A stretch of DNA of 64,000 nt from Methylophaga thalassica MP (lineage in GTDB: Bacteria > Pseudomonadota > Gammaproteobacteria > Nitrosococcales > Methylophagaceae): positions 372,001 through 436,000 of the forward strand of contig NZ_AFIG01000001.1 of NCBI RefSeq assembly GCF_000214595.1. Direction: 5' to 3'. Positions 1 through 64,000 of the stretch are shown piece after piece. Position 1 is the first letter of the stretch. Every line of letters starts with the position of its first letter. The position numbers were made by a program, and so were the translations under genes. The notes under the pieces are model-generated. The model did not search any database. It worked only from the letters and a program-made list of their open reading frames with translations, and had not been told where the DNA came from.

Positions 1-567
1 ACCTGTGACCGGTTCCTCTAATTTAGGTGATAACCATATCGCTGCTGCAATTAGCGATATATTAAGAAATACGGGGGTAAATGCAGGAATAGCAAACTTA
101 CCAAAACTATTGAGAATTGAACCGGCAAGCGCCGTTAATGAGATAAAAAAGATATACGGAAAGGTGATGGTAAGAAGATTAGCTGCCAGGTCGGCTTTGA
201 TTGGGTCTTCTACAAAGCCGGGGGCGAAAATCATGATAATCACAGGTGCGGCAATCATCCCCACAGCCGTTATCATGGTTAGAATAACGGCTAAAGTGCC
301 GCTGGTTTGTGCAATCAATTGCCGTAAGGGCTTATCACCATGTTCTTTAAATTCTGCAAGAACGGGAATAAAAGCTTGTGAAAATGCACCTTCAGCAAAA
401 AGTCGTCTTAAAAAGTTGGGGATCTTAAAAGCAACAAAGAAAACATCGGCGCCCAAGCCCGCACCGAACATTCTGGCAATGACAATATCTCTTACAAAGC
501 CTAGTATCCGGGATAAAAAAGTCATCACACTGACAACTGCGGTAGACTTGAAGAGTTTTTCGCTCAT
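1..567 (-). CDS. murJ: Lipid II flippase MurJ (N-terminal part)
   Basis: The first 189 codons of a MurJ/MviN family protein run off the left edge. MurJ moves lipid II across the inner membrane for peptidoglycan synthesis. The N-terminus MSEKLFKSTAVVSVMTFLSR followed by ILGFVRDIVIARMFGAG is the typical family start, with a Ser-Arg-Ile-Leu-Gly-Phe-Val-Arg-Asp core, and the rest is alternating hydrophobic membrane segments. The start is the ATG at 565-567. The gene is divergent from the SCO-type gene at 616, with about 48 bp between the starts. The C-terminal two thirds lie outside the window. Confidence 0.93.
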   Translation of the reverse strand, partial: MSEKLFKSTAVVSVMTFLSRILGFVRDIVIARMFGAGLGADVFFVAFKIPNFLRRLFAEGAFSQAFIPVLAEFKEHGDKPLRQLIAQTSGTLAVILTMITAVGMIAAPVIIMIFAPGFVEDPIKADLAANLLTITFPYIFFISLTALAGSILNSFGKFAIPAFTPVFLNISLIAAAIWLSPKLEEPVTG

Positions 568-615
568 GTTTTACTCACAACAGGGTTATATCTCGGCTGT
601 ACAAGGTTAAAAAAG

Positions 616-1245
616 ATGTTTAAGCCAATTAAAAGTGTTAATTCTAAGGCTTTTTTAGCGTTATATCTTGTTATTACACTGATTATTTTAGTGTTGTGGC
701 TAAGCAGAATGGAGTTTACGCAACCAGACAGGCGTGATATTCCTGACAATCTGAGAAAATTTCTTATCTCCCCTCCACAACTGATACCTCAGTTTGTATT
801 GCAAGGCCATGAAAAACAGGTATTAACGAATGTCTCCCTCGACGGCAAATGGAGCTTTGTCTACTTTACACACCTATATTGTGAGCCAGAGTGTACTGTT
901 GTCGTAAAAGTGATGCAGCATTTGCAACGTTTATTTGCTGGTTCCTCAATACAGTTTTTAATTATTAACTTTGGCGATAATACCGACACTGCTTCCCTTT
1001 CCTTTCCTGACTTAAAAACCTTTGGCGGTTCATCGGAAGTTATCGAATCTATCACTAAAAGTGTCGACTTTTTATATTTAGAGCCTGAGGAATATGAACA
1101 CAGCTTGAAAGTTGAACAACAGCATTATATTTATCTGATTGATCCTCAAGGGCGTGCTTATGCTGTATTCAAACCGCCTTTTACTTCCTTAGCTATTCAA
1201 AAAATATTTTTTCAGATACGCGACTTTTATGCTCGTAGTGAGTAA
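616..1245 (+). CDS. SCO1/SenC family copper-binding thioredoxin-like protein
   Basis: A 209-residue protein with one N-terminal membrane anchor (about residues 11-30) and a thioredoxin-like domain facing the periplasm. It has the SCO copper site: a Cys-x3-Cys motif (Cys89, Cys93, in CEPEC) and a His at 170 just before YLIDPQG, the place of the third copper ligand in the family. SCO proteins help load copper into the CuA centre of cytochrome c oxidase or act as thiol reductases. No oxidase gene lies nearby, so the partner is unknown. Its 3' end overlaps the convergent oxyR by 19 nt. Confidence 0.85.
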   Translation: MFKPIKSVNSKAFLALYLVITLIILVLWLSRMEFTQPDRRDIPDNLRKFLISPPQLIPQFVLQGHEKQVLTNVSLDGKWSFVYFTHLYCEPECTVVVKVMQHLQRLFAGSSIQFLIINFGDNTDTASLSFPDLKTFGGSSEVIESITKSVDFLYLEPEEYEHSLKVEQQHYIYLIDPQGRAYAVFKPPFTSLAIQKIFFQIRDFYARSE

Positions 1246-2153
1246 TTAGTATCTGCTAAAGCATCAGAAAATGTTTTTGCCAGCTGCTCTAAGGTCGCTG
1301 TTCTTCTGAAGCTTGGTCGCCATACTAACCCTATCTCACGCATAGCTTGTTCTTTATCAGCAGCTAAAGGAACAAGACGAATGTCTGAATGTATAACCAT
1401 ATCTGAATTTATCGCCATGTCTGGTATAAGTGTGATCCCTAATCCACTGGCCACCATTTCAATCAGTGTATATAAGCTTGTTGCCTGAACGCTTTTACGT
1501 TGAGCTGATGCGGGTAATTGGCAAGCACTCAATGCGTGCTCTCGCAAACAGTGTCCTTCTGCTAATAGTAATAATTCATTAATAGGTAATTCATCAGCGC
1601 TCAACTTATCCTTATCGGCTAAGGGATGATTTTGTGGTAATGCTATCCAGAAGGGTTCTTTTGCAAACTCTCGATGTGTTAATCCGCGAGTATTGTATGG
1701 AAATGCCAATACAGCGACATCGATACTACCTGTTTCCAATTGATCTAACAGACGTTCTGACTGGTCTTCTATTAATACTATCTCAAGATCTGGCAATTGT
1801 TTTCTGACAGTGGGTAAGACTTTTGGCAATAAAAAAGGACTTATTGTCGGAATGATGCCAATTTGAATTCGACCAGATAATGGGTTCTTCTCCGATAAAG
1901 CAAGGTCAACAAGGTCTTCAGTCAATGATAGTATCTGTTGTGCTCTGCTGGCGATTTCTTCTCCGATCGGGGTCGGTAGTACTTTTCGGTTTGTCCTCTC
2001 TAATAAAGACACTTCAAGTAACTGCTCTAAGTCCTGAATACCGGCACTTAAAGTTGATTGTGTGACAAAGCATTTATCGGCAGCATGTCCAAAGTGTTTC
2101 TCTTCCACCACAGCAGTTAAATATTGCAGTTGTCTTAATGTCGGTAGTCGCAT
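1227..2153 (-). CDS. oxyR: Hydrogen-peroxide sensing regulator OxyR
   Basis: A LysR-type regulator of 308 residues with an N-terminal winged helix-turn-helix (about residues 5-64) and a C-terminal sensor domain. The sensor carries the OxyR redox pair: Cys202 and Cys211 within GHCLREHALSAC, the same nine-residue spacing as Cys199/Cys208 of E. coli OxyR. This places it as OxyR rather than a generic LysR protein. It should activate peroxide-defence genes. It is divergent from rubredoxin (start 2366) across a 212-bp AT-rich gap that may hold the promoters of both; no convincing OxyR operator was found there. Confidence 0.92.
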   Translation of the reverse strand: MRLPTLRQLQYLTAVVEEKHFGHAADKCFVTQSTLSAGIQDLEQLLEVSLLERTNRKVLPTPIGEEIASRAQQILSLTEDLVDLALSEKNPLSGRIQIGIIPTISPFLLPKVLPTVRKQLPDLEIVLIEDQSERLLDQLETGSIDVAVLAFPYNTRGLTHREFAKEPFWIALPQNHPLADKDKLSADELPINELLLLAEGHCLREHALSACQLPASAQRKSVQATSLYTLIEMVASGLGITLIPDMAINSDMVIHSDIRLVPLAADKEQAMREIGLVWRPSFRRTATLEQLAKTFSDALADTNYSLRA

Positions 2154-2365
2154 AATCGATATTTCCGTTTATTATCTTTATATTGATTTATAGCATAAAT
2201 ATTATATCTGCTAAACCTAATCTATTACTTTATCGACTTGCAGTAACGCTAATAGTTTTATTATTGTCTATTGACGAGGATTGATTGAGCGCAAACTCTT
2301 CAATTTTGTTAAGATTCTTTACTCATAATAACTAGATTTTATTCTCAAATACTCGGAGTTTTAGA

Positions 2366-2530
2366 ATGAAGAAATGGCAATGTATTGTTTGTGGTTTTAT
2401 CTATGATGAAGCAGAAGGTTTACCTGAAGAAGGAATTGCCCCTGGAACAGCTTGGGAAGATATTCCAGAAGACTGGGAATGTCCTGAATGTGGTGTTGGC
2501 AAAGACGATTTTGAAATGGTAGAAATCTAG
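2366..2530 (+). CDS. Rubredoxin
   Basis: A 54-residue protein, exactly the usual rubredoxin size, missed by length cut-offs. It has the two iron-binding knuckles CIVCG (Cys6, Cys9) and CPECG (Cys39, Cys42), with the aromatic residues typical of the fold between them. Rubredoxin carries single electrons through one Fe(Cys)4 centre, in aerobes usually to alkane hydroxylases or peroxide/oxygen-detoxifying enzymes. The ribosome site CGGAG sits about 9 bases before the ATG. The neighbour oxyR suggests a link to oxidative stress, but that is inference. No rubredoxin reductase is in the window. Confidence 0.95.
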
Positions 2531-2707
2531 AAGTTTCTTTTGTCCAAATCAAACGTCTTGATCTTATAGATAAATGGGTTCTATGTACATGAACATTAGT
2601 TCACAGAAGTGTTCTATTTATTGTTTTGTCGTAAATGATAACAACATATGAGGTTATTGATTTCTTTTGCAGTTCAGAAATAATTGTTTGGTCGTATAAG
2701 ATTACTT

Positions 2708-3784
2708 GTGCTTTCACACCTGACCCTCGCTCATTTTCGTAATATTAGTTCTGCTACTCTATCCCCCTCTGAAGGTATTAACTTAATTCTTGGGGAAAAT
2801 GGATCTGGTAAAACAAGTATTCTTGAAGCTCTACACTTACTTGCCATGGGTAGATCATTTCGATCGCGTCATCTGAAAAATATTGTCCAGCTAGAATATT
2901 CTCAATTTACGCTTTTTGCGCGTTCCTCTGAAATGACACCGGTTGGACTGTTATATGATATCCAGTCAGGGCTGCAAATTCGTTTGAATAATGCCCCGCT
3001 TAAAAAGTTATCAGATTTGGCAGTTAACACTCCTCTACAATTTATTTCTGCAAATTGTCACCAGTTTTTTGAGTTAGGCCCAAAATTTCGTCGCAAGATG
3101 ATAGATTGGGGTATGTTCCACGTGGAACACAAATTTAATTATCACTGGCAAACGTATAAGAAAGCGCTACTTCAGAAGAATGCAGCATTAAAAAACAAAA
3201 AGTCTAGAAATGAGACTGAACTATGGAATCAATATTTAATAAAGCATGGTTTAATTATAACGGACTATCGTGAAGCTTATTTAGATAAGCTCGTTAGTGT
3301 TTTTGAGCCATTATTCCATAAGCTCTGTCCATCGCTGAGTGACTGCAAGTTTACCGTCAAGTACAACAAGGGTTGGAGTAAGGAAAAATCTTTAGCCGAA
3401 ATCCTGGATGAAAATTATGAGCGTGATCGGATTATCGGCTATAGTCGCAATGGTCCACATTCTGCCGATTGGACATTACGTATTAATGATGCCTCTGCTG
3501 AAGAAATGCTTTCTAGGGGACAGCAAAAATTGTTTTACCTGGGCCTATGCATGGCACAAATAATCATTTTACTGAACGAAAAAGATGTCAAAAACACGGT
3601 TTTATTGATTGATGATCTAAGCTCAGAGCTGGATTGGAACCATCAAATAACAGTCATAGATACACTACGAAATCTACCTGTACAGAGTTTCATAACGAGT
3701 ACAAATAGCGAACTCGCATCATTAATCAATACAGACAAAGAAAAAGTGTTCCACGTGAAACAAGGTGAAATGATAGCTTCATAA
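2708..3784 (+). CDS. recF: DNA replication/repair protein RecF
   Basis: RecF is an SMC-like ATPase that loads RecA at gaps with RecOR. The Walker A motif GENGSGKTS is near residue 30, the signature LSRGQQKL around residue 265, and Walker B LLIDDLSSELD follows. I place the start at GTG 2708 because this gives VLSHLTLAHFRN, aligning with the N-termini of other RecF proteins; an upstream TTG at 2684 is also open, and neither has a strong ribosome site. gyrB follows after 82 bp. dnaA and dnaN, usually upstream, are absent; a rubredoxin gene takes their place. Two parS-like sequences lie within the gene. Confidence 0.93.
   Translation: MLSHLTLAHFRNISSATLSPSEGINLILGENGSGKTSILEALHLLAMGRSFRSRHLKNIVQLEYSQFTLFARSSEMTPVGLLYDIQSGLQIRLNNAPLKKLSDLAVNTPLQFISANCHQFFELGPKFRRKMIDWGMFHVEHKFNYHWQTYKKALLQKNAALKNKKSRNETELWNQYLIKHGLIITDYREAYLDKLVSVFEPLFHKLCPSLSDCKFTVKYNKGWSKEKSLAEILDENYERDRIIGYSRNGPHSADWTLRINDASAEEMLSRGQQKLFYLGLCMAQIIILLNEKDVKNTVLLIDDLSSELDWNHQITVIDTLRNLPVQSFITSTNSELASLINTDKEKVFHVKQGEMIAS
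3114..3129. promoter_or_regulatory. parS-like ParB/Spo0J binding site 1 (in recF)
   Basis: The 16-bp sequence TGTTCCACGTGGAACA is a perfect inverted repeat. It matches the bacterial parS consensus TGTTTCACGTGAAACA and is the form reported in Pseudomonas, with the CACGTG core and GTT/AAC arms. ParB nucleates on such sites to organise and segregate the origin region. It lies within the recF coding sequence. Confidence 0.85.
3747..3762. promoter_or_regulatory. parS-like ParB/Spo0J binding site 2 (3' end of recF)
   Basis: TGTTCCACGTGAAACA lies 633 bp after the first site, near the recF stop codon. It is a half-and-half version: the left arm is as in site 1 and the right arm matches the general parS consensus, so only one base pair breaks the symmetry. 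Two such 16-mers within 650 bp are not expected by chance. Confidence 0.85.
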
Positions 3785-3821
3785 TGAGACTGTCAACAAA
3801 CCTGTATAAGTAGTAGAATAG

Positions 3822-6287
<2,466 letters not shown>

Positions 6288-6312
6288 ATCCAGGAATCTT
6301 TCCTGATTAAAT

Positions 6313-6346
6313 AAGTCATACAGCCGATAGGTTGTGTGACTTTTTT
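6313..6346 (+). terminator. Rho-independent terminator after gyrB
   Basis: A 13-bp stem (6313-6325 with 6330-6342, two G-U pairs in RNA) with a GATA loop is followed by a run of T. It lies 25 bp after the gyrB stop. Confidence 0.85.
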
Positions 6347-6374
6347 ATGCATAAAAGAAAGTGAAGGAAACGGT

Positions 6375-6938
6375 ATGTCCGAAACTGAAAATCAGTATGA
6401 CTTGGTACAAAGAATCTTGCATTGGTTAATCGCACTGGCGATATTAGCGATGATTGCTATTGGGCTGTATATGGTTCAGCTTCCCAAAGAATGGGAATTA
6501 CCGCCAGGCCAGGAGAGTGTAAGGGCGTTTTGGTTTTTATTGCACAAGTCACTCGGTATAAGTGTCGCTGTTCTCATTGTGCTGCGCATAGCGTGGCGAT
6601 TATCACACAAAGCACCACAACTGCCCTCTTACATTCCATCGTGGCAACAGCGGCTTTCTGGCGGCGTTCATGGGCTATTATATGTATTGATGGTTGCTAT
6701 GCCTTTCACCGGATATCTTCAGTCAATGTACAGCAAATACGATACTAAGCTCTGGGGCATTGTGTTACCCAGGCTAGCTGAAGCGGATCCTGATATGAGA
6801 GAGTATTTCAGTGAAATACATGAAATTCTTGCATTTACATTGATCGCTATACTAGTCATTCATATCGGCGCAGCAGTAAAACACCGTCTCAGTGGTAATA
6901 CTATTAATCAGCGAATGTCATTATTTTCTAGGAAATAA
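6375..6938 (+). CDS. Cytochrome b561 family di-heme membrane protein
   Basis: A 187-residue protein with four predicted membrane helices and the histidine pattern of the bacterial cytochrome b561 (CybB/YceJ) family: RILHWLIA in helix 1, LLHKSLG in helix 2, VHGLLYVLM in helix 3, and EIHEILAF and VIHIGAAVKH toward helix 4. These proteins bind two b hemes and move electrons between quinol and periplasmic or superoxide acceptors; the substrate here is unknown. The start ATG at 6375 has AAGGAAA just upstream. It stands alone between two terminators. Confidence 0.88.
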   Translation: MSETENQYDLVQRILHWLIALAILAMIAIGLYMVQLPKEWELPPGQESVRAFWFLLHKSLGISVAVLIVLRIAWRLSHKAPQLPSYIPSWQQRLSGGVHGLLYVLMVAMPFTGYLQSMYSKYDTKLWGIVLPRLAEADPDMREYFSEIHEILAFTLIAILVIHIGAAVKHRLSGNTINQRMSLFSRK

Positions 6939-6961
6939 AGAATGAGGCATCTCGGAAAAAA

Positions 6962-6984
6962 AAGGCCCTGACAGGGCCTTTTTT
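6962..6984. terminator. Terminator between cytochrome b561 and ndh
   Basis: An 8-bp GC-rich stem (AAGGCCCT with AGGGCCTT) around a GAC loop, with A-run on the left and T-run on the right. It can end transcription from both convergent genes. Confidence 0.88.
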
Positions 6985-7008
6985 ATATCGCTAAGCAAAA
7001 AAATAGGC

Positions 7009-8322
7009 TTAATGAAGTTTGATTTTAGGATGTACACTACGTCTAAAGATGTGTGATAACGACAGCATCGCTACACGGAAAGGCCCAAATAAGGCTACCT
7101 GATGCATCTTATACAGCGACAGATACATGAGACGCGCCATAAAGCCCTCAATCATCAAGCTACCTTTGCTCAGGTTGCCCATCAGGTTACCAACAGTACT
7201 GTACTTACCAAGAGAGACCAGTGAACCGTAATCATGATATTCAAATTCAGGTGCTACCTTACCTGCCATCCGGTTACGTATTGACTTGTATACAACAGAT
7301 GCCATTTGATGGGCTGCTTGCGCGCGTGGTGGAACATTTTCATCGTGACCCTGCCATTTACATGCACAGCAATCGCCGATGGCGTAAATATCATCGTCAA
7401 GGGTTGTTTGCAGTGTCTGTCTGACGACAAGTTGATTCATCCAGTTAGTTTCAAGTCCAGCGATATCTTTCAGGAATTCAGGTGCTTTGATACCAGCTGC
7501 CCAAACTTTTATAGATGCAGGGATGGTTTTACCACTCTCAGTAAATATAGCCTTATCATTGACTTCTACGACGCGTTCGCCGGTAAGAACATCAACCCCC
7601 AGTTTTGTAAGTTCACTTGTGGTGGCTTCTGATAAGTTTTCTGGTAAACCAGGTAAAACGCGGTTTGCGGCTTCGATGATGCTAATTTTTACGTCCTGAG
7701 GTTGTACTTCATCCAGACCATAAGCCGTCAGTAAGTGAGAAACCTCATGCAATTGAGCACTAAGTTCTATACCAGTAGCCCCCGCGCCGACAATTGCGAT
7801 ATTTAGCTGGCCTTCGTCTAGCGGTTTGCCTTGCGTATGCGCGCGCAGATAAGCCTCAAGCAGTTTATTCTGGAAAGATTCAGCTTGTTTAGTTGTATCG
7901 AGGAATAAACAATGATCACGAACACCTTTTATACCAAAATCGTGACTGACGCTGCCGACAGATATCACAAGATAGTCATATTCAAATTCACGACGAGGAA
8001 TAATCTCAACACCATCGGGGTTGAGCGTTGGTGCAAGAGATATTGTCTTGCGGTTTCTGTCGAGACCATCCATTTTGCCAAGACGGAAGCGAAATCCGCT
8101 AGCGTTTGCCTGACTCAGGTATTCAATTTCGTCTTCATGAGAATCGAGCGTGCCAGCTGCAACTTCATGAAGAAGTGGTTTCCAGATGTGAGTGTGCGTA
8201 TTATCGACAAGCGTAATTTCAGCCTTGCCTTTTTTACCCAGTTTTTTGCCGAGTTTAGTGACCAATTCAAGGCCACCTGCTCCACCACCGACAACCACAA
8301 TTTTTGGAATACTGTTAGACAT
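7009..8322 (-). CDS. ndh: Type II NADH:quinone oxidoreductase
   Basis: A 437-residue flavoprotein that oxidises NADH and reduces quinone without pumping protons. There are two dinucleotide-binding folds: IVVVGGGAGGLE at the N-terminus for FAD and IAIVGAGATGIELS near residue 180 for NADH. The FAD-contact motif DDIYAIGDCCAC is near residue 320, followed by PPRAQAAHQMA, typical of NDH-2. The C-terminal basic and hydrophobic stretch fits membrane attachment. I start at ATG 8322 (MSNSIPKI), which has GGAG ten bases upstream; an ATG five codons earlier is possible. It is convergent with cytochrome b561. Confidence 0.93.
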   Translation of the reverse strand: MSNSIPKIVVVGGGAGGLELVTKLGKKLGKKGKAEITLVDNTHTHIWKPLLHEVAAGTLDSHEDEIEYLSQANASGFRFRLGKMDGLDRNRKTISLAPTLNPDGVEIIPRREFEYDYLVISVGSVSHDFGIKGVRDHCLFLDTTKQAESFQNKLLEAYLRAHTQGKPLDEGQLNIAIVGAGATGIELSAQLHEVSHLLTAYGLDEVQPQDVKISIIEAANRVLPGLPENLSEATTSELTKLGVDVLTGERVVEVNDKAIFTESGKTIPASIKVWAAGIKAPEFLKDIAGLETNWMNQLVVRQTLQTTLDDDIYAIGDCCACKWQGHDENVPPRAQAAHQMASVVYKSIRNRMAGKVAPEFEYHDYGSLVSLGKYSTVGNLMGNLSKGSLMIEGFMARLMYLSLYKMHQVALFGPFRVAMLSLSHIFRRSVHPKIKLH

Positions 8323-8462
8323 TCGCAAAGGCTCCAATCTGACGCAAAATTACAATGAGTTATCGATTTTAACGTAAAAAACCTTATAAAACCTATCTTA
8401 TTTTTACTATATCTGTTTAGTCTGGCAAAATTTACACCTTAACTTATTCACAGAGAAATGAA

Positions 8463-9011
8463 ATGCAAGCAAGGCCTGAAAAACCTCGTCTGGCTTGGGC
8501 TGTTACTGGCTCAGGGCATTACCTGAAAGAGTGTCTGGAAATTGTCCGGGAATTAGAGGATGTGGACTTGTTTTATAGCCGTGCAGGTGAAGAAGTCGTG
8601 AGAATGTACGGATATGACCCAAAATCCCAAGTACCAGAGGGACGGGTTTACCGTGACAGAGCGGCCAGTGCGCCACCTGTGGGCCTTTTTTATCGAGGTG
8701 ATTACCATAGTTTAGTAGTAGCACCAGCGACATCTAATACCGTGGCTAAGATGGTATTAGGCATTTCTGACACCTTAGTGACAAACATTTTTGCTCAGGC
8801 AGGTAAGTGCCAAATCCCAAGTATCGTACTGGCCTGTGACTCTGAGCCGGAGATTGATACACCTGCACCAGATCGAATCGTGCGTGTTTGGCCACGCAGG
8901 ATCGATCTTGAGCACACCAAGACGTTGAAAACATTCGAAGCAACCACCGTCGTAGACGATGCTGACCAGCTGTTTGCTGCACTGAAAATACGCCTGAAAG
9001 AGGTGGGCTGA
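8463..9011 (+). CDS. Flavoprotein, dihydromethanopterin reductase (DmrB/AfpA) type
   Basis: A 182-residue flavoprotein of the archaeoflavoprotein AfpA/DmrB family, related to the FMN-binding part of PpcDC proteins. It starts with WAVTGSGHYLKECLEI and has the flavin-contact segment VVAPATSNTVAKMVLGISD near residue 80. Members reduce dihydromethanopterin to tetrahydromethanopterin, the last step of H4MPT synthesis, or pass electrons to it. It leads a tight four-gene group (gaps or overlaps of a few bases) whose other members belong to the same C1-cofactor pathways, which supports this role. AfpA-like electron transfer is the alternative. Confidence 0.85.
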   Translation: MQARPEKPRLAWAVTGSGHYLKECLEIVRELEDVDLFYSRAGEEVVRMYGYDPKSQVPEGRVYRDRAASAPPVGLFYRGDYHSLVVAPATSNTVAKMVLGISDTLVTNIFAQAGKCQIPSIVLACDSEPEIDTPAPDRIVRVWPRRIDLEHTKTLKTFEATTVVDDADQLFAALKIRLKEVG

Positions 9012-9018
9012 GTCCCGC

Positions 9019-10590
9019 ATGTCTGAAAGAATTTTGTTTATCACCGGCAAGCTTGCAGAACCAAGTGTAAATAAGGTTTTACAGGAAATGGCACCCCTGC
9101 CATTTGATTACCGGGTACACCAAATTGGTGCGTCGGTGGCGGCGTTGATAACGGATGCGATGATCGCACGCAGGCTTAAAGCAGAAGACTATCAGGACTG
9201 TGACGAAATTATCGTACCGGGGCGGTGCCGTGGTGACCTTGAAGCGCTGGGTAAAGAATTAGGTATTAAAATAACACGTGGACCAGATGAAATTAAGGAT
9301 CTGCCAATCCACTTTGGTCGAGCAAAAAAACGCCCCGATCTGAGCCGCTATTCCGTTGATATTTTCGCCGAAATTGTTGATGCACCAGAACGTACGATTG
9401 ATAGCATTATCGACCGAGCAAACTATTACCGTGATAATGGTGCCGATGTCATTGATATTGGTTGCTTACCTCAAGAGTCATTTCCACACCTTGAAGAAGC
9501 TGTTAAAGCATTACATGATAATGGTTTTAAAGTAAGTGTGGACTCACTATCATTGCCGGACTTAAAAAGAGCCGCTAATGCTGGCGCGGACTACTTATTG
9601 AGCCTTACTGAAAAAACCATCGACCTTGCTAAAGAAACCGATGCTATACCGATATTAGTTCCAGCTGAACCAGGTTCACTCGAGTCATTAGAGCGAGCGA
9701 TGGAAACAATGGAACGATGGGGCAAACCGTATATTGCTGATCCAATATTGGATCCTATCCATTTTGGCCTGACAGCGTCTATCGTTCGTTATTATCAATT
9801 AAGAGAAAAATACCCTGATATTCCCATAATGATGGGAGTGGGTAATTTAACTGAGCTTACAGATGCAGACACCAGCGGCATCAATGCGATGCTGTTTGGC
9901 ATTATTTCAGAGTTGAATGTGAGTTGTGTTTTGGCTACCGAAGTCAGCCCGCATGCGCGACGAGCTATCAGGGAAGCGGATGTGTCAAGGAGAATGATGT
10001 ATGCAGCCAAACAGGATAATAGTTTACCGCGAGATTTTACGGCTGACCTTCTAGTTGCGCATGAACGGAAACCCTTTACGGATAGTCGGGATGAAATTAT
10101 AGCGCTGGCTGAAAATATTAAAGATCCGAACTATCGTATAAAAATTGCAGCTGATGGCATCTATTTGTTTAATCGTGACGGTATTATTCATGATGTGGAT
10201 CCGTTTGAGTTTTATCCACACCTTGAAGTAGAAAATGATCCTGGACATGCATTTTACTTGGGTGTGGAACTTGCCAGAGCACAAACAGCCTGGGAATTAG
10301 GTAAACGTTATACTCAGGATGAAGAACTTCAGTGGGGTTGTGCTGTATCGAGAGAGGAAGACGATCTCAGCGAGCAGAGAGAAGAAGGCACCACGATGAA
10401 GAAAACAAAGAAACAACGTGCCTGCGGGACAGCTGAGGCCAGTGATACCGCGCGAGAAAGTATGAAAAAAATCGTGCGTGATGAGAAAGCCCCTAAAGTG
10501 AAAAAACGACGTACGGCCTGTGGAACGGCAGAGTCCGATAAAAAGAAAAAGGAGCGCCCCTGTGGCACGGCTGACCGCAAAGATTCATGA
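9019..10590 (+). CDS. Dihydropteroate synthase-related protein (DUF6513) with CGTA-repeat tail
   Basis: A 523-residue protein of the dihydropteroate synthase-related family found with H4MPT genes in archaea and methylotrophs. An N-terminal domain of about 120 residues precedes a TIM-barrel with the DHPS-like segment NGADVIDIGCLPQ near residue 145, KVSVDSLSLPDL near 175 and IMMGVGNLTELTDADTSG near 275. It likely joins the pterin and aromatic moieties, though the reaction is not proven. The last 65 residues are unusual: lysine-rich with three Cys-Gly-Thr-Ala-Glu/Asp units at Cys469, Cys501 and Cys515. The tail overlaps the next gene by 29 nt and carries its ribosome site. Confidence 0.85.
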   Translation: MSERILFITGKLAEPSVNKVLQEMAPLPFDYRVHQIGASVAALITDAMIARRLKAEDYQDCDEIIVPGRCRGDLEALGKELGIKITRGPDEIKDLPIHFGRAKKRPDLSRYSVDIFAEIVDAPERTIDSIIDRANYYRDNGADVIDIGCLPQESFPHLEEAVKALHDNGFKVSVDSLSLPDLKRAANAGADYLLSLTEKTIDLAKETDAIPILVPAEPGSLESLERAMETMERWGKPYIADPILDPIHFGLTASIVRYYQLREKYPDIPIMMGVGNLTELTDADTSGINAMLFGIISELNVSCVLATEVSPHARRAIREADVSRRMMYAAKQDNSLPRDFTADLLVAHERKPFTDSRDEIIALAENIKDPNYRIKIAADGIYLFNRDGIIHDVDPFEFYPHLEVENDPGHAFYLGVELARAQTAWELGKRYTQDEELQWGCAVSREEDDLSEQREEGTTMKKTKKQRACGTAEASDTARESMKKIVRDEKAPKVKKRRTACGTAESDKKKKERPCGTADRKDS

Positions 10591-11140
10591 AGTCATCGTA
10601 ACAACAAAAAATGCTGATGGTACGGCGCATCATGCGCCGATGGGAATTAGTGAAGTAAATAATTACTTTCAAATAAAACCATTTAAAACCTCAACAACAT
10701 ACAACAATCTGATGAACCAGCGGTCGTGTAGTATTAATTATATTGATGATGTTCGTGTATTTGCTGGGGCATTAACCGGGCATCGCCAATGGCCAACATC
10801 ACCATGCGAAAAGGTGGATGGGATCTATTTGACGGATGCGCTAAGTCATAGTGAAATCGCAATTCAGAATGTGGATGACGATGATCCGCGTGCATGTTTT
10901 TATGGTGCTGTGGTAAATGAACAGCAACACGGCTTATTTCGTGGTTATAACCGTGCCCAAAGCGCCGTGATTGAAGCCGCGATTTTGGTCAGTCGACTGT
11001 CCATGCTGCCGGAACAAAAAATTCGCGATGAAATTAACTACTTAACCATTGGTATGGAAAAAACCGCGGGAGAACGCGAGTGGGAAGCCTGGGGATGGTT
11101 AATGGAAAAGGTTAAACAAGCAGGTATCGATGTCGAATAA
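10562..11140 (+). CDS. DUF447 family flavin-binding protein of the H4MPT cluster
   Basis: A 192-residue DUF447 protein. The family has an FMN-binding split-barrel-like fold and is shared by methanogens and H4MPT-using methylotrophs; its reaction is not established. Recognisable parts are TTKNADGTAHHAPMGI near residue 14 and the C-terminal helical region ending WGWLMEKVKQAG. The start is GTG 10562, supported by AAGGAG at 10549-10554; it lies inside the last CGTA repeat of the upstream gene, a 29-nt overlap. It overlaps the next gene by 11 nt, so the group is probably translationally coupled. Confidence 0.8.
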   Translation: MARLTAKIHEVIVTTKNADGTAHHAPMGISEVNNYFQIKPFKTSTTYNNLMNQRSCSINYIDDVRVFAGALTGHRQWPTSPCEKVDGIYLTDALSHSEIAIQNVDDDDPRACFYGAVVNEQQHGLFRGYNRAQSAVIEAAILVSRLSMLPEQKIRDEINYLTIGMEKTAGEREWEAWGWLMEKVKQAGIDVE

Positions 11141-11816
11141 CACAAAGTGGCTTGCCAGCGTGCAATCGCTGGAAGAAGCGCAAAGCTTGAACGAGTGTCT
11201 GCCAGATATACTCGACATGAAACAACCGGCACAAGGCGCCTTGGGTGCCCTGCCACTGGATGTGGTGAAAAATGTCGTCAAATGGGCATCAGGTCGGTGT
11301 TTAACCAGTGCCACAGTTGGTGATTTGCCAATGCAGGTTCAATTCATTGAACCTGCAATTATGAAGATGGCTGAAACAGGTGTGGATTATGTCAAAGTAG
11401 GCTTATTTGGCGGCGATGAGCAGGCTGAATGTCTGCAAGAATTAACGCCGGTTATCAAACAACTTAATACACCGGTCATTGCCGTGACGTTTGCTGATCG
11501 TCACTATGAAAAGGATGTGATAAAACAGGTATTGCAGACAGGATTTAGCGGTGTAATGATCGATACCGCTGAAAAAAATGGTCGTTCCTTGTTGGATCTT
11601 TGGTCCGTTGATGCCCTGACTGACTTTGTAAACGTCGTAAAAGATGCACAACAATTATGTGGTTTGGCAGGTGCATTACGCATTGATGACATTGCTACCC
11701 TGCGAACATTACAGCCGGACTATCTTGGCTTTCGCAGTGCCCTTTGTCCAGACCGAAAACGAAATGGAACCTTATCCGTAACATTGGCCAAAACTATCGC
11801 GTCAGCGTTACAGTAA
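11130..11816 (+). CDS. mfnB: (5-formylfuran-3-yl)methyl phosphate synthase (MfnB family)
   Basis: A 228-residue DUF556 protein. MfnB condenses two glyceraldehyde 3-phosphate molecules into the furan precursor of methanofuran. The Schiff-base lysine of the family is Lys31 in LDMKQPAQGALGAL, and the second active lysine is Lys89 in VDYVKVGLFGG; the 58-residue spacing equals that of Lys27/Lys85 in the Methanocaldococcus enzyme. Methylotrophs use a methanofuran analogue (methylofuran) in the formyltransferase/hydrolase complex, so the gene fits formaldehyde oxidation. It overlaps the DUF447 gene by 11 nt and ends the cluster. Confidence 0.9.
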   Translation: MSNNTKWLASVQSLEEAQSLNECLPDILDMKQPAQGALGALPLDVVKNVVKWASGRCLTSATVGDLPMQVQFIEPAIMKMAETGVDYVKVGLFGGDEQAECLQELTPVIKQLNTPVIAVTFADRHYEKDVIKQVLQTGFSGVMIDTAEKNGRSLLDLWSVDALTDFVNVVKDAQQLCGLAGALRIDDIATLRTLQPDYLGFRSALCPDRKRNGTLSVTLAKTIASALQ

Positions 11817-11886
11817 ACGTTATCAGCAGGCTTTATTGGCAGGACGCCAGTGAAATAGGTCATCATTAAATCGCAAGGAGGCGAAC

Positions 11887-12753
11887 ATGCAACTTGTTCA
11901 ACGTTTTATCCGTGTTTTTTTAATTCTTACCCTGCTTACCTTTAACGGGATCGTTCATGCTGCTCAGGCCATGCCGCCAGTGCAGCTGGCCAGTGTGTAT
12001 AAGTCAGAAAATGCTGAGCCAATATCAGCCTACCTCGTCAGCGAGAAATTTGATGGTGTTCGAGCTATATGGACCGGCACAGAACTATTGACGCGAAGTG
12101 GAAACCTTATTAATGCCCCGGAATGGTTTACTGCTCCCCTCCCTGATGTGTGGTTGGACGGTGAGTTGTGGACAACGCATCAGGACTTTGCCCGGCTCAG
12201 TGGTATTGTGAGAACACAAACACCCGTTGATGAGGAGTGGCAACATGTTAGTTACCGCGTATTTGATATGCCTGATAAAAAATTGCCGTTTGAGCAACGT
12301 TATCAAAACTACACTCGTTTAATCACTAAACTAGATCTGCCTCACCTCAAAACAGTTAAACAACAACGCGTTGCGAGTGATAGCGCATTACAAGACCTAT
12401 TACAGCAAAAGCTTGAGCACGGCGCGGAAGGTCTGATTCTACACCTGGCCTCTGCCAAACATCAGGGTGGCAGAACAGAAGCATTATTAAAATTAAAACC
12501 TTACGACGATGAAGAAGCCGTCGTTATTGGACATCTGCCTGGTAAAGGCAAATATACCCATCAGTTAGGTGCCTTACGCGTTAAAAATGACCGAGGTCAA
12601 ATTTTCGCTATCGGCAGTGGTTTATCCGATCAAGATCGCCTAAATCCGCCTGCGATTGGCACGGTTATCACCTATCGTTATCAAGGTTATACCAAAAAAG
12701 GCTTGCCACGTTTTGCTCGTTTTTTGCGTATCCGTGACACCGAGCTGGATTAA
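11887..12753 (+). CDS. ligE: Periplasmic ATP-dependent DNA ligase LigE
   Basis: A 288-residue minimal ATP-dependent DNA ligase (Lig E type). A signal peptide covers about residues 1-26, so it should work in the periplasm. The nucleotidyltransferase motif I is SEKFDGVRA (catalytic Lys about residue 54), motif III VWLDGELW, motif IV EGLILH, motif V LLKLKPYDDEEA, followed by a short OB domain ending GTVITYRYQGYTKKGLPRF. It joins nicked double-stranded DNA; roles in DNA uptake or extracellular DNA are proposed for the family. GCAAGGAGG just upstream of the ATG is a strong ribosome site. No competence gene lies beside it. Confidence 0.93.
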   Translation: MQLVQRFIRVFLILTLLTFNGIVHAAQAMPPVQLASVYKSENAEPISAYLVSEKFDGVRAIWTGTELLTRSGNLINAPEWFTAPLPDVWLDGELWTTHQDFARLSGIVRTQTPVDEEWQHVSYRVFDMPDKKLPFEQRYQNYTRLITKLDLPHLKTVKQQRVASDSALQDLLQQKLEHGAEGLILHLASAKHQGGRTEALLKLKPYDDEEAVVIGHLPGKGKYTHQLGALRVKNDRGQIFAIGSGLSDQDRLNPPAIGTVITYRYQGYTKKGLPRFARFLRIRDTELD

Positions 12754-12860
12754 ATCTGACAAATAAGAAGAATTGGCCATGCGTTTGATTTTTAGTTTTC
12801 TCAACATTGATATAAACGTAACAATGTATGGTCGGTTTGTATCACTGTATATGTTTAATT

Positions 12861-13100
12861 TTAGCTAACGTGAACGGTTTTTTTCACCAGAATGGCTACT
12901 ATAGGTCTGACAATAAGAACGCAAATAAAAGCCGCTGGCATGGCAATTTTATAAGCATGTAAAACATCACTGATATAGTGCGAAGACAAACCCTGGTTAA
13001 CGCCAGTAATGATTAAGCACATTAACATGGCCATAATCCCTGCCATATAAAAAGCAAAAACATAAGATGTCAATTTGACGGGTAATTTCTTTGTTTTCAT
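12861..13100 (-). CDS. DUF2798 small membrane protein
   Basis: A 79-residue protein with two hydrophobic helices separated by a short polar loop and a Lys-rich start (MKTKKLPVKLTSYVFAFYM). This matches the DUF2798 family, whose function is unknown. AGGAG precedes the ATG by a good distance. It is divergent from the LysR gene at 13227, a layout in which LysR proteins often control the neighbour, so regulation by that gene is plausible but not shown. Confidence 0.75.
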   Translation of the reverse strand: MKTKKLPVKLTSYVFAFYMAGIMAMLMCLIITGVNQGLSSHYISDVLHAYKIAMPAAFICVLIVRPIVAILVKKTVHVS

Positions 13101-13226
13101 TACTTACTCCTCTTAATTCAGGGTGAGAAGTTTAACTATGTTACTGTTAAGTAAATAGAGGGTATAAACTAAATAAATTATTAAGTTAAAGTTAGTAATG
13201 TTGTGTTGCTTATAGGGAATCAACAG

Positions 13227-14147
13227 ATGGATACGATGCGTGGTGTAGAGAGTTTTGTCAGATCGGTGGAGTTAGGCAGTCTTGCAGCCGCATCAAGAAG
13301 GTTAGGTATTAGCGCAGCGGCGGTCAGCCAGAATATTGCCCGATTAGAGTCTGCTTTAGCTACACGTTTACTTACCAGAACGACAAGAAGTCTGGCATTA
13401 ACAGATAGCGGAGAAGTTTATTACCAGCGAGTAAAAGGTCTGTTGCAAGAGATGGAGCTGGCGGCAGAAGCTGTTTCATTAGTTGATGGTAAAGTGTCTG
13501 GACGACTGAAAATAGCCTGCTCTGCAGCCTTTGCACGGCATGTATTAGCTCCGTTACTCCCCATGTTTTATGAGCAGTATCCAAAACTGAGTATAGAGCT
13601 TATGGCCAGTGACAGACATGTTGACCATCGGCAGGAAGGCATTGATGTCAGTATTCGAATTCGAGAGCAACTGGATGATAGCCTGGTGGCGAATCGACTT
13701 ACTACCGTTCCGCTTGTTTATTGTGCTTCCCCTGATTATCTAGATAAAAATGGTGTTCCAGATTCTATTGCTGAATTACGTCAGCATAGATGTTTGCTGT
13801 TTAAAATTCCTGTTGATGAAAAAATAGTCGGGTGGTCTTTTATAAGACATGGTGAACGTTTCCAACCAGAAGTCAGAACAGCCATGGTTTGTGATGATAT
13901 TGATATGTTGGCAAATATCACCGTTGCAGGCGGCGGTATTGCGAGATTAGCAGCTTTCGTTGCAACCCCTTATATTGCTGAAGGAAGACTCATTCCCTTA
14001 TTTGAAGCTGGCAATCACTCTGAACTTCATGGTGAAGCGGAACCTTTAGATTATTATTTCTGTGTTGCTGATCGTTTTGCAAAAACGCTAAAAGTACGGG
14101 TTTTTCAGGACTTTTTACATCAAAATTTACCTAATAGCTGGGAGTAA
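13227..14147 (+). CDS. LysR family transcriptional regulator
   Basis: A 306-residue LysR-type regulator of the large CrgA/DsdC-like group: N-terminal helix-turn-helix (GSLAAASRRLGISAAAVSQN) then an effector-binding domain with GRLKIACSAAFARHVLAPLL and the IDVSIRI segment common in regulators of membrane or quinone-related genes. The ATG at 13227 is preferred over the upstream TTG/ATG region since it gives the usual MDTMRGVESFVRSVELGS start. It is divergent from the DUF2798 gene; the 126-bp gap would hold the shared control region. The inducer is unknown. Confidence 0.85.
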   Translation: MDTMRGVESFVRSVELGSLAAASRRLGISAAAVSQNIARLESALATRLLTRTTRSLALTDSGEVYYQRVKGLLQEMELAAEAVSLVDGKVSGRLKIACSAAFARHVLAPLLPMFYEQYPKLSIELMASDRHVDHRQEGIDVSIRIREQLDDSLVANRLTTVPLVYCASPDYLDKNGVPDSIAELRQHRCLLFKIPVDEKIVGWSFIRHGERFQPEVRTAMVCDDIDMLANITVAGGGIARLAAFVATPYIAEGRLIPLFEAGNHSELHGEAEPLDYYFCVADRFAKTLKVRVFQDFLHQNLPNSWE

Positions 14148-14193
14148 AGGGGAGTAGGTACCATTAAGTCCCCTACTCCACCCATCCATTACG

Positions 14194-16473
14194 CTAAGCT
14201 GCCTGAGATTGGCGTAACTCTCTGGCGGCTTCAACCATGGCTTCCAGCGCGGGTTTCACTTCTGCCCATTGACGGGTTTTCAGGCCACAATCGGGGTTGA
14301 CCCACAAACGTTTAGCCGGAATTCGCTGAGCCGCTTTTTTCATCAGGGTTTTCATGTACTCCGCATTAGGAATATTCGGTGTATGGATGTCATATACGCC
14401 CGGCCCAATTTCATTGGGGTAATCAAAGGCATTAAAGACATCCAGCAGTTCCATATCTGACCGTGAGGTTTCAATGGTGATGACATCAGCATCCATCGCA
14501 GCAATCGATTCAATAATGTCATTGAACTCGGAATAACACATATGGGTATGGATTTGCGTTTCATTCGCTACGCCATTGGCAGTGACTCGGAAACAACGTA
14601 CCGCCCAGTCAAGGTAGTCTTGCCATTCAGCACGACGCAGTGGTAGCCCTTCGCGTAATGCCGCTTCATCGATTTGAATGATGTTAACCCCAGACTTTTC
14701 AAGATCCAGTACTTCATCACGAATGGCCAGGGCCAGTTGTAAACACGTATCTGAGCGGGGTTGATCATCACGAACAAAGGACCAGTTCAGCATGGTGACA
14801 GGACCAGTCAGCATGCCTTTTACAGGCTTATCGGTCAGTGATTGAGCATAATTAATCCAGTCGACGGTCATTGCACGGGGTCGTGCGATATCCCCAAAGA
14901 TGATAGGAGGTTTAACACAGCGTGAACCGTAAGATTGCACCCAACCAAACCGGCTGAAGATATAACCATCGAGTTGTTCGCCGAAGTATTCCACCATATC
15001 GTTTCGCTCTGCTTCACCGTGCACCAGAACATCCAACCCAACTTTTTCCTGCTCTTCAATTGCCAGCTGGATCTGTTGGTGCATTTTGGCTTGGTAGGCG
15101 GTAAAGTCTATCTCTCCTTTACGAAACAATTGACGTGTTTGCCGAATATCGGTGGTTTGTGGAAACGAGCCAATGGTGGTCGTGGGGTAAAGCGGCAGCT
15201 TGACCTTGCTACGCTGTAATTCAGCGCGTTCAGCATAAGGTTGTTGGCGATTTGCCATGGCATCGGTAACTGATTGCAGACGCTGTTGAATGTCACTACG
15301 GTGTACTCGCGTAGAGTTTTCTCGATGCGCAATCGAGTTAGCATTTTCGGCTAGTTCTGCTGCAAGGGCGTCACGGCCTTCATTCAGCGCGGTGGCGACA
15401 ATAGCCAGTTCATCGAGCTTTTGCTCAGCAAATGCCAGCCAATCTTTTACTTCAGTATCGATATCCGTTTCGCTGTTTAAGTCGACAGGAACATGCAATA
15501 ACGAACAGGATGGCGCCAACCAGAGACGTTGCTTAAGACGTATATAAACAGGTTCGAGCCAATCCAGCGTTGCGTTAAGGTCGGTCTTCCAGATATTTCT
15601 TCCATTGATTATGCCGATAGATAACACTTTATGTGGTGGTAACCAGTCGACTACCTTAATGACTTCATCTCGAGCATTAATGGCATCAATATGCAGCCCT
15701 GCTGTGGGTAATTCACAGGCCAGCTGCAGGTTTTCTTTCAGACTGCCAAAATAAGTGGTCAGCAGTAATTTAACTGGTGTTTTGTTTAAAGCAAAGTAGG
15801 CCTGGTTTAGAGCATGCTGCCAGTCCTTATCCAGTTCCGTAACAAGGATGGCTTCATCGATTTGTACCCACTCAATACCTTCTTTTGCTAACAGGTTTAA
15901 CAAAGCTTCGTATACGGGCAAGAGTTTAGGTAGCAGGTCAAGTTTGTTGCTATCATCCTTGCTTTTACCTAGCCAAAGGTAGCTGACGGGGCCGAGAATA
16001 ACGGGTTTGGCATTGACGCCTTGCTGCGTTGCTTCTCTTACGTAAGACAGATAGCGCTCAGCATGAAGTTCAAATGTGGTATCTGCGTCGAATTCCGGGA
16101 CCAGATAATGATAATTTGTGTCAAACCATTTAGTCATTTCAGCTGCTGCTACAGACGTTTGTTCAACGGCTTTGCTGGTTTGACCTCTGGCGGCTTGAAA
16201 GTATTGGTCCAGTTCAGATAGTTCACTACGAGCGCGTCGAGGCAAGTTACCAACCAATAAGCTGGTGTCTAGTACGTGATCATAAAATGAGAAGTCGCCT
16301 ACAGGACTAAAATCCAGCTTTTTTTGACTATTCCAGTTTTTTTTTCTTAATTCGGCGGCTTGCTGTTCCAGATCAATAAGCGATGTTTCACCACGCCAGT
16401 ATGCTTCTAGAGCAAATTTTAATTCTCGTTTCTTCCCTATACGTGGGAAGCCCAGGTTATGTGTTTTTACCAT
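14194..16473 (-). CDS. metE: Cobalamin-independent methionine synthase
   Basis: A 759-residue MetE, which moves the methyl group of 5-methyltetrahydropteroyl-triglutamate to homocysteine. It has the two-barrel architecture: N-terminal [23 protein letters not shown] and the C-terminal barrel beginning at [11 protein letters not shown]. Zinc-site residues are visible in the C-terminal half: [12 protein letters not shown] (His and Cys) and NPDCGLKTR (Cys), with a Glu between them. It is divergent from metR, 94 bp apart, the classical arrangement in which MetR with homocysteine activates metE. Confidence 0.97.
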
Positions 16474-16567
16474 GTTATGTTCCTTTACAAATCGTGGGCC
16501 ATTGTAAAGTTGATAAAAGATAAGGAATAATGATATTTATTTCTTAATCTATAAGAATATTTCATAC

Positions 16568-17473
16568 ATGATTGAGCGTACCCATTTAAAAATTATTCAG
16601 GCTTTGGCTGAGCATGGCAGTCTAACGGCGGCTGCAAACGCCTTATATGTCACTCAGCCGGCATTAACTCATCAGATTCGTTACCTTGAGCAGAAGTTAG
16701 AGGTTCGACTTTGGGAGAGACAGGGAAGAAAATTGAGGCTCACCCAAGCTGGTCAGCTTTTATTAAAAACGGCAAGGCAGGTATTACCTGTTTTTGAGCA
16801 GGCAGAAAATACAATGCAGGCTCTGGCTGATGGTAAGCAAGGGGTGTTAAAGGTTGGTGTGGAGTGTCATCCATGCTATGAGTGGTTAAAAGCAATATTA
16901 ACGGACTATCTGATCGCGATGCCGAAAATGGATGTAGATATTGTTCATAAATTCCAGTTTTCTGGTTTGGAAGGACTATTAAATCATCACATAGACTGTT
17001 TGGTGACGCCGGATAAAGTGACACACAAAGATTTATTTTATGCGCCATTATTCGAGTATGAAATGGTGTTGTTGGTAGCAAGTACTCACTCACTTTCTGG
17101 GCTTGATTATATAGAAGCAGAGGCATTGGAATCGGAGTTATTGATGACTTTTCCCGTGCCGCATGAACGATTAGATATTTATACTCAGTTCTTACTGCCT
17201 GCCAATGTAAAACCACAACATAAAACGATGGAATCTTTAGATATCATGGTACAAATGGCGAGCCTGAACCGTGGTGTGACCGTATTACCTGATTGGTTGG
17301 CCAAACAATATTGCCAAGAAATTCCTGCTTCTATCGTTAGATTAGGACAGCATGGTGTGATGAAAACCTTATTTGCAGCGATGCGGGTGGGTGAACAGAC
17401 GGTGCCCTATATGGCAACATTTTTAGAAATGGGACAGAAAAAAGGTGCTTTAGGAATCAAGCAGACGAAATAA
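16568..17473 (+). CDS. metR: Methionine biosynthesis regulator MetR
   Basis: A 301-residue LysR-type regulator. The N-terminus IERTHLKIIQALAEHGSLTA followed by AANALYVTQPALTHQIRYLE is typical of MetR, and the sensor domain has GVECHPCYEWLKAIL, seen in MetR proteins. Homocysteine is the known co-inducer. Its position divergent from metE confirms the call. The AT-rich 94-bp gap contains TGAAATATTC, resembling one MetR half-site, but no full operator is clear. The 3' end overlaps the convergent response-regulator gene by 24 nt. Confidence 0.92.
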   Translation: MIERTHLKIIQALAEHGSLTAAANALYVTQPALTHQIRYLEQKLEVRLWERQGRKLRLTQAGQLLLKTARQVLPVFEQAENTMQALADGKQGVLKVGVECHPCYEWLKAILTDYLIAMPKMDVDIVHKFQFSGLEGLLNHHIDCLVTPDKVTHKDLFYAPLFEYEMVLLVASTHSLSGLDYIEAEALESELLMTFPVPHERLDIYTQFLLPANVKPQHKTMESLDIMVQMASLNRGVTVLPDWLAKQYCQEIPASIVRLGQHGVMKTLFAAMRVGEQTVPYMATFLEMGQKKGALGIKQTK

Positions 17474-18247
17474 CATTTCCCGGATAGTGTTAGGTTCAAA
17501 AGGCTTGTTGAGAATGGCTGAGACACCTGCCTGTTCGACCTGACCAAGTCGGGCTTCATTATTTTCTGTGGTTAAGATCATGATTGGAATGGCATCATTA
17601 CCCATATCATTTCTGATGTACTGAACCAACTCGTGACCATCCATTTCAGGCATATTCAGATCGGTGACAATCAGGTCATAGTGATTTTCGTTAATTTTAT
17701 CCAAAGCTTTACGACCATTTTCAGCATCGTCAATATGCTGAATGCCCATCGTACTGAAAATACGCATAATGTGATTACGTGAAGTCAAACTATCGTCAAC
17801 AACCAACAAGTTCAACTCACTGACATCATAACTTTCCAGCGTAATTTCTTCTGGATCAATGATATCTAACGTGGCCCTTATAGCCCGTTGTAAGTCTTTA
17901 TGATCGAAGGGTTTGGGCAGGATAGCAATCACTCCAGCCTGACGGACAGGTTCCAGCGCTGCATGCCCTTTTTCACTGGAAATCAGCATATATGACAGAT
18001 TGAGCTCAGGATGATCTTGTATCACAGTTTCAATAAGCTCATTGGCCGTCATATCCGGTAGATACATGGCTGTAATCACCAGATCGGGTGGGTATTTACT
18101 AATCAGCGCTAATGCTTCTTTACCACTACTAACGCCATCAATTTTATGAACACCCTCTTCATTCAGATGTCGCATGATGAGCTTGAGTTGCATGGCTGAA
18201 GGTTCAACCAGCAGAATAGATAAATCGTTAGCTGTAAGTAAGGCCAT
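17450..18247 (-). CDS. Tandem receiver protein with a degenerate first receiver
   Basis: A 265-residue protein made of two CheY-like receiver domains and no output domain. Receiver 2 (about residues 145-265) is intact: acidic Asp151/Asp152, phospho-acceptor Asp196 in IVTDLNMPEMDG and Lys248 in NKPF. Receiver 1 (about 8-130) keeps Lys112 in PKPF but has Ala60 (LVITAMYLPDM) where the phospho-acceptor Asp should be, and Glu-Pro instead of the acidic pair. It is probably a phosphorylation-dependent adaptor. It ends inside metR's 3' end and starts 4 bp after yajL, with which it may share a transcript. Confidence 0.88.
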   Translation of the reverse strand: MALLTANDLSILLVEPSAMQLKLIMRHLNEEGVHKIDGVSSGKEALALISKYPPDLVITAMYLPDMTANELIETVIQDHPELNLSYMLISSEKGHAALEPVRQAGVIAILPKPFDHKDLQRAIRATLDIIDPEEITLESYDVSELNLLVVDDSLTSRNHIMRIFSTMGIQHIDDAENGRKALDKINENHYDLIVTDLNMPEMDGHELVQYIRNDMGNDAIPIMILTTENNEARLGQVEQAGVSAILNKPFEPNTIREMLFRLLDS

Positions 18248-18251
18248 AGGC

Positions 18252-18806
18252 TTAGTGTCTTACCAAGTCATTTTCGACTTGGTTACGTGTTTGTTGCGTT
18301 GTCAGAATTTCAATAATGCTTAATGCAAAATCCATGGCGGTACCTGGTCCTTTTGAAGTAATTATTCTGTCATCGATGACAACAGTTTGATCAATGAGTG
18401 ATATTTCAGGCCAATCTTCTTGTTTCAATACGCCTGGATAACAGGTAGCACGGTGTTGATTAAGGATCTTTGCATTCGCTAATACCAAAGGTGCAGCACA
18501 AATTGCTGCGATATATTTATTAGCATTTAACTGATTTTGTAATAAGGTCGCGATACGAGCATCGCTATTGAGATTGTTCGTGCCGGGCTGACCGCCCGGC
18601 AGAACAACCATATCAAACGTTGACTCTTTGACATCATCTATCAGGCTATCAGCAGATAATACCACTTGTCTGCTGCCGGTAACCTGATGACGCTGGGTCA
18701 GGCTGGCTGTCACCACATTGATCCCTGCTCTCCTCAGTAAGTCGATAACGGTGACCGCTTCAATTTCTTCAAAGCCTTCGGCGAGAGGAACCAATACAGT
18801 TGACAT
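18252..18806 (-). CDS. yajL: DJ-1/PfpI family protein, YajL type
   Basis: A 184-residue DJ-1 superfamily protein. The nucleophilic elbow cysteine is Cys103 in YIAAICAAP, the partner Glu is in the GFEEIEAVTVIDLLRR segment (residues 11-26), and MVVLPGGQPGTNNL contains the conserved glycine pair. YajL is reported as an oxidative-stress chaperone and glyoxalase/deglycase-like enzyme; the exact activity is debated in the literature. It lies 10 bp downstream of ctpA and directly upstream of the receiver-protein gene, suggesting one transcript. Confidence 0.88.
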   Translation of the reverse strand: MSTVLVPLAEGFEEIEAVTVIDLLRRAGINVVTASLTQRHQVTGSRQVVLSADSLIDDVKESTFDMVVLPGGQPGTNNLNSDARIATLLQNQLNANKYIAAICAAPLVLANAKILNQHRATCYPGVLKQEDWPEISLIDQTVVIDDRIITSKGPGTAMDFALSIIEILTTQQTRNQVENDLVRH

Positions 18807-18816
18807 AAGCTATCCT

Positions 18817-20130
18817 TTATTTTTTAAGGATGGTCATTCCTTTTAACAAATTCAGTGCTTGTGATAATGCATAATCAGAGACTTCAAGAGGTTGCTCTTT
18901 CTCTTTATCCGCTTGGTTCTGTTCAGCATTGGCTTTTTCTTCTTCGTCACCATTGACCAGATGATGAGCCAGATCACGTTCTCTTAGCGGAGTAAATTCT
19001 GCGTCTTCAATAGCAGAAATATGCACTGGTTTTAGTTCGATATCCGGAACAATACCTTCTGCCTGAATAGAACGGCCTGAAGGTGTGTAATAACGAGCTG
19101 TTGTCATCTTAACAGCAGTGTCATTAGTGAGAGGCATGACAGTCTGCACAGAGCCTTTACCAAAGGTTTTTGTACCCATAATGACCGCACGATCATGATC
19201 TTGTAAGGCACCAGCTACAATTTCCGAAGCAGATGCAGAACCACCATTAACCAATACAACTAATGGAGCACCTTTCAGCATATCGTCAGGAGTGGCGTGG
19301 AATTTCTGATCAGAATCTGGAATACGGCCTTCAGTGTAAACAATGAGCCCTTTTTCAATGAAGGCATCAGAGACTTCAACCGCGGCATCTAATACACCAC
19401 CAGGATTGTTGCGTAAATCTAGGACCAGTCCGTTTAGTTTGCCATCATTTTCTTTTTTCAGTTCAGAGATCGCTTCTCTTAAGCTTTCGCCAGTTCGTGA
19501 CTGAAATGTTGAAATACGAACATAGGCGTAACCCGGTTCCAGCATTTTTTTCTTAACACTCTCGACTTTGATGATGGCGCGAGTGACGTTAATTTTGAGT
19601 GGTGTATCTTCACCTTCACGAATAATGGTTAGCATAAGGTCAGTGCCTGGTTTGCCACGCATGATATCCACTGCATCATTCAGGGTCATTCCTTTTACAG
19701 GAGTGTCATCAAGACGAATAATCAGATCACCCGGTTTGATACCGGCTTTTGCAGCAGGCGTATCGTCAATTGGTGTGACGACCTTAACAAAGCCATCTTC
19801 CATACTGACTTCAATACCCAGTCCACCAAATTCGCCAGAGGTACCTTCACGCAGTTCTTTGAACTGTTCTTTATCGAGATAGGTTGAGTGAGGATCCAGA
19901 CCGGAAAGCATGCCGCGGATAGCATTTTCCAGTAACTGTTTATCTTCAACAGGTTCTACATAACTACTTTTAATCCTGCCAAAAATCTCTGAAAAAGTAC
20001 GTAAGTCTTCAAGAGGTAGGTCCGGTTTTGTTGCTTCCTTGTCAGCAAAAACCATTTGGCCAAATACGAGGGTGGCACCTAAAATTACACCGCTGGTAAT
20101 TAAGCCGAAATCACGTTTAAAAAAACTCAT
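18817..20130 (-). CDS. Carboxy-terminal processing protease (S41 family)
   Basis: A 437-residue CtpA-type serine protease with an N-terminal signal/anchor (residues 10-30), a PDZ domain (about 95-185) and the S41 catalytic core. Catalytic Ser300 lies in NGGSASASEIVAGAL and Lys325 in FGKGSVQT, with the family's 25-residue spacing. A charged tail (EEEKANAEQNQADKEKEQ) follows. It works in the periplasm. Its position just downstream of envC matches the known link between Ctp proteases and murein hydrolase control, and the order gpmI-envC-ctpA is common in proteobacteria. Confidence 0.92.
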   Translation of the reverse strand: MSFFKRDFGLITSGVILGATLVFGQMVFADKEATKPDLPLEDLRTFSEIFGRIKSSYVEPVEDKQLLENAIRGMLSGLDPHSTYLDKEQFKELREGTSGEFGGLGIEVSMEDGFVKVVTPIDDTPAAKAGIKPGDLIIRLDDTPVKGMTLNDAVDIMRGKPGTDLMLTIIREGEDTPLKINVTRAIIKVESVKKKMLEPGYAYVRISTFQSRTGESLREAISELKKENDGKLNGLVLDLRNNPGGVLDAAVEVSDAFIEKGLIVYTEGRIPDSDQKFHATPDDMLKGAPLVVLVNGGSASASEIVAGALQDHDRAVIMGTKTFGKGSVQTVMPLTNDTAVKMTTARYYTPSGRSIQAEGIVPDIELKPVHISAIEDAEFTPLRERDLAHHLVNGDEEEKANAEQNQADKEKEQPLEVSDYALSQALNLLKGMTILKK

Positions 20131-20156
20131 ATTCCTTCCTTAATCGATAAGACTTG

Positions 20157-21323
20157 TCAGCCTTGTTTCCCCAACCATTTTAGTGGATTTGTTGGGCTGC
20201 CTCGATGACGAATTTCAAAATAAAGGCCGGATAGGCCACGAATCCCTTGTTCGCCAGATTGTGCTATAACGTCGCCGGCTTTGACATACTCACCGACATC
20301 TCTAAGTAATGATTCATTATTGCCATAAAGAGTCATATATTGATCACCATGATCAATGATGATTAATAGACCAAACCCTCTCAACCAATCAGCAAAAACA
20401 ACTCGACCTGCTGCTGTGGCTTTGACATCGTTTCCAGTTGGTGACGCAATGACGATACCTTGCCATTTGAGTTTACCAAGATTTCTCGAGCTGCCATAGC
20501 GGGCAAGTAATTTTCCATTAACAGGCCATGTTAGTTTACCTGTCAGACGTGGAAAAGGTGTGTTTGGTTTCACAGGTGTTGAATTATTGTTAGGCTTCGC
20601 TACCGGTGCTGTTGGCGCTGATTTTTTGCTAAGGGAATCCAGCAATTGTTGTAGATTCCGCTCTTCATCTTTCAGAGACGCCAGACGACTGTCTTGTGTC
20701 GATATGCTCTTATCCAGCGCAGCTAGCGTGGCTTTCCTTTGTTTGCTTTGTTGTTCAAGTTGAGTCTGTTTCGAATGCTGCTGCGTCAGCATATTTTCTA
20801 AAGATTGCTGTGCAAGTAAAACATCACGTTGCTCGTCGTTGAGTTTCATCAATAGTTGATGAATATTTTCCAGTTCTTGCTGTCTCGCCTGATGAAAGTA
20901 GCGAAAATAGGTGCTTCCTCGACTAAGGGTAGACACATCTTTCTGGTTTAACAATAGCTCCAGATAACTGGGTTCTGAATGAATGAAAGCAGAACGTATT
21001 TGGCTATATAAGGCATCAAGCTGCTGTTTTTGCTCTTTTTCTTTAATGCCCACCTTATGACGTAGCGCTTCGACCTCTTTGTGTTTATCGTTAATCTGCG
21101 CTTCAAGTTTTCGAAGTTGTTTGTTCAGTTCAGAGACTTGTCGGCTTTGTGTTTTTAACTGATCGAGAAGCGCCTGCCGGTCTGCTTTTTTTTCTGACAG
21201 ATCACTATTCAGTGATTTTATTTCTTTGCGAACATCGTCCAGGCGCGATGCTGAATCTGTTTCAGCATGAACACTGAAACAGATCAGCAGGCTTAAGCAT
21301 GCCAGTAATATTCTCAACGTCAC
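20157..21323 (-). CDS. envC: Murein hydrolase activator EnvC
   Basis: A 388-residue secreted protein: signal peptide (about 1-20), a long coiled coil (about 24-230) rich in Lys, Glu and Gln, a Pro/Asn linker, then a LytM domain (about 265-388). The LytM domain is degenerate: the zinc motif His-x3-Asp is replaced in KWQGIVIASPTG, and the final His-x-His reads FEIRH. That is the EnvC state, which activates AmiA/AmiB amidases at the division site rather than cutting peptidoglycan itself. It lies between gpmI and ctpA on the same strand, with gaps of 9 and 26 bp. Confidence 0.92.
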   Translation of the reverse strand: MTLRILLACLSLLICFSVHAETDSASRLDDVRKEIKSLNSDLSEKKADRQALLDQLKTQSRQVSELNKQLRKLEAQINDKHKEVEALRHKVGIKEKEQKQQLDALYSQIRSAFIHSEPSYLELLLNQKDVSTLSRGSTYFRYFHQARQQELENIHQLLMKLNDEQRDVLLAQQSLENMLTQQHSKQTQLEQQSKQRKATLAALDKSISTQDSRLASLKDEERNLQQLLDSLSKKSAPTAPVAKPNNNSTPVKPNTPFPRLTGKLTWPVNGKLLARYGSSRNLGKLKWQGIVIASPTGNDVKATAAGRVVFADWLRGFGLLIIIDHGDQYMTLYGNNESLLRDVGEYVKAGDVIAQSGEQGIRGLSGLYFEIRHRGSPTNPLKWLGKQG

Positions 21324-21332
21324 TTGAAAGGC

Positions 21333-22865
21333 TTATTGGGCTATTACTAAGAGTTTTTTACCCATTTCGTCTGGAATGGTGAGCCCCATTAATGACAACA
21401 TGGTTGGTGCAATGTCTGACAAAGTCCCCCCATCGACACAATGAGCCTCGCGACCGGCAAATAATAATGGCACGACATTATTGGTATGTGCAGTATGAGG
21501 CTGTCCGGTTTCATGATTGACCATACGCTCGGCATTGCCATGATCTGCTGTCACCAGCATTTCGCCGCCCACTTTTTCAATAGCTGTCCAAATTTTCCCC
21601 AGACTGACGTCCAGAGTTTCGATGGCTTTCACGGCTGCGTCAAAATTACCGGTGTGGCCTACCATATCGGCATTCGCGAAGTTACAAATGATGACATCGT
21701 ATTTTGCACTATTGATCGCTTCGACAAGTTTGTCTGTGACTTCTGGGGCATTCATCTCTGGTTGTTGATCATAGGTATCAACTTTAGGCGATGGGATCAG
21801 AATACGGTCCTCACCTTCATACGGGGTATCCTGACCGCCATTAAAGAAAAAGGTCACATGCGCATATTTCTCAGTTTCAGCAATACGTAGCTGAGTCTTG
21901 CCATGGGCAGATAAGTATTCACCCAGAATGTTATGTAATTTTTCTGTTGGGAAGGCGATAGGCGCAGTGAAGTCTTTTTTGTATTCGGTTAATGTCACAA
22001 AGTCAGCAAGCTGAATTTTTCTTGGTAAAGCAAAACCGGAAAATTCAGGATTGATGAAACATTCCGTCAGCTCACGAGCCCGGTCAGAACGGAAGTTCAT
22101 AAAGACAATGCTGTCACCGTCATTCACTTTTACCGGTGTGCCAATCGTGGTCGCTTTAACAAACTCATCGGTTTCTTCGCGTTCATATGCTGCACGTAGA
22201 CCTTCAATCGCTGTGTCAGCATGATATTGGCCTTTACCTTCGGTGATGAGCTGATAGGCTTCTTCAACTCGATTCCATCGGTTGTCTCTATCCATCGCAT
22301 AAAAACGACCGATGATGGTAGCAAGTTGACCTGTTCCTGATTTTTTGAAGCTTTCTTCTAGTTTCTCAATCGCCGCTTCAGCACTTTTAGGTGGGGTATC
22401 ACGACCATCTAAAAAGGCATGAACATAGACTTGTTTGGCGCCTTGTCTGGCGGCTAGTTCGACCATGGCGTGAATATGTTGTTCATGGCTGTGTACACCA
22501 CCGTCGGATAATAAACCGAAGATATGCACAGCACTATCGGTTTTTTTTGCTTTATCAACCGCGTCAATCAGCACACGATTATCGAAAAACTCACCATTTC
22601 TGATGGCCAGACTGATACGTGTAAACTCCTGATACACAACCCGGCCAGCACCTAAATTCAAATGGCCGACTTCAGAGTTACCCATTTGATCACCCGGTAA
22701 ACCAACACCTTCCCCTGATGCATTAATCAGCGTGTGTGGATATGTTGCCCACATACGGTCCCAATTCGGTGTATTTGCTGCAAGAATGGCATTATTTTCT
22801 GCGGATTCGCTGTAGCCCCATCCATCAAAGATGATGAGCGCCAGAGGTCTGTGTGTTTGCGTCAT
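21333..22865 (-). CDS. gpmI: 2,3-bisphosphoglycerate-independent phosphoglycerate mutase
   Basis: A 510-residue metal-dependent mutase that interconverts 3- and 2-phosphoglycerate. The alkaline-phosphatase-like metal sites are visible: IIFDGWG at residues 11-17, the phospho-acceptor Ser64 in [21 protein letters not shown] near 150, [14 protein letters not shown] near 405 and TADHGNAE near 445. The length is standard. It leads the gpmI-envC-ctpA-yajL gene series on the minus strand and is divergent from the ArsR-type regulator. Confidence 0.97.
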
Positions 22866-22953
22866 TGATAAGTCCTTAAAACGAAAAGTAGTCGGGCTAT
22901 CTGCTGACTATCCCTTGTCTTGTATGTCATTAAGAATTGATGCCGTGTATTAT

Positions 22954-23322
22954 ATGGTGTTTTGTGATGAAATACAGTCACAGGTACTGACGGACAAAAT
23001 TGTGGCACAAGCTTTAAACATAGATTCTATCGCGATTGATAACGATATCGAACGTGCTGCATTTGCACTGAAAGCGATGTCTCATCCTTTGCGCCTTAAG
23101 ATTCTCTGCGCGATTGGTGAGCATGAGTTATCCGTTCAGGATATCGTTGAGCAGGTTGGCACCACACAAAGTAACGTATCACAGCATTTGGCAAAGTTAC
23201 GTGAAAAAGACATTCTTATGTCACGCCGTGATGCTAATCGTATTTATTACCGTGTGAATGATGAGCGTACTCTCAGACTGATTGAGATGATGCGTGAAGT
23301 ATTCTGTTCTGCAAAAAATTAA
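22954..23322 (+). CDS. ArsR family winged-helix regulator
   Basis: A small regulator with the ArsR fold: AFALKAMSHPLRLKILCAIG then recognition helix TTQSNVSQHLAKLREKDIL and a beta wing (SRRDANRIYYRVND). The metal site of SmtB/ArsR (Cys-Val-Cys in helix 3) is missing; the same place reads ELSVQD, so it probably does not sense metals that way. Redox or sulfide sensing is possible given the rhodanese gene 30 bp downstream (inference). The start is uncertain: ATG 22954 is chosen, but ATG 22924 and GTG 23003 are open and none has a strong ribosome site. Confidence 0.8.
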   Translation: MVFCDEIQSQVLTDKIVAQALNIDSIAIDNDIERAAFALKAMSHPLRLKILCAIGEHELSVQDIVEQVGTTQSNVSQHLAKLREKDILMSRRDANRIYYRVNDERTLRLIEMMREVFCSAKN

Positions 23323-23352
23323 TCTGATTTTAAGACAGTTTTAAGGGTTGCT

Positions 23353-23772
23353 ATGGAAAATTTGGGTGAGTTCATCGTTAATCATTGGATGTTGAGTGCA
23401 GCATGGGTTGTATTGGCTTGGTTAGTTTTTTCTGATGCGATTAATCGTAAACTAACCGGATTACAGCCATTAGATGCTAATCAGTCGGTCAGACTGGTCA
23501 ATCAGTACAAAGGTAAATTTGTTGATGTCCGGGAAGCAGATGAATTCGAGAAAGAGCATATTGCTGACTCGGTCAATCTTCCGTTATCCAAATTAGACGA
23601 AGAAATTAAAAAGTTAAAAAATAAATCGCAACCTCTGGTAATTGTCTGCGCTAGTGGTCAGCGTGCTCGGAATGCCGCCAAAAAGTTAAAATCAAATGAC
23701 TTTGAAGAAGTTTATGTAATGACTGGTGGCATTAATGGATGGAAAGAGGCTAAATTGCCTCTGTTTAGTTAA
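23353..23772 (+). CDS. Membrane-anchored rhodanese domain protein
   Basis: A 139-residue protein with one N-terminal membrane helix (about 10-27) followed by a single rhodanese domain. The active-site loop is IVCASGQRARNAA with the persulfide-forming Cys near residue 97, and FVDVREADEFEKEHIADSVN is the standard N-terminal part of the fold. It resembles E. coli YibN, which also stands directly before grxC and secB. It likely transfers or detoxifies sulfane sulfur at the membrane; the substrate is unknown. Confidence 0.9.
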   Translation: MENLGEFIVNHWMLSAAWVVLAWLVFSDAINRKLTGLQPLDANQSVRLVNQYKGKFVDVREADEFEKEHIADSVNLPLSKLDEEIKKLKNKSQPLVIVCASGQRARNAAKKLKSNDFEEVYVMTGGINGWKEAKLPLFS

Positions 23773-23798
23773 TCAAAACAAAATGGCAGGGTTATATT

Positions 23799-24056
23799 GT
23801 GGCTAAAGTAATTGTTTATTCTTCTGCTCACTGTCCTTACTGTGTAATGGCAAAACAGTTGCTGGAGCGTAAAGGCGTGAAATACGACGAAATTCGTGTG
23901 GATCTGGATCCTTCAAAAAGAGAAGAGATGATGAAAAAGAGCCAGCAAAGAACCGTGCCGCAGATATTTATCAATAATAAAGCCATAGGTGGCTACACTG
24001 ATTTAGTTGCGATTGATCGCACTAAAGAACTAGATAGTCTCCTGGCGCAATCTTAA
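23799..24056 (+). CDS. grxC: Glutaredoxin 3
   Basis: An 85-residue dithiol glutaredoxin with active site CPYC (Cys12, Cys15), the TVPQIFINNKAIGGYTD segment that holds the cis-proline and the glutathione-binding Gly-Gly. It reduces protein disulfides and glutathione mixed disulfides in the cytoplasm. It lies between the rhodanese gene and secB with gaps of about 26 and 17 bp, the conserved gammaproteobacterial order. Confidence 0.96.
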   Translation: MAKVIVYSSAHCPYCVMAKQLLERKGVKYDEIRVDLDPSKREEMMKKSQQRTVPQIFINNKAIGGYTDLVAIDRTKELDSLLAQS

Positions 24057-24073
24057 AACAAGAAGGAATAGAG

Positions 24074-24565
24074 ATGGCTGAAGAAAACACAGCAACAGGT
24101 GAAGAACAACAAAAACCACGGTTTGTGATTCAAAAAATTTACACAAAAGATGTGTCTTTTGAATCACCTAACTCACCTGAAATTTTTCGTGATGAGTGGC
24201 GTCCACAACTGGATTTACAGTTAGGCAATGAATATAACCGTATCGACGATGACACACATGAAATCGTGTTATCTGTTACCGTCACCGCAAAAGTAGGCGA
24301 TAAAACCGCCTTTCTAGTCGAAGTAAAACAGGCTGGTATTTTTACGCTAACGGGCTATACCACCGAAGAAATGGGACCGTTAGTCGGTAGTTACTGCCCC
24401 AATACGCTTTTCCCATTTGTCAGAGAAGTGGTGTCTGATCTAGTGACTAAAGGCGGCTTCCCGCAACTTGTATTGGCCCCCGTCAATTTTGATGCGATGT
24501 ATCTCCATCAAAAAGAGCAAGTTGAGAGACAAGCTCAAGAAGCAAGAGCAAAAACGACGCATTAA
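24074..24565 (+). CDS. secB: Protein-export chaperone SecB
   Basis: A 163-residue tetrameric chaperone that holds secretory preproteins unfolded and hands them to SecA. Family segments are FVIQKIYTKDVSFESPNSPE, LFPFVREVVSDLVTKGGFPQ and LVLAPVNFDAMY. AGAAGGAATAG before the ATG gives a ribosome site. The C-terminal tail (EQVERQAQEARAKTTH) is slightly longer and more charged than in E. coli. gpsA starts 16 bp downstream. Confidence 0.97.
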   Translation: MAEENTATGEEQQKPRFVIQKIYTKDVSFESPNSPEIFRDEWRPQLDLQLGNEYNRIDDDTHEIVLSVTVTAKVGDKTAFLVEVKQAGIFTLTGYTTEEMGPLVGSYCPNTLFPFVREVVSDLVTKGGFPQLVLAPVNFDAMYLHQKEQVERQAQEARAKTTH

Positions 24566-24581
24566 TATCCAGGAAACGGCG

Positions 24582-25610
24582 GTGTCTGAACAAGCCAATT
24601 TATTACCAACACTGGTGTTGGGCGCTGGGGCGTGGGGAACTGCGCTTGCCATGGCGATGGCCAGAAATGGTCATGAGACATGGTTATGGGGAAGAGATAA
24701 ACTACATTGCGCAGAGATGCAAACATCGCGTGAAAATGCGAAATACTTGCCCGGTATAGCGTTCCCTGATGCTTTATCGGTAGTGGATGATGTGCATAAA
24801 GCCATACAAAATTGTGGTCATGTGTTGATTTCAGTTCCCAGTAAAGCCTTTGTAGAAAGCTTGCAAATGATAAAGCCGGTACTTGCAGCTAGAACGCCCG
24901 TGAGTTGGGCAACAAAAGGTTTGGCTCCTGATACCGGTGAGCTGCTTTATGATGTGGCTCGTTCAGTCTTGGGTGAAAGTCATCCATTAGCGGTGATTTC
25001 CGGCCCTTCATTTGCCGCAGAAGTCGCGGCTAATTTACCGACGGCATTTACAGTAGCATCGGAAGATGGTGATTTTGCCAAACAACTGGCGGGTTTGTTT
25101 CATAGCCCAACACTGCGTGTCTACACAACTTATGATGTGTTAGGTGTGCAGATTGGCGGCACAGTCAAAAATGTGTTGGCGATTAGTGCGGGTATTTCTG
25201 ATGGTTTAGGCTATGGAGCCAATGCCCGAGCTGCATTGATTACGCGGGGTATGGCCGAAATAAGACGCTTAGCGGCGGCACTGGGTGCGGAAACTGAAAC
25301 CTTGTTCGGCTTGTCTGGTATTGGTGATTTGATTTTAACCTGCACCGATGATCAAAGTCGCAATCGTCAATTAGGTTTGGCGATTGGACGCGGACTCAGC
25401 GTTGATGATGCTGTTAAGTTTGTCGGTAAAACAGTAGAAGGAATGCATGCTGCACGTGAAGTCATGTTGAGAGCCCGTCAGGCTGACATTGAAATGCCCA
25501 TTGTGGAGCAAGTATGCAAAATTTTGTTTGAAGGGTACGATCCACGAGAATCCGTTCAGGCATTATTATGCAGGGAACAAAAAGCAGAACTCACACCTCC
25601 CGTTAATTAA
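24582..25610 (+). CDS. gpsA: Glycerol-3-phosphate dehydrogenase [NAD(P)+]
   Basis: A 342-residue enzyme that reduces dihydroxyacetone phosphate to sn-glycerol 3-phosphate for phospholipid synthesis. The Rossmann motif is VLGAGAWGTALAMAMARNG near the N-terminus; VKNVLAISAGISDGLGYGAN contains the catalytic lysine, and GLSGIGDLILTCTDDQSRNR follows. The start is GTG 24582, supported by AGGAAAC about 5 bases upstream and by the secB stop just before it; longer in-frame readings would overlap secB. It completes the rhodanese-grxC-secB-gpsA series. Confidence 0.96.
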   Translation: MSEQANLLPTLVLGAGAWGTALAMAMARNGHETWLWGRDKLHCAEMQTSRENAKYLPGIAFPDALSVVDDVHKAIQNCGHVLISVPSKAFVESLQMIKPVLAARTPVSWATKGLAPDTGELLYDVARSVLGESHPLAVISGPSFAAEVAANLPTAFTVASEDGDFAKQLAGLFHSPTLRVYTTYDVLGVQIGGTVKNVLAISAGISDGLGYGANARAALITRGMAEIRRLAAALGAETETLFGLSGIGDLILTCTDDQSRNRQLGLAIGRGLSVDDAVKFVGKTVEGMHAAREVMLRARQADIEMPIVEQVCKILFEGYDPRESVQALLCREQKAELTPPVN

Positions 25611-25638
25611 ACGGGTTAACTAAAACGAGGAAGAATCT

Positions 25639-26508
25639 ATGCGAGGCATTGTGAAGTACAGCACGGCAGTGACCGTTGCTTTAGCCCTGAGCCTGGGGCT
25701 GAGTGGTTGTGGTAACCCACTGAAAAAGTCTGATGATGTAGAAATTTCTACAGAAGGTAAAACCTTATTTGAAACAGGTTTGCAGTACGTCAAAATTGTT
25801 GATCGCGATGTTCCGGGTGTGGCAAATGATCACCCCTACTCAATTTCACCAGACACAATGCGTTCAGTTTTAGAATCGCTTTATGTGAATGAAAAGGTGT
25901 TGTTTAATCAGCGTCAAAATCCGCTGTTTTCACCTGCAGAGTTACAGATTCTAAGTAATGGTTTAGCGAATGGTTTAGGCCGTGCTCAGCCAAATGAAGA
26001 TGTTACCTTTGTTACATTGGGTGTGCATCAGGGCATGATTGCAAAAGAGCGTCAAAGTGATAGCGGTCGTGTTTTCATGAGTGGTGGTCGCTTGAACATT
26101 ATCTTCGGTTTGTTACACGAAGATTATCGTGACAAAGACCAATACACCGGTCAGGAAATTGACCGCCGCGTTAACCCACTGTTACCGGGTACCAGAAAGT
26201 TCGATTCTGAACCCGCTGTAAGAGTGGCGCTTGATAATGGTATGTCGTATCACATTGATCCTGAAACAGGTAAAGAGAGAACAGACTGGATTGAGATTGA
26301 TATTCCGACGGTTTTACAAACCATTGCTGAACGTCAAGCTGATTCAAAAGATGCGCTTATCAGTCCTGAGCTGAAAGAAGATATTGCACGTAATAAGCAA
26401 GAAACCAGCAATCTTCGTGATGACATGGCAAATATCAAAGAAGTCTTATTTGATATGAGCGAAAAAATGGATAAATTACAAAAAGAACTGGAAGCGTTGA
26501 AGAAATAA
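25639..26508 (+). CDS. Uncharacterised lipoprotein with C-terminal coiled coil
   Basis: A 289-residue predicted lipoprotein: signal peptide with lipobox LSGC (Cys24), a globular part, and a C-terminal helical region from about residue 240 (NKQETSNLRDDMANIKEVLF onward) with heptad-like spacing, ending in Lys. I do not recognise a family for the central domain. The residue after Cys is Gly, so outer-membrane sorting is expected. It follows gpsA by 28 bp and is closed by a strong terminator, so it may be the last gene of that operon. Confidence 0.75.
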   Translation: MRGIVKYSTAVTVALALSLGLSGCGNPLKKSDDVEISTEGKTLFETGLQYVKIVDRDVPGVANDHPYSISPDTMRSVLESLYVNEKVLFNQRQNPLFSPAELQILSNGLANGLGRAQPNEDVTFVTLGVHQGMIAKERQSDSGRVFMSGGRLNIIFGLLHEDYRDKDQYTGQEIDRRVNPLLPGTRKFDSEPAVRVALDNGMSYHIDPETGKERTDWIEIDIPTVLQTIAERQADSKDALISPELKEDIARNKQETSNLRDDMANIKEVLFDMSEKMDKLQKELEALKK

Positions 26509-26531
26509 TTCCAGGCATTTATTCAAACATT

Positions 26532-26557
26532 AAAGGGGCTTTGAGCCCCTTTTTTGT
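26532..26557 (+). terminator. Rho-independent terminator after the lipoprotein gene
   Basis: A stem AAGGGGCT with AGCCCCTT around a TTG loop, followed by a T-run. It ends the gpsA-side operon and faces the convergent methyltransferase gene. Confidence 0.88.
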
Positions 26558-26566
26558 TGCTGTCAT

Positions 26567-27739
26567 TCAGAGTTGATAGCGGCGGTCGTTTATTGAAAGC
26601 CGTGCTAACAATTCAAGGTTTTTAGTTAGACTCAATACTTTAAACTGCTGGCCCATCTGGCTTGGCATTAATAATTGCTTTAATCCTGCACTCTGTTGTA
26701 ACCAGTCAGCAGTAGGCATGTTGTTGTGAAACTCTGCAGCAATATCGGTAATGCCGCCTGCCATCAGAAAGTCGCTTTGCTCATGAAACCCTGCTACGTC
26801 CAGCCCTTGTTCAAAGGCGATATCTGCCAGTGTGGTAAATTCCGTGTGGGCGGTAATGTCCTGTAAACCAGGCAAATAAAATGGATCATTATTCAACTGA
26901 TGGCGGTAATAGCAGCATAAGGTCCCCTGCTTTCTTTCTTCGTTATAAAACGTGTTAAAGCTATAGCCATAATCAATTATAAAAAAAGCGCCTTTTTTTA
27001 GTGACTGGGCGATAGTACGTAACCATTGCTGCGAGGCTAAATGAATTTCGGTTTCGTAAATATCTGTTGAAATAAGCGTTTGCAGGCGAGTCCCCTGCTG
27101 CATGAGTTCGTCATCAGTCACAGGTATATCTCGCCAGGCAAAATGGTTATTGTTTAGACATACATGACGTTCATATAGCTGATGCTCTTTTATTTTGATG
27201 AGGTTAACGGGCATGGCGTCACATACTTCATTGGCCAGAATGACACCTTCAAACTGTTCAGGTAATTTGTCTAGCCAAACAAACCGATCTATGAGTCCAG
27301 GTATAAGTTGCTGGATATGTTGTTGCTGGCGTTGGCGTAAATCAGCACTGATTTCCAGAATGTAATAAAACTCAGGCAACTCATGGCTTTTTTCCAGATA
27401 GACCATGATGTCTATGGCGAGTTGCCCACTGCCAGCACCAAATTCGAGAATATGTTTTTGGGTTTTCTGGGCAAAGACATCGATGATATGGTTGGCGATG
27501 CTGTAACCAAAAAAAGGGCTGATTTCAGGGGCGGTGGTGAAATCGCCCTGCTCGCCAAGTTTATGGCTGCCAGCACTGTAATAACCATAACCGGAAGTGT
27601 ATAAGCAGGCATGCATATACTTGGCAAAACTGATTGAGCCACCTTCAGACTGTATTTGCTTTTTGATCAATTCTTTTAAAGCATCACTGTGTTGTTGCGC
27701 TTCAGGCGAAACAGCCGATAATGTGTGTTTATTATTCAT
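26567..27739 (-). CDS. SAM-dependent methyltransferase, MidA/NDUFAF7 family
   Basis: A 390-residue protein of the DUF185/MidA family. The SAM-binding motif is HILEFGAGSGQLAIDI near residue 100; ISFAKYMHACLYTSGYGYYS and GDFTTAPEISPFFG near the N-terminus are family hallmarks. The mitochondrial homologue NDUFAF7 methylates an arginine in complex I; the bacterial substrate is unknown. The start ATG at 27739 is chosen by similarity to family N-termini; it has no clear ribosome site, and longer readings run into folM. Its start lies only 16 bp from the divergent folM start. Confidence 0.85.
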   Translation of the reverse strand: MNNKHTLSAVSPEAQQHSDALKELIKKQIQSEGGSISFAKYMHACLYTSGYGYYSAGSHKLGEQGDFTTAPEISPFFGYSIANHIIDVFAQKTQKHILEFGAGSGQLAIDIMVYLEKSHELPEFYYILEISADLRQRQQQHIQQLIPGLIDRFVWLDKLPEQFEGVILANEVCDAMPVNLIKIKEHQLYERHVCLNNNHFAWRDIPVTDDELMQQGTRLQTLISTDIYETEIHLASQQWLRTIAQSLKKGAFFIIDYGYSFNTFYNEERKQGTLCCYYRHQLNNDPFYLPGLQDITAHTEFTTLADIAFEQGLDVAGFHEQSDFLMAGGITDIAAEFHNNMPTADWLQQSAGLKQLLMPSQMGQQFKVLSLTKNLELLARLSINDRRYQL

Positions 27740-27755
27740 CGTTGAGGAGTAGCAA

Positions 27756-28475
27756 TTGCAACAGGTTGTATTGGTGACAGGCACCAGTCGTCGAGTCGGT
27801 TTGCATATGGCTAAGCGATTCCATGAACAAGGTTGTAATGTTCTTGCACATTACCGTACCGAGACTGATGGTGTCCAAGAAATGCGTGAAATGGGTATTC
27901 ATACCATCCAGGCAGACTTTAACTCCAAACAAGCTATCATGGCGTTTATTGAGGATTGCCAACAACGTTGTGAATCAATAAAAGCGATTATTCATAATGC
28001 CTCTTCATTTTCGCCGACAGATGATGATCTAGAAAAAGCCGCTCAGCAGTATGAACAATTTTTTTATGTACATATGATGGCACCATTTTTGATTAATGAA
28101 GGACTCAAAAGCAAGCTGAAAGGAGACGCTGACAAACCGGCGGATATTGTGCATATCACCGATATCAATGTTGAGAACCCAACACCGCGATTTGATATTT
28201 ATGGCACCACCAAGGCTGGGCTGCATAATATGATGCTGGTATTGGCAAAAAAATATGCACCAGCAGTCAAGGTTAATGCCGTTGCTCCCGGCCCTGTCTT
28301 GTTCACGGAGTCACATTCTGATGAGGTTCGTCAGCAGATGATGTCTGAAACACCACTAGCACGTGAAGGTGGTGCAGAGCCTGTTTTCCTGGCCGTCAAA
28401 AGTTTGTTAGACAATCCTTTCCTGACCGGTGTCTCAATTGCGGTGGATGGTGGTCGCCGACTCTCCAAACGATAA
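27756..28475 (+). CDS. folM: Dihydromonapterin/dihydrofolate reductase FolM-like SDR
   Basis: A 239-residue short-chain dehydrogenase with the FolM/pteridine-reductase cofactor motif TGTSRRVGLHMA (Arg inside the Gly-rich loop), IIHNASSF, and the catalytic Tyr-x3-Lys in DIYGTTKAG. FolM reduces dihydromonapterin and weakly dihydrofolate. The TTG start at 27756 is backed by GAGGAG six bases upstream. The neighbours folK and folB on the other strand are also pterin genes, which supports the call. Its 3' end overlaps folK by 42 nt. Confidence 0.88.
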   Translation: MQQVVLVTGTSRRVGLHMAKRFHEQGCNVLAHYRTETDGVQEMREMGIHTIQADFNSKQAIMAFIEDCQQRCESIKAIIHNASSFSPTDDDLEKAAQQYEQFFYVHMMAPFLINEGLKSKLKGDADKPADIVHITDINVENPTPRFDIYGTTKAGLHNMMLVLAKKYAPAVKVNAVAPGPVLFTESHSDEVRQQMMSETPLAREGGAEPVFLAVKSLLDNPFLTGVSIAVDGGRRLSKR

Positions 28476-28940
28476 AGATCCCACCTGGATTTTGGTGCCA
28501 TTTTGTATTTGGCTGTTAAGTGGTTGATCACTTAAAAATTTAAATAATTCATCAATTAAGGGATACAGAAAATATTCATCTGTGACTTCCCGAGCCGGGG
28601 TATTCAGACCGTCAGGCACCGTAAGAGAGCACAGAATATCCAGATCCGCTGGCCGATCTTTGTGTTTACGATCAGGATCTTCACGATCACGGCCTAGTCT
28701 CATCTCTATCGCGTTACAGATGTCTTTCAGTTTGTCTTGTGGCATATCCGTCTCAATAAAGGCGACGGCGTTCAGGAAAAAGTGCTGGCTATTCATGCCT
28801 ACCGGTGGAATATGCAAAATCCGGCTGATATCAAAACGCTCAAAATGCGCTAGCAACAGATCGACCATGCTTGAAAAGTTTTCAAACGGATCGATATTGC
28901 AGCCCAGTCCAAGTAGGTAGCCGTGTCTTTGTTTATGCAT
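28434..28940 (-). CDS. folK: 6-hydroxymethyl-7,8-dihydropterin pyrophosphokinase
   Basis: A 168-residue FolK-family protein, which moves pyrophosphate from ATP to hydroxymethyl-dihydropterin. The N-terminal LLGLGCNIDPFENF, middle FFLNAVAFIETDM and RPADLDILC (metal-binding Asp pair) are the family motifs. It is somewhat divergent from E. coli FolK: GLGCN replaces the usual GSN start, so specificity for another pterin, such as an H4MPT precursor, is possible (inference). Its ATG shares an A with the folB stop (TAATG), so the two are translationally coupled. Confidence 0.85.
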   Translation of the reverse strand: MHKQRHGYLLGLGCNIDPFENFSSMVDLLLAHFERFDISRILHIPPVGMNSQHFFLNAVAFIETDMPQDKLKDICNAIEMRLGRDREDPDRKHKDRPADLDILCSLTVPDGLNTPAREVTDEYFLYPLIDELFKFLSDQPLNSQIQNGTKIQVGSLSFGESATTIHRN

Positions 28941-29290
28941 TATTTGCTACGTTCAATCACAATTCGAGCCGTATTTTGACCGTGTAAGGCGACGGGCTTA
29001 CTCAGCGTCAGTTTGAGTTTGGGAATTGAGAACTCATTGAGTAACATTTGGGCGAGATCTTCAGCCAGTGTTTCAATAAGCTGATAGTCACTGGCTTTAA
29101 CAAAATTAACTATTTTTTGGGCAATAGCACCATAGTCCAGTGTGTTGCTGATATCGTCTGTTTCCGCAGCTTGACGAATATCCCAGTCCATTTCGAGATC
29201 AAAAGTCAGGGTTTGTTGTGTGTGTCTTTCCCAGTCGTAAATACCAATAATGGTGTCGATTTTAAGGTCGTTAAGAAAAATTTTATCCAT
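28940..29290 (-). CDS. folB: Dihydroneopterin aldolase
   Basis: A 116-residue FolB-type protein. It has IFLNDLKIDTIIGIYDWER near the N-terminus, the family's Gly-Ile-Tyr/Asp-x-Glu-Arg motif, TLDYGAIAQKIVNFV and LIETLAEDLAQMLL with the catalytic Glu, then VALHGQNTARIVIER. It cleaves dihydroneopterin to hydroxymethyl-dihydropterin and glycolaldehyde. The ATG at 29290 is the likely start; an upstream in-frame ATG at 29344 would lengthen the N-terminus without homology. It is divergent from plsY. Confidence 0.93.
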   Translation of the reverse strand: MDKIFLNDLKIDTIIGIYDWERHTQQTLTFDLEMDWDIRQAAETDDISNTLDYGAIAQKIVNFVKASDYQLIETLAEDLAQMLLNEFSIPKLKLTLSKPVALHGQNTARIVIERSK

Positions 29291-29369
29291 GTCTCGATCT
29301 GTCAAAGGGTGGCAATCATTGATTCGCGACCTATAATGTCGCAACGTTTTTAAAAGGTAGCATCATATC

Positions 29370-29966
29370 ATGCTTGAGACTTATGCCTTACCCGTCATTT
29401 TATTGGTGGTCGCTTATCTTTTTGGCTCATTATCGAGTGCGATCATTTTATGTAAGCTGGCAGGCTTGCCGGACCCACGAACTCAGGGCTCAGGTAATCC
29501 CGGTGCAACTAACGTACTGCGATTTGGCGGTAAAAAACTGGCAGCAACTGTCTTGCTGTTTGATGTTTTGAAAGGCGTCATTCCGGTAGCAATTGCACAT
29601 GCCATCGGCCTTGATATGGTGTGGGTCGCCGCAACAGCGTTTGCCGCCTTTTTAGGTCACCTGTTTCCGATCTTTTTTGAATTCAAAGGTGGCAAAGGGG
29701 TCGCTACCGCATTGGGTGGCTTTATCGCTCTATCACCGATACTGGCCGCAGCAGGATTAGTCACTTGGTTAGTGGTGTTTGCTGTGACACGTATATCGTC
29801 TCTATCTGCCTTAGTGGCTGCTGCCCTTACCCCGGTTTATAGTTTGTGGCTTATCGATAGTGTCAATGCGCGTTGGATTATTCTACTGACTGCCTTGTTA
29901 TTAATTGCCCGTCATCACGGTAATATCCGTCGCCTACTGGCTAAGGAAGAGTCAAAGTCTGGCTAA
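29370..29966 (+). CDS. plsY: Acyl-phosphate:glycerol-3-phosphate acyltransferase PlsY
   Basis: A 198-residue inner-membrane protein with about five helices. It shows the three PlsY motifs: GSLSSAIIL and GSGNPGATNVLR near the N-terminus, GHLFPIFFEFKGGKGVATALG in the middle, and ARHHGNIRRLL at the C-terminus. It makes lysophosphatidate, the first acylation in phospholipid synthesis. The position divergent from folB and convergent with tsaD is the standard gammaproteobacterial layout. It ends 2 bp from the tsaD stop. Confidence 0.96.
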   Translation: MLETYALPVILLVVAYLFGSLSSAIILCKLAGLPDPRTQGSGNPGATNVLRFGGKKLAATVLLFDVLKGVIPVAIAHAIGLDMVWVAATAFAAFLGHLFPIFFEFKGGKGVATALGGFIALSPILAAAGLVTWLVVFAVTRISSLSALVAAALTPVYSLWLIDSVNARWIILLTALLLIARHHGNIRRLLAKEESKSG

Positions 29967-29968
29967 AG

Positions 29969-30976
29969 CTAGGGTGGGCTGAGTTCGTTAAGTGGCCAGC
30001 GCGGTCTGACAGTGAAGCTCGGTATTTCCTGATGTTTCATTGCTTGATGGCGCATGGCACCAGCAAAAGCAATCATGGCACCATTGTCACTGCAAAATTG
30101 TTGCCGAGGATAAAAAACGTCAACGCCTTTCATTGAATCTAATTTTTGGCGTAATGCTTTATTTGCACTTACCCCACCGGCGACAACTAATCGCTTATGT
30201 CCGGTCTGTTTCAACGCCCTTTTACATTTGATAGCCAGTGTTTCAACCACCGCAGTTTGAAAAGCCAGTGCAATATCGGCTTTATCTTGATCGGATTGCT
30301 CTGTTTCCATCCAGGTATTCATCGCAAATGTTTTTAAGCCACTAAAGCTGAAGTCCAAACCGGGACGATTAGTCATAGGCCGAGGAAACACAAAGCGATC
30401 GGCGACACCTTGTTCTGCCTTGGCCGCAAGGTATGGGCCGCCTGGATAATCCATGCCTAAAAGTTTGGCTGTTTTATCAAAAGCCTCACCTACCGCATCA
30501 TCAATCGATTCACCTAATAATTCGTACTGGCCAATACCTCTTACATCCACCAATTGGGTGTGACCGCCGGACACCAGTAGTGAGACAAAGGGGAAAGCCG
30601 GTGCAGGTACTTCCAGTAAAGGTGACAGCAAATGTCCTTCCATGTGATTGACGGCTAAAGCGGGAATATTTAACGCCCAGGCTAAACTGCGGCCGATTGC
30701 TGCGCCAACTAACAGAGCGCCAGCTAGGCCAGGTCCTGCTGTATAAGCGACAGCATCAATGTCTGCAGTGGTTAAGGACGCAGCATCTAATACTTCTTCA
30801 ATAAGCGGTAATGTTTTACGGATATGATCTCTGGAAGCCAGTTCTGGTACGACACCGCCATACTCAGCATGCATAGCGATCTGACTAAATAAGCGGTGAG
30901 CGAGCAACCCTTTTTCCATGTCGTAAATAGCGACACCGGTTTCGTCACATGAAGATTCAATACCTAAAACACGCAT
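29969..30976 (-). CDS. tsaD: tRNA N6-threonylcarbamoyladenosine transferase subunit TsaD
   Basis: A 335-residue ASKHA-fold protein that transfers threonylcarbamoyl to A37 of ANN-decoding tRNAs. It has [17 protein letters not shown] at the N-terminus, the metal-binding HMEGH (in [13 protein letters not shown]), SGGHTQLV and the C-terminal [13 protein letters not shown] and [14 protein letters not shown] start at ATG 30976 (MRVLGIESS), the family start; the frame stays open upstream but without homology. It is divergent from rpsU, as in many gammaproteobacteria. Confidence 0.96.
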
Positions 30977-31046
30977 TTTTTTCCTAAGCTTTTGCATTAA
31001 TACCTGCCTATTATGCCCTTTTTTATAAATAAAGTGATTTAACTGT

Positions 31047-31074
31047 TTGCTTTCTGGTGAATATTTCGTACAAT
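31047..31074 (+). promoter_or_regulatory. Candidate sigma-70 promoter for rpsU
   Basis: TTGCTT (31047-31052) and TACAAT (31069-31074) are 16 bp apart, placed about 40 bp before the rpsU ATG. This fits a promoter for the rpsU-yqeY-dnaG operon; by sequence alone only. Confidence 0.5.
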
Positions 31075-31114
31075 TAGGGGTTTCCATACAAGAATTGTTT
31101 AGGGAGTTTTTTGA

Positions 31115-31330
31115 ATGCCTGCAGTAAGAGTAAAAGAGAACGAACCATTTGACGTCGCTCTACGTCGTTTTAAACGTGCATGTGAAAAAGCTGGCACAGT
31201 TGCTGAAGCCCGTGCTCGTGAAGCTTATGAAAAACCAACTACTGTACGTAAACGTGCCGCAGCCGCAGCCGTAAAACGTCACCAGAAGAAACTGTCTCGC
31301 GAAAACGCAAGCCGTATCCGTCTTTACTAA
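31115..31330 (+). CDS. rpsU: 30S ribosomal protein S21
   Basis: A 71-residue basic protein, the exact length of S21. [20 protein letters not shown] at the start and the Arg/Lys-rich C-terminus ([18 protein letters not shown]) identify it. S21 is needed for initiation on the 30S subunit. It opens the rpsU-yqeY-dnaG-rpoD series. The ribosome site is AGGGAG, about 9 bases before the ATG. Confidence 0.98.
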
Positions 31331-31362
31331 AATCGCTATATTCAGAGACTAAACTAAATATC

Positions 31363-31824
31363 ATGCCTGCAGAAGCCAGCCCGTTAAAAGTTACTATTCA
31401 AGACAGCATCAAAGATGCGATGCGCGCCAAAGACAAAGAACGTCTTGCAGTGTTACGTCAAATTTCAGCTGCCATCAAGCAAGTTGAAGTAGATAACCGG
31501 GTTGACCTTTCTGACGATGATATTGTCGTTATCCTGACCAAAATGATCAAACAACGTCGTGAAGCATTAGAACAATACGAAAATGCTTCTCGTGCGGATT
31601 TGGCGGATATCGAAAAGGCTGAACTCGTGGTCATTGAAGAGTTTATGCCTGAGCAACTCTCTGAAGAAGAAATTGCGCAAGCTATTCAATCAGCCATTGA
31701 TGAAGCGGGTGCAAGTAGCATTAAAGACATGGGCGCAGTCATGAATGTGTTGCGACCAAAAATTCAAGGCCGTGCTGACATGGCCGCAGTAAGTGGACAA
31801 GTTAAATCAGCGTTGAGCAATTAA
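31363..31824 (+). CDS. GatB/YqeY domain protein
   Basis: A 153-residue protein of the YqeY family, homologous to the tail domain of GatB that contacts tRNA. Segments are LKVTIQDSIKDAMRAKDKER, IVVILTKMIKQRREALEQYE and VVIEEFMPEQLSEEEI, with MGAVMNVLRPKIQGRADM at the end. Its function is not settled; amidotransferase-like tRNA binding is inferred from the fold. Its place between rpsU and dnaG is conserved in many proteobacteria. Confidence 0.93.
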   Translation: MPAEASPLKVTIQDSIKDAMRAKDKERLAVLRQISAAIKQVEVDNRVDLSDDDIVVILTKMIKQRREALEQYENASRADLADIEKAELVVIEEFMPEQLSEEEIAQAIQSAIDEAGASSIKDMGAVMNVLRPKIQGRADMAAVSGQVKSALSN

Positions 31825-31895
31825 AACAGCCACGCTGCCGTATCTCATCAAGATATGGTTAATATTTACAGCAAATTTCAGCCATAATAACTAAT

Positions 31896-33617
31896 ATGGC
31901 TGGTCAAATACCCCCACAATTCATTGATGAGTTGCTAGCCCGGGTCGATATCGTCGATATCATTGATACCCGGGTTGCACTGAAGAAAGCAGGCAAGAAT
32001 TTGCATGCCTGCTGTCCTTTTCATAATGAAAAAACCCCCTCGTTTACAGTCAGTCCGGATAAGCAGTTCTATCACTGCTTTGGTTGTGGAGCCCATGGCA
32101 CGGCGATAGGGTTTCTGATGGAATATGATCAGTTAAGCTTTCCTGAAGCTATTCAGGAATTGGCTGATCAGGTTGGCATGACCGTACCTACCACGCAAAA
32201 TGTTTCACAATCACCCCAGCAGAAAAACCTTTATGACCTGATGGACAAGGTCAGTCAGTTTTATGTCCATCAATTACAAACACATCCAGACAGACAGGTT
32301 TTTGTCGATTATTTAAAGTCCAGAGGCTTATCCAAAAACACCATAGAGACCTTTGGAATCGGTATGGCTCCCGATGGTTGGGATAATGTTTTAAAGACAT
32401 TTGGTTCATCTCAGACACTGGTGAAACAGCTTCTCGATACGGGCCTGCTAATCAAAAATGATGCTGGGCGGACCTATGACCGTTTTCGTCATCGATTGAT
32501 GTTTCCTATTCGCGACAGACGGGGTCGTGTTATCGGTTTTGGTGGTCGGGTGTTGGATGACTCAACGCCAAAATACCTTAACTCGCCGGAAACACCGATC
32601 TTCCATAAGGGCACTGAGTTATACGGTCTCTATCAAGCGAGAAAGCAAAATCGTAAACTCGAACGCATACTGATTGTAGAAGGCTATATGGATGTGATTG
32701 CATTAGCCGAACACGGCATAACTAATGCTGTTGCAACATTAGGTACCGCTACCACCCCAGATCACTTGCGACAGTTACTTCGAACAGCGCCCGAAGTCGT
32801 TTTTTGCTTTGATGGGGATCGTGCAGGCAGAGAAGCGGCCTGGCGAGCGGCCGAAAATGCCCTTCCTATGTTAGGAGGTAATCAGCAACTTAAGTTTATG
32901 TTCCTGCCAGATGGTGAAGATCCCGATAGTATGGTACGAAAACACGGTGCTGAAGCATTTGAGTCAGAAGTCTTACACGCACAAAATTATTCTGATTTTT
33001 TCTTTGCATGGCTAACTGAGAAAGTCGAGCTGGGATCAATGGATGGGCGTGCAAGACTTGTCGAGATAGCAAAGCCTTATCTTAAACATGTTCCGGCGGG
33101 GGTTTACAGAGATATGCTGGAGCAACGCCTAGCGGAATTGAGCCAGACGAATATGGCGACGCTAAATCGTCATATTGAAAAACCAGCACAGAAACAGCAA
33201 CGCCCAGCCAAAAAACAAACTATGGCGACAATGACGCCACTCAGGCTGGCTATTAGCATTCTTTTGCAATATCCGATTCTGGCGCGTGAAATTGATGACA
33301 CATCGTCAATTAGTTCACTTGATTTACCTGGCGTTAATATTCTTAAAGAATTGCTTGAAACTCTTCATGAGCATCCCCATCTAACTACTGCGGCACTTCT
33401 AGAACGTTGGCGTAACAGGGAAAATAGTGCGCATCTTCAGAAACTAGCGCTGCAAAGTTTGAGTCTATCGGCAGATGAACTGAAGTACGAGTTGCTCGGT
33501 ATTTTTTCGCAACTGCAAAAACAGGCAAAACAACAACGACGAATTTATCTCGAGTCAAAGCCGCTCAGTGAATTAACTGAGGCTGAAAAAGCAGAATTAC
33601 GGTTATCTCAGAGCTAA
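31896..33617 (+). CDS. dnaG: DNA primase
   Basis: A 573-residue primase that makes RNA primers for replication. The N-terminal zinc domain has CCPFHNEKTPSF and CFGCGAHG (Cys-His-Cys2). The catalytic TOPRIM part has LIVEGYMDVIALAEHGI (Glu) and VVFCFDGDRAGREAAW (Asp pair). The C-terminal helicase-binding domain is the more variable region from about residue 430. It lies in the macromolecular-synthesis operon before rpoD. Confidence 0.97.
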   Translation: MAGQIPPQFIDELLARVDIVDIIDTRVALKKAGKNLHACCPFHNEKTPSFTVSPDKQFYHCFGCGAHGTAIGFLMEYDQLSFPEAIQELADQVGMTVPTTQNVSQSPQQKNLYDLMDKVSQFYVHQLQTHPDRQVFVDYLKSRGLSKNTIETFGIGMAPDGWDNVLKTFGSSQTLVKQLLDTGLLIKNDAGRTYDRFRHRLMFPIRDRRGRVIGFGGRVLDDSTPKYLNSPETPIFHKGTELYGLYQARKQNRKLERILIVEGYMDVIALAEHGITNAVATLGTATTPDHLRQLLRTAPEVVFCFDGDRAGREAAWRAAENALPMLGGNQQLKFMFLPDGEDPDSMVRKHGAEAFESEVLHAQNYSDFFFAWLTEKVELGSMDGRARLVEIAKPYLKHVPAGVYRDMLEQRLAELSQTNMATLNRHIEKPAQKQQRPAKKQTMATMTPLRLAISILLQYPILAREIDDTSSISSLDLPGVNILKELLETLHEHPHLTTAALLERWRNRENSAHLQKLALQSLSLSADELKYELLGIFSQLQKQAKQQRRIYLESKPLSELTEAEKAELRLSQS

Positions 33618-33657
33618 ATGTTTATGTTAATTTGATGCAATAAATTTGTCATTTCAG

Positions 33658-33663
33658 TATAAT
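33658..33663 (+). promoter_or_regulatory. Candidate -10 element upstream of rpoD
   Basis: A perfect TATAAT lies 45 bp before the rpoD ATG, in the AT-rich dnaG-rpoD gap. No good -35 hexamer is found at the right distance (TTGATG is 20 bp away), so this may be a weak, activated or other-sigma promoter that adds to read-through from rpsU. Confidence 0.4.
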
Positions 33664-33707
33664 GAAGTGTTCACGTCTATATAGCGTCACAGGGTTAAAG
33701 GGGCTGC

Positions 33708-35552
33708 ATGAAAGATCAACAATCACGCGTTAAGGAACTGATCGCCTTAGGTAAAGAACGTGGTTATCTCACTTATGGTGAGATTAATGATCATCTTCCG
33801 GAAGATTTGGTAGATGCTGATCAGGTCGAAGATATTGTCAGCATGTTCAGTGACCTCGGTATTATGGTCCATGAAGATGGCATGGATACCGATGAAATGG
33901 AGCGTCTTGCTGAAGCGGTTTCGTCAAACGACGAAGTTTCAGATGAAGAAGCTGCTGCTGTTCTAGCAAGCTCTGATGGCGAATTTGGTCGAACCACCGA
34001 TCCAGTACGTATGTACATGCGCGAAATGGGCTCGGTAGAACTACTGACCCGTGAAGGCGAAATTGTCATTGCGAAACGCATTGAAGCAGGCTTACGTGAA
34101 AGCTTGATGATGCTTTCGACATATCCAGCCTGTATTTCATCCTTTTTAGAGTTGTATGACGCCGTCGAAGCCGGTGAAATGCGTCTGAACGAGCTGATAA
34201 AAGGCTTTGTTTCTGCTGAAGAACTCGTGGAAGAACATGATGATCTGAGTGATACAGATGATGATGACGCAGATGATGATTCTGATAGCGATTCAGATGA
34301 TGACGATGATGACTCTGTGGATAACGTCAGTGATGACGATGATTCTGGCGAAATTGATCCTGAAGAAGCACGTGTTCGCTTTGAAGCATTAAAAGAAAGC
34401 TTTAATGCCTACCTGAAAGCAGAAGGTGAAGAGGCTGAGGCATCACGTGAGCAAGCTAGTGCACAGTTTATGGAGTTTAAACTTACTCCAAAAACATTGG
34501 CTTACCTGAATGACCTGATGAGCGAAACAGTCAACGAAATCCGTAATCAAGAAAGAATTATTATGGATATCGTGGTAGAACAAGCCCGCATGAATCGCCG
34601 CGACTTTATTGATTCATTCCAGGGCAACGAAAGTAATGTTAACTGGGCTGATAAACATATCAGAGCGAAAAAACATTACTCTTCTACCATCAAGAAACAT
34701 CATGATGAAATTATCGCTGCACAGTCAGTTTTAGCTGAGATTGCAGAAAGTCGTGGTATGTCAATTTCTGAAATAAAAGAAATTTCACGTCAAATGTCGA
34801 TCGCAGAAGCAAAAGCTCGTCGTGCGAAGAAAGAAATGGTGGAGGCGAATCTGCGTCTGGTTATTTCTATTGCGAAAAAATATACTAACCGCGGTTTACA
34901 ATTCCTGGACTTAATTCAGGAAGGTAACATCGGTTTGATGAAAGCCGTTGATAAGTTTGAATATCAACGTGGTTATAAGTTTTCAACCTATGCTACCTGG
35001 TGGATTCGTCAGGCGATAACCCGATCTATTGCGGATCAGGCTCGTACGATTCGTATCCCTGTGCACATGATTGAAACAATTAACAAATTGAACCGTGTTG
35101 CACGCCAAATGCTACAGGAAATGGGCCGTGAACCTACTCCTGATGAATTGGCAGAACGCGTTGATATGCCAGAAGATAAAGTACGTAAAGTGCTGAAAAT
35201 TTCTAAAGAACCCATTTCGATGGAAACACCGATTGGTGATGACGAAGATTCGCACTTAGGTGACTTTGTTGAAGATGTGAATGTGATTTCACCTTCAGAT
35301 TCTGCGATAATAGAAGGCTTGCGTGAAGCGACTCAAGGCGTGTTAAACGGCTTAACAGAAAGAGAAGCAAAAGTATTACGTATGCGTTTTGGTATTGATA
35401 TGAACACCGACCATACGCTGGAAGAAGTTGGCAAACAGTTTGATGTAACACGTGAACGTATTCGTCAGATTGAAGCGAAAGCATTACGTAAACTACGCCA
35501 CCCTTCACGTTCTGATCAATTACGAAGCTTCCTGGATTCAGAAGGTTCTTAA
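33708..35552 (+). CDS. rpoD: RNA polymerase primary sigma factor RpoD
   Basis: A 614-residue sigma-70. Region 1.1 is at the N-terminus, region 1.2 is [20 protein letters not shown], region 2 contains [32 protein letters not shown] and [20 protein letters not shown], region 3 [14 protein letters not shown], and region 4 [20 protein letters not shown]. The non-conserved spacer between regions 1.2 and 2 holds an Asp/Ser-rich stretch (about residues 175-225). AAAGGGG before the ATG is the ribosome site. It closes the rpsU-dnaG-rpoD series and is followed by tRNA-Ile(CAU). Confidence 0.98.
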
Positions 35553-35564
35553 GCTAGTCAAAAG

Positions 35565-35640
35565 GGCCTATAGCTCAGTTGGTTAGAGCAGTGGACTCAT
35601 AATCCATTGGTCCTAGGTTCAAGTCCTAGTGGGCCCACCA
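35565..35640 (+). tRNA. tRNA-Ile (anticodon CAU, needs lysidine)
   Basis: A 76-nt tRNA with encoded CCA. The acceptor stem is GGGCCTA with TGGGCCC (one G-U pair), the D arm is AGCTCAGTTGGTTAGAGCA, the anticodon CAT is at 35598-35600, and the T arm is CTAGG TTCAAGT CCTAG. CAT could mean Met or Ile2; the variable loop TTGGTC, the T-loop TTCAAGT and the place just after rpoD match E. coli ileX rather than the elongator Met tRNA, so Ile2 (AUA-reading after TilS modification) is favoured. Confidence 0.85.
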
Positions 35641-35648
35641 ATACAATC

Positions 35649-35684
35649 AAAGCCTTGTTACCAGTCAGGTATCAAGGCTTTTTT
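35649..35684 (+). terminator. Terminator after tRNA-Ile
   Basis: A stem AAAGCCTTG (35649-35657) pairs with CAAGGCTTT, with a 15-nt loop that itself holds a small hairpin (ACC with GGT), followed by T residues. It ends the rpoD/tRNA transcript. Confidence 0.82.
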
Positions 35685-35807
35685 ATTGCTCCATGTTTGA
35701 TAAATAATTCACACAATATTGATTATCATCATTTATAAGTCAGATGTAGTTGTGAAGCCAACAAACTGTTGGCACAGTATGAATATATTTCTTGTATGAG
35801 AGTGCTT

Positions 35808-36455
35808 ATGGATGATGAATTGGGCTTGTCAGATATTAGAACGAGCTATCAAAAAGGCTCTCTTGAGGAGCAGAAGAGTGCAGATGAGCCATTAAGTCAG
35901 TTTAAGGCGTGGTTAGCTGAGGCTTTAGATAAAGACGTTAATGAAGCCAATGCAATGACGCTAGCGACTGTCGGTGAGCACGGACGGCCATCAAGTCGAC
36001 CAGTATTGATTAAAGGCTTTGATGAAAAAGGTCTAGTGTGGTTTACCAATTATCTGAGCCGGAAAGGACATCATTTAGCCATTAATCCATTTGCTTCATT
36101 ACAGTTCTTCTGGCCAGAGTTAGAACGCGTTATTCGAATTGAGGGCAAGGTTGAGAAGCTCGAAACTGTTGAGTCGGATCGATATTATGCATCAAGACCC
36201 CTGACTCATCGGATTGGTGCTTGGGCCTCCCCACAAAGCCAGGTGATTGATAATCGAAAAGTGATTGTAGAACAAGCAGCCAAATATGCATTGAAGTATG
36301 GCTTAACGCCCCCTCGGCCAGAACATTGGGGTGGTTACAGGTTGGTGCCGGATTATTGGGAGTTCTGGCAGGGCAGGCAAAGCCGCTTGCATGATCGCAT
36401 TTCATATAAATTAAGCGCTGATAAGCAGTGGATAAAACAACGCCTGGCACCATAA
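35808..36455 (+). CDS. pdxH: Pyridoxamine/pyridoxine 5'-phosphate oxidase
   Basis: A 215-residue FMN enzyme that makes pyridoxal phosphate. It has [58 protein letters not shown] and the C-terminal [20 protein letters not shown] followed by LHDRISY and QRLAP, all matching PdxH. I start at ATG 35808 (MDDELGLSD) by comparison with E. coli PdxH and because GAGAG precedes it; ATG 35796 is also open. It is a single gene between the tRNA and a terminator. Confidence 0.95.
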
Positions 36456-36586
36456 AAATCATCAGAAAATGTGAGCTAGCGCATACTTTGCCGTGTTTGA
36501 ATTTAACTTATTTGATAGCTTGACGTTAGCATGATTGTGAGGTGATTGGTTTCAGTTCTCACGTTTATTGCTCCTTCTAATTAGTT

Positions 36587-36615
36587 AAGCTAGGTTTTTA
36601 CCTAGCTTTTTTTTG
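36587..36615 (+). terminator. Terminator downstream of pdxH
   Basis: AAGCTAGGT (36587-36595) pairs with ACCTAGCTT (36600-36608) around TTTT and is followed by a T-run. It lies 131 bp after the pdxH stop; the gap between holds nothing recognisable. Confidence 0.83.
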
Positions 36616-36632
36616 CCCCAAGTCTTTTGAAC

Positions 36633-36657
36633 AAAAAAAAGCCCCAATTGAGGGGCT
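36633..36657 (-). terminator. Terminator of the crp/entericidin transcript
   Basis: Read on the minus strand, AGCCCC pairs with GGGGCT around TCAATT and is followed by eight T. It lies about 30 bp after the entericidin-like gene. Confidence 0.83.
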
Positions 36658-36686
36658 GAGAGTAAAAAACAAATAGGATAGGGCGA

Positions 36687-36827
36687 TTAATAATTTTTAT
36701 TTTCTGATGCCGAGTCTTCGATAGCATCGCCAGCAGATTCAACGTCTTTGCCAACACCTTCCATCGTATTACAGGCTGATAAAAATAGCGTTAAGGTTAA
36801 TGGAATTAATAAAGCTGTTAGTTTCAT
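36687..36827 (-). CDS. Entericidin-like small lipoprotein 1
   Basis: A 46-residue lipoprotein: signal peptide, lipobox LSAC (Cys19), NTMEGVGKDVESAGDAIED and a short tail, which is the EcnA/EcnB entericidin pattern. In E. coli these form a toxin/antidote lipoprotein pair under stress-sigma control. AGGAG lies 6-8 bases before the ATG and overlaps the stop codon of the Crp/Fnr gene only 9 bp upstream, so both come from one transcript. A close paralogue of the same length is at 39213-39353. Confidence 0.88.
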   Translation of the reverse strand: MKLTALLIPLTLTLFLSACNTMEGVGKDVESAGDAIEDSASENKNY

Positions 36828-36836
36828 AATTATCTC

Positions 36837-37595
36837 CTAGTATCCTCGTTTAGAGGGTTTAGTTAGTCTGGTCCAGTCTGGATAGGTTTCAAGGTAGGTT
36901 CTATCAAAACCAGATAGGTCAATTAAACCTTCCAGATTGTTAATTTCGATTTGTCCGTTTTTATTATCAATTAAACCTAAATCACGTAGGTGTTTAAATG
37001 TTCGACTGACGTGTACTGATGAAATACCGAGTGTGTCTCCAATAACACTCTGGTTCATGGGTAGATGAAATTCACATGCACGCTGATTTAGTCTCACCTT
37101 CATTTCGACAATAAAATGAGCGAGACGCTCAGCGGCATTTCGTCTACCGATATTGACAATTCTTTCAATCAGCATCGCTTGTTCTCTTGCCATGATCAGA
37201 AAGAATAAATCTGTCAGCCGTGGAGACTTTTCAAAAATTTCTGTCAATCTTTGTTTTGGGAACGGGCAGGCTTCAATGGGTGTTAAAGCCCTGAACTCAG
37301 TCAGTGAATGACTGAGACCAATTTCCCGAAGACCTAAAATCTGCCCTGGCAAGAAAATATCAAGAATTTGCCGTTGACCATCGGCCATGGTTTTTATGGC
37401 ACAAGCCCAGCCAGACCTCAGAGTATAAAAACGATCACTGTACTCACCAGCAAAGGCTAATCTCTCACCAGAGTCAAACTTGCGAGCATCTCTTTCGAGA
37501 GCTGCAAGAAGGTTTATTTCTGACTCTGATAATTCAACCATTTTTTCAAACTGGTGAACAATACAACTATCTGCATCGCTGATAACAGATTCCAT
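36837..37595 (-). CDS. Crp/Fnr family transcriptional regulator
   Basis: A 252-residue regulator with a cyclic-nucleotide-binding-like beta roll (about 25-130, with LAFAGEYSDRFYTLRSGWAC and GQILGLREIGLS), a long dimer helix, and a C-terminal helix-turn-helix (LPMNQSVIGDTLGISSVHVS then RTFKHLRDLGLI). There is no N-terminal Fnr-type cysteine cluster, so oxygen sensing by an iron-sulfur centre is unlikely. It resembles the regulators of stress or envelope genes in alpha- and gammaproteobacteria. It is co-transcribed with an entericidin-like gene and is close to other small stress-type genes. Confidence 0.88.
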   Translation of the reverse strand: MESVISDADSCIVHQFEKMVELSESEINLLAALERDARKFDSGERLAFAGEYSDRFYTLRSGWACAIKTMADGQRQILDIFLPGQILGLREIGLSHSLTEFRALTPIEACPFPKQRLTEIFEKSPRLTDLFFLIMAREQAMLIERIVNIGRRNAAERLAHFIVEMKVRLNQRACEFHLPMNQSVIGDTLGISSVHVSRTFKHLRDLGLIDNKNGQIEINNLEGLIDLSGFDRTYLETYPDWTRLTKPSKRGY

Positions 37596-37686
37596 GAAGA
37601 CTCGCTTAAATAATGTAGTTCAAAAGAGACTTTCTTGAATAAGTGATCACCGATTAAGAATGTCTGTATTTCGTGAGAATATACGC

Positions 37687-37851
37687 CTACATTGGGGGGC
37701 GTCTACCAGTGATGAAGAAAATAAGAGCAAGCACTAAACCGATAACAAATAGAATCCAAGCAATATTCGTTGCAGTACCTGCAACACCACTTAAACCTAG
37801 TGCACCAGCAATAATACCGATGATTAAAAACGTCAATGCCCAACTTAACAT
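37687..37851 (-). CDS. DUF1328 small membrane protein (YtjA-like)
   Basis: A 54-residue protein with two membrane helices: [20 protein letters not shown] then [20 protein letters not shown]. This is the DUF1328/YtjA family, 53-60 residues, common in stress-related operons; the molecular role is unknown. GGAAG precedes the ATG by about 7 bases. It is the first of the minus-strand small genes here, 91 bp upstream of the Crp/Fnr gene. Confidence 0.88.
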
Positions 37852-38112
37852 ATCTATCTTCCTTTATAGTGAATGGGAATGAATACGATATGTGTATTTC
37901 ATTGCGTCGTCTTTAACATATGTTAAGGCGATAATTATAAATCAACGATAGCTTAGATTAAGAAACAGCAAAACAATGAGTATTTCCGATAAATACTTTT
38001 TTGCTTATGAACTGCTTTTAATGTCACTATGGTTGAACAAATGCAGCATAACTTTTGTCAGCATCATGGTGTAAACAATATTTTCCACCTAACTTTAAAT
38101 GGAGATGTAAGT

Positions 38113-38355
38113 ATGAAATCAATGAGTGAATCAAAATCTTTTTCAATGATCTGCCGCGCATTACTTATTATGTTTGCTTTTGCCGGAGTTGGCTTATTGG
38201 CAGCATGTGACAACGATGGTCCAGCAGAAGAAATGGGTGAAAAAATTGATAACACGGTTGAAGATGCCGGTGATGCAATTGATGATGCCGCAGACGATGC
38301 TGGTGATGCCATTGAAGATTCAGCTGATGAAGTTGAAGATGCAACGGATAAATAG
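38113..38355 (+). CDS. Acidic repeat lipoprotein related to entericidins
   Basis: An 80-residue lipoprotein with a signal peptide, lipobox LAAC (Cys32) and a very acidic tail. The tail holds two copies of an Ala-Gly-Asp-Ala-Ile-Asp/Glu-Asp unit (residues 52-59 and 63-70). The same unit occurs once in each of the two entericidin-like proteins nearby, so this looks like an enlarged relative. The start ATG 38113 is chosen because GGAG lies upstream and it gives a clean signal peptide; the frame is open to 38029. Function unknown; stress-induced envelope lipoprotein is a guess. Confidence 0.75.
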   Translation: MKSMSESKSFSMICRALLIMFAFAGVGLLAACDNDGPAEEMGEKIDNTVEDAGDAIDDAADDAGDAIEDSADEVEDATDK

Positions 38356-38411
38356 TTGCCACGGAAAATAGTCTCGACGATACGTTTTAAACAAATCAAC
38401 AGGAGATAAAC

Positions 38412-38684
38412 ATGGCTACACAAACGACAAATCAAGAATTACAAGAACAGCTGGATGCATTACGTAAAGATTTTGCAGAGGTTACCAGCACGCTAAAAAA
38501 TCTGACATCAGAATATGCTCAGCAAGGCCAAGATAAAGTTAAGGCCGCTGCTCAACAAGCTCAACAGCAAGCTAAGGAATCACTAGCTAAAGCACAAGGC
38601 GAAGTTGAAGCGCATCCTTATACTAGTATGGCAGTAGCTTTTGGTATTGGTCTGGTGATCGGTAAAGTACTGGATAGAAAATAA
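38412..38684 (+). CDS. DUF883 family protein (ElaB/YqjD-like)
   Basis: A 90-residue protein with an N-terminal amphipathic helix rich in Gln, Ala and Lys, and a C-terminal membrane helix ending GIGLVIGKVLDRK. This is the ElaB/YgaM/YqjD (DUF883) pattern: a tail-anchored inner-membrane protein. In E. coli these are RpoS-controlled and bind ribosomes through the N-terminal part; whether that holds here is unknown. AGGAGA precedes the ATG. It is followed by a small membrane protein 32 bp on, as yqjD is by yqjE. Confidence 0.87.
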   Translation: MATQTTNQELQEQLDALRKDFAEVTSTLKNLTSEYAQQGQDKVKAAAQQAQQQAKESLAKAQGEVEAHPYTSMAVAFGIGLVIGKVLDRK

Positions 38685-38716
38685 CGCTACCCATCCTAGC
38701 GGATAAGAAGGTAACA

Positions 38717-39160
38717 ATGAGTCTGTTTTCAAGAATACAAATCACCACATTAGCTTATGCTCTGGCAATTATTCTGGGGTTATTTGCTTTTGGTTTTGCT
38801 GGTGTCGCAGCCTACATCGCTCTTAACGACTACTTTGAGCCACAGTTGGCTGCTCTGTTAACAGCCATTGCTTACCTTTTGCTGGCCTTACTGATTTTAG
38901 CAGTAGCAAAAATATTGAATCGCCCAGCAGAAAAAGCCTCTTTGCGTTATAGAGAGGGGCAAACGAGTGGTTCTCAACAAGCCGATGAGTTACAAATGAT
39001 CCTGGAAAAACTCTCCGATTCAGTGCTTGCGGATTTAATTAAAAAACATCCGGGAAAGTCTCTGGCAACGACATTGGCTGCCGGTGTGATATTTGGCTAC
39101 AGTCAAGAAGCGAGAACGATCGTCAAGTCTGCTTTTAAGCAGTATTTTGATGAAACGTAA
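38717..39160 (+). CDS. Small membrane protein, YqjE/phage-holin-like
   Basis: A 147-residue protein with two hydrophobic helices (about 12-35 and 42-65), followed by a charged cytoplasmic part containing LADLIKKHPGKSLATTLAAG. The layout and its position after a DUF883 gene match the YqjE-like/phage holin superfamily III group. I see no lysis genes nearby, so a phage role is unlikely. AGAAGGTAAC before the ATG is the ribosome site. A strong hairpin ends the transcript. Confidence 0.7.
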   Translation: MSLFSRIQITTLAYALAIILGLFAFGFAGVAAYIALNDYFEPQLAALLTAIAYLLLALLILAVAKILNRPAEKASLRYREGQTSGSQQADELQMILEKLSDSVLADLIKKHPGKSLATTLAAGVIFGYSQEARTIVKSAFKQYFDET

Positions 39161-39181
39161 TTTTTAAGCTAAATAGTTAAC

Positions 39182-39211
39182 AAAAAAGCCTCGGTAATTT
39201 GAGGCTTTTTT
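39182..39211. terminator. Bidirectional terminator
   Basis: An 11-bp stem AAAAAAGCCTC with GAGGCTTTTTT around an 8-nt loop gives T-runs on both strands, ending both the plus-strand membrane-protein gene and the minus-strand entericidin gene, whose stop codon is 1 bp away. Confidence 0.85.
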
Positions 39212-39212
39212 A

Positions 39213-39353
39213 TTAATATCCTTTGTTATCACTGGCACTCTTTTCCAGGGCATCACCTGCTGCACCAACATCCTTGCCAATACCTTCCATTGTGTTACAA
39301 CCACTCAGAAGTAAGACAATACAAATAGATAATAAGACGGCGAAAGGTTTCAT
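39213..39353 (-). CDS. Entericidin-like small lipoprotein 2
   Basis: A 46-residue lipoprotein: signal peptide, lipobox LSGC (Cys19), NTMEGIGKDVGAAGDALEKS and a short tail. It is the same length as the gene at 36687-36827 and matches it at most positions after the lipobox, so the two are paralogues. GGAGCATTT lies before the ATG on the minus strand. It is separate from the Crp/Fnr transcript, so it may have its own control. Confidence 0.88.
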   Translation of the reverse strand: MKPFAVLLSICIVLLLSGCNTMEGIGKDVGAAGDALEKSASDNKGY

Positions 39354-39579
39354 AAATGCTCCTACATTTTTATCAGGGCATAAAATTACCACAACTATAA
39401 AAAAATAGAGAACCCTTTTCTTGACGACGCTATCACGCTTATCACAGTAGTTTATCGATAGGAACTAATACTGTTAACAACAGTCATGTATAATGAATAA
39501 TAATTAGCCAGCTAACTATGTGTGGCTGTGTTAGAAAAAATTAACTAACCATACTCGTATCAGAATTAGGATTATTCAA

Positions 39580-40038
39580 ATGAAACTCACAATTAATGGC
39601 GAAAGCCGTCAGGTTGATGTCCCCACAGATACCCCCATTCTGTGGACACTTAGAGATGTCCTAGGTATGACGGGGACAAAGTTTGGCTGTGGTAAGGCGC
39701 TATGTGGTGCCTGTACTGTGATGCTGGATGGTCAGCCAATTCGTTCTTGTGTTACGCCGATCAGTGCTGCTGAAAACAAGAAAATCACAACCATAGAAGC
39801 GGTCTCTGAGGACAAAGTCGGCCAGGCTGTTCAAGAAGCTTGGCAGTCAATCAATGTACCGCAGTGCGGTTATTGTCAGTCAGGACAGATCGTTGCTGCT
39901 ACAGCACTGCTTCGCGATAATCCTAACCCAACAGATGAAGATATTGATAATGCGATGAGTGGAAATATTTGTCGTTGTGGTACCTACACACGTATTCGGG
40001 CAGCCATCAAACAAGCAGCGCAGCAGGGGGGTAAATAA
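39580..40038 (+). CDS. Molybdenum hydroxylase small (2x[2Fe-2S]) subunit, IorA-like
   Basis: A 152-residue iron-sulfur subunit of the xanthine oxidase family. The plant-type cluster is bound by Cys37, Cys42, Cys45 ([10 protein letters not shown]) and Cys57; the second by Cys96, Cys99 (CGYC), Cys131 and Cys133 (CRCGTYTR). CRCGTY rather than CRCTGY is typical of the isoquinoline 1-oxidoreductase group. It passes electrons out from the Mo site of the large subunit encoded 1 bp overlap downstream. It has no signal peptide; export with the Tat-targeted partner is likely. Confidence 0.93.
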
Positions 40039-42338
40039 TGACTGATAATAATGCTCCACAAATAGCCAACATTAGCCGTCGTAGTATTCTTAAAGGTTTC
40101 GCATTAAGTGGTCTTGTTCTGGCGGTGGGTATGCCGGCTCAGTTGTTAGCCGCTGATGAAAAGCAAAAGTATGGCCGTGATGGCATGCCAAATGGTTGGG
40201 TTGATGATCCTTTGGTCTTTGTTTCCATCGCTGAAGATGGCACCGTGACGATTGTGGCTCACCGTTCTGAAATGGGCCAAGGTGTCAGAACAAGCTTGCC
40301 GATGGTCGTTGCTGATGAAATGGAAGCTGATTGGCAGCGAGTCAAAGTGATTCAAGCCGATGGTAATGAAAAGCGCTACGGCAACCAAAACACAGATGGT
40401 TCACGTAGTATGCGCCATTTCTTTATGCCAATGCGTAATGTCGGTGCTGCAGCCAGAATGATGCTGGAAGCTGCCGCTGCAGCAGTGTGGGCCGTTCCTG
40501 TTTCAGAAGTCAAAGCGAAAAACCATCAGGTTGCTCATGCTAAAACAGGTAAGACGCTTGGTTTTGGCGAGTTGGCGCAAAAAGCAGCTGAAATGGCTGT
40601 GCCTGAAAATCAAAACCTGATTTATAAGTCTGCAGACGAATTTAATTACATCGGCAAGAAAGATAATAAGCTGGTCGATGGTTTCGATATTGCCACCGGA
40701 CAAACCACATATGGCATGGATGTTCGCCTCGATGACATGGTCTATGCAGTCATTGCTCATCCACCTGCTTATGGCGATACACTGAAATCATATGACGATA
40801 CTGAAACATTGAAAGTACCGGGTGTGATCAAAGTTTTAACCTTACCCAGCAGCCCGCCTCCTGCAGTATTTAATCCGCTCGGTGGGGTTGTGGTAGTTGC
40901 CTCAAATACCTGGGCAGCCATTCAGGGCAGAAAAAAATTATCTGTTGAGTGGAATGCAGGTCCTAACCGTGAATATGATTCAGCCAAGTTCCGCGAAACA
41001 TTACAGGCTTCTTCCAAACAGAAAGGTGGCAAAGTCATTCGTAGTAAAGGTGAAACCTATAATGAACTAGCGAATGCGAGTTCTACCATCTCTGCGGATT
41101 ATTATATTCCTCACCTGGCTCAGGCCCCGATGGAGCCGCCAGCTGCAACGGCACGAATTGTGGATAATGTGTGTGAGATTTGGACTGCTACACAAAACCC
41201 ACAAGCGGGTGTCGATACGGTCGCAAAATGGTTAGAAGTAAAACCTGAGCAAGTTAAGGTGAATGTGACTCTGCTTGGTGGTGGTTTTGGCCGCAAATCA
41301 AAACCTGATTACCTTGTCGAAGCCGCTTTAATTTCTAAAGCCTTAGGAGGGCAAGCTGTTAAAACGGTATGGACGCGTGAAGATGATATTCAACACTCTT
41401 ATTTCCACACCGTTTCTGCCGAACATTTAGAAGCTGGTTTTGATGAAAGTGGTAATGCAACGGCCTGGTTACATCGCACAGTTGCACCAACTATCGCTTC
41501 TACTTTTGCGAAAGATGCTAAAAATGAAATGCCGATGGAATTAAGCATGGGTGTTGTGAATATTCCATTTGATGTGAAGAATATTCAAATTGAAAATCCT
41601 GAAGCAGCTGCACATACTCGTATTGGTTGGTACCGTTCCGTCTCTAATATTCCGCATGCTTTTGCGATTCAGTCATTTATCGCTGAGATGGCGCATCAGC
41701 AGAAAAAAGATCATAAAGACTTTTTACTGTCATTGATCGGTCCTGATCGTGAAATTGATCCGGCGTCATTAAAAGATGATTGGAATTATGGTGAGTCGCC
41801 AGAGGCATACCCTCTCAATACAGCACGTATGAAAGGCGTCATTAATATGGTCACCGAAAAAGCGGATTGGGGTAAAACCTTGCCGAAAGGTTCGGGACAG
41901 GGTTTAGCCGTTCACTATAGTTTCGTGACATATGTCGCGACGGTAGTGGAAGTTGTTGTTAATGACGATGGTGAAGTCAGCATACCGAGAATCGATGTGG
42001 CTGTAGATTGTGGCCCACAGGTGAATCCTGAACGTATCCGCTCTCAGGTTGAAGGGGCATGCGTTATGGGCGCAAGTTTAGCCATGACAAGTGAAATCAC
42101 CTTCAAAGATGGTGTTACCGTTCAGGACAATTTTGATGGTTATCAGGTCACTCGTATGGATGCAGCACCAAAAGAAATCCATGTTCATCTGGTACCGGCA
42201 AAAGATTTTAATCAGCCATTAGGTGGGGTTGGTGAACCGGGTATGCCTCCGGTCGCACCGGCAATATGTAATGCGATTTTTAATGCTACCGGTAAACGTA
42301 TCCGTGAATTACCGATACGTTATCAGCTCGAGTCCTAG
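40038..42338 (+). CDS. Molybdenum hydroxylase large subunit, IorB-like
   Basis: A 766-residue molybdopterin-cytosine-dinucleotide subunit of the isoquinoline 1-oxidoreductase/aldehyde dehydrogenase group. A Tat signal (SRRSILKGFALSG, cleavage near LLAADE) sends it to the periplasm. Mo-site segments include LLGGGFGRKSKPDYLVEA, AHTRIGWYRSVSNIPHAF, and the C-terminal QPLGGVGEPGMPPVAPAI with the catalytic Glu. The substrate cannot be told from sequence: aldehydes and N-heterocycles are options. xdhC and mocA directly downstream supply the cofactor, making a self-contained operon. Confidence 0.92.
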   Translation: MTDNNAPQIANISRRSILKGFALSGLVLAVGMPAQLLAADEKQKYGRDGMPNGWVDDPLVFVSIAEDGTVTIVAHRSEMGQGVRTSLPMVVADEMEADWQRVKVIQADGNEKRYGNQNTDGSRSMRHFFMPMRNVGAAARMMLEAAAAAVWAVPVSEVKAKNHQVAHAKTGKTLGFGELAQKAAEMAVPENQNLIYKSADEFNYIGKKDNKLVDGFDIATGQTTYGMDVRLDDMVYAVIAHPPAYGDTLKSYDDTETLKVPGVIKVLTLPSSPPPAVFNPLGGVVVVASNTWAAIQGRKKLSVEWNAGPNREYDSAKFRETLQASSKQKGGKVIRSKGETYNELANASSTISADYYIPHLAQAPMEPPAATARIVDNVCEIWTATQNPQAGVDTVAKWLEVKPEQVKVNVTLLGGGFGRKSKPDYLVEAALISKALGGQAVKTVWTREDDIQHSYFHTVSAEHLEAGFDESGNATAWLHRTVAPTIASTFAKDAKNEMPMELSMGVVNIPFDVKNIQIENPEAAAHTRIGWYRSVSNIPHAFAIQSFIAEMAHQQKKDHKDFLLSLIGPDREIDPASLKDDWNYGESPEAYPLNTARMKGVINMVTEKADWGKTLPKGSGQGLAVHYSFVTYVATVVEVVVNDDGEVSIPRIDVAVDCGPQVNPERIRSQVEGACVMGASLAMTSEITFKDGVTVQDNFDGYQVTRMDAAPKEIHVHLVPAKDFNQPLGGVGEPGMPPVAPAICNAIFNATGKRIRELPIRYQLES

Positions 42339-42342
42339 TCGT

Positions 42343-43332
42343 ATGACCGGGCATGATCTGAATGTGCTCAGACAGCTACTGAGCTGGCAGCAAGAAGGGC
42401 ATAAGGTCTGGCTAATTACGGTGGTTGGAACCTATGGCTCCAGCCCCCGCCAACCGGGGTCGATGTGTGCCCTACGCAGTGATGGTTTGTTGGTTGGATC
42501 AGTGTCTGGTGGTTGCATAGAGGATGATCTGGTGTCTTTAGTTAAACAGCATCAGCTCTCTAGTTCATCTGCCGAGCTCAAGATCTATGGCGCTAATCAG
42601 GAAGAGCAGCTACGGTATAAACTTCCTTGCGGTGGTCAGCTCAGATTATTGATAGAGCCTGTGCTTGATAAGGCTTGGCTTAAAACGGTGGTGACGGCGA
42701 TTGAGTCTCAGAAGTTAATAAAGAGACAGGTCACGTTGGACTCGTTACAGGTAACTTGCACTGATGCCATCAGTCATGAACCTGTTGTCAGTGAGCAGGA
42801 AGGTTCACTGTCGTTTGTTTACGGACCAAGGTTGCGTCTATTAATCATTGGTGCAGCAGAAACGTCATTCTATCTGGCAAATATGGCTACGGCACTGGAT
42901 TACCAGGTGTTTGTCTGCGATCCAAGACCAGAAATGCAGGAAACCTGGCAACATGAACAGAGCACTTTACTCACCATGATGCCTGATGATGCGGTAGTGT
43001 CCCTTCAGCCTGATCTGAATACCGCGGTGGTGGCATTAACACATGATCCTAAGTTAGACGATATGGCATTGTTGGAAGCCCTAAAATCAGCAGCGTTTTA
43101 TGTTGGTGCTTTAGGAGCCAAAACCAATAATGATAAACGCAGGGAAAGACTGAAATTATTTGATCTCACCCAACAAGAAATAGACCGCTTACATGGTCCG
43201 GTTGGTCTACAGATAGGCAGTAAAACCCCTGCCGAGATCGCGGTAGCGATTTCTGCTGAGTTGATTGCCGTTCGTCGCGACAGAATACATACACCACAAC
43301 TTACGTCATCCGTTGATAAGGTGACAGTTTAA
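42343..43332 (+). CDS. XdhC/CoxI family molybdenum cofactor insertion protein
   Basis: A 329-residue protein with the N-terminal XdhC/CoxI domain (VGTYGSSPRQPGSMCALR, GSVSGGCIEDDLVSLV, LPCGGQLRLLIEP) and a C-terminal Rossmann domain (LRLLIIGAAETSFYLANMA, VVALTHDPKLDD, YVGALGAKTN). XdhC binds and protects the molybdenum cofactor, helps its sulfuration and hands it to the enzyme. The start ATG 42343 is 4 bp after the large-subunit stop; an in-frame reading from 42223 lies inside the large-subunit gene and is not used. Confidence 0.92.
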   Translation: MTGHDLNVLRQLLSWQQEGHKVWLITVVGTYGSSPRQPGSMCALRSDGLLVGSVSGGCIEDDLVSLVKQHQLSSSSAELKIYGANQEEQLRYKLPCGGQLRLLIEPVLDKAWLKTVVTAIESQKLIKRQVTLDSLQVTCTDAISHEPVVSEQEGSLSFVYGPRLRLLIIGAAETSFYLANMATALDYQVFVCDPRPEMQETWQHEQSTLLTMMPDDAVVSLQPDLNTAVVALTHDPKLDDMALLEALKSAAFYVGALGAKTNNDKRRERLKLFDLTQQEIDRLHGPVGLQIGSKTPAEIAVAISAELIAVRRDRIHTPQLTSSVDKVTV

Positions 43333-43334
43333 CG

Positions 43335-43931
43335 GTGGAAACGGCAGAGATTGCTGCGGTTATTCTTGCTGCCGGTAAATCCTCGCGCTTTGGTGCGGAT
43401 AAGCTGCTGACGGAAGTTGGATATAAAGGTGTGAGACAGCCGCTGATATTGCATGCTTTAGCGCCATGGTTAGAGGTGTTTGAGCAAATTCACCTCGTCA
43501 CGCCAATAAATAACCAAGAGCTATTAGGAGTATGTCGATCCGTGGCAGGCCGGGTTAACTTTATCAAAGCGGATAAGTCCGATTTAGGAATGGGGCATTC
43601 ACTCGCCGCCGGGATTCAAGCCACTCAGCAAGCAAAGGGATGGTTAATTGGTTTGGCAGATATGCCGATGATAACATCCGACATACTGGAATTATTAGTT
43701 AGTGAGTTAAAACAGGGAGCGGCTATATCAGCTCCCTTTTATCATGGCAAACGAGGGCACCCAGTCGCATTCTCCAACCAATATCGAGATGATTTGATAC
43801 AACTTACTGGCGATGTAGGTGCTAAAACAATAGTGCAAGCTCATGAAACACTGGTACAGGCAGTGAATATTGATACGCCGTCGATATTCATTGATATTGA
43901 TACTCAAGCCGATATTTCACTACTGCAGTAA
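43335..43931 (+). CDS. Molybdenum cofactor cytidylyltransferase, MocA-like
   Basis: A 198-residue nucleotidyltransferase of the MobA-like superfamily. AAVILAAGKSSRFGADKLL is the nucleotide-binding loop, WLIGLADMPMI holds the metal-binding Asp, and GKRGHPVAFS is the MocA-type segment. It attaches CMP to molybdopterin for hydroxylases of the xanthine-oxidase family, matching the iorAB-like genes upstream. The start is GTG 43335, 2 bp after the xdhC stop. Confidence 0.9.
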   Translation: METAEIAAVILAAGKSSRFGADKLLTEVGYKGVRQPLILHALAPWLEVFEQIHLVTPINNQELLGVCRSVAGRVNFIKADKSDLGMGHSLAAGIQATQQAKGWLIGLADMPMITSDILELLVSELKQGAAISAPFYHGKRGHPVAFSNQYRDDLIQLTGDVGAKTIVQAHETLVQAVNIDTPSIFIDIDTQADISLLQ

Positions 43932-43953
43932 GCTGCATGATAGTCTCAGAGAC

Positions 43954-44313
43954 TTAATGATTGATAGATAATAACTTTTGAAAGAAGTCGTTCAAGTAAA
44001 AGAGATTAAATCGCTCAATTTTCACAGGCTTTAACTTACAGTTATTTTTTTCCATGAATTCCTGAAGTTGTAACTGCTTGTTGGGACTGTAGGAAACGGG
44101 TTTGCCAGTTAAGGCATAGAGAATACCTGATTCGGTGAGGGCTGATCCTTGCCGTGTTTTCACATCATAATGATAGTCGATAATTTTTTGAGTGATCACA
44201 TAGAAATTATAGTGGCTGGAGAAACCAAAAATATGCCTGTCTTTGGTTTCCTCGACTTCAACTATGCCCCAGTCTGAGATGACTCCACACTCTGATAATG
44301 ATCTGGCTTCCAA
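43954..44313 (-). CDS. Protein of unknown function
   Basis: A 119-residue soluble protein without signal peptide or membrane helix; no family was recognised. It starts MEARSLSECGVISDWGIVEV and contains a mixed alpha/beta sequence with many Tyr and Phe residues (HYNFYVITQKIIDYHYD) and LTESGILYALTGKPVSYSP. It stands alone on the minus strand, convergent with mocA (22 bp gap), and upstream of it an AT-rich 172-bp stretch leads to the peroxidase gene. The open frame and ordinary codon use suggest a real gene, but its role is unknown. Confidence 0.6.
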   Translation of the reverse strand: MEARSLSECGVISDWGIVEVEETKDRHIFGFSSHYNFYVITQKIIDYHYDVKTRQGSALTESGILYALTGKPVSYSPNKQLQLQEFMEKNNCKLKPVKIERFNLFYLNDFFQKLLSINH

Positions 44314-44485
44314 AACACGTCCCTTGTGTAAAATTGTGAAATACCTAACATAAATTTAACAGCTTCATTAATTGATAACAACGTCTTAAATTTCCAAATT
44401 TATCAAAAGACTAGTCATATTATGGTCATCACATTTTTTTGATAACGAATATAGAAAATAGGTTGGAATGAACAGGAGAGAGATT

Positions 44486-45028
44486 ATGAAAAAATATGTG
44501 TGGCTGGGATTATTAATGGCATTTTCATCTATGGTTCATGCTAAAGATTGTCCGGCTTATTTTGATTACGATTTACCGAAACTGCACTCAAATGACACCG
44601 TAAATCTATGTGAGACCGCCAAAGACAAGGTCTTATTGGTGGTAAACACCGCCAGTCATTGTGGGTTTACTCGCCAATTTGGTGGTTTGGAAAAGTTACA
44701 TGAGCAATATGAGGATAAAGGACTGGTTGTTATTGGTTTTGCCAGTAACGATTTTGATCAAGAAGCTAAGACAGAACAAGAGGCAGCCAGAATCTGTAAA
44801 GAAAACTTTGGTGTAAGTTTCACCATGGTGGCACCTAGCTATGTCACTGGTCCGCGTGCCAACCCGATTTTCATGGAGATAAACAAACAAAGTCAGGCGC
44901 CGGACTGGAATTTTAACAAATACATTATCGATGCCGATGGCCATGTATTAGAACACTTTCCAAGTGCTGTAGAGCCGGATGATGCCAGTCTAGTAGAAGC
45001 TATCGAGTCACTTGTTAAAAAAGATTAA
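44486..45028 (+). CDS. Periplasmic glutathione peroxidase-like protein
   Basis: A 180-residue thioredoxin-fold protein with a signal peptide (about 1-19). The family's peroxidatic site is VNTASHCGFTRQFGGL with Cys59 in place of selenocysteine, and the Trp-Asn pair is in PDWNFNKYIID (Trp141). The usual catalytic Gln of the FPCNQF motif is changed: here it is FASNDF with Asp89. So it may reduce peroxides poorly or use another mechanism. The start ATG 44486 has AGGAGAGAG just upstream; the ATG at 44468 is less likely. Confidence 0.87.
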   Translation: MKKYVWLGLLMAFSSMVHAKDCPAYFDYDLPKLHSNDTVNLCETAKDKVLLVVNTASHCGFTRQFGGLEKLHEQYEDKGLVVIGFASNDFDQEAKTEQEAARICKENFGVSFTMVAPSYVTGPRANPIFMEINKQSQAPDWNFNKYIIDADGHVLEHFPSAVEPDDASLVEAIESLVKKD

Positions 45029-45163
45029 ACAGTCCATACATTTGCTGGGTAGCCTGTATTTATTAAATAAATCAGTAACGACATCATTACATTAGTGATA
45101 ATCATACTTTGTTGTTATGATTAGCAAATATTGTTATGACGTTAGGGATGGCTGGAGTTAAGG

Positions 45164-45706
45164 ATGTCTATTGGTTTTCGGCTGGTTATTACCAGTTTAT
45201 TAGGTTTAGCACTGTCTGCTTGTAGCACGATTCATGATGCTATTGGTCCTGATACTCCCCGCTCAGATTTACGTGAGTCATTACAAGCACCTCTAACCAT
45301 TTCAGATAGTGGTTCTCCGTTTTGTCATGAAGAGATGGTGGTTACTACAACACCTAAAGTTATTCATACCCCTGAACCATATCACGCAACGCTCTATTTT
45401 GAGCTCGATAAAACCACTTTTACACCCGACTCATTACGCGAATCCGTTAAGATCTATAAAGCGGTTTTAGAAAGAAGAAATCGTCATATTGAAGTCGTTG
45501 GCTATACTGATACACTCGCTTCTTCACAATATAACGATAAATTATCCAAACGCCGTGCTGAAAAAGTCGCACAGGATTTGATCAACGCTGGCGTGGACGA
45601 ATCTCGTATTTCTACAGTAGGTAAAGGCGAAACAGTTTTGAAAGTGCCTACACCTGATGAGACTGATGAAGTGAGTAACCGCCGGGTCGAAATTGATGTT
45701 CGTTAA
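45164..45706 (+). CDS. OmpA family lipoprotein
   Basis: A 180-residue lipoprotein: signal peptide, lipobox LSAC (Cys20), a spacer, then an OmpA-like peptidoglycan-binding domain (about 75-180) with LYFELDKTTF, IEVVGYTDTLASSQYNDKLS and KRRAEKVAQDLINAGV, ending RRVEIDVR. It would tie the outer membrane to peptidoglycan. It lies 20 bp before the TolC-like gene. This pair also occurs in LapE-type adhesin secretion loci, but no other secretion gene is in the window. Confidence 0.9.
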   Translation: MSIGFRLVITSLLGLALSACSTIHDAIGPDTPRSDLRESLQAPLTISDSGSPFCHEEMVVTTTPKVIHTPEPYHATLYFELDKTTFTPDSLRESVKIYKAVLERRNRHIEVVGYTDTLASSQYNDKLSKRRAEKVAQDLINAGVDESRISTVGKGETVLKVPTPDETDEVSNRRVEIDVR

Positions 45707-45726
45707 TTTCTGGAGTAATTAGAAAA

Positions 45727-47070
45727 ATGGTCTTATCACGATTTTCTACTATTTTTGCTGCTTGTCTTGCAGCGATAGCGAGCACAAATATTGCTGCGGA
45801 AACCATACAGGAAGCGGTGGATGCAACACTAAAACAAAACCCTGAAGTCTTGGCAGAAGCCAATCGTCGTTACAGTGCTGATAAGACGGTTGATCAAGCT
45901 AAAGCAGGTTATTATCCTCGGGTGGATTTAACGCTGGGCATCGGTTACGAGCGCACGAAAAACCCGGCAACGCGCCCCGATCATGAATCGCTGAATCGTG
46001 GTGAAGCTGAAATTAAAGCAACGCAGATGCTTTATGATGGATTTGCCACTAAAAGTGCTGTAGAGCAAAGTCAGGCTCAAGCGGATGCTGCTGGTTATGA
46101 TGTCACAGATAAGGCAGAAACGATCGGTCTTAACACCGTGCAGAGTTATCTCGATGTACTTAAACGCCAACAGTTATTGGAAGAAACACAAGAAAGTCTG
46201 GAGCAGCACGAAAAAATCTTCGACAAAATTAAACTCAGAACAGAAGCCGGAGTGGGTAATCGTTCTGATCTTGACCAGACTACTGGTCGAGTGGCCCTGG
46301 CTCAAGCAAATTTACGTTCCACAGAAGGCAATTTGCAGGACGCAAAAACACGCTATCAGCGTTTGGTGGGTCATGCGCCTGAATCCTTAACTGATCCCGG
46401 TAAGTCATGTTGTGATACTGCGCCCGCTGCTGTCGAGGATGCATTACAAATTGCTTACAGACAACATCCTTCATTATGGGCGGCAATGGCGCAACATGAG
46501 GCCTCACTAGCTCAGGAAGAAGGGGCTAAAGCGCCGTTTCATCCTCAAGTGAATGCGGAGCTGAGTACACGAGCAGACAATAATCTGGATGGCACACGTG
46601 GTCATGAGAAAGAAGCTCAGGCCATGATTCGAATGGATTACAACCTGCTCAATGGTGGTGCCGATAAAGCGCGTATCGAAGAGACGAAGTATCTAAGTGA
46701 ACAAGCAAAACAAAATGCGGAGATTATCAAACGCAATGTTGACCGTGATGTACGTCTGGCCTGGATTAATGTAGAAACACTGTCAAGACGATTACCTATC
46801 CTCGAACAACGTAAGATTGCTGCAGAAAAAACGCGGGATGCGTATTTCGAACAGTTTAATGTAGGCAGAAGAACATTATTAGATTTACTGGATACAGAAA
46901 ACGAATTATTGACGGCCAGAAACGATTACACCAATGCTTATTATGATCATATTTATGCCTGTTACTGGTTATCAGAGACGATGGGTAGGCTGATGGAAAG
47001 TTTGTCTGTGGAAGCACCAGAGGCGGCCATTGTTGTAGCTCAACCTGAAACGACTGAGTCACCACAATAA
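45727..47070 (+). CDS. TolC family outer-membrane channel
   Basis: A 447-residue outer-membrane efflux protein with signal peptide (about 1-24) and the duplicated helical structure of TolC: TIQEAVDATLKQNPEVLAEA at the start, QMLYDGFATKSAVEQ, then the second half beginning near AVEDALQIAYRQHPSLWAAM and FNVGRRTLLDLLDTENEL. The closest match by pattern is the AggA/LapE group used in type I secretion of large adhesins. Two adjacent Cys (KSCCDTA) sit at the junction of the halves, which is unusual. It is probably co-transcribed with the OmpA lipoprotein. Confidence 0.9.
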   Translation: MVLSRFSTIFAACLAAIASTNIAAETIQEAVDATLKQNPEVLAEANRRYSADKTVDQAKAGYYPRVDLTLGIGYERTKNPATRPDHESLNRGEAEIKATQMLYDGFATKSAVEQSQAQADAAGYDVTDKAETIGLNTVQSYLDVLKRQQLLEETQESLEQHEKIFDKIKLRTEAGVGNRSDLDQTTGRVALAQANLRSTEGNLQDAKTRYQRLVGHAPESLTDPGKSCCDTAPAAVEDALQIAYRQHPSLWAAMAQHEASLAQEEGAKAPFHPQVNAELSTRADNNLDGTRGHEKEAQAMIRMDYNLLNGGADKARIEETKYLSEQAKQNAEIIKRNVDRDVRLAWINVETLSRRLPILEQRKIAAEKTRDAYFEQFNVGRRTLLDLLDTENELLTARNDYTNAYYDHIYACYWLSETMGRLMESLSVEAPEAAIVVAQPETTESPQ

Positions 47071-47176
47071 GTTAGATACCAGCTGGCTTAGCCAAGCAAG
47101 ACATTAGCAGCTTGGCTTACCGCCATTAAATTGTCATATAAGTCGAATATGATGAGCGTTTTTCGCGAATATAGGC

Positions 47177-48442
47177 ATGCTCATCAACCGACCCTTGGGG
47201 TTTCCTCCTGCTGCACACCTGTTTCTTTATCTGTTACCTGCGTTATTGCTGTTTTCGCGGGCAATAGCTGATGTAACTGTGGTACTCGTAGCGATTGCCT
47301 TTCTTATCTTCAGTTTTAAAAAATGTGATTGGGATTGGGTAAAACAGCCCTGGTTTTTAGCATTCTTGCTGTTTAATGCTTACCTTCTTGTCGTCAATCT
47401 GCCTTTGAGTAGTGATTCATCTGAAAGCTTGAAGTATGTGCTTACTTTTATAAGATGGCCTTTATTTGCAGTAGCTTTGTCATACTGGGTTTTCAATGAT
47501 GCTAAAAAAAGACAGTGTTTTCTTATCAGTTTGTTACTGACCATGTTGTTTATTATTGCCGACACATTATGGCAATATTTTTTTGATGTTGACTGGTTTG
47601 GTATAGAGCGCTTTTCTGACACTCGTTTAACAGGTCCATTCCGTAGTCCTATTCCAGGCACGATGTTACTGAGACTGTGGTTTATCGCCTTATTTGCAGC
47701 CTTTTTTATCCCACTTTTTAAATCGTCTGTATTACGGCAGTTAACGTTTCTGATGGTGGCGATGGGAAGTGGTTTTGTTTTTACCTTCCTAACGGGGGAG
47801 AGAATGGCACTCATCTTGTTCAGCTCAGGCTGTGCCATCGTTTTTATCGCCATGTTACTGGAATATAAACAATACAAACAAAGCTTACTGTTTATGCTGG
47901 CTATACTTGGTATCACATTGATGATCACCTTGTTTTTATCACCTGAGATGTTTGAGAGAAGTATCGTGAGCATCGGTTCAAAGCTCTCAACATTTGCTGA
48001 ATCAGATTATGGCAGCGTGTTTAAGGCGGCATGGCAGGTGTGGCAGGACAACTGGTGGTTGGGTAGTGGTTTACATACCTATCAAACAGTATGTGAACAA
48101 CAGCAGTTACTCATAGACAGCGGCCTGATGTGTACTCACCCGCATAATTTGTATTTGCAGTTAGGCGCAGAGACAGGTGTGGTCGGCTTATGTTTATTTT
48201 TGTTTATGCTGTATTTGCTATACAAAAAAGTCTTAGGCGCCTTATTGGGTCAGCGTGACTGGATAAAAGCTGCTTTGAGTTTTTCGGTATTAACGGTGAG
48301 TTTTTGGCCTCTAACTGGAGGCATCAGCGTTCTGAGTAACTGGGTGGCAGCACTGGTATGGTTAGGTATTGCCTGGGTGTTAGCTATATCCTCGGTAGAT
48401 AGCTCAGAACCCGATCAATGCTTAACTGATGTAAATCGTTGA
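47177..48442 (+). CDS. O-antigen ligase family membrane protein
   Basis: A 421-residue inner-membrane protein with about eleven hydrophobic helices and a periplasmic loop that holds WLGSGLHTYQTVCEQQ and CTHPHNLYLQLGAETGVVGL, the His-rich motif of the Wzy_C/WaaL ligase domain. Such proteins attach O-antigen to lipid A-core or polymerise polysaccharide. Its neighbours are LPS-core-type glycosyltransferases on the opposite strand, so a ligase role is favoured. Its end overlaps the GT9 gene by 59 nt. Confidence 0.85.
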   Translation: MLINRPLGFPPAAHLFLYLLPALLLFSRAIADVTVVLVAIAFLIFSFKKCDWDWVKQPWFLAFLLFNAYLLVVNLPLSSDSSESLKYVLTFIRWPLFAVALSYWVFNDAKKRQCFLISLLLTMLFIIADTLWQYFFDVDWFGIERFSDTRLTGPFRSPIPGTMLLRLWFIALFAAFFIPLFKSSVLRQLTFLMVAMGSGFVFTFLTGERMALILFSSGCAIVFIAMLLEYKQYKQSLLFMLAILGITLMITLFLSPEMFERSIVSIGSKLSTFAESDYGSVFKAAWQVWQDNWWLGSGLHTYQTVCEQQQLLIDSGLMCTHPHNLYLQLGAETGVVGLCLFLFMLYLLYKKVLGALLGQRDWIKAALSFSVLTVSFWPLTGGISVLSNWVAALVWLGIAWVLAISSVDSSEPDQCLTDVNR

Positions 48443-49286
48443 CTTGCAGAGCCTGAAATTGACCTCGCTCAATTTCAGAGCGGCTCACAGAGGTTGTTGG
48501 TCCGAATAAAGCGAGACCGGGGCGGCCGAGGCATGAAGCGATATGACTGGGGCCGGTATCATTACCGATGATATAACTAGCCTCTTTCAGAATGCCTGCC
48601 AGTTCAAACCAATTGAATAAGTCGTCTTTGCTGTTAGGGCTATAACCGGACAGCTTCGCTGCCATATCTAATTCATCGGGACCTAATATATTCACTACCC
48701 CATAACCGAGCTCGATAAGTGCTTTTGATAAGGCGGGATAGTATGGCCAACGCTTTTCTTTATGCTGAGCCGAGCTACCGGGAATAAGTGCAATATATGG
48801 CTTGTTAATTGGGTATTTGCTCAATGTTTCGGATGTTTTTTCAACCATCCAGCTAACGTTAGGTGATAAGGCATAATGATGAGGGATGTCTGATTCGGTG
48901 AGTAACTGTACTAAGCCTTTTAGTCCTGATTCTGGCGCGGCCTTTGTACGTCGACTTATCCACCTCAGCTTAGGTAAAAAGAAGCGCTGATATAAGGCAC
49001 TGCGATCAGAGTTCTGTAAATCAATAATAAGATCAAACTGTTCATTAATCAGTTGCTTACGAAGCTTCCACTGCTGCTGTAGATGACGAAGAGGCAGTCT
49101 GTCGTCGATGATGATGCGATCAACGTAGGGAGAACGTTGCATTAAGGACTCATACCGAGACATGGTTAATAAAACAATTTCTGCCCGTCTAAAGTATTGG
49201 CGAATGTCGCGGAATATCCCATCTGCCTGGATAAGATCACCAAACGCACCGTGTTTGATAAGCAATAATTTGCCAGCCTGCGTCAT
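48384..49286 (-). CDS. Glycosyltransferase family 9 (heptosyltransferase-like)
   Basis: A 300-residue GT9 enzyme. LLLIKHGAFGDLIQADGIFR at the N-terminus, IALIPGSSAQHKEKRWPYYP in the middle and IIGNDTGPSHIASCLGRPGL near the C-terminus are the ADP-heptose:LPS heptosyltransferase motifs. It probably adds heptose to the LPS core. It is the last gene of the ELM1-GT4-GT4-GT9 series on the minus strand, 3 bp after the preceding GT4 gene. Confidence 0.9.
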   Translation of the reverse strand: MTQAGKLLLIKHGAFGDLIQADGIFRDIRQYFRRAEIVLLTMSRYESLMQRSPYVDRIIIDDRLPLRHLQQQWKLRKQLINEQFDLIIDLQNSDRSALYQRFFLPKLRWISRRTKAAPESGLKGLVQLLTESDIPHHYALSPNVSWMVEKTSETLSKYPINKPYIALIPGSSAQHKEKRWPYYPALSKALIELGYGVVNILGPDELDMAAKLSGYSPNSKDDLFNWFELAGILKEASYIIGNDTGPSHIASCLGRPGLALFGPTTSVSRSEIERGQFQALQVNDLHQLSIDRVLSYLPRI

Positions 49287-49289
49287 GAG

Positions 49290-50300
49290 CTAAGCGTCGG
49301 TTAATGCTTGATAAACAGCAAGCGTATTTTCAGTCATGGCTTCCAGTGTCATAGCTTGATGAGCAAAGACAATCGCCTCCTGCATCAGTCTTTGCCAATG
49401 AGCTGGGTTTTTCAGAAGACTTTCTAAGCGTCGACGAAAGGCTTTGCTATCTGCAATAGGGACAATTAAAGTTTTATCCAGCACTTCATTAGCAACCGGA
49501 ACATCTGTTGATAAAATTGGCATATTTAATAGTAATGCTTCGCTACACACATAGGAGAAACCTTCTCGTCTGGAACTGATTAACACGCCATCACAGGACT
49601 GCATCAGTGAACTGACATCAGGTCGGTAGCCCGTTAGACGACAATGTGTATCAGGGGATAGCTCCTGAATTTGTTTTTGTAGGCGATGTCTTTCCTTGCC
49701 TTCACCAATAATGAGCAAGTTCAAGTGCAGGCCGTCTATGGCCTCCAGCAATAAATCAAAACCTTTTGCTTCAACCAAACGACCAACAGCACATAATGTG
49801 GGTAAGTCAGGATTCAGCCCAAACTCTTTATACAGATTAATCTTTTTTACCTTTGGCGATGAAATGCCATTGTAGACAGTCACTGCATTCGGGGTATTCA
49901 ACTGAGAGCGTAGCGTGTTACTAACCGCGATAGCTTGATCCAGCTTGGCGTAATCTTTTACTTTGCTTTTGATGTTGTGCAGTGTTCCCACGGTTTTTGC
50001 TGAATGGAAACAGCGACATTTATTTAACACCGCCGTCGCTTTATTGGCCTGGGCATGCACAATATCGGCATTGGAGCGATGGATGAAATACAGCACCTTT
50101 AACCAGAGCCATGGATTATTTCGGCTTAGACGGGCATTCACCGGAAAATGCTGTATTTGCTCAGGTAAGGTATCTAAAAACTGAGGATCAGCAATAACAC
50201 TGACCGTGTGCCCGGCTCTATTGAGGCTAATAGAAAGTTCGCGAACATGTTTTTCCAGCCCACCCTCACCTCTGCTTAATAGGATCTGACAGGTATTCAC
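49290..50300 (-). CDS. Glycosyltransferase family 4 (second of two)
   Basis: A 336-residue GT-B-fold enzyme. The N-terminal half has LLSRGEGGLEKHVRELSISL and ADIVHAQANKA; the C-terminal half has LPTLCAVGRLVEAKGFDLLL and the GT4 Glu-x7-Glu motif in REGFSYVCSEALLLNMPILS. It transfers a nucleotide-activated sugar, probably to LPS core; donor and acceptor are unknown. Its start overlaps the preceding GT4 gene by 4 bp (ATGA-type). Confidence 0.88.
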   Translation of the reverse strand: MNTCQILLSRGEGGLEKHVRELSISLNRAGHTVSVIADPQFLDTLPEQIQHFPVNARLSRNNPWLWLKVLYFIHRSNADIVHAQANKATAVLNKCRCFHSAKTVGTLHNIKSKVKDYAKLDQAIAVSNTLRSQLNTPNAVTVYNGISSPKVKKINLYKEFGLNPDLPTLCAVGRLVEAKGFDLLLEAIDGLHLNLLIIGEGKERHRLQKQIQELSPDTHCRLTGYRPDVSSLMQSCDGVLISSRREGFSYVCSEALLLNMPILSTDVPVANEVLDKTLIVPIADSKAFRRRLESLLKNPAHWQRLMQEAIVFAHQAMTLEAMTENTLAVYQALTDA

Positions 50301-51418
50301 GATGCGGCGCTTTGCTGTAAAACGCGTTTATAGACAGATAAGGTGGTGTCTAACATGGATTGCAAAATGAAAGGATGGGATTCCGGCACGGTAGGTGGGG
50401 CAAGTAACCATTTTGTTGCTAAGCTGATAACTGCGGATTTATCACCGGTTCTCACTCTGCCTTCTGGTAACACTGTCGAAAGTTGTTCTTCTACGCCGCC
50501 ATGCGCATAGGCAATAACGGGTACACCCAGGCTCAATGCTTCAATGGTCACTCTTCCAAAGGCTTCAGGTTGGAGTGATAGTGACATCACTAAACTTGAA
50601 ATAGACATAATTTCTTTTAGATCACTTCGGTGACCAATGAAGCTGATATCGTTGATTACACCAAGTTCCGCCGCACGCTGCTGGAGCTCAGCTAAAAAGG
50701 CGGACTTTCCTTTTTTGGTTTCACCCACGATAAGTCCGTGCACATCTGAATAATATTTCTTGAGCTCAGCAATAATCTCAATAAAATCCGCCTGACCCTT
50801 CCAGCGTGTAATACGCCCTGGCAGCGTAATTATTAGTTTTCCCTGAGTTTGTGGAAAGCTTCGATACCAATGTTTCAGCCATTCGCTATCAGGTTCAAAA
50901 CCATAAGGAAAATCGCGTCTGTCTATGCCTCGGTAATTGAGGGTGAGATTGTCTTTGACCCCGTAATGGGTGGTGACATAGTCGCGAATTTTTTCTGATA
51001 CCACAAACACATGCTCGCCCTTGGTCATGATTCTGCTGTAACCGTTGACAGAATAGGTGCCGTGAACAGTAGTGATGAATTTAGGTCGTGATTGTTTGGG
51101 TAAAGATTTCCAGGCGAAATAACAGACCCATGCTGGCATACGTGAGCGGACATGCAAAATATCCACACGATTTTTCACCAGAAAGCGGCGCAATCGTGGA
51201 ATAAGACGGAATGTGGCCAGCGATTTTCTGCCAATATTCCAGTTGATATGCTCACTCCCTTGCTTGGTGAGTGTGTCAACTAAGCGTCCACCGGCTGAAA
51301 TGACAAGCGAGCGATGGCCTTGGCTTGCCAGATAGTGTCCGACTTCCAATGTGCCTCGCTCAACGCCACCCGATTCAAGCGCAGGTAATACCTGAACAAC
51401 TGTTAAACGTTCTGTCAT
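50297..51418 (-). CDS. Glycosyltransferase family 4 (first of two)
   Basis: A 373-residue GT-B-fold enzyme: VVQVLPALESGGVERGTLEV at the N-terminus, DILHVRSRMPAW, then the nucleotide-sugar domain with LIITLPGRITRWKGQADFIE and the Glu-x7-Glu motif in QPEAFGRVTIEALSLGVPVI. It likely acts in LPS core assembly. It starts 6 bp after the ELM1-family gene and overlaps the next GT4 gene by 4 bp, so the series is one operon. Confidence 0.9.
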   Translation of the reverse strand: MTERLTVVQVLPALESGGVERGTLEVGHYLASQGHRSLVISAGGRLVDTLTKQGSEHINWNIGRKSLATFRLIPRLRRFLVKNRVDILHVRSRMPAWVCYFAWKSLPKQSRPKFITTVHGTYSVNGYSRIMTKGEHVFVVSEKIRDYVTTHYGVKDNLTLNYRGIDRRDFPYGFEPDSEWLKHWYRSFPQTQGKLIITLPGRITRWKGQADFIEIIAELKKYYSDVHGLIVGETKKGKSAFLAELQQRAAELGVINDISFIGHRSDLKEIMSISSLVMSLSLQPEAFGRVTIEALSLGVPVIAYAHGGVEEQLSTVLPEGRVRTGDKSAVISLATKWLLAPPTVPESHPFILQSMLDTTLSVYKRVLQQSAAS

Positions 51419-51424
51419 TAAGGA

Positions 51425-52390
51425 TTAACTGAGCTGCGGTAAAGGTAGGGTTTGAGGTTGTACCGCTGCATCTAACCAGTTTTTCATGATCCAGTCAGCA
51501 CAGCGTTCTGATTCCATAAATCCCGGAACAGGTTGCAGGCGGCTTTTATAATGACCCAGGCTATCGAAGCGAACCGCATAGCCATCACCGACAAGTTTGC
51601 TGAGTCCTCGCGACACACGGTTATCGCGTTTAACAGGCATATTAAGAATACCGACGGCCGTTTTAGCGGTGAGTGCCTCATATACCATTGAGACAGAGTC
51701 TTCGCTTATCCAGGCGCTGTAACATGCGGCTAATTGCCGTGCGACCCAATTCCGATCCGTTTCTTCAAACGGCACAATCGTCAGATTCTCCAGTTTGAAG
51801 CCAAGCATATGAGTGGCAAAATTTGCAGGTGTACGGGGAGAGGTGGTCAGCGTATAGTGAATGCGAGGGTTTTGTTTACAAAGCTGAGTAACCTGTGAGA
51901 TGAGTTGGCTTTCGTTCCAGTCACAGTGTTTGGATGGGCCACCAATCATTATCAGACCTTCGTTTTTTTATGTCTCACCAGCGGCATGGATAGGGTTAAG
52001 CACCCCCCGGGTTTCCAACACATTCCCACCACCTTGATAATAGTCATGCTCTGGTATTAAGCTAAGATCAAAAAACGACACAGGTAAGCTGGGCTGCATC
52101 AAGACAATCGTTTGCCCGCCATACACTTTTTTTGCTGCCAGCATGTGAAGATGCGTGCGATGACCTGCTCCGACGATGAGATCAGGTAATGGCAGTCCCT
52201 GACCTGCAGGCCAGGTCGTACTCAATAAGTCAAACACAGGTTGTAGACGACCACTTACCGGAATATCAAAACTTTCACAGGGCATTTTACGTTTCAAGGC
52301 ATTGACCAAACCCAAGGACTGACTTTGATGACCGGGTTTTCCATCAGTGAGCCGCCAGATAGTAATGTTTTCAGCGTTATTAGTACTCAT
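51425..52390 (-). pseudogene. ELM1 family (DUF1022) gene split by an in-frame TAA
   Basis: The two halves make up one protein of about 320 residues of the ELM1/DUF1022 family (GT-B-like, often in LPS loci). The N-half starts MSTNNAENITIWRLTDGKPGHQSQS (quoted in two parts: ITIWRLTDGKPGHQSQSLGL) and ends at TRGVLNPIHAAGET. A TAA at 51968-51970 follows, and seven codons later, in the same frame, the C-half continues with GGPSKHCDWNESQ. No shift of frame is needed, so a single base change (for example CAA to TAA) explains it. It may be a recent nonsense mutation, a sequencing error, or two separate translated parts. Confidence 0.8.
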
Positions 52391-52588
52391 GGTGACAGCA
52401 CCTAAGATTAAATAAAAAGCAAAGTTGCCTCTGTCTAGCAAGGCGATTTGCTGTGGACTATAGGGCTGGAGTATTAAAGTTTTATGAAAATGAGAGATAC
52501 TTCGCAGAAAATAAATTAGGGAGTCTTGTCTCTGGAAGCGTCAGCCGAGCTGAGTCATAGTGAGACAGCGGCATCAAAAGGAGTGAAT

Positions 52589-53038
52589 ATGATTGAGCGT
52601 GATGAAGATACATTTAGTGCGTTAAAGGAAATGGCTGAAGATGCGCAATTGAGCTCCCGTAACTACAATGACGAATTAATCGGACTCGAGTATTACAGTA
52701 ATCTGGCCGTATTGAGTGATGAAGAGCTGAACTTATTAGTGAGTTTATGGCATGAGAAGTATGTGACCTGCCAAAAAGAGAAACTGGCGTCGCAATGGAT
52801 GGTCATCCAGATCTTCATTCTTATTTTATTGGCAATCTATGTGGCTTGGGTATCAGGGGGAATTGCTGGTACGCTGATCAGTATTGTGGGTGTTATCGCC
52901 ATGATCGCTATGATTGAAGATAAGCGGGTCGCTGTTGCCAAGCGGAATTTATCTGATGCCCGCCAAGTCTATCAAACACTGGGTGAACTCAAACAAAGCA
53001 GACAACGGTCTTACGAAAAACAACAACATCCCGTTTGA
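52589..53038 (+). CDS. Uncharacterised membrane protein
   Basis: A 149-residue protein with an acidic N-terminal part, two adjacent hydrophobic helices (about 70-90 and 94-112, WMVIQIFILILLAIYVAW then GTLISIVGVIAMIAMI) and a basic helical C-terminus. No family was recognised. AAAGGAG 6 bases before ATG 52589 makes this the best start, though the frame is open to 52526. It is divergent from the ELM1 gene and 59 bp before tpx, from which it is separated by a promoter. Confidence 0.7.
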   Translation: MIERDEDTFSALKEMAEDAQLSSRNYNDELIGLEYYSNLAVLSDEELNLLVSLWHEKYVTCQKEKLASQWMVIQIFILILLAIYVAWVSGGIAGTLISIVGVIAMIAMIEDKRVAVAKRNLSDARQVYQTLGELKQSRQRSYEKQQHPV

Positions 53039-53048
53039 AAATAATTGT

Positions 53049-53078
53049 TTGAACCCCGTTCTATATTGTTCATATAAC
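53049..53078 (+). promoter_or_regulatory. Candidate sigma-70 promoter for tpx
   Basis: TTGAAC (53049-53054) and TATAAC (53073-53078) are 18 bp apart and lie 19 bp before the tpx ATG, with AAAGGAG between. Sequence evidence only. Confidence 0.5.
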
Positions 53079-53097
53079 TAAAATTAAAGGAGATTTT

Positions 53098-53592
53098 ATG
53101 ACTACGGTGACATTAAAAGGCACACCTTTTGAGACTGTCGGTGAGTTACCGGCTGTGGGAAGCAAGGCACCCGAATTTAGCCTGACAAAAGATGATTTGT
53201 CTGAATTAACACTGGCAGATTTATCTGGCCGTGTCGTGTTAAATATTTTTCCGTCGGTAGATACACCTACCTGTGCGATGTCAGTCAGACAATTTAATAC
53301 AAAAGCAGCGGCACTGGATAACACGACTGTGGTTTGTGTTTCAAAAGACTTACCGTTTGCAATGGCTCGTTTTTGTGGGGCTGAAGGCATTGATAATGTG
53401 GTCACTGGTTCGGCTTTCCGTTCTTCATTTGCTGAGGATTACGGCTTATTAATGAAAGACGGACCGTTAGCCGGACTATGCTCACGTGTAGTTGTGGTCA
53501 TTGATGAAAACGGTAAAGTCGTTTACACAGAACAAGTCAGCGAAATTGCTGATGAACCTGATTATGAAAAAGCGTTATCTGCACTTAGCTAA
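53098..53592 (+). CDS. tpx: Thiol peroxidase Tpx
   Basis: A 164-residue atypical 2-Cys peroxiredoxin. The peroxidatic Cys59 is in [17 protein letters not shown] and the resolving Cys93 in [11 protein letters not shown]; the 34-residue spacing equals that of Cys61/Cys95 in E. coli Tpx. It reduces lipid and other hydroperoxides using thioredoxin, in the cytoplasm or periplasm. It stands alone between its own promoter and a strong terminator. Confidence 0.96.
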
Positions 53593-53609
53593 GACGTGTG
53601 GTAACGGTC

Positions 53610-53649
53610 AAAGCCCTGTTCAACACTACGTTGAACAGGGCTTTTTTTT
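53610..53649 (+). terminator. Terminator after tpx
   Basis: A perfect 14-bp stem (AAAGCCCTGTTCAA with TTGAACAGGGCTTT) around a 7-nt loop, ending in eight T residues. Confidence 0.92.
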
Positions 53650-53692
53650 GCTTGAAAAAGTGAGCTGAGCTTATTTTGCCGGAGGTGTGTAG

Positions 53693-54337
53693 ATGATAAA
53701 TCCGGATACACAATTATTTTCATCTGTGTCGGTGCTTGCTGAATTCCATCCTTTGGCAAGAGCGGTCCAGTTCTGGTCCGACAAAAATGGACAGCGCCAT
53801 AGTAAAGTTGTTTATGAGCATATTGCTCCGACTGCGATGCAAGCGCTGGAAGTCGATATTGCCATTATTGCGGATCAACTAGGCAAGGCGTCACTGCCAG
53901 ATTTTTATCAGTTTTGCAGTGATATTGAATTGATCTTTCACGGTGCACAGCCATCGGGTCCCGTCGCTGCTATATCTGATATTGACTGGCTGCGGTTAAG
54001 ACGTATCTCAATCTATGCTCAGTACTGGAAAAACAGGAATCCTGCAGAAGTGAATAAGCTATTAAGTTTTGTGATGGGAATTCCCCTTTATAGTCAGATT
54101 GTTGCTCAACTCATCGCTTCGGAAAAGAGTGACAGTAAACAGGAGATACTGCTGGGAATCACTTTGTCAGGCGGTGTTTATCTGGTAGGCGTGGAACGCT
54201 ATAAACAGCTTTTTAGGCGGGAAATAGATCAAGCATTTAATGAAGCAAAAGTCCTGGTTTCAGCCTTTCGGGGTACACATGAAGAAAATGCGGCTGAACT
54301 GATCAACAGTATGGTTGAAGCAGCATTACCTAAATGA
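53693..54337 (+). CDS. Protein of unknown function
   Basis: A 214-residue soluble protein without signal peptide or clear membrane helix. It begins MINPDTQLFSSVSVLAEFHP and has a middle part WLRLRRISIYAQYWKNRNPA with a C-terminal helical region. No family was recognised. CGGAGG 10 bases before the ATG supports the start. It lies between the tpx terminator and the ATP-grasp gene, 94 bp upstream of the latter, so it may or may not belong to the peptide-handling locus. Confidence 0.65.
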   Translation: MINPDTQLFSSVSVLAEFHPLARAVQFWSDKNGQRHSKVVYEHIAPTAMQALEVDIAIIADQLGKASLPDFYQFCSDIELIFHGAQPSGPVAAISDIDWLRLRRISIYAQYWKNRNPAEVNKLLSFVMGIPLYSQIVAQLIASEKSDSKQEILLGITLSGGVYLVGVERYKQLFRREIDQAFNEAKVLVSAFRGTHEENAAELINSMVEAALPK

Positions 54338-54431
54338 GGTTGAAAATTAACCTAGCTTTTAAGTCGGGTATAACTTTTGCTCTCTTTATTAACGACAACG
54401 TTCTTTTTGCTAAAACCTGATGGGGGGACTG

Positions 54432-55895
54432 ATGAAGGACATATGGAAAGACTACGATCCGGGATCATTTTTTGATGAACTCATGTTTGCAAAACATCAG
54501 CCCAGAGCATTCAGTTTTAAGTTACTTGAATACTTGCGTTGCATGGAAAAAGAAGCCTTTACGCAGCGTGTTAAAGAGTCAGAAGTGGAAATGCTGGAGC
54601 GTGGTATTACCTTCACCATATATAGCGATGCAGGGAATATAGACCGGGCTTGGCCGTTCGATATTATTCCCCGCGCTATCCCCAAAGGTGAGTGGGAACG
54701 CACCGAAAAGGGGCTGAAACAACGTATTCGTGCCTTAAATCAGTTCATTCAGGATATTTATAACGAAGGTAACATTATCAACGATGGCATTATGCCCGCC
54801 GACGTTGTGTATCAGTCAAAAGGCTACCGTAAAGAATGCCATGGTATGACACCGGCTCATGGTGTCTGGGCAAATATCTGTGGTTCTGATCTGGTACGTG
54901 ATCATGAAGGTACTTTATATGTGCTTGAGGATAATCTACGGGTGCCATCGGGTGTGGCTTATATGCTTGAAAACAGAAAAACCACTAAACGCGTTTTCCC
55001 CGAGTTATTTAAATTATTAAATATTAGTCCTGTTGATGCTTATCCCGAGCATTTAGCTGAAATGCTCGCCTCATTACGCCCCGATTTATCTAATCCCACG
55101 ATGGCTTTGTTGACACCAGGTATCTATAACTCTGCCTATTTTGAGCATGCGTTTCTGGCTCAGCAGGCAGGTTTGATTTTACTGGAAGGGGCCGATCTGC
55201 TGGTGGGTGATGACGACTATGTCTATATGAAAACCATTCATGGTCTTGAGCGTGTTGATGTGATTTACCGCCGTATCGATGACGATTTTATTGATCCGGA
55301 AGTCTTTCGCCCTGATTCGATGTTGGGGGTACCGGGCATCATGCGTTCATGGCGTGCCGGTAAGGTAGCCATTGCCAATGCGCCTGGTTGCGGTGTGGCT
55401 GATGACAAAGTCATTTATGCCTATGTGCCCGATATGATCCGTTATTACCTGAATGAAGAGCCTATCTTAAGTAATGTACCTACCTGGTTATGTCGTAATG
55501 ATGAGGATCTGCAGCACGTGCTTCAACACCTTCCTGAGTTAGTGGTCAAGCCTGCGAATGAGTCGGGTGGTTACGGTATGCTGGTCGGGCCACATTCTTC
55601 TGCGGAGAAAGTGGAAGAGTTTCGTGATTTACTAATCAATGATCCAAAAAATTATATTGCTCAGCCCACCTTGAGTTTATCGGTCTCTCCCACCTGTTGT
55701 GATGAAACCATCGCCCCCCGTCATGTTGATTTGAGGCCTTTCATCCTCTCTGGAGATGATGTTTATGTCACACCTGGCGGGCTAACCCGTGTGGCGATGG
55801 TCAAAGGTTCATTAGTAGTTAACTCATCTCAGGGTGGAGGAAGTAAAGATACCTGGATTGTCGATGAAAGCCGCCAGCTTGTGGAGGAAGACTAA
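54432..55895 (+). CDS. Circularly permuted ATP-grasp type 2 protein (DUF404/DUF407)
   Basis: A 487-residue member of the circularly permuted ATP-grasp group. Segments are FDIIPRAIPKGEWERTEKGL, YVLEDNLRVPSGVAYMLENR, VKPANESGGYGMLVGP (nucleotide binding) and the C-terminal LRPFILSGDDVYVTPGGLTR. Comparative-genomics work predicts amide/peptide bond-forming ligases acting with alpha-E proteins and, often, transglutaminases or Anbu. ATG 54432 is preferred over 54420 because GGGGGG lies a good distance upstream. Its last base overlaps the alpha-E start (TAATG). Confidence 0.9.
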   Translation: MKDIWKDYDPGSFFDELMFAKHQPRAFSFKLLEYLRCMEKEAFTQRVKESEVEMLERGITFTIYSDAGNIDRAWPFDIIPRAIPKGEWERTEKGLKQRIRALNQFIQDIYNEGNIINDGIMPADVVYQSKGYRKECHGMTPAHGVWANICGSDLVRDHEGTLYVLEDNLRVPSGVAYMLENRKTTKRVFPELFKLLNISPVDAYPEHLAEMLASLRPDLSNPTMALLTPGIYNSAYFEHAFLAQQAGLILLEGADLLVGDDDYVYMKTIHGLERVDVIYRRIDDDFIDPEVFRPDSMLGVPGIMRSWRAGKVAIANAPGCGVADDKVIYAYVPDMIRYYLNEEPILSNVPTWLCRNDEDLQHVLQHLPELVVKPANESGGYGMLVGPHSSAEKVEEFRDLLINDPKNYIAQPTLSLSVSPTCCDETIAPRHVDLRPFILSGDDVYVTPGGLTRVAMVKGSLVVNSSQGGGSKDTWIVDESRQLVEED

Positions 55896-56836
55896 TGTTA
55901 TCCCGTGTTGCTGAAAGGGTTTACTGGTTAGCACGTTATCTGGAACGTGTAGAAAACACGGCTCGTTTAATTAATGTGCATACCGCATTGTTAATGGACT
56001 TACCGGAACATATGGAAGTGAACTGGTTTACCTTAGTGACCATTTTTGATGCGGAGCAGCTTTATTACGCTAAACACCCCCGCGAAAATGAATATGACAT
56101 CATGCATTTTCTGTTGTCTGATCCCAGCTATGGTGGCTCACTTATCAATAATTTATCTGCTGTCAGAGAAAATGCTCGGACGTCACTTGATGTGCTGCCT
56201 GAGGAAGTGTGGGAGCAAGTCAACGAGCTGCACCTATTAGTGAAAAGCGAATTATCATCTATTGGAAATAGGCGCAGAAGACAGAAGTTATTACTCACTA
56301 TTATGGAGGCTTGTCAGTGTATATGGGGTATGATTGCTAATCATATGAGCCGTAATTACGCCTATGATTTCCTACAAGCAGGTAAACATCTTGAGCGGGC
56401 AGATATGACAAGCCGAATACTTGAGCTCGCTACTTTATTAATGTCAGATAATCGTAGTGATGCTTTAAGGCAGCATGAAGGTATTTTGTGGGCGACCTTG
56501 CTTAGAGTGTTAAATGCTCAGCAAATGTATATTCAGGCACATAATTCGTCACTAAAGGGCGAGAAAGTACTCACGTTCTTAATTCAGGATAAAGCCTTCC
56601 CTCGTTCATTAAGTTTTTCGGTCAATTCTATAGGCAATTACCTGGAGTATTTACCGGGTGAGAAACAAGTACTGGAACAGCAGATTGAGATTTTGACACG
56701 ATTACAGGACTACAGTGCGGAGAAAAATCCACCGGAAACCATACGACTGATGATGGATGAGTTACAGATTTTGTTAAATCGTTTGAATACCAGCATTACC
56801 AGTAATTGGTTTTATCCGGATTATTCAGTCTCATGA
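55895..56836 (+). CDS. Alpha-E domain protein (DUF403)
   Basis: A 313-residue all-helical alpha-E protein. MLSRVAERVYWLARYLERVE followed by NTARLINVHTALL is the family start, AGKHLERADMTSRILELAT holds the Glu-Arg-Ala-Asp motif, and the C-terminus is NRLNTSITSNWFYPDYSVS. Alpha-E proteins occur almost always beside the ATP-grasp type 2 gene and are thought to act with it; the exact function is unknown. It overlaps the ATP-grasp gene by one base and the metallopeptidase gene by 4 (ATGA), so the three should be co-translated. Confidence 0.92.
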   Translation: MLSRVAERVYWLARYLERVENTARLINVHTALLMDLPEHMEVNWFTLVTIFDAEQLYYAKHPRENEYDIMHFLLSDPSYGGSLINNLSAVRENARTSLDVLPEEVWEQVNELHLLVKSELSSIGNRRRRQKLLLTIMEACQCIWGMIANHMSRNYAYDFLQAGKHLERADMTSRILELATLLMSDNRSDALRQHEGILWATLLRVLNAQQMYIQAHNSSLKGEKVLTFLIQDKAFPRSLSFSVNSIGNYLEYLPGEKQVLEQQIEILTRLQDYSAEKNPPETIRLMMDELQILLNRLNTSITSNWFYPDYSVS

Positions 56837-57882
56837 GACGTTTCTTTTGCCAGTGTGGGCAAGAAATCTTTTTTGAAAACACGCACTGTGGTGTCTGTGG
56901 CAGTCAATTAGGCTTTATCCCTGAGCTGCAACAACTTTCAAGTCTGCAAGAAGATGATAATGCCTGGCTGATGACGGATCTTTTTCCGTTACAACGTTAT
57001 CGCAGTTGTTTTCACCGTGACCATGAGCTGGCTTGTAACTGGTTAATCCCAGCTGATTCGCCCAACACGCAGTGTATTTCCTGTGCCTTGACCAGAACGA
57101 TACCGATGTTGACCCAGCCGGATAATTGGCGTCGTTGGCGCACGCTGGAAGCAGCCAAACGCCGTATGATTTATGGTTTACTCAGATTAAATCTGCCAAT
57201 TAACGCTTATTATCAGGGCTATGAGCATGGCTTGGTGTTTGATTTTCTTGAAGATCAGCGAACGAATCCTGACTTAGCCCTTGAACATGTGTTGAGTGGT
57301 CATAGCCAAGGTGTGATTACGCTCAATGCTGCCGAGGCGGATGGTAGCTTCAGGGAAGCTACCCGTGAAGCGATGAATGAATCTTATCGAACTTTGCTGG
57401 GCCATTTTCGTCATGAGATTGGCCACTACTATTGGGATATCTTGATTAAAGAGACAGAACATTACGCCATTTTCTGTGATGTATTCGGTTTTACTGAACA
57501 AGATTATCAAAGCAGTTTAAATAGCTATTACAGTGATGGGCCGGCGACGGATTGGCCGGAGTTTTATCTGTCTGCATACGCCAGCGCTCACCCAATGGAA
57601 GACTGGGCAGAAACGTGGTCACATTATCTGATGATGAGTGACACCATGGAAACAGCGGTGGCTTATGGGCTGATTGACCATTTTGATTATGCCAGTGATT
57701 TTGATGTATTGATGACTGATTGGTTGTCGCTGGTGGTGAAAATGAATGCATTAAATCGAAGTGTGGGTAATACAGATGCCTACCCTTTTGTCGTGTCAGC
57801 CTCAGTGAGAAAAAAACTGAAATTTATTCATCAGCTGCTGAATCCGTTGAAAAAGACTCGGGAATCCGTGGCATTTCTTTAA
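56833..57882 (+). CDS. Putative zinc-ribbon metallopeptidase
   Basis: A 349-residue protein with an N-terminal zinc ribbon (Cys6, Cys8, Cys19, Cys22), a second Cys pair (CISC, residues 81-84), and a zincin active site HEIGH at 194-198; a downstream Glu/Asp-rich segment (MEDWAETWSHYL) could give the third ligand. It belongs to a putative zinc-binding metallopeptidase family seen with alpha-E/ATP-grasp genes. Start at ATG 56833, overlapping the alpha-E stop. It is convergent with Anbu, overlapping by 59 nt. The substrate is unknown. Confidence 0.85.
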   Translation: MRRFFCQCGQEIFFENTHCGVCGSQLGFIPELQQLSSLQEDDNAWLMTDLFPLQRYRSCFHRDHELACNWLIPADSPNTQCISCALTRTIPMLTQPDNWRRWRTLEAAKRRMIYGLLRLNLPINAYYQGYEHGLVFDFLEDQRTNPDLALEHVLSGHSQGVITLNAAEADGSFREATREAMNESYRTLLGHFRHEIGHYYWDILIKETEHYAIFCDVFGFTEQDYQSSLNSYYSDGPATDWPEFYLSAYASAHPMEDWAETWSHYLMMSDTMETAVAYGLIDHFDYASDFDVLMTDWLSLVVKMNALNRSVGNTDAYPFVVSASVRKKLKFIHQLLNPLKKTRESVAFL

Positions 57883-58576
57883 ATGCCTGATTCAGTTTAT
57901 TACCCCATTCACGACGTAAATTAATCAGAAAAGCATCTTCCGTATCAAAGCGATAGTGATGTTTAAACGCTAAGCTATCGGTTTCATATATCAATACTTC
58001 AATAGGTGGCCCAACACTGACATTACTCTTCATGGTCGAATCCATGGATATTAAGGAGCAGGTGGCGGCATCCGTTAACGAGGTTTTCATTGTCAGAAAG
58101 CGATCCAGCACGGGTTTGCCGTATTTGCTTTCGCCAATCTGCAGATAGGGTGTTTCGCGACTGGTGGTAATGTGATTTCCTTGGGGATAAATCAGAAAAG
58201 CCTGTGGCGGTTGGCCTTTGATTTGTCCTGCCATCAATAAAGTGGCATCGGGTGAAAAGCCGGACTGTTGGTCTTCGCTGTAACGTTTGATACGCTGGCT
58301 TAATACATCACCTACATAATCGGCAGTATCGGATAGATAATGAGTCGTATTGAGGCTGGTTTCATTATCTTCACGCAGATCCCGGTTCAGCTGTTCTATC
58401 ACACATTGCGTGGTAGCCAGATTACCCGCGCTTAGAATGGCGATACAGCGATCAGCCTTTGTACTGAAACGAAACATCTTGCTGTATGTGCTGACCTGAT
58501 CAATACCTGCGTTGGTTCTTGAGTCGGAGGTAAGCACTAATCCTTTATCTAGTGATATGGCAATACAATAGGTCAT
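57824..58576 (-). CDS. Anbu, proteasome-like Ntn peptidase
   Basis: A 250-residue proteasome-family protein. After removal of Met1 the N-terminal Thr would be the nucleophile (TYCIAISLDKGLVLTSDSRT); Asp17 and Lys32 (mature numbering, YSKMFRF) fill the other catalytic places, as in HslV and proteasome beta subunits. Length and motifs match Anbu, the ancestral beta subunit. Anbu genes are known to cluster with ATP-grasp, alpha-E and transglutaminase-like genes; here the first two are present and a metallopeptidase replaces the third. Natural substrates are unknown. Confidence 0.92.
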   Translation of the reverse strand: MTYCIAISLDKGLVLTSDSRTNAGIDQVSTYSKMFRFSTKADRCIAILSAGNLATTQCVIEQLNRDLREDNETSLNTTHYLSDTADYVGDVLSQRIKRYSEDQQSGFSPDATLLMAGQIKGQPPQAFLIYPQGNHITTSRETPYLQIGESKYGKPVLDRFLTMKTSLTDAATCSLISMDSTMKSNVSVGPPIEVLIYETDSLAFKHHYRFDTEDAFLINLRREWGNKLNQAFKEMPRIPESFSTDSAADE

Positions 58577-58791
58577 AGTCGTTCCAGTAATGGCTGCGAT
58601 TAAAGATAGTCAAAAATAAGAGATTGAGCAATCCTGATTTATTGCTCACGACAAAAGAATGGAACCCGTTGATGGGCTACTGAGTCGTTACAGTATGAAT
58701 CGATGTATTAACAGCGCTGTTAACTCGCATTCACATGTGAAATATTATCTCGGATATGACGTCTGAATTCACCTTTTTAACGGAGTAAATG

Positions 58792-59712
58792 ATGGAATCA
58801 ATAAAAACTTTTATTGAAGAGATCAGCTGGTCTGCCATTATTACTGCCAGCTTGCGAATGGTGCTTATCTTTATTATTGCCTGGGTGGCGACGTGGTTGA
58901 TGAAATCGGCACTGCAGCGCTTTGAAGTAAGACTGGTCGGGAAGGCGACCGCGAGGGGCGAGTCTTCATTGGAATCCAGAAAGCGCATCGAAACCATTGT
59001 CAGATTGTTAAAACAAGCCGGCCTATTGGCAATATGGATTACTTTTTTCCTGATTATATTAAGAGAAATTGGCGTGGAAGTCGGACCGCTTATTGCCAGT
59101 GCCGGGATTGTCGGCTTGGCGATTGGCTTTGGGGCGCAAAACCTGGTGAGGGATGTGATTTCAGGCTTTTTTATGATTCTGGAAAATCAGATACGGGTCG
59201 GTGATGTGGCCGTGATTAATGGTACCGGTGGTTTAGTAGAGGCCATTAATTTCCGCACCACCGTATTACGCGATTTGGCCGGTATTGTGCACTTTTTTCC
59301 AAATGGCACGATTACCACACTAAGTAATATGACGACTGAATGGTCAGCTTATGTGTTTGATATCGGCGTGGCGTATAAAGAAAATACCGATGAGGTAATA
59401 GAAGTCATTCGGGAAGTCGCTGATGGGCTGATGGCCGACGAAGATATGAAAAACTTGATTCTTGAACCACCCGAGATTTTTGGTGTGGATAAACTCGATA
59501 ATTCGGCAGTGATTATTAAGGGCAGAATCAAAACGCTGCCCATTCAACAGTGGACGGTTGGCCGAGAGTTTTTAAGACGCATCAAGCTGAGCTTTGATGA
59601 GAAAAATATCGAAATTCCATTCCCTCACAGCACGGTTTATTTCGGCGAAGCCAGTAAACCATTTGACGTGAAATTGATGGAAGCAGCCGCGAATCAATCA
59701 AAAGAGACATAA
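58792..59712 (+). CDS. MscS family small-conductance mechanosensitive channel
   Basis: A 306-residue MscS-type protein with two to three N-terminal membrane helices and the pore helix motif ASAGIVGLAIGFGAQNLVRD followed by VISGFFMILENQIRVGDVAV, then the beta domain (VEAINFRTTVLRDLAGIVHF FPNG region) and a C-terminal alpha/beta part. It opens on membrane tension to release solutes during osmotic downshift. GGAG precedes two consecutive ATGs (58789, 58792); the second has the better spacing. Its end overlaps the convergent WG-repeat gene by 19 nt. Confidence 0.92.
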   Translation: MESIKTFIEEISWSAIITASLRMVLIFIIAWVATWLMKSALQRFEVRLVGKATARGESSLESRKRIETIVRLLKQAGLLAIWITFFLIILREIGVEVGPLIASAGIVGLAIGFGAQNLVRDVISGFFMILENQIRVGDVAVINGTGGLVEAINFRTTVLRDLAGIVHFFPNGTITTLSNMTTEWSAYVFDIGVAYKENTDEVIEVIREVADGLMADEDMKNLILEPPEIFGVDKLDNSAVIIKGRIKTLPIQQWTVGREFLRRIKLSFDEKNIEIPFPHSTVYFGEASKPFDVKLMEAAANQSKET

Positions 59713-60800
59713 CCCCATTTACCCTCATGTTTGACCGGTGCCAAGCCGTTATTAAACGGTTTGGCATCATCATACTGAGGAGGAATAACCAGCTCACCAC
59801 GTTGGTTGATATAACCATAATCCCAGTAATCTAAGGTGACGGCTGCCAGCCCTTCCTGAAAAGACTGGCCCCATTTATATTGAGGTTCGATAACAAGCTT
59901 GCCCGTTGCATCCAGATAGCCGACTTTTCCGGCTTTTTCTACTCTGGCCAGACCATCTCTATATGACCAGGCATTATCATAAAGCGGGCTGACCAGCTCA
60001 TTTCCTTGTATATCAATATAGCCATATTTGCCATTATGCATCACCACGGCTTTACCTTCACTAAAGGGCTGAGCGTGCTCATATTCTTTATCATTTAATA
60101 AAGTGCCGTCTTGAGATATAAACCTCCAGCTTTGATTGTTACTGACTAAGGCGCGCTGCTCATTAAAAGAGTAAACAGTGTCGTATTTGGGGGTAATCAC
60201 TATATGACCTTGAGTGTCTACATAGCCCCAACCATCATTTGTTTTCACCGCTGCCAGGCCGCCACTAAAGCGCTTTGTGTCACGAAATTTTGCCTGAACA
60301 ACCCATCTGCCTTGTTCATCAATAAATCCCCAGGAGCCATATTGTTTCACAGCGGCTTTGCCTTCCTGAAAGATGTCAGCTTTATCAAATCGGGGAGAGA
60401 TCACCCACTCACCTTTTGTATTAATGAATCCCCACTTATCTTCTTCTAATACAGCTGCTAAGCCTTCATTAAAAGAGGTTAGTTTCTTAAATATGGCAGG
60501 AATGACTATCTGACCACTGGTATCAATAAAACCCCAGCGCTGATCAATGCGGATTGGCGCAAGTCCCTCATTAAACGCTTTTATTTCAATGTGTTTTTGA
60601 GGCGGCAGAATAAATTCACCAACCGTGTTGATAAGACCAACATAAGGTATGCCTTGTTTATTCTGTACAACAATAGCGGTGTCTTGATAGAAGGGGCTAA
60701 CGGCATCAAAGTCATAATTAATGACTATCTTATTTGCCATGGCAGCAGAGAATGGCATGAGAGAGAAAGTCAGAAGGATTTTAATCATAAAACGTTTCAT
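59694..60800 (-). CDS. Secreted WG-repeat protein
   Basis: A 368-residue protein with a signal peptide (about 1-22) followed by about eight WG (KWG) repeats of 38-42 residues, each with a Gly-Leu-Ala-x-Val strand, a Trp/Tyr-Gly-Phe/Tyr-Ile-Asp turn and an Ile-x-Pro-x-Tyr/Phe-Asp strand. WG repeats form beta structures of unknown function, often in cell-surface or secreted proteins. The start codon is one of GTG-ATG-ATG-ATG at 60809-60798; the ATG at 60800 has the best distance to AAAGG. Confidence 0.88.
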   Translation of the reverse strand: MKRFMIKILLTFSLMPFSAAMANKIVINYDFDAVSPFYQDTAIVVQNKQGIPYVGLINTVGEFILPPQKHIEIKAFNEGLAPIRIDQRWGFIDTSGQIVIPAIFKKLTSFNEGLAAVLEEDKWGFINTKGEWVISPRFDKADIFQEGKAAVKQYGSWGFIDEQGRWVVQAKFRDTKRFSGGLAAVKTNDGWGYVDTQGHIVITPKYDTVYSFNEQRALVSNNQSWRFISQDGTLLNDKEYEHAQPFSEGKAVVMHNGKYGYIDIQGNELVSPLYDNAWSYRDGLARVEKAGKVGYLDATGKLVIEPQYKWGQSFQEGLAAVTLDYWDYGYINQRGELVIPPQYDDAKPFNNGLAPVKHEGKWGYVSFD

Positions 60801-60929
60801 CATCATCACCTTTGACGTTGATTGTTAACTTGAGTCTCTGCCGCTTAACGTGAATTTCACGTGAACCTAATAACAATATAAATCAAAGGTTTATTTTATA
60901 TTTGTAGGGCTTTCAGAAATGGGTTGTCG

Positions 60930-61805
60930 ATGTTAATCAGAGGGCGTTATTGGCAGGTTTTTCAACGGACAGTGACGGCACTGATGGTATCGCTATGTAA
61001 TGCTTGTTCACCCGTGACGGTATTAAATGCACTGGTACCAGAAGATGGTTATCAAAAAATAGCGGACCAGGCTTATGGTACGAGCCAAAGACAAAAGCTG
61101 GATATTTATCTGCCTGGAGCAGCTACATTCAAACAACCACTGAAGACAATCGTATTCTTTTACGGTGGCAGTTGGGACTCAGGTGATAAAGCTGATTATA
61201 AGTTTGTTGCAGAAGCGCTGACATCTGCTGGCTATATTGTCATCATTCCTGATTATCGTTTGTATCCTGAAGTGGTCTTCCCTGAATTTGTCGATGATGC
61301 CGCACGGTCGATGGCTTGGGTGTTTGAACATATTCGTGACTACGGTGGTGACAAACAACAGGTATTTATTGCCGGGCATTCGGCCGGGGCACATATTGCA
61401 GCATTATTAAGCTTGAATGCATCATATTTGGCTAACTACGGTTATAAGCCAACAGATATTCAAGGCATGATTGGTTTGGCCGGGCCCTATGATTTCTTGC
61501 CTTTAAAGAGTCAGCGCTTGAAGCATATCTTTGGCCCTGAACCAGAGCGCTGGCAAAGTCAGCCGATTCAGTTTGTTGATGGTGAAAACCCGCCAATGTT
61601 ACTGATGGTAGGTAACAAGGACCACACGGTGTTACCCAGGAACAGTATTAATCTGGCTGCAGAGATTAAGCGGAAAAACGGTCCGGTTCAGCTTGTCGAG
61701 TTTGAAGCGCTAAATCACGTAGCCATGGTTTCTCATCTGGCTAAACCTTTAAGAGGCGATGATAAGCTCAGGCAAACCATTATTGAATTTATTAATCAGT
61801 TTTAG
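60930..61805 (+). CDS. Alpha/beta hydrolase (carboxylesterase type)
   Basis: A 291-residue alpha/beta hydrolase. The nucleophile elbow is GHSAGAH (Ser about residue 149), the oxyanion region FFYGGSWDSGD matches the HGGxW motif of hormone-sensitive-lipase-like esterases with Tyr for His, and the His of the triad is in ALNHVAM near the C-terminus; Asp in GNKDHTV completes it. An N-terminal hydrophobic segment with two Cys (LCNACS) suggests export, perhaps as a lipoprotein, but the lipobox is poor. It overlaps the convergent gene by 14 nt. Confidence 0.85.
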   Translation: MLIRGRYWQVFQRTVTALMVSLCNACSPVTVLNALVPEDGYQKIADQAYGTSQRQKLDIYLPGAATFKQPLKTIVFFYGGSWDSGDKADYKFVAEALTSAGYIVIIPDYRLYPEVVFPEFVDDAARSMAWVFEHIRDYGGDKQQVFIAGHSAGAHIAALLSLNASYLANYGYKPTDIQGMIGLAGPYDFLPLKSQRLKHIFGPEPERWQSQPIQFVDGENPPMLLMVGNKDHTVLPRNSINLAAEIKRKNGPVQLVEFEALNHVAMVSHLAKPLRGDDKLRQTIIEFINQF

Positions 61806-62259
61806 GCGCAGGGGCGGGTAATAAAGGTAATTGGCTAAAAGCGGGACAGATCGTGATGCTCAGCCCTGAATCAATTTGATGCTTACCTTCCACTGCAAAT
61901 AAGGGATAAGACTGACCTGCTGAAAGCTGTGTTGCCGGTAACGTCAATAAGATCTGTTTTTTATTAACGACCTTTGTTTTTATAGGCAGCCAATCATCAC
62001 CAGACTTGAGTAGCCATTTTTTTTCTGGACTATCCACCATTCCAGATAAGGTCACTGTTTCGGTTGTTCTGACGCAGCCCGAGGGTGATAGGGACAATGA
62101 GGAGGAATGGTTAGAATTGAGTGGCGTAAAACGATTCACACTGGGTTTTGTTACCGCTCTAACATCAGTGTCAGCATTCGCTTTTGATACAAACATTAGC
62201 AGAGAGGCCAAGAAAAAAGGCACTGTTAAAAACAGTGCCTTGTTGTTTAAATTAATCAT
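61792..62259 (-). CDS. Uncharacterised secreted protein
   Basis: A 155-residue protein with a signal peptide (about 1-29, ending SKANA) and no recognised domain. The mature part is Ser/Thr-rich, then a probable beta-sandwich segment (RTTETVTLSGMVDSPEKKWL) and two Cys (in SGCVRTT and TICPAFS) that could form a disulfide; the end is Pro-rich. It begins 2 bp after the aldehyde dehydrogenase stop. A strong terminator hairpin lies within its signal-peptide codons, so expression may be limited or need an own promoter. It may be a real gene or a chance open frame. Confidence 0.55.
   Translation of the reverse strand: MINLNNKALFLTVPFFLASLLMFVSKANADTDVRAVTKPSVNRFTPLNSNHSSSLSLSPSGCVRTTETVTLSGMVDSPEKKWLLKSGDDWLPIKTKVVNKKQILLTLPATQLSAGQSYPLFAVEGKHQIDSGLSITICPAFSQLPLLPAPAPKTD
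62213..62241 (-). terminator. Terminator downstream of aldehyde dehydrogenase, inside the next frame
   Basis: Minus-strand AAGGCACTGTT pairs perfectly with AACAGTGCCTT (11 bp) around TTT and is followed by TTTTTT. It lies 21 bp after the ALDH stop and within codons 7-16 of the secreted-protein gene. Confidence 0.85.
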
Positions 62260-62261
62260 AT

Positions 62262-63713
62262 TCAGGCAGAAATACCTTTTGATGTCATCACAATCATCTT
62301 TTCAACCTGCATATCTTCCATCGTGTAAGGAATACCACCTGTACCTAAACCGGAGTGTTTTAAACCGGCAAAAGGCATCCAGTCGACGCGGAATGCGGTG
62401 TGTTCATTAATCATCACAGCCGACGCATCGAGCTTGTCAGCCACATACATCGCCGCATTTAACTCGCGACTGTATACCGAGGCCTGGAAGGCAAAGGGCA
62501 GACTGTTAGCCGCCGCCAGAGCCTCATCAATATCATCAAATGGATACACATTGACGACAGGGCCAAACACTTCAGATGTGGTGACTTTGGCATTCGCTGG
62601 TGGGTTGAATAACACCGTAGGTGCGTAACAGTTATCAGCTAATGCTTTACCACCACACAGACATTCAGCACCAGCGTTAATGGCTTCCTTCACCCAATCA
62701 TCAATCCGAGTTAGCTCAGATTTTTTGATAATTGGGCCCACTTCCGTATCGGCTGATACCGGATCTCCCACTTTAAGCTGTTTGGCCGCTTCCGCTAATT
62801 TTTCTGCCAATTGTCTGGCAATAGAGCGATGAGCATAGATCCGTTGTACAGAGACGCACACCTGGCCTGCATGATAAAAACTACCTTTGCTGAGACCGGG
62901 AATAGCCGCTTCAATATCAGCATCTTTAGTCACAATAACCGGAGCCACACCCCCATGCTCAAGGGCGCATCGTGTGCCGGGGGCGAGTTTTGAGCGTAAA
63001 TACCAGCCCACTTTAGCGCTACCGATAAAGCTCAGAAAGGCCACACGATCATCGGTGACCAGAGATTCGGTATCTTCGTGACTTTCCGTCAGTAAAGCCT
63101 GACACCAGCCCTCTGGCAAACCGGCTTTATGGAATATTTCCACCAGGCGGAAACAGGATAAAGGTGTTTTTTCAGCAGGTTTTACAATGACCGGGCAACC
63201 TGTGGCAATCGCCGGACCGACCTGATGAGCGATAAGATTAAGTGGATGATTAAATGCGCTGATGGCAACCACTACACCAATTGGTTCTTTACGTATTGTG
63301 GTTAAACGGTGCTGCGAGGCTGGATTAATACCCATGGGAATCGTATGCGGTGCATCATTTCGCAAGCCATCAATACAGGCACGAATACTATCAATACAGC
63401 GATTCATTTCGACCTGAGAATCAATAAGGGGTTTACCACCTTCTTCAGCCGCACCGACAGCGAGACTTTCTGCCTCTGCTTTCATCATCTCAACGGCTTT
63501 TTCGAGAATGCCGATACGTTCAACAACGGAAAGCCACTGTGATCGGTCTTTAAATAGCGAATGTGCCGTGCTTAAGGCTTTATCAATATCCGCTTTATTT
63601 GCTTGATCGACAGTGCCGAGTAATTGTTCATTAAAGGGCGAGAAGACTTCCGCCCGGGAAGCATCCGTTTTTGATAAACAAGCGATCTTCAACGGAAAAT
63701 GGGGCGTGGTCAT
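62262..63713 (-). CDS. Aldehyde dehydrogenase family protein
   Basis: A 483-residue NAD(P)-dependent aldehyde dehydrogenase. Cofactor and catalytic motifs are VVVAISAFNHPLNLIAHQVG, VIVKPAEKTPLSCF, FIGSAKVGWYLRS, CALEHGGVAPVIV (general-base Glu) and FYHAGQVCVSVQRIY (nucleophile Cys), then SEVFGPVVNVYPF. It is in the group of lactaldehyde/glyceraldehyde/sulfolactaldehyde-type enzymes; the substrate is not known. It starts 12 bp after a thiamine-diphosphate enzyme gene, so the two probably handle the same carbon compounds, the TPP enzyme giving or taking an aldehyde. Confidence 0.9.
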   Translation of the reverse strand: MTTPHFPLKIACLSKTDASRAEVFSPFNEQLLGTVDQANKADIDKALSTAHSLFKDRSQWLSVVERIGILEKAVEMMKAEAESLAVGAAEEGGKPLIDSQVEMNRCIDSIRACIDGLRNDAPHTIPMGINPASQHRLTTIRKEPIGVVVAISAFNHPLNLIAHQVGPAIATGCPVIVKPAEKTPLSCFRLVEIFHKAGLPEGWCQALLTESHEDTESLVTDDRVAFLSFIGSAKVGWYLRSKLAPGTRCALEHGGVAPVIVTKDADIEAAIPGLSKGSFYHAGQVCVSVQRIYAHRSIARQLAEKLAEAAKQLKVGDPVSADTEVGPIIKKSELTRIDDWVKEAINAGAECLCGGKALADNCYAPTVLFNPPANAKVTTSEVFGPVVNVYPFDDIDEALAAANSLPFAFQASVYSRELNAAMYVADKLDASAVMINEHTAFRVDWMPFAGLKHSGLGTGGIPYTMEDMQVEKMIVMTSKGISA

Positions 63714-63725
63714 TATATAAGCTCC

Positions 63726-64000
63726 TTATAAAATACAGATTTTTTGTTTCAGGCCTTCACTAAGGATGGAGTAATTCAGCGAGTAATCAACAGCCAGATC
63801 AATCAGGTGAACCCCTTTGGCATTGAGAGCGTAATCAAGGGTTTTGACGAACTCGGCATGACTGGTGGGTCTGTGACCAATCGCGCCATAGCTATCGGCA
63901 TATTTGACAAAATCGGGGTTATTAAAGTTAAGGCCATAATCTTCAAAGCCCATACCTTCTTGTTTCCACTTGATCATGCCATAGGCGTTGTCGTTGAATA
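63726..64000 (-). CDS. Acetolactate synthase-like thiamine-diphosphate enzyme (C-terminal part)
   Basis: The last 90 or so residues of a TPP-dependent enzyme; the gene continues beyond the right edge. The diphosphate-binding end FNDNAYGMIKWKQ is present, followed by FNNPDFVKYADSYGAIGHRP and a C-terminal strand VHLIDLAVDYSLNYSIL, as in the acetolactate synthase large subunit family. Whether it makes acetolactate or a related product cannot be told from this part. It is directly upstream of the aldehyde dehydrogenase gene on the same strand. Confidence 0.85.
   Translation of the reverse strand, partial: FNDNAYGMIKWKQEGMGFEDYGLNFNNPDFVKYADSYGAIGHRPTSHAEFVKTLDYALNAKGVHLIDLAVDYSLNYSILSEGLKQKICIL

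What the first reader, a model, noticed from the sequence alone, without database searches (positions are those of the whole stretch)
53693..58576. Anbu / ATP-grasp / alpha-E / metallopeptidase locus: a predicted peptide synthesis and breakdown system
A circularly permuted ATP-grasp ligase, an alpha-E protein and a zinc-ribbon HEIGH metallopeptidase overlap by 1-4 bp and run convergently into Anbu. The known neighbourhood has a transglutaminase-like gene; here a metallopeptidase takes its place, and an unknown 214-residue protein lies just upstream. It suggests a peptide tag or small peptide made by the ligase and processed by two peptidases of different chemistry.
Basis: partly seen in the sequence, partly recalled or inferred. 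Interest (0 to 1): 0.75.

Follow-up and report, generated by a model that had tools for sequence, protein, structure and literature searches.

The report
Anbu gene cassette lacking its transglutaminase
Four neighbouring genes in a methanol-eating marine bacterium form a compact set that probably builds and then cuts a small peptide when nitrogen runs short; it is a variant of a known but unsolved bacterial system in which a zinc peptidase sits where other bacteria keep a transglutaminase-like enzyme.

Summary
The genus is Methylophaga. There Alpha-E, Mx and Anbu come all together or not at all (13 of 23 genomes all, 8 none, 2 cut by contig ends), at two or more chromosomal places, with one clear empty site. 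Mx is convergent with Anbu in 31 of 80 fetched Anbu loci, 29 within 65 bp; 26 show the same order onward to Alpha-E. The system's transglutaminase was not found in this genome. The 214-residue gene is not part of it: it is a genus core gene beside a peroxiredoxin gene, and the cassette is elsewhere in 8 of 15 carriers. Across the phylum Mx tracks Alpha-E (81 of 84 genomes) and, given Alpha-E, is independent of Anbu (P 0.66), so 'Mx replaces transglutaminase' fits this lineage, not generally. New here: a sigma-54-type -24/-12 element starting 42-54 bp before the ligase in 15 of 15 cassettes, with one match elsewhere in 292 kb of Methylophaga DNA, in line with published nitrogen control of transglutaminase-type relatives. 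What is made and cut remains inference.

The parts
54367..54381 (+). sigma-54-type -24/-12 promoter-like element GGYAYR-N4-TTGCW, 5' of the ligase gene
   Evidence: only match in the 64 kb window, though 0.74 are expected there by chance; 15 of 15 Methylophaga cassettes have it 42-54 bp before the ligase start; 11 of 12 matches in 291,564 bp of Methylophaga DNA lie at cassettes
54420..55895 (+). circularly permuted ATP-grasp amidoligase, 491 aa
   Evidence: Pfam CP_ATPgrasp_2 9.7e-162; solved relative 3N6X 2e-157
55895..56836 (+). Alpha-E helical protein, 313 aa; 1 bp overlap with the ligase gene
   Evidence: Pfam 4.3e-72; no solved relative by sequence
56833..57882 (+). double-zinc-ribbon metallopeptidase (Mx), 349 aa; 4 bp overlap with Alpha-E
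   Evidence: Pfam PF10005 + PF15887; H194, E195, H198, E256, D257, E260 and C59, C68, C81, C84 in all of 102 aligned rows
57824..58576 (-). Anbu, proteasome-like Ntn-hydrolase, 250 aa; convergent, 59 bp overlap with Mx
   Evidence: solved Anbu proteins at E 3e-100 to 6e-80; T1, D17, K32 invariant in 9 aligned
58603..58631 (-). conserved promoter-like element TTGCYS-N14-GWCTATMTT 5' of Anbu
   Evidence: seen in the 12 aligned Methylophaga Anbu upstream regions, window included; 11 matches in 24 Methylophaga loci, all 5' of Anbu
53693..54337 (+). 214-aa orphan: NOT part of the cassette, a Methylophaga core gene
   Evidence: in 21 of 23 genus genomes incl. 6 of 8 cassette-less ones, 0 of 15 others; next to the peroxiredoxin gene in 18 of 21, not in 2, undecided in 1
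53610..53644 (+). strong terminator-like hairpin (15 pairs, T run) between peroxiredoxin and the orphan

Best explanation
This is a compact, transglutaminase-less variant of the Anbu amidoligase/peptidase system. Shown here: four genes behave as one cassette, carry their own sigma-54-type promoter-like element, and have kept the catalytic residues of zincin and Anbu. Inferred: under nitrogen limitation sigma-54 RNA polymerase transcribes ligase, Alpha-E and Mx; the ligase, with Alpha-E as its partner, uses ATP to form amide bonds and makes a short peptide, free or on a protein; the zinc metallopeptidase Mx processes it in the role that the transglutaminase-like protein fills elsewhere; and Anbu, made from its own promoter on the other strand, hydrolyses the product so that its amino acids return to the cell.
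For: Unit: all-or-none in 21 of 23 genus genomes, the other two cut by contig ends; at least two insertion places and one clear empty site; co-divergence of the four proteins over 34 loci plus the window, r 0.83-0.91 (not corrected for species relatedness). Mx convergent with Anbu in 31 of 80 Anbu loci, 26 of them with Alpha-E next beyond Mx (counted). Transglutaminase missing: own genome has only TgpA, and each of 20 Methylophaga genomes tested, cassette or not, has one such long frame; PF08379 is over cut-off in 3 of 25 genomes with the linked transglutaminase-less locus. G426 has linked ligase, Alpha-E and Mx but no match for Anbu or the transglutaminase N-domain in the genome, which ties Mx to the ligase. 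Regulation: element in 15 of 15 cassettes; also enriched 5' of other ligase genes, 10 of 51 against 7 of 562 control frames, P 8e-8. Published for transglutaminase-type relatives: P. putida PP_2685 and PP_2688 up 2^4.4 and 2^4.0 on nitrate against ammonium (PMC8050072, passage); B. cenocepacia DUF404/DUF403/transglutaminase cluster under NtrC and sigma-54 (PMC5491218, passages). The A. caldus Anbu cluster lies near glnA, glnL and ntrC, with transposases between.
Against: Published Anbu shows no peptidase activity on three test substrates and no complex with its operon partners, and its ligase was only shown to release phosphate from ATP (PMC6376114, passages). Given Alpha-E, Mx and Anbu are independent across the phylum, and 43 of 60 Mx genes sampled have no system gene nearby. 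In 4 of 31 Mx-linked Anbu loci the ligase lies on the far side of Anbu, as in 2 of the 3 Anbu-linked Mx loci of the phylum sample, so the four-gene order is not fixed. Phylogenetically independent pairs do not reach significance for replacement. No NtrC-like site was seen upstream in the window with one simple pattern, and rpoN and ntrC were not looked for in this genome. In all 15 cassettes the element lacks the first T of the consensus.
Confidence: 0.5

Rival explanations
1. The ligase/Alpha-E product is a small amide metabolite (glutathionylspermidine-like or another polyamine or amino acid conjugate), not a peptide tag; Mx and Anbu are amidases that recycle it.
For: The only solved relative of the ligase is annotated as a putative glutathionylspermidine synthase; Ntn-hydrolases can cleave non-peptide amides (discussed in PMC6376114, passages); nitrogen control fits a nitrogen metabolite.
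Against: Anbu and Mx both belong to peptidase families; no polyamine gene was recognised, by eye only, beside the three cassettes whose flanks were listed.
Confidence: 0.25
2. Mx acts on the machinery rather than on the product: it is a maturation or regulatory protease for Anbu, Alpha-E or the ligase.
For: Adjacency and convergence of Mx and Anbu (29 of 31 within 65 bp), kept even where the ligase lies on the other side of Anbu; Anbu purified alone was inactive (PMC6376114, passages), so an activator may be missing.
Against: 49 of 80 Anbu loci have no linked Mx and 104 of 161 Anbu genomes have no Mx match; G426 has Mx with ligase and Alpha-E but no Anbu match; Anbu starts MTYC, so no propeptide needs cutting beyond Met (inference).
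Confidence: 0.12
3. Mx is only a passenger: a member of a widespread zincin family that happened to be captured by one lineage of the cassette.
For: Independence of Mx and Anbu given Alpha-E; 43 of 60 Mx genes have no system gene nearby.
Against: Overlapping reading frames, full catalytic conservation, 81 of 84 Mx genomes hold Alpha-E, Anbu-linked Mx on several branches of the Mx tree with fewer changes than shuffles (8 against a mean of 31, though the two sources of rows inflate this), and joint absence in the genus.
Confidence: 0.13

Closest known systems
Anbu operon (ATP-grasp, Alpha-E, transglutaminase-like, Anbu; Iyer et al. 2009 as cited in PMC5666114 and PMC6376114)
   Same: Same ligase, Alpha-E and Anbu families; same predicted peptide ligation and hydrolysis logic; nitrogen-linked control reported for relatives
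   Different: No transglutaminase; a zinc metallopeptidase gene overlaps Alpha-E; Anbu is on the opposite strand with its own promoter-like element
ATP-grasp/Alpha-E/large transglutaminase clusters with Mx and without Anbu (for example a Caballeronia sp. SL2Y3 plasmid)
   Same: Mx beside Alpha-E and a permuted ATP-grasp
   Different: Two transglutaminase genes, no Anbu in the stretch shown
RimK/RimB and RloC/RloA (ATP-grasp plus peptidase; PMC12239564, passages)
   Same: Works-like comparison only: an ATP-grasp protein and a peptidase encoded together, with rescue of the peptidase mutant by loss of the ATP-grasp protein shown for Rlo
   Different: Aspartic peptidases; no Alpha-E or Anbu in the operons as described in the passages; sequences were not compared here

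Membership tests
Anbu (proteasome-like Ntn-hydrolase) | sequence match to solved Anbu proteins | tested here: met
   5LOY, 5NYW, 5LOX, 5NYJ, 5NYF at E 3e-100 to 6e-80
Anbu (proteasome-like Ntn-hydrolase) | catalytic Thr1, Asp17, Lys32 (residues named in PMC6376114) | tested here: met
   invariant in 9 aligned sequences
Anbu (proteasome-like Ntn-hydrolase) | open-ring assembly and hydrolase activity | not testable with these tools
Canonical Anbu operon | CP ATP-grasp and Alpha-E genes linked to Anbu | tested here: met
Canonical Anbu operon | transglutaminase-like gene | tested here: not met
   PF08379 0 matches in own genome; single PF01841 match is TgpA
Canonical Anbu operon | four genes in one operon in conserved order | tested here: not met
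   Anbu is on the opposite strand
Canonical Anbu operon | sigma-54/NtrC control (reported for relatives) | tested here: inconclusive
   -24/-12 element in 15 of 15 cassettes; NtrC site not seen in the window; rpoN and ntrC not looked for
Peptidase_Mx with DZR_6 zinc ribbon | both domains over the Pfam cut-off | tested here: met
Peptidase_Mx with DZR_6 zinc ribbon | HExxH plus downstream acidic residue as third ligand | tested here: met
   H194, E195, H198, E256, E260 in 102 of 102 rows; which of them binds zinc is inference
ATP-dependent protease (HslUV or proteasome type) | AAA+ unfoldase gene in the locus | tested here: not met
   none among eight proteins of 52526-59709 scanned with Pfam; the rest of the genome was not searched
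Anti-phage defence system | match to PADLOC models | tested here: not met
   0 matches for five proteins

The most novel reading that the evidence does not exclude
A sigma-54-switched peptide-tagging cycle with two chemically different hydrolases: in many gammaproteobacteria the ligase and Alpha-E put a peptide on nitrogen-rich proteins or cofactors during nitrogen starvation, a zincin that has displaced the transglutaminase trims or removes it, and the convergently encoded Anbu ring degrades the tagged product, a proteasome-like recycling route without an unfoldase.
Probability: 0.15. Interest if true: 0.85.

Novelty: new variant of a known kind. Interest (0 to 1): 0.55.

Why it matters
Anbu is a candidate ancestor of the proteasome, and the papers whose passages I saw (PMC5666114, PMC6376114, PMC8665760) know no substrate, activator or function for it. 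This variant reduces the system to four genes, lacks the transglutaminase that has shaped its interpretation, names a conserved zinc peptidase as a partner to assay together with Anbu, and supplies a likely induction condition (nitrogen limitation) and a natural control (sister species without the cassette). If the reading is right, a long-standing question becomes directly testable in a harmless methylotroph.

Tried and rejected
The 214-aa protein as a partner: rejected on distribution and place; it has no Pfam match over cut-off, and no NCBIfam, PADLOC or solved-structure match.

Mx as a general Anbu partner: rejected at phylum scale, since given Alpha-E the two are independent and 43 of 60 sampled Mx genes have no system gene nearby.

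Strict replacement of transglutaminase by Mx: weakened. Of 25 genomes with a transglutaminase-less Mx/Anbu locus, 3 have PF08379 over cut-off and 4 more only below it, and 10 of 25 hold at least one Transglut_core frame of 250-320 aa, the size of the small Anbu-operon type (counted by eye; one of the ten is a weak match). The independent-pairs test had only 5 pairs on supported branches.

First sigma-54 scan with up to 2 mismatches over TGGCAC-N5-TTGC found 55 matches against 67 expected, none at the cassette. The element was seen only after aligning upstream regions, so the window match by itself is not significant (0.74 expected); its weight rests on the 15 cassettes, of which several are close relatives, and on the wider test. 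Pattern and threshold for that test were set after seeing the Methylophaga motif; the 51 ligase genes in it are outside Methylophaga. In the separate phylum set the figures are 2 of 17 ligase genes (two near-identical loci), 2 of 10 DUF2126 and 1 of 60 Mx frames against 0 of 726 controls. Control frames are long unlabelled open frames, some surely not genes. Sigma-70 scan: below the shuffle mean, uninformative. Rfam: nothing in 53000-60000. Plasmids: relatives exist, all under 60% identity; signs of a mobile element were not looked for beyond that.

Rows dropped: 60 of the Mx matches, from 58 genomes, were fetched by hand choice among the long ones; the remaining long ones and the short fragments were not. 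One of the 80 Anbu loci fell out of the count for lack of a full-length frame. The 80 loci are the best by similarity to this Anbu out of at least 595, so their proportions are not those of all Anbu loci. G011 and G018 (68% and 82% complete) weigh little as absences. ATP-grasp was not itself searched in the eight cassette-less genomes.

Iyer et al. 2009 and Valas and Bourne 2008 are not held, so whether they mention the metallopeptidase could not be checked. Searches for it in print; none of the passages read names it with Anbu, but most subscription papers are outside the library.
Full report
WHAT IS THERE. The window lies in a genome of 3.26 Mb in 3 contigs, rated 100% complete. A genome placed in the same genus (G004) has a contig with a public name, Methylophaga (L068; same length as G004 contig C62 and an identical Mx), so the genus is Methylophaga. 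From 54420 to 58576 stand four genes: a circularly permuted ATP-grasp ligase, an Alpha-E protein, a zincin with a double zinc ribbon (Peptidase_Mx, here Mx) and, on the other strand, Anbu. The first three overlap by 1 and 4 bp; Mx and Anbu overlap tail to tail by 59 bp. Anbu is certain by comparison with solved structures; the ligase has one solved relative, 3N6X; Mx and Alpha-E have none by sequence. Mx keeps H194, E195, H198, E256, D257, E260 and four zinc-ribbon cysteines in all of 102 aligned rows, four further cysteines in 90-92%. Anbu keeps T1, D17 and K32, the residues named in PMC6376114 (passages).

THE UNIT. Among 23 Methylophaga genomes (own included) Mx is found in 14, Anbu in 13, Alpha-E in 14 plus a fragment at a contig edge in G001. 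The one Mx genome without Anbu, G003, has its contig end inside Mx (L224); G001's contig ends inside Alpha-E (L229). So 13 genomes show all three, 8 show none, 2 are cut. The ligase was seen in all 15 carriers; it was not searched in the other eight. In 7 carriers the ligase end of the cassette lies beside the 214-aa gene (G000, G003, G004, G006, G008, G013, G022); the Anbu end then faces MscS in G000, G008, G013 and G022, the gene next to MscS in G006, and is not in view in G003 and G004. In 8 carriers the cassette is elsewhere (G001, G009, G012, G016, G017, G019, G020, G021); in G009 and G016 the Anbu end faces a GGDEF-like gene and Tad-type secretion genes (these names were recognised by eye). 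In cassette-less G005 the 214-aa gene is followed by MscS after about 190 bp, a clear empty site; in G014 after about 1.3 kb.

THE 214-AA GENE IS NOT PART OF IT. It is in 21 of 23 genus genomes, including 6 of the 8 without the cassette, and in 0 of 15 genomes outside. It lies next to the peroxiredoxin gene in 18 of 21; in G012 and G019 it does not, and G001 cannot be judged. Between the two genes stands a strong terminator-like hairpin, so a separate transcript is likely, and the cassette has a promoter-like element of its own downstream of it.

BEYOND THE GENUS. One scan of genome contigs gave 80 Anbu loci, the best by similarity and so biased. In 31 Mx lies convergent with Anbu, in 29 of these within 65 bp; 26 of the 31 have no transglutaminase within 5 kb, 5 do; 29 loci have a transglutaminase and no Mx; 20 have neither. 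Reading the rows, 26 of the 31 continue from Mx to Alpha-E as in the window (the ligase is in view in 24), four have the ligase, and in three of these Alpha-E too, on the far side of Anbu (L100, L138, L142, L147), and one is cut (L101). With profile-based labels 79 loci give 4 both, 26 Mx only, 28 transglutaminase only, 21 neither, P 1.3e-4; with at least 4 kb on both sides 3, 16, 17, 14, P 0.008. On the Anbu tree only 5 independent pairs stand on supported branches; on average they go against each other in 3.0 and together in 0.6, not significant. G037, outside the family, has ligase, Alpha-E and Mx convergent with a large transglutaminase gene and Anbu, so the two can coexist, and loss of the transglutaminase from such an arrangement would give the Methylophaga form (inference). 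Of 25 genomes with the transglutaminase-less locus, the transglutaminase N-domain is over cut-off in 3, only below it in 4, not found in 18; many are metagenome bins. Ten of the 25 hold some Transglut_core frame of 250-320 aa that could be a diverged partner. Each of 20 Methylophaga genomes tested has one Transglut_core frame of 669-720 aa, cassette or not, identified as TgpA in the two examined; G004 has two further matches on contig C235.

PHYLUM SCALE. In 397 genomes of the phylum Mx is in 84, Anbu 161, Alpha-E 232, transglutaminase N-domain 227. Mx goes with Alpha-E (81 of 84), with transglutaminase (75 of 84) and with Anbu (57 of 84, P 1.8e-8), but within the 232 Alpha-E genomes Mx and Anbu are independent (57 of 81 against 101 of 151, P 0.66). 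Anbu goes with transglutaminase in 151 of 161. Five genomes have Mx and Anbu without the transglutaminase domain: in G000, G138 and G270 the two are linked, in G118 and G207 the Mx fetched is not. Of 60 Mx loci fetched from this sample, 43 have no system gene near, 12 have a transglutaminase, 3 Anbu, 2 ligase/Alpha-E only. One of these last, in G426, is the minimal form: ligase, Alpha-E, Mx, with neither Anbu nor the transglutaminase domain found in that genome. So Mx belongs to the wider ligase/Alpha-E world, and the tight Mx-Anbu cassette is one conserved form of it. On the Mx tree the Anbu-linked label needs 8 changes against 31 in shuffles; rows came from two differently chosen sources, which inflates this. 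Distances of the four proteins over 34 loci and the window correlate at 0.83-0.91, without correction for relatedness of the species.

REGULATION, A NEW OBSERVATION. Aligned upstream regions of the ligase in 15 Methylophaga cassettes share GGYAYR-N4-TTGCW, starting 42-54 bp before the place of the start codon, although the flanks differ between insertion places. This fits the sigma-54 -24/-12 consensus TGGCACG-N4-TTGC and resembles the validated Xylella glnA site TGGTATG-N4-TTGC (PMC3224663, passages), except for the first T. In 24 Methylophaga loci (291,564 bp) there are 12 matches, 11 of them at the 11 cassettes held there; none on the same strand in the 0.6-1.6 kb searched behind the 214-aa gene of six cassette-less genomes. 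In the 80-locus set, 10 of 51 ligase genes have a best match of at least 11 of 12 against 7 of 562 control frames (P 8e-8), and none of 51 Alpha-E, 30 Mx or 83 Anbu frames. Published data on transglutaminase-type relatives point the same way: P. putida (PMC8050072, passage), the B. cenocepacia NtrC/sigma-54 regulon (PMC5491218, passages), and the proteasome-type protease group among sigma-54 regulon clusters (PMC12316311, passage). Anbu itself has a different conserved element (11 matches in the same 24 loci, all 5' of Anbu; the window copy is seen), so ligase arm and Anbu arm may be controlled apart.

HOW IT PROBABLY WORKS. Shown: gene content, unit, conserved active sites, promoter-like elements. 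Inferred from the families: ATP-dependent amide bond formation by the ligase with Alpha-E, processing by Mx, hydrolysis by Anbu, under nitrogen stress. Not shown: any product, any activity, any interaction; published tests of Anbu peptidase activity and of operon complexes were negative (PMC6376114, passages).

WHAT IS KNOWN. The general system and its peptide hypothesis are published (Iyer 2009, not held; reported in PMC5666114, and PMC6376114, passages only). A search of both texts for words beginning with 'metallo' found none. The zincin nature of DUF2248 proteins was proposed in PMC3650047 (passages). Some plasmid records name such proteins putative zinc-binding metallopeptidase. I therefore file this as a new variant of a known kind; whether the Mx link is already in print outside the library is open.

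Noticed in passing
L049 (G004 contig C235): A second, 38%-identical Anbu with a small transglutaminase and a large transglutaminase-DUF2126-like gene on a short contig of a bin rated 3% contaminated; either a second system or contamination.
   Followed up: partly
L050 (G017 C3:530000-544000): A second Mx gene without system genes nearby in one Methylophaga genome; it groups with stand-alone Mx of other genomes, so perhaps a transferred paralogue.
   Followed up: partly
L230 1-17234: On the Acidithiobacillus caldus megaplasmid an Anbu, transglutaminase, ATP-grasp, Alpha-E cluster lies near glnA, glnL and ntrC, with transposase genes between.
   Followed up: no
L202 4238-7744: A three-gene form, ligase, Alpha-E, Mx, in G426, a genome without Anbu or transglutaminase N-domain matches; its Mx is the sister of the Methylophaga Mx clade (support 94).
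   Followed up: partly
window 59694-60809: Protein of 371 aa built of WG-type repeats next to MscS, present beside the insertion place in several Methylophaga species; repeat type judged by eye.
   Followed up: no
window 49290-52441: Two glycosyltransferase-like genes followed by two short frames on the minus strand (51425-51949 and 51968-52441) that look like one broken or frameshifted gene, perhaps ELM1-type (names recalled, not tested).
   Followed up: no
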